Assembly (NCBI GenBank): GCA_937915285.1
Contig: CALDNG010000369.1
Span: 1-6,761, forward strand
Reading direction: 5' to 3'
DNA: 6,761 nucleotides
From: an uncultured Desulfomonile sp.
GTDB taxonomy: Bacteria; Desulfobacterota; Desulfomonilia; Desulfomonilales; Desulfomonilaceae
The first letter of the stretch is position 1; each line of letters starts with the position of its first letter. Both the position numbers and the translations under genes were made by a program. This document shows, one piece after another, positions 1 through 6,761 of the stretch. The notes under the pieces were generated by a model that did not search any database, had not been told where the DNA came from, and saw nothing but the letters and a program-made list of their open reading frames with translations.

Positions 1-433
1 CGAGCTTACCCGAATTCTCCTCTCCAGGAAGTAAAGCCGCGTGAATCATTGGTCCAAATCGGCTCTCTGATACAAACCAGTGCCCATTCAGGGATTCCTT
101 CATCGTAATGGCTTTTTCTGGACACACGTGATAGCAGACAGAACAGCCTTCACAAGAATAGCCATCTATTGTTAATGAATCGCTAATGGCTTCGTAACGA
201 CAAACTTCTGCGCAAATACCGCATTTCACGCACTTGTAAACATCAATTTCGGCCTTCACGCCGCCCCAGAATTCTTTTTTTTCCAGCATCTGCGGCTGAA
301 GTATGATGTGCAGGTCTGCCGCGTCCACATCACAGTCAGCCATCACCTTGTTAGTGGATAAAAATCCGAACGAGGCTGTCAGACAGGTCTTTCCCGTTCC
401 TCCCTTGCCACTAATGATCACCATTTCTTTCAT
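1..433 (-). CDS. MinD-superfamily P-loop ATPase with inserted 2x[4Fe-4S] ferredoxin domain (second of two; C-terminus cut by window edge)
   Basis: The visible 144 residues begin with a deviant Walker A loop, SGKGGTGKT (residues 8-16), which has the extra lysine (K10) of the MinD/ParA/Mrp class. A DCDVDAAD segment follows at 33-40. A bacterial-type ferredoxin insert has two cysteine sets, C68/C71/C74/C78 and C94/C97/C100/C104-Pro, enough for two [4Fe-4S] clusters. This order (P-loop, ferredoxin, rest of ATPase) defines the COG1149-type family; the Walker B half lies beyond the window. The ATG at 433 is favoured over the ATG at 424 because AGGA sits 8 nt upstream and the codon overlaps the previous gene's stop as ATGA, which suggests translational coupling. 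With its upstream paralogue it probably forms a heterodimeric, cluster-bearing cytoplasmic ATPase, as proposed for ORP-locus MinD proteins. Family is secure; the precise role is inferred. Confidence 0.93.
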   Translation of the reverse strand, partial: MKEMVIISGKGGTGKTCLTASFGFLSTNKVMADCDVDAADLHIILQPQMLEKKEFWGGVKAEIDVYKCVKCGICAEVCRYEAISDSLTIDGYSCEGCSVCYHVCPEKAITMKESLNGHWFVSESRFGPMIHAALLPGEENSGKL

Positions 434-1299
434 GATTCACTTCCTGTGGGTGGCTCAGGGCTCTTGTCAGTCAGCCTCTTGATGCTCTCAAAGATCTCGA
501 GGAATTTCTGGGTGTACCCAGGGTTGGTCCTTATCAACATGTTTCCCCGTGAATATCCCTCGGCTATCTTACGGTCGAAAGGTATTTCGGCGAGAAGATG
601 TATCCCGGAATCGGCGCAATACTTGTGAACTTCCCTGTCACCGATGTCGCTTCGGTTGAGGACCACGCCCATCGGAACACCCAACTGGCGGATGGCTTCC
701 ACCGCTATACGCAGGTCATGTAATCCGAAAGGCGTGGGCTCGGTAACCAGGATTACGAAGTCTGTTCCCTTGACTGTGTTAATCACTGGACAGGAAGCCC
801 CCGGGGGCGCATCAAGAATGGCAATCTTGTCCCTGGTGATCCTCTTTTTAACTTCCTTAATTAAAGGTGGCGCCATCGCCTCACCAATTCTGATGCGACC
901 CTGAACAAAGTCAACTTCTCCGGCATTCCCTGTCTCGACTACCCCGAGTTCACGCGGGGCCTCAGATATAGCCTTCTCCGGACATAACAGAATACATCCG
1001 CCGCAACCGTGGCACAACTCTGGAAAAGTCAGGGTTGTCTTGCCTATGACAAGAATGGCGCTGAAATTGCAAACCTCACCGCATTTCCCGCACAAATTGC
1101 ACTTCTCCGGGTCAACCAGCGGAGTAGGTAGTGTCACTGCGCTTGATTCATATATGTCCGGAGCCATGAGTACATGGCAATTGGGTTCTTCTACGTCACA
1201 ATCAAGAATCTGGGCGCGATTTCCCAGGGAAGCCGCAAGGCTTGTAGCGATTGTAGTCTTACCCGTTCCGCCTTTTCCGCTAGCTACAGCAATTTGCAT
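430..1299 (-). CDS. MinD-superfamily P-loop ATPase with inserted 2x[4Fe-4S] ferredoxin domain (first of two)
   Basis: This is a complete 289-residue protein, the normal length for the family. The deviant Walker A is SGKGGTGKTT at 7-16 (signature lysine K9), with LDCDVEEPN at 32-40. The ferredoxin insert carries C67/C70/C73/C77 and C96/C99/C102/C106-Pro. A Walker B-like strand, IAILDAPPG, lies near 159-167 (D163), and a VTEPTPFG switch-like segment at 185-192. No signal peptide or membrane helix is visible, so it is probably cytoplasmic. It starts 15 nt after the NifX-like gene, with AAGAG about 8 nt before the ATG, and overlaps the next ATPase gene by 4 nt. Known relatives sit in ORP and other Fe-S or molybdenum-related loci and are thought to couple ATP hydrolysis to cluster transfer or redox sensing. 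The client here is probably one of the adjacent NifX-like proteins; that is inference. Confidence 0.95.
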   Translation of the reverse strand: MQIAVASGKGGTGKTTIATSLAASLGNRAQILDCDVEEPNCHVLMAPDIYESSAVTLPTPLVDPEKCNLCGKCGEVCNFSAILVIGKTTLTFPELCHGCGGCILLCPEKAISEAPRELGVVETGNAGEVDFVQGRIRIGEAMAPPLIKEVKKRITRDKIAILDAPPGASCPVINTVKGTDFVILVTEPTPFGLHDLRIAVEAIRQLGVPMGVVLNRSDIGDREVHKYCADSGIHLLAEIPFDRKIAEGYSRGNMLIRTNPGYTQKFLEIFESIKRLTDKSPEPPTGSES

Positions 1300-1314
1300 T
1301 TTATAACTCTTGGT

Positions 1315-1674
1315 CTACCAATGGGCTTCGGCATTCGGCTTGTCAGCGAACCCGACTCCATCCTTCAGGAATTTCTGAATGACATCCTTAACCAGGCCCG
1401 ACTGGTCCGAACCGACCTTGATGCCGGCGGCCTGAAGAGCAGTGAAAGCATTCGGTCCGCAATGTCCTGTCAGAAGAACATTTACCCCTCTATCCGCAAG
1501 ACTCTTGGCAGCCTGTATTCCAGCCCCACGCATTGCATTAACATTGGTCATGTTATCTATGACCTCCAGGAGTTCCCCTTCGGTGTTTACAACCAGAATA
1601 AATGGGGCTCGTCCGAAGCGAGGGTCCATGGGGGAGTCAAGAGTCTTTCCATTGGCTGTTATTGCTATTTTCAT
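1315..1674 (-). CDS. NifX/NifB-C-domain (PF02579-like) metal-cluster-binding protein, 119 aa
   Basis: This is a small single-domain protein of the dinitrogenase iron-molybdenum cofactor family (NifX, NafY, NifB C-terminus, ORP). It opens with a MKIAIT beta strand, then the family hallmark LDSPMDPRFGRAPFILVV (12-29). LLTGHCGPNAFTALQAAGIKV follows at 67-87 and contains the only cysteine, C72. The RNase-H-like fold of this family holds or carries Fe/Mo-S clusters. A TAGGT-like ribosome site precedes the ATG at 1674. The gene sits 15 nt after another NifX-like gene and 15 nt before a ferredoxin-ATPase gene, so all belong to one transcript. No nitrogenase gene is visible, so a role in FeMo-cofactor synthesis is not implied. 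Either this protein or its neighbour could be the counterpart of the Desulfovibrio orange protein; the sequence alone does not decide. Confidence 0.93.
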   Translation of the reverse strand: MKIAITANGKTLDSPMDPRFGRAPFILVVNTEGELLEVIDNMTNVNAMRGAGIQAAKSLADRGVNVLLTGHCGPNAFTALQAAGIKVGSDQSGLVKDVIQKFLKDGVGFADKPNAEAHW

Positions 1675-1689
1675 TTTTATGTACCTACG

Positions 1690-2073
1690 TTAGAAGCCTC
1701 CACCGCCGCCACAAACCTGGTGTTGGGCTATCAGTTGGAGCTTACCGCTGAGCATTTCGTTAACAACTGATTGGACTGTCTCGCCCTCGGGGCCATAATA
1801 GACCTCGATCCCGACCTGCTGAAAACCCATGAGCGGTCTCATGCCTATGCCACCCACTATCAGGGCATGAGCGCCACTTCTATGCAGGATATTAACAGGG
1901 GCAAAACATCCGCCCTGCACGTGCGGGGGATTGTCCACCAGAGATACTTCCTTGATCTGTCCATCTTCGAGATGAATGAGTGTGAAAAGGTCGCAGTGTC
2001 CAAAATGTCCTGCTCTCATGGCTTCAAGGCCACCCGGCCTCATTGATGGAACTGCTATAGTCGTTACCGGCAT
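1690..2073 (-). CDS. NifX/ORP-like (PF02579-like) metal-cluster-binding protein with CGGGGGF tail, 127 aa
   Basis: This is a second NifX-family protein, diverged from its downstream neighbour. Visible family landmarks are TTIAVPS (4-10), AGHFGHCDLFTLI (21-33, where the neighbour has DPRFGRAPF), VDNPPH (46-51), and the core strand ALIVGGIGMRPLMGFQQVGIEVY (70-92). Cysteines are C27, C56 and C121; the chain ends in a glycine-rich CGGGGGF (121-127) that could be a flexible metal ligand or docking tail. The start is firm: AGGAG lies 7 nt before the ATG. The gene follows the Mrp gene after about 70 nt and precedes the second NifX-like gene by 15 nt. In Desulfovibrio, ORP of this family binds a Mo-S-Cu-S-Mo cluster and works with Mrp and MinD-type ATPases. 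The equivalent job here is an inference from gene neighbourhood and fold family. Confidence 0.92.
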   Translation of the reverse strand: MPVTTIAVPSMRPGGLEAMRAGHFGHCDLFTLIHLEDGQIKEVSLVDNPPHVQGGCFAPVNILHRSGAHALIVGGIGMRPLMGFQQVGIEVYYGPEGETVQSVVNEMLSGKLQLIAQHQVCGGGGGF

Positions 2074-2143
2074 TTTCCAACTCCTGTATGAGAAATTTAG
2101 TATTCAGCTCACAAGTTTCCGGGAATGTTCACGCTACCCCGTA

Positions 2144-3031
2144 TCACTTGGAAGAGGCGATTGATTCGTCAATGGCTTTCGCCAGGTTAATGAAGGCCAC
2201 ACTGCTTGGCGCGTCCGGATTTTCAAGAGTGAGCGGAGAGCCAGAATCCCCACCGATGACTATTTGAGGGTCAATCGGAATGGCGCCCAGGAAGGGGGTC
2301 TCCAGTTCAATGGAAGCCCGGTGACCACCACCTGTTTTGAACAGGTCTATCGCTCCACCGCAGTGAGGGCATGACATTCCGCTCATGTTTTCAACTATTC
2401 CAAGTATGTTCATATTCAGGGACCGCGCGAAAACCACAGATTTACGCGAATCCAGCAGAGCCACATCCTGGGGTGTCGTAACGATTACCGTCCACAGGGG
2501 CTGACCCATTAACTGTGCAATACTTAGAGGCTCATCACCCGTGCCAGGAGGGAGGTCGATGATGAGGTAGTCAAGTTCCCCCCAATTAACATCACCGATG
2601 AATTGCTGGAAGAGTGAATGTTTCATCGGCCCGCGCCAGGCTATAGGAGTGTCCTGATCCTGAACGAGGAAGCCCATCGAGATTACTTTGATACCGTTTT
2701 CCGACAATACCGGCTCCAGACCTTCAGCCGAAACATTGGGCGCAATGTGATCGACCCCAAGCATCTTGGGGACGTTTGGTCCATGAACGTCACCGTCAAA
2801 AAGTCCTACTTTCTTACCCATCGACGCCAATGCTGAAGCCAGGTTCACAGCAACGGTTGATTTACCGACCCCGCCCTTTCCACTCATCACCGCCAACCGG
2901 CATTTGATCCTGGATAGTTTTTGAAGTGAGCGCTCTTCAGCATGCTTGCGCTGAGTGTCAGAAGAACAGGAGGCAGATGATGAACAACTGCCACATGTTT
3001 GTTCTGAGCCGCATTGTGTTTCTTCGGTCAT
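2144..3031 (-). CDS. mrp: Mrp/NBP35/ApbC-family P-loop ATPase (Fe-S cluster carrier) with N-terminal Cys cluster
   Basis: This 295-residue protein belongs to the Mrp/ApbC/NBP35 family, dimeric ATPases that carry and transfer [4Fe-4S] clusters. The deviant Walker [11 protein letters not shown] is at 50-59, DGDVHGPN at 79-86, the Walker B region [11 protein letters not shown] at 156-166, and the cluster-bridging CPHC at 221-224 inside the family signature [12 protein letters not shown]. The N-terminus adds C7, C13, C16 and C22 (C-x5-C-x2-C-x5-C), recalling the N-terminal ferredoxin-like motif of eukaryotic Nbp35 but with shorter first spacing. The ATG at 3031 is chosen because AAGAGG lies 5 nt upstream; a 15-residue GTG extension (3076) has no convincing ribosome site. 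The position just ahead of two NifX-like genes matches the ORP loci of Desulfovibrio, where an Mrp protein is a complex member. It probably loads or matures the cluster on those partners (inferred). Confidence 0.95.
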
Positions 3032-3036
3032 TGTAG

Positions 3037-3042
3037 CCTCTT
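3037..3042 (-). promoter_or_regulatory. Ribosome binding site that decides the Mrp start
   Basis: On the minus strand AAGAGG is followed by 5 nt (CTACA) and the ATG at 3031. The only longer start, GTG at 3076, is preceded by TTCCGAATCTC with no purine-rich site. The resulting protein starts directly at the cysteine-rich segment. Confidence 0.7.
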
Positions 3043-3204
3043 GAAAAAAAGATTGAAATGGAGCCAAAAAGCCCACGAGATTCGGAATTAATAAATTATG
3101 CCGGCCCTAAAATCCAGTAACTTCGTTTATCAATGCGACAATCCGGGGCTTTAAAATTGGCCGCAGAAATTCTAACCGTTTGTAATACCATTGAAATAAA
3201 TGCA

Positions 3205-3269
3205 GGCCACTGATTCCAACCTCCCGATACGCTTACCCTTCAAAAATCGCGATAGTCGAATCAGTGGCC
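3205..3269. repeat. Perfect 12-bp inverted repeat between the DUF5320-like and Mrp genes
   Basis: GGCCACTGATTC (3205-3216) and its exact reverse complement GAATCAGTGGCC (3258-3269) flank a 41-nt spacer that contains the small palindrome ATCGCGAT (3246-3253). It begins about 18 nt past the stop codon of the DUF5320-like gene. Read on the minus strand, the stem is followed by a moderately T-rich stretch (GCATTTATTTC), so it could act as a weak terminator, attenuator or processing hairpin in the gap before mrp. No poly-T tract is present, so a standard terminator is not claimed. It could also be a dispersed palindromic repeat; only one copy is visible. Confidence 0.6.
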
Positions 3270-3287
3270 CAAAGCCTGTCCGGACGG

Positions 3288-3614
3288 TCAGCCGGTCGGA
3301 TTCGATTTGAGATTCGCCAGTCGAATCTCCAGATCCCTTATTCTTTCACGGGCCTGAGATAATTCCTCCTGAATCTGCATGGTTTCATCTTGTACAGAAT
3401 CAGACCCGAAAAATTGACCTCTCTGTCCCCTTCCGGCGTTCCGCATCCCTGCTCCACGACCCATGCCGCAACCAGATGGCCTTCCACCCCGACCCAGACC
3501 ATAACCTGAAGCAGTTCCGCCAGCCTGCTTGTCTAGTACATTTAAGCATCGACCAGCGCCTCGTCCAGTCCTCGGCCCATTTCCAATCGGGCCAGTCTGA
3601 TCGAATCCAGGCAT
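3288..3614 (-). CDS. DUF5320-like small Gly/Arg-rich protein with C-terminal coiled coil, 108 aa
   Basis: The protein opens with MPGFDQTGPIGNGPRTGRGAG, the characteristic start of a widespread, uncharacterised family of small anaerobe proteins (DUF5320-like). A glycine/arginine-rich middle with only two cysteines (C23 and C49) runs to about residue 70. A charged heptad-like segment, roughly 76-104 (rich in E, R, Q and L), then predicts a coiled coil. Length and layout fit the family. The ATG at 3614 is supported by AGGAG 8 nt upstream; the in-frame TTG at 3638 would add eight untypical residues. Relatives are commonly found next to NifX-like and MinD-type ATPase genes, consistent with its place at the head of this gene set. 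It may be a scaffold, small partner or metal-responsive accessory; the function is unknown. It is separated from mrp by about 255 nt, so it could have its own transcript. Confidence 0.85.
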   Translation of the reverse strand: MPGFDQTGPIGNGPRTGRGAGRCLNVLDKQAGGTASGYGLGRGGRPSGCGMGRGAGMRNAGRGQRGQFFGSDSVQDETMQIQEELSQARERIRDLEIRLANLKSNPTG

Positions 3615-3622
3615 TTTTAGCT

Positions 3623-3627
3623 CTCCT
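3623..3627 (-). promoter_or_regulatory. Ribosome binding site of the DUF5320-like gene
   Basis: AGGAG, within a longer purine run GAGAGGAGAG on the minus strand, lies 8 nt before the ATG at 3614. It fixes that start over the upstream in-frame TTG at 3638. Confidence 0.7.
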
Positions 3628-3679
3628 CTCCCCGCCAAATTGAGCGGGATTCAGAAATAAAGTTTAACAGATGGTCTTG

Positions 3680-3713
3680 AGTGGCTGTCATCAGGAACAG
3701 CCACTGTTGTCAA
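3680..3713 (-). promoter_or_regulatory. Hairpin/operator-like inverted repeat beside a TTGACA box, upstream of the metal-cluster gene set
   Basis: On the minus strand a perfect -35-like TTGACA (3713-3708) is followed 2 nt later by a perfect 9-bp inverted repeat, AGTGGCTGT / ACAGCCACT (arms 3697-3705 and 3680-3688), with an 8-nt loop. The repeat covers the spacer and the place of the -10 box. The sequence at the correct distance (TGACAG) is a poor -10, so a constitutive sigma-70 promoter is not well supported. A protein-binding operator or activator-dependent promoter about 70 nt before the ATG at 3614 is the best reading. No T-tract follows on either strand, so it is not a normal terminator. 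Confidence 0.4.
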
Positions 3714-3736
3714 GCAAACAATCGAAACAAGCATCA

Positions 3737-3750
3737 TTGAACGTGTTCAA
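3737..3750. promoter_or_regulatory. Small palindrome TTGAAC-GT-GTTCAA, possible regulator site
   Basis: Perfect 6-bp arms (3737-3742 and 3745-3750) with a 2-nt centre, as is typical of sites for dimeric helix-turn-helix proteins. It lies in the divergent intergenic region, 24 nt beyond the TTGACA box. No regulator gene is visible in the window, so the identification rests on symmetry and location only. Confidence 0.3.
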
Positions 3751-3771
3751 GCCAGACGAAAGTAGGAGGTT

Positions 3772-3819
3772 TAGAGAGTCTGTTTTGATAGCCTGATCTA
3801 TCAAACTTTGTACTCTCTA
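3772..3819. repeat. Two-part long palindrome (hairpin) in the divergent intergenic region
   Basis: The outer arms TAGAGAGT (3772-3779) and ACTCTCTA (3812-3819) are exact reverse complements. Nested inside are TTTGATAG (3784-3791) and CTATCAAA (3798-3805) around a 6-nt loop, with an internal loop of 4 and 6 nt. That gives 16 paired positions over 48 nt. Neither side has a poly-T tract, so a terminator is unlikely. It could be an operator pair, an RNA hairpin or a remnant of a mobile element end. Confidence 0.55.
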
Positions 3820-4169
3820 CTTTTGTAGTTTAAGCATTATTGGGGTTAGGCGCAATAGATATTTTTATTTTTTTGCGAGTAATTGTACGATTTAGTTTGG
3901 CTATTATCGCTGAAAATAGCTCAGTGATTGGATCACAGCCGGACAAAGAATGTTCACCAAACGCTTCGAGGCAGTCATGGACATGCGCCCAGCCGGAAGT
4001 TTGGCCGACGGTTTTACGATGTCCATGCCAAGGTAAACTTGACGATTGTTCGGTTGGGGGCTGAGAAACTTTTATGGTAACCTTTGAGTAAATCGGTTCA
4101 TGGAAAAATTAGATTCTGTTTTGGTGTTAGGGGATGTATTATTGTAGGTTAGTCTGAACATAGCATCCC
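3820..4169. other. Non-coding upstream region of the epimerase gene
   Basis: No convincing gene is seen. The left part (about 3855-3900) is very AT-rich. A 9-bp inverted repeat, CATGGACAT (3976-3984) / ATGTCCATG (4019-4027), spans a more GC-rich patch that differs in composition from its surroundings. A TATTAT box at 4137-4142, about 28 nt before the ATG, is a possible -10 for the epimerase, but the matching -35 (TTCTGT at 4114-4119, 17-nt spacing) is poor. A 74-codon open frame at 3840-4064 has no ribosome site and no recognisable motif, and is taken as chance. Confidence 0.5.
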
Positions 4170-5165
4170 ATGAAAGCTGGTGAATTTATGACTGATTTCG
4201 AAAGAAAAACCTTTGTGGTCACAGGTGGGGCTGGTTTCATCGGCAGTCATCTGATAGAAGAGCTGGTGAAAAAAGGCGCAAGGGTTCGCGCTGTCGACAA
4301 CTTTAGCACTGGCAAGCAAGAGAATATAGAATCGTTGCGAACCATATTGGGAGACAGAAGCAATGACCTGGAATTGATACGGGGCGACATCAGGGACCTG
4401 GAACTCCTGAAATCAGCCACTGCTGGAGTCGATGGTGTTTTTCATCAGGCTGCCCTTGGTAGTGTGCCTCGATCAGTGGCGGATCCCATTACAACACAGG
4501 ACGTAAACGCGGATGGAACACTGAACGTGTTTTGGGCGGCTCATCTCAACAAGATTCCAAGAGTGGTTTTTGCATCCTCTTCTTCAGTGTATGGGGATAG
4601 TGAGGTTCTTCCGAAGAAAGAGGGCAATGAAGGGTCTCCGTTGTCACCGTATGCGCTTACCAAAAAGATCAACGAGGATCACAGCAAGCTCTTCATGAGC
4701 CTGTATGGCCTTGAAACGGTTGGACTGAGATACTTCAATGTCTATGGCCCGAGACAGGACCCGGAATCTGAATACGCTGCTGTAATTCCGAGATTTGTCA
4801 CGTGCCTGCTCAAAGGCGTATCGCCGACAGTTTACGGTTCGGGACTGCAGAGTAGGGACTTCACGTTCGTGAAAGATGTAGTTCAGGCCAACATTCTCGC
4901 AATGGTATCACCATCGGCCTGCTGCGGACGCTCTTACAACATCGGGCGCGGTGATCAGGTCAATCTGCTTGAACTGCTCGAAGTGCTTCAGGAATTACTT
5001 GGCACATCCATCAAGCCATTCCATGATTCGCCCAGGCCAGGGGATGTCATGCACTCCAGCGCCGACGCTTCAGACGCAAAAAACAAAATCGGCTTCTCAG
5101 CCGACTGTGATCTCAGAACAGGATTGTCACAGAGCATCGACTGGTATAGAAATCACCTCGGATAG
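4170..5165 (+). CDS. NAD-dependent nucleotide-sugar 4-epimerase/dehydratase (extended SDR, GalE/WbpP-like)
   Basis: This 331-residue extended short-chain dehydrogenase is likely to act on a UDP-hexose or UDP-N-acetylhexosamine for surface polysaccharide synthesis in the cytoplasm. The Rossmann motif TGGAGFIGSH is at 18-27, VDNFSTG at 42-48 and RGDIRD at 71-76. HQAALGSVPRSV at 92-103 resembles the WbpP/TviC branch of UDP-GlcNAc(A) 4-epimerases. The catalytic SSSSVYG strand is at 136-142 with Y161-x3-K165 (YALTK), then RYFNVYGPRQ at 187-196, the substrate-binding SRDFTFVKDV at 228-237 and RPGDV at 289-293. Length is normal and all key residues are present. Two starts are possible: ATG 4170, or ATG 4188 (MTDFERK), which has a weak GGTGA before it and gives a more usual distance to the Rossmann motif. 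It is monocistronic, ending in a terminator. Exact substrate cannot be told from sequence alone. Confidence 0.93.
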   Translation: MKAGEFMTDFERKTFVVTGGAGFIGSHLIEELVKKGARVRAVDNFSTGKQENIESLRTILGDRSNDLELIRGDIRDLELLKSATAGVDGVFHQAALGSVPRSVADPITTQDVNADGTLNVFWAAHLNKIPRVVFASSSSVYGDSEVLPKKEGNEGSPLSPYALTKKINEDHSKLFMSLYGLETVGLRYFNVYGPRQDPESEYAAVIPRFVTCLLKGVSPTVYGSGLQSRDFTFVKDVVQANILAMVSPSACCGRSYNIGRGDQVNLLELLEVLQELLGTSIKPFHDSPRPGDVMHSSADASDAKNKIGFSADCDLRTGLSQSIDWYRNHLG

Positions 5166-5183
5166 AACTTCCGCCAGGCAAAC

Positions 5184-5220
5184 AAGCCCCGCAGACTTAT
5201 ACGGTCCAGGGGCTTTTTTT
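5184..5220 (+). terminator. Rho-independent terminator after the epimerase gene
   Basis: Arms AAGCCCC (5184-5190) and GGGGCTT (5209-5215) form a perfect 7-bp stem with an 18-nt loop. The T-run 5214-5220 follows immediately. It begins 18 nt after the epimerase stop, so the downstream glycosyltransferase needs its own promoter. Confidence 0.85.
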
Positions 5221-5823
5221 GTCGCTAACGCGCCCCCATCAAGAGATCGAGATGAATTCCAAACAATATCTTAGAACAGGTTGATGATTGTACTTAATTA
5301 CACAGTACTTTAGCTGCGCAAAAACAAATATAGTCCGACCCTAACCCCTATACCCTCAGCCGGACTAAAAAACTGAACGATAATTCAGTTGATTTAAAAT
5401 TTAAAATGTAATGAAGACTTATCTCATGTGGCGTGAGGTTTTGTCAAACTATAAAACACTTTAATACCAATAACATAATTATATTAAATGGCTCAGCCTA
5501 TTCATGAAAAACTGCTTTATGTTAAGGGGTCCAACCTCTAAACATCGGAAGGTTGCCTTGAGACAGACTCATACCATGAAGAACCTTTGGTGTTACGGAT
5601 TTTTGCGACAAAGGCATGAGTAGAATTGCTACGCTTGTTCGATTGCATCAGGGTGTAAATGAACCGAACACTTTTTTTGGGCTTTTCTGGATAATCCTTT
5701 GAGGATGTCTAATACGGCGCAGATGACTCATGCTTCGTTTTGTGCTAGTTGTTTGAAACAAAAATCGCCGCTAAGGCTCACACTTGTTGGCTCTCCGTTT
5801 TCAGAGGCTCAAGCTGGATTACA
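5221..5823. other. Long AT-rich non-coding stretch with several small inverted repeats
   Basis: No gene is supported here. The base composition is clearly more AT-rich than the flanking genes. Inverted repeats seen are TAGTCCG/CGGACTA (5331-5337, 5361-5367), AACTGAA/TTCAGTT (5371-5377, 5384-5390), CAACCT/AGGTTG (within about 5532-5555), and a nested pair ACTCAT/ATGAGT with CCTTTG/CAAAGG (5567-5621). A weak G-U-containing stem before a run of seven T (about 5650-5678) could end a short transcript. The 84-codon frame at 5699-5950 overlaps the glycosyltransferase in another frame and is rejected. A promoter for the glycosyltransferase should lie here but no clear box pair is seen. Confidence 0.5.
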
Positions 5824-6714
5824 ATGGGATATTCCTGTTCAAAAGACATTGATAGGTCCAAAAAGACCGTACTGGTTTTATCGACCAGTTATCCTAATTC
5901 GAGTGATGACTGGTCCGGTATATTCATACATAAACTCAGTTCTGCTTTGATCGGGTTGGGATACCGAATTACGGTTCTGGCGCCATCAAACGGGGAATTT
6001 TATGGGGAACGGAGTTTTGATGGTGTAACGGTGAGGCGATTTTCGTATTTCTGGCCCCGTAGTCTTGAACGGTTGTGTTCTGGCGCTGGTGGCATTCCCG
6101 AGAATTTGAACAAAAGCACGCTTGCCAGGCTGCAGGTTTTTACAATGACGCTGGCCTTTTTCTTTCATGCCATGAGATCGTCGGCCAACACAGGAGTTAT
6201 TTACGCCAACTGGCTTGGTTCAGGAGTGGTCGGAGCGCTGGTCGGTCTTTTTAGAGGCATACCACTAGTAACCTCCTTCAGGGGTGATGATGGATACCTG
6301 GCGCGTGAGAGATTGTTGTGGAGGATTTTCACCAAGTTTGTAATCCGGCGATCCTCAGCGTTGGCCCCTGTCAGCGGGGAGTTAGCCGAAATATGCAAGG
6401 AGCTTGGAGCGCCGTCGGCAAAAGTTTTCACTCCTCGTTTCGGTGTGGACCTTGAGCTTTTTAGGCCTTCAGAAAGCCCCAAGAGGGCCGATGCCGGCGT
6501 CAGGATCATTTATGTCGGCAGCCTGATTCCCAAAAAGGGTGTCCAGGATCTGCTCCATGCCATAAGTGGCCAGTCGTTCAATCAGGCGATTCTTGACATA
6601 GTTGGCGAGGGTTTCTATGCAGAAGATCTTAAAAAGCTAGCCGGGAGTCTGGGAATATCATACCGGGTAAATTGGCGCGGTCTGGCTAGTCCGGATGAGG
6701 TATCCCGATTCATG
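5824..6714 (+). CDS. GT4-type (GT-B fold) glycosyltransferase, 3' end missing
   Basis: An open frame runs from ATG 5824 to the end of the true sequence: 297 residues of a protein usually about 380-420 long. The N-terminal domain begins KKTVLVLSTSYPNSSDDWSG (14-33), a typical GT4 acceptor-domain start, followed by the HKL helix. VTSFRGDD is at 149-156 and GVDLELFRP at 207-215. The donor domain starts with IIYVGSLIPKKG (228-239), then LDIVGEG (257-263). The sequence stops before the conserved EX7E motif, so truncation comes from the contig end, not mutation. It has no signal peptide; such enzymes act at the cytoplasmic membrane face, transferring sugars to lipid-linked or polysaccharide acceptors. 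Start choice: GGA lies 5 nt before ATG 5824, and the frame is closed by a TAG at 5746. With the epimerase it suggests a surface-polysaccharide locus. Donor and acceptor cannot be assigned. Confidence 0.88.
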
Positions 6715-6761
6715 AGATCGGAAGAGCACACGTCTGAACTCCAGTCACGAGTGGATATCTC
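6715..6761 (+). other. Illumina TruSeq adapter plus index (sequencing artefact, not genomic)
   Basis: The last 47 bases start with AGATCGGAAGAGC, the universal TruSeq adapter start. They continue through the known read-1 adapter to its CCAGTCAC end (finishing at 6748), then an index-like GAGTGGAT and ATCTC, the start of the flow-cell primer part. In the glycosyltransferase frame this yields the peptide RSEEHTSELQSR, a familiar contaminant in protein databases. The first A could be genomic or from A-tailing, so the junction is 6714/6715 within one base. Everything from here should be trimmed. Confidence 0.97.

Follow-up and report, generated by a model that had tools for sequence, protein, structure and literature searches.

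A TruSeq index adapter fused in frame to a truncated glycosyltransferase gene at the end of a Desulfomonile contig

Results

Genes and features of the window

The window, i.e. the whole stretch of 6,761 nucleotides analysed here (contig CALDNG010000369.1, from an uncultured Desulfomonile sp.), begins with a gene cluster on the minus strand (2-3076), which comprises two ferredoxin-domain ATPases of the MinD type (the start of the window truncates the first), two proteins with Nitro_FeMo-Co domains, and an ATPase of the Mrp/NBP35 type. A DUF5320 protein is encoded beside the cluster, at 3288-3638, and parts of the cluster region show DNA-level similarity in relatives. At the right end of the window, the open reading frame starting with the ATG at 5824 encodes a glycosyltransferase of the Glyco_transf_4/Glycos_transf_1 type (Pfam) and runs into the last 47 bases of the contig, which are a TruSeq adapter.

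A candidate small RNA is found on the minus strand at 5319-5447, with a promoter-like element, a variable hairpin, a terminator-like hairpin, and a T-rich tail. The promoter-like element consists of TTGACA (5447-5442, minus), followed after 17 bases by the -10-like hexamer AGATAA (5424-5419, minus). Among the 17 copies displayed, the first hexamer is shared by 16 (the remaining copy is cut by a contig end), and the second reads TATGGT in several relatives and is more variable or shifted by one base elsewhere. The terminator-like hairpin (GTCCGGCTGAGGGTATAGGGGTTAGGGTCGGAC, 5365-5333, minus) is a near-invariant 33-mer with a G-rich loop, after which the T-rich tail follows. When up to 3 mismatches are allowed, 14 of the 18 genomes in the family of L121, the nearest named relative (the same 18 genomes make up its order), carry the 33-mer, against 0 of the 24 other genomes of the class; the reversed 33-mer, used as a control pattern, gave 0 matches. 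The alignment of 15 copies (excluding L127, the same copy as L232, and L234, which a contig end truncates) shows seven stem pairs conserved throughout, with G-U or A-U at one of them. Immediately outside these seven, the pair alternates between A-U and U-A; the one beyond it is U-A, G-C, C-G, A-U or G-U in 11 copies and U-U in 4. The outer pairs of the hairpin covary. The folding of the window copy gives a z score of -2.77, with 2 of 200 shuffles folding as well. A search of the window against Rfam with E values of up to 1 gave no match, and none was found at the element in the loci of 10 relatives either. That the minus-strand candidate is a regulatory RNA would be our guess.

Identity of the adapter

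The 47 bases at 6715-6761 were proposed in the earlier note to be TruSeq adapter, with a readable index followed by ATCTC, and both parts of this proposal hold. The constant 34 bases (6715..6748, plus strand) read AGATCGGAAGAGCACACGTCTGAACTCCAGTCAC and match the Illumina TruSeq index (read-1 3') adapter with 0 mismatches, while a match to this 34-mer with up to 3 mismatches is seen in 0 of 200 dinucleotide shuffles of the window. The 13-base common adapter start (AGATCGGAAGAGC) is exact at 6715-6727, its single occurrence in the window; at a tolerance of 3 mismatches the 13-mer would be no evidence, with 2.02 matches expected by chance, but the match here is exact. The part specific for the read-1 side is likewise present and exact, through CCAGTCAC up to 6748. 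Directly after it comes the kit-type index GAGTGGAT (6749..6756, plus strand), which is index 23 of the TruSeq LT set. The contig then stops after ATCTC (6757..6761, plus strand), the first 5 bases of the flow-cell (P7) segment ATCTCGTATGCCGTCTTCTGCTTG. The adapter points outward and finishes with the last base of the window.

The Klebsiella phage EI record MN106245.1 shares 40 of 40 bases with window positions 6722-6761, the same index included, and continues past the last base of the window through the complete flow-cell segment into poly-A; the continuation is also visible in many IMG/VR loci. Because the phage record, which provides an independent instance of the adapter with this index, has the same last 40 bases followed by the flow-cell segment and poly-A, the index and ATCTC are no chance reading. 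Unlike that of the window, the adapter of MN106245.1 is internal to a 'complete' genome that goes on with other sequence, and it lacks its first 7 bases.

Adaptors are counted by NCBI among the contaminants of genome submissions (PMC10898089). In respect to its exact sequence, outward orientation, position at a contig end, index, and flow-cell start, the window is the same as other assemblies contaminated with TruSeq adapter, and no difference in kind was found; its adapter by chance continues the reading frame of a gene. The stretch 6715-6761 is an ordinary laboratory (sequencing) artefact and no real feature, and the identity of the adapter is beyond doubt.

Damage to the glycosyltransferase gene

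The genomic 5' part of the gene (5824..6714, plus strand, 297 codons) is truncated by the adapter. The open reading frame continues in frame through the adapter and is open to the window end, which gives the protein an adapter-coded tail of 15 residues, RSEEHTSELQSRVDI (6715..6759, plus strand). The Pfam match to Glycos_transf_1 breaks off at the adapter junction, having reached profile position 92 of 172. A database search returned a near-identical protein of 405 residues (P0001), encoded on another NCBI contig of 138,893 bases. Of the 312 window residues 299 match P0001, namely the 297 residues up to the junction and the following R and S. Past residue 299 the window reads EEHTSELQSRVDI, in place of the 106 residues of P0001 that begin with SDILCLPSHTEGSPNVVKEAM. 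The chimeric C-terminus claimed in the earlier note is thus confirmed, the divergence from the homologue being seen against P0001 and at the protein level only. The claim of about 15 false residues is right as to the length of the in-frame tail and too high as to what is false: since the real protein likewise goes on with R and S, the false residues are the last 13.

The same note understated the harm to the protein, which besides its false tail lacks the 106 real residues by which P0001 is longer. P0001 has both domains, and the complete C-terminal domain is absent from the glycosyltransferase of the window. Within the lost part lies an E-x7-E stretch (EGSPNVVKE), a catalytic signature of such glycosyltransferases. 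The larger damage is the lost C-terminal domain and not the false tail.

In the relatives, the loci listed by tblastn at the junction (15 rows, corresponding to 12 distinct loci, three of them listed twice) all continue coding and are free of adapter, and the DNA alignment between the window and L121 stops at 6715. When the DNA of P0001 was sought among the genome contigs, the best match was L121, at 65%. Relatives of the glycosyltransferase with E <= 1e-100 are carried by 17 of the 18 genomes of the L121 family, the best again at 65%. Another glycosyltransferase with 65% identity (P0009, 298 residues, JGI), encoded on a different contig, ends with EVARIMK approximately at the junction residue of the window.

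Adapter in public records

The 34-mer occurs in IMG/VR at least 121 times, in at least 120 stretches. In 120 of these occurrences it points outward, with 0-213 bases left up to the end of the retrieved locus (the distances refer to the locus, which in some cases is shorter than the contig, e.g. 280 bases of a 36,870-base contig for L069). In 64 of the at least 121 occurrences it is followed by an index of 6-9 bases and then by ATCTCGTA, and in many loci the index, the flow-cell segment, and poly-A all follow the adapter. Among all loci gathered, the universal adapter is found within 295 bases of the locus end it points to in 119 of 122 occurrences, and 3 are placed otherwise. The combination of adapter with the same index as in the window (CTCCAGTCACGAGTGGATATCTC) gave 0 hits in the IMG/VR scan, and the whole 47-mer is present in 0 of the 360 loci gathered in this analysis. 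Mutual comparison of the flanks of 120 adapter loci yielded two weak matches (67-72%), neither reaching the junction.

The one IMG/VR exception (L013, IMGVR_UViG_3300028829_003071) has the same 34-base adapter as the window, but with the index TGACCA and fused to phage sequence, with 1,257 bases after the adapter. At the position of the adapter (3889-3922) related contigs carry a different sequence, of 113 bases in L215 by a count made by eye. L013 is a false internal join, in which the virus sequence resumes after the adapter at a homologous site further on.

With megablast, the 47 bases match 17 of 50,697 phage records (the identity is >= 99% for 16 of them and 95-99% for the other, with a query coverage of 64-85%), 2 of 5,426 E. 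coli genomes (one exactly over 34 bases, one at 97%), and 0 of 72,556 plasmid records. Adapter-ended contigs and false joins, the two effects expected in the earlier note for the source assembly, are both seen in other public records. A survey of adapter-ended contigs was not found in the literature, as judged by the titles of the matches listed.

Some of these records carry names. In the Staphylococcus phage Andhra (NC_047813.1, L200) the TruSeq adapter, with the index ACAGTG, occupies 1-54 and 18492-18533, and the right-end copy is followed by 13 unmatched bases. Terminal inverted repeats of 155 bases are annotated and published for this phage (PMC5362749), and 42 bases of each are adapter-derived. 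At the end tested, the match of related phages such as Pontiff and Pike to Andhra starts right after the adapter and runs to their own last base. The internal adapter of MN106245.1 (L201) lies at 2001-2069, with the index and poly-A, and overlaps an annotated gene start; it is likely a false join. In E. coli SK0832 (NZ_AP046542.1, L226) an exact adapter is present between cheY and cheB (1501-1534, locus coordinates), and in E. coli p1-49 (NZ_AP040990.1, L227) a 97% adapter (1501-1533, locus coordinates) adjoins bglG, annotated as an incomplete pseudogene; both chromosomes are deposited as 'complete'.

False protein tails

In 49 of the at least 121 IMG/VR junctions, 100 or more codons without a stop, counted without the need for a start codon, lead up to the adapter, and in 14 of these 49 a stop codon follows soon in the frame of the adapter. 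A protein search with the last 40 residues of the L018 protein gave E <= 1 for at least 7,951 of 8,000 scored candidates. Among the 120 listed matches that were inspected, RSEEHTSELQ is found in 119 and SEEHTSELQS in the other. No mention of adapter peptides was found in the open-licence papers searched.

Discussion

Origin of the fusion

We consider that a TruSeq index adapter was fused to the glycosyltransferase gene most likely by read-through of a short insert, with the adapter branch kept by the assembler, and we give this reading a probability of about 0.9. Sequencing of a short library insert would have continued beyond its end into adapter, and the assembler would have kept the resulting branch, perhaps where local coverage was low. 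Directly observed are the exact adapter, the divergence from P0001 at the junction, the placement at the sequence end facing outward, and the recurrence of this arrangement in many other public contigs. As R-S follows in the real protein too, the true breakpoint is at 6714 or, by a few bases at most, to its right.

The earlier note had also concluded that the assembly was made from untrimmed reads, which does not follow: quality-controlled, trimmed reads are reported in the paper on phage Andhra (PMC5362749), and the deposited genome bears adapter at both ends. Adapter left over after trimming may therefore also be the source.

An unlikely alternative is that an adapter-carrying PCR primer annealed at a partly matching site in the gene and was extended, which would give a chimeric molecule with a fixed junction and, consequently, several supporting reads. 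The 3' end of such a primer is the complement of AGATCGG, and the R-S with which P0001 continues can be encoded by AGA TCG, so genome and adapter may have as many as 6 bases in common at the junction. Shared bases would favour mis-annealing, while read-through needs none. The first codon of the relatives at this site is, however, AAG, AGA, AGG, CGC, CGT, CGA or GCC, and because of this variation the shared stretch at 6715 could be anything from 0 to 6 bases. Shared bases were also sought at other junctions, by IMG/VR scans for second copies of four contigs, and for 2 of the 4 no second copy was found in IMG/VR. The junction of L036, read from L214, shares 3 bases with the adapter, whereas that of L013, read from related contigs, shares 0. 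As three or more shared bases are expected by chance at about 1 in 64 junctions, a test of two junctions is too small to dismiss mis-annealing.

The reading of the 47 bases as genuine genomic DNA that resembles adapter has a negligible probability and found no supporting evidence: an exact adapter, an index, and a flow-cell start stand together at the sequence end, P0001 lacks the tail and already contradicts this reading at the protein level, and the 34-mer is missing from 394 of the 395 genomes scanned in the phylum of L121 (the remaining one has it, exact and facing outward, at bases 6-39 of a contig).

Consequences for the protein and for databases

In-frame adapter, as at the end of this contig, produces tails such as RSEEHTSELQS or DRKSTRLNSSH, which pass as protein sequence. 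Very probably, adapter-coded tails form a large, self-similar class of false protein sequence in databases (the at least 7,951 candidates above), and adapter at the end of a phage record both corrupts and marks the true ends, as for 42 of the 155 repeat bases of Andhra. The strings RSEEHTSELQS and DRKSTRLNSSH offer cheap filters for contaminated records. As for the Desulfomonile contig, the annotated glycosyltransferase is unfit for use; trimming of the contig should leave 6714 as the last base, and the gene should be regarded as a 5' fragment.
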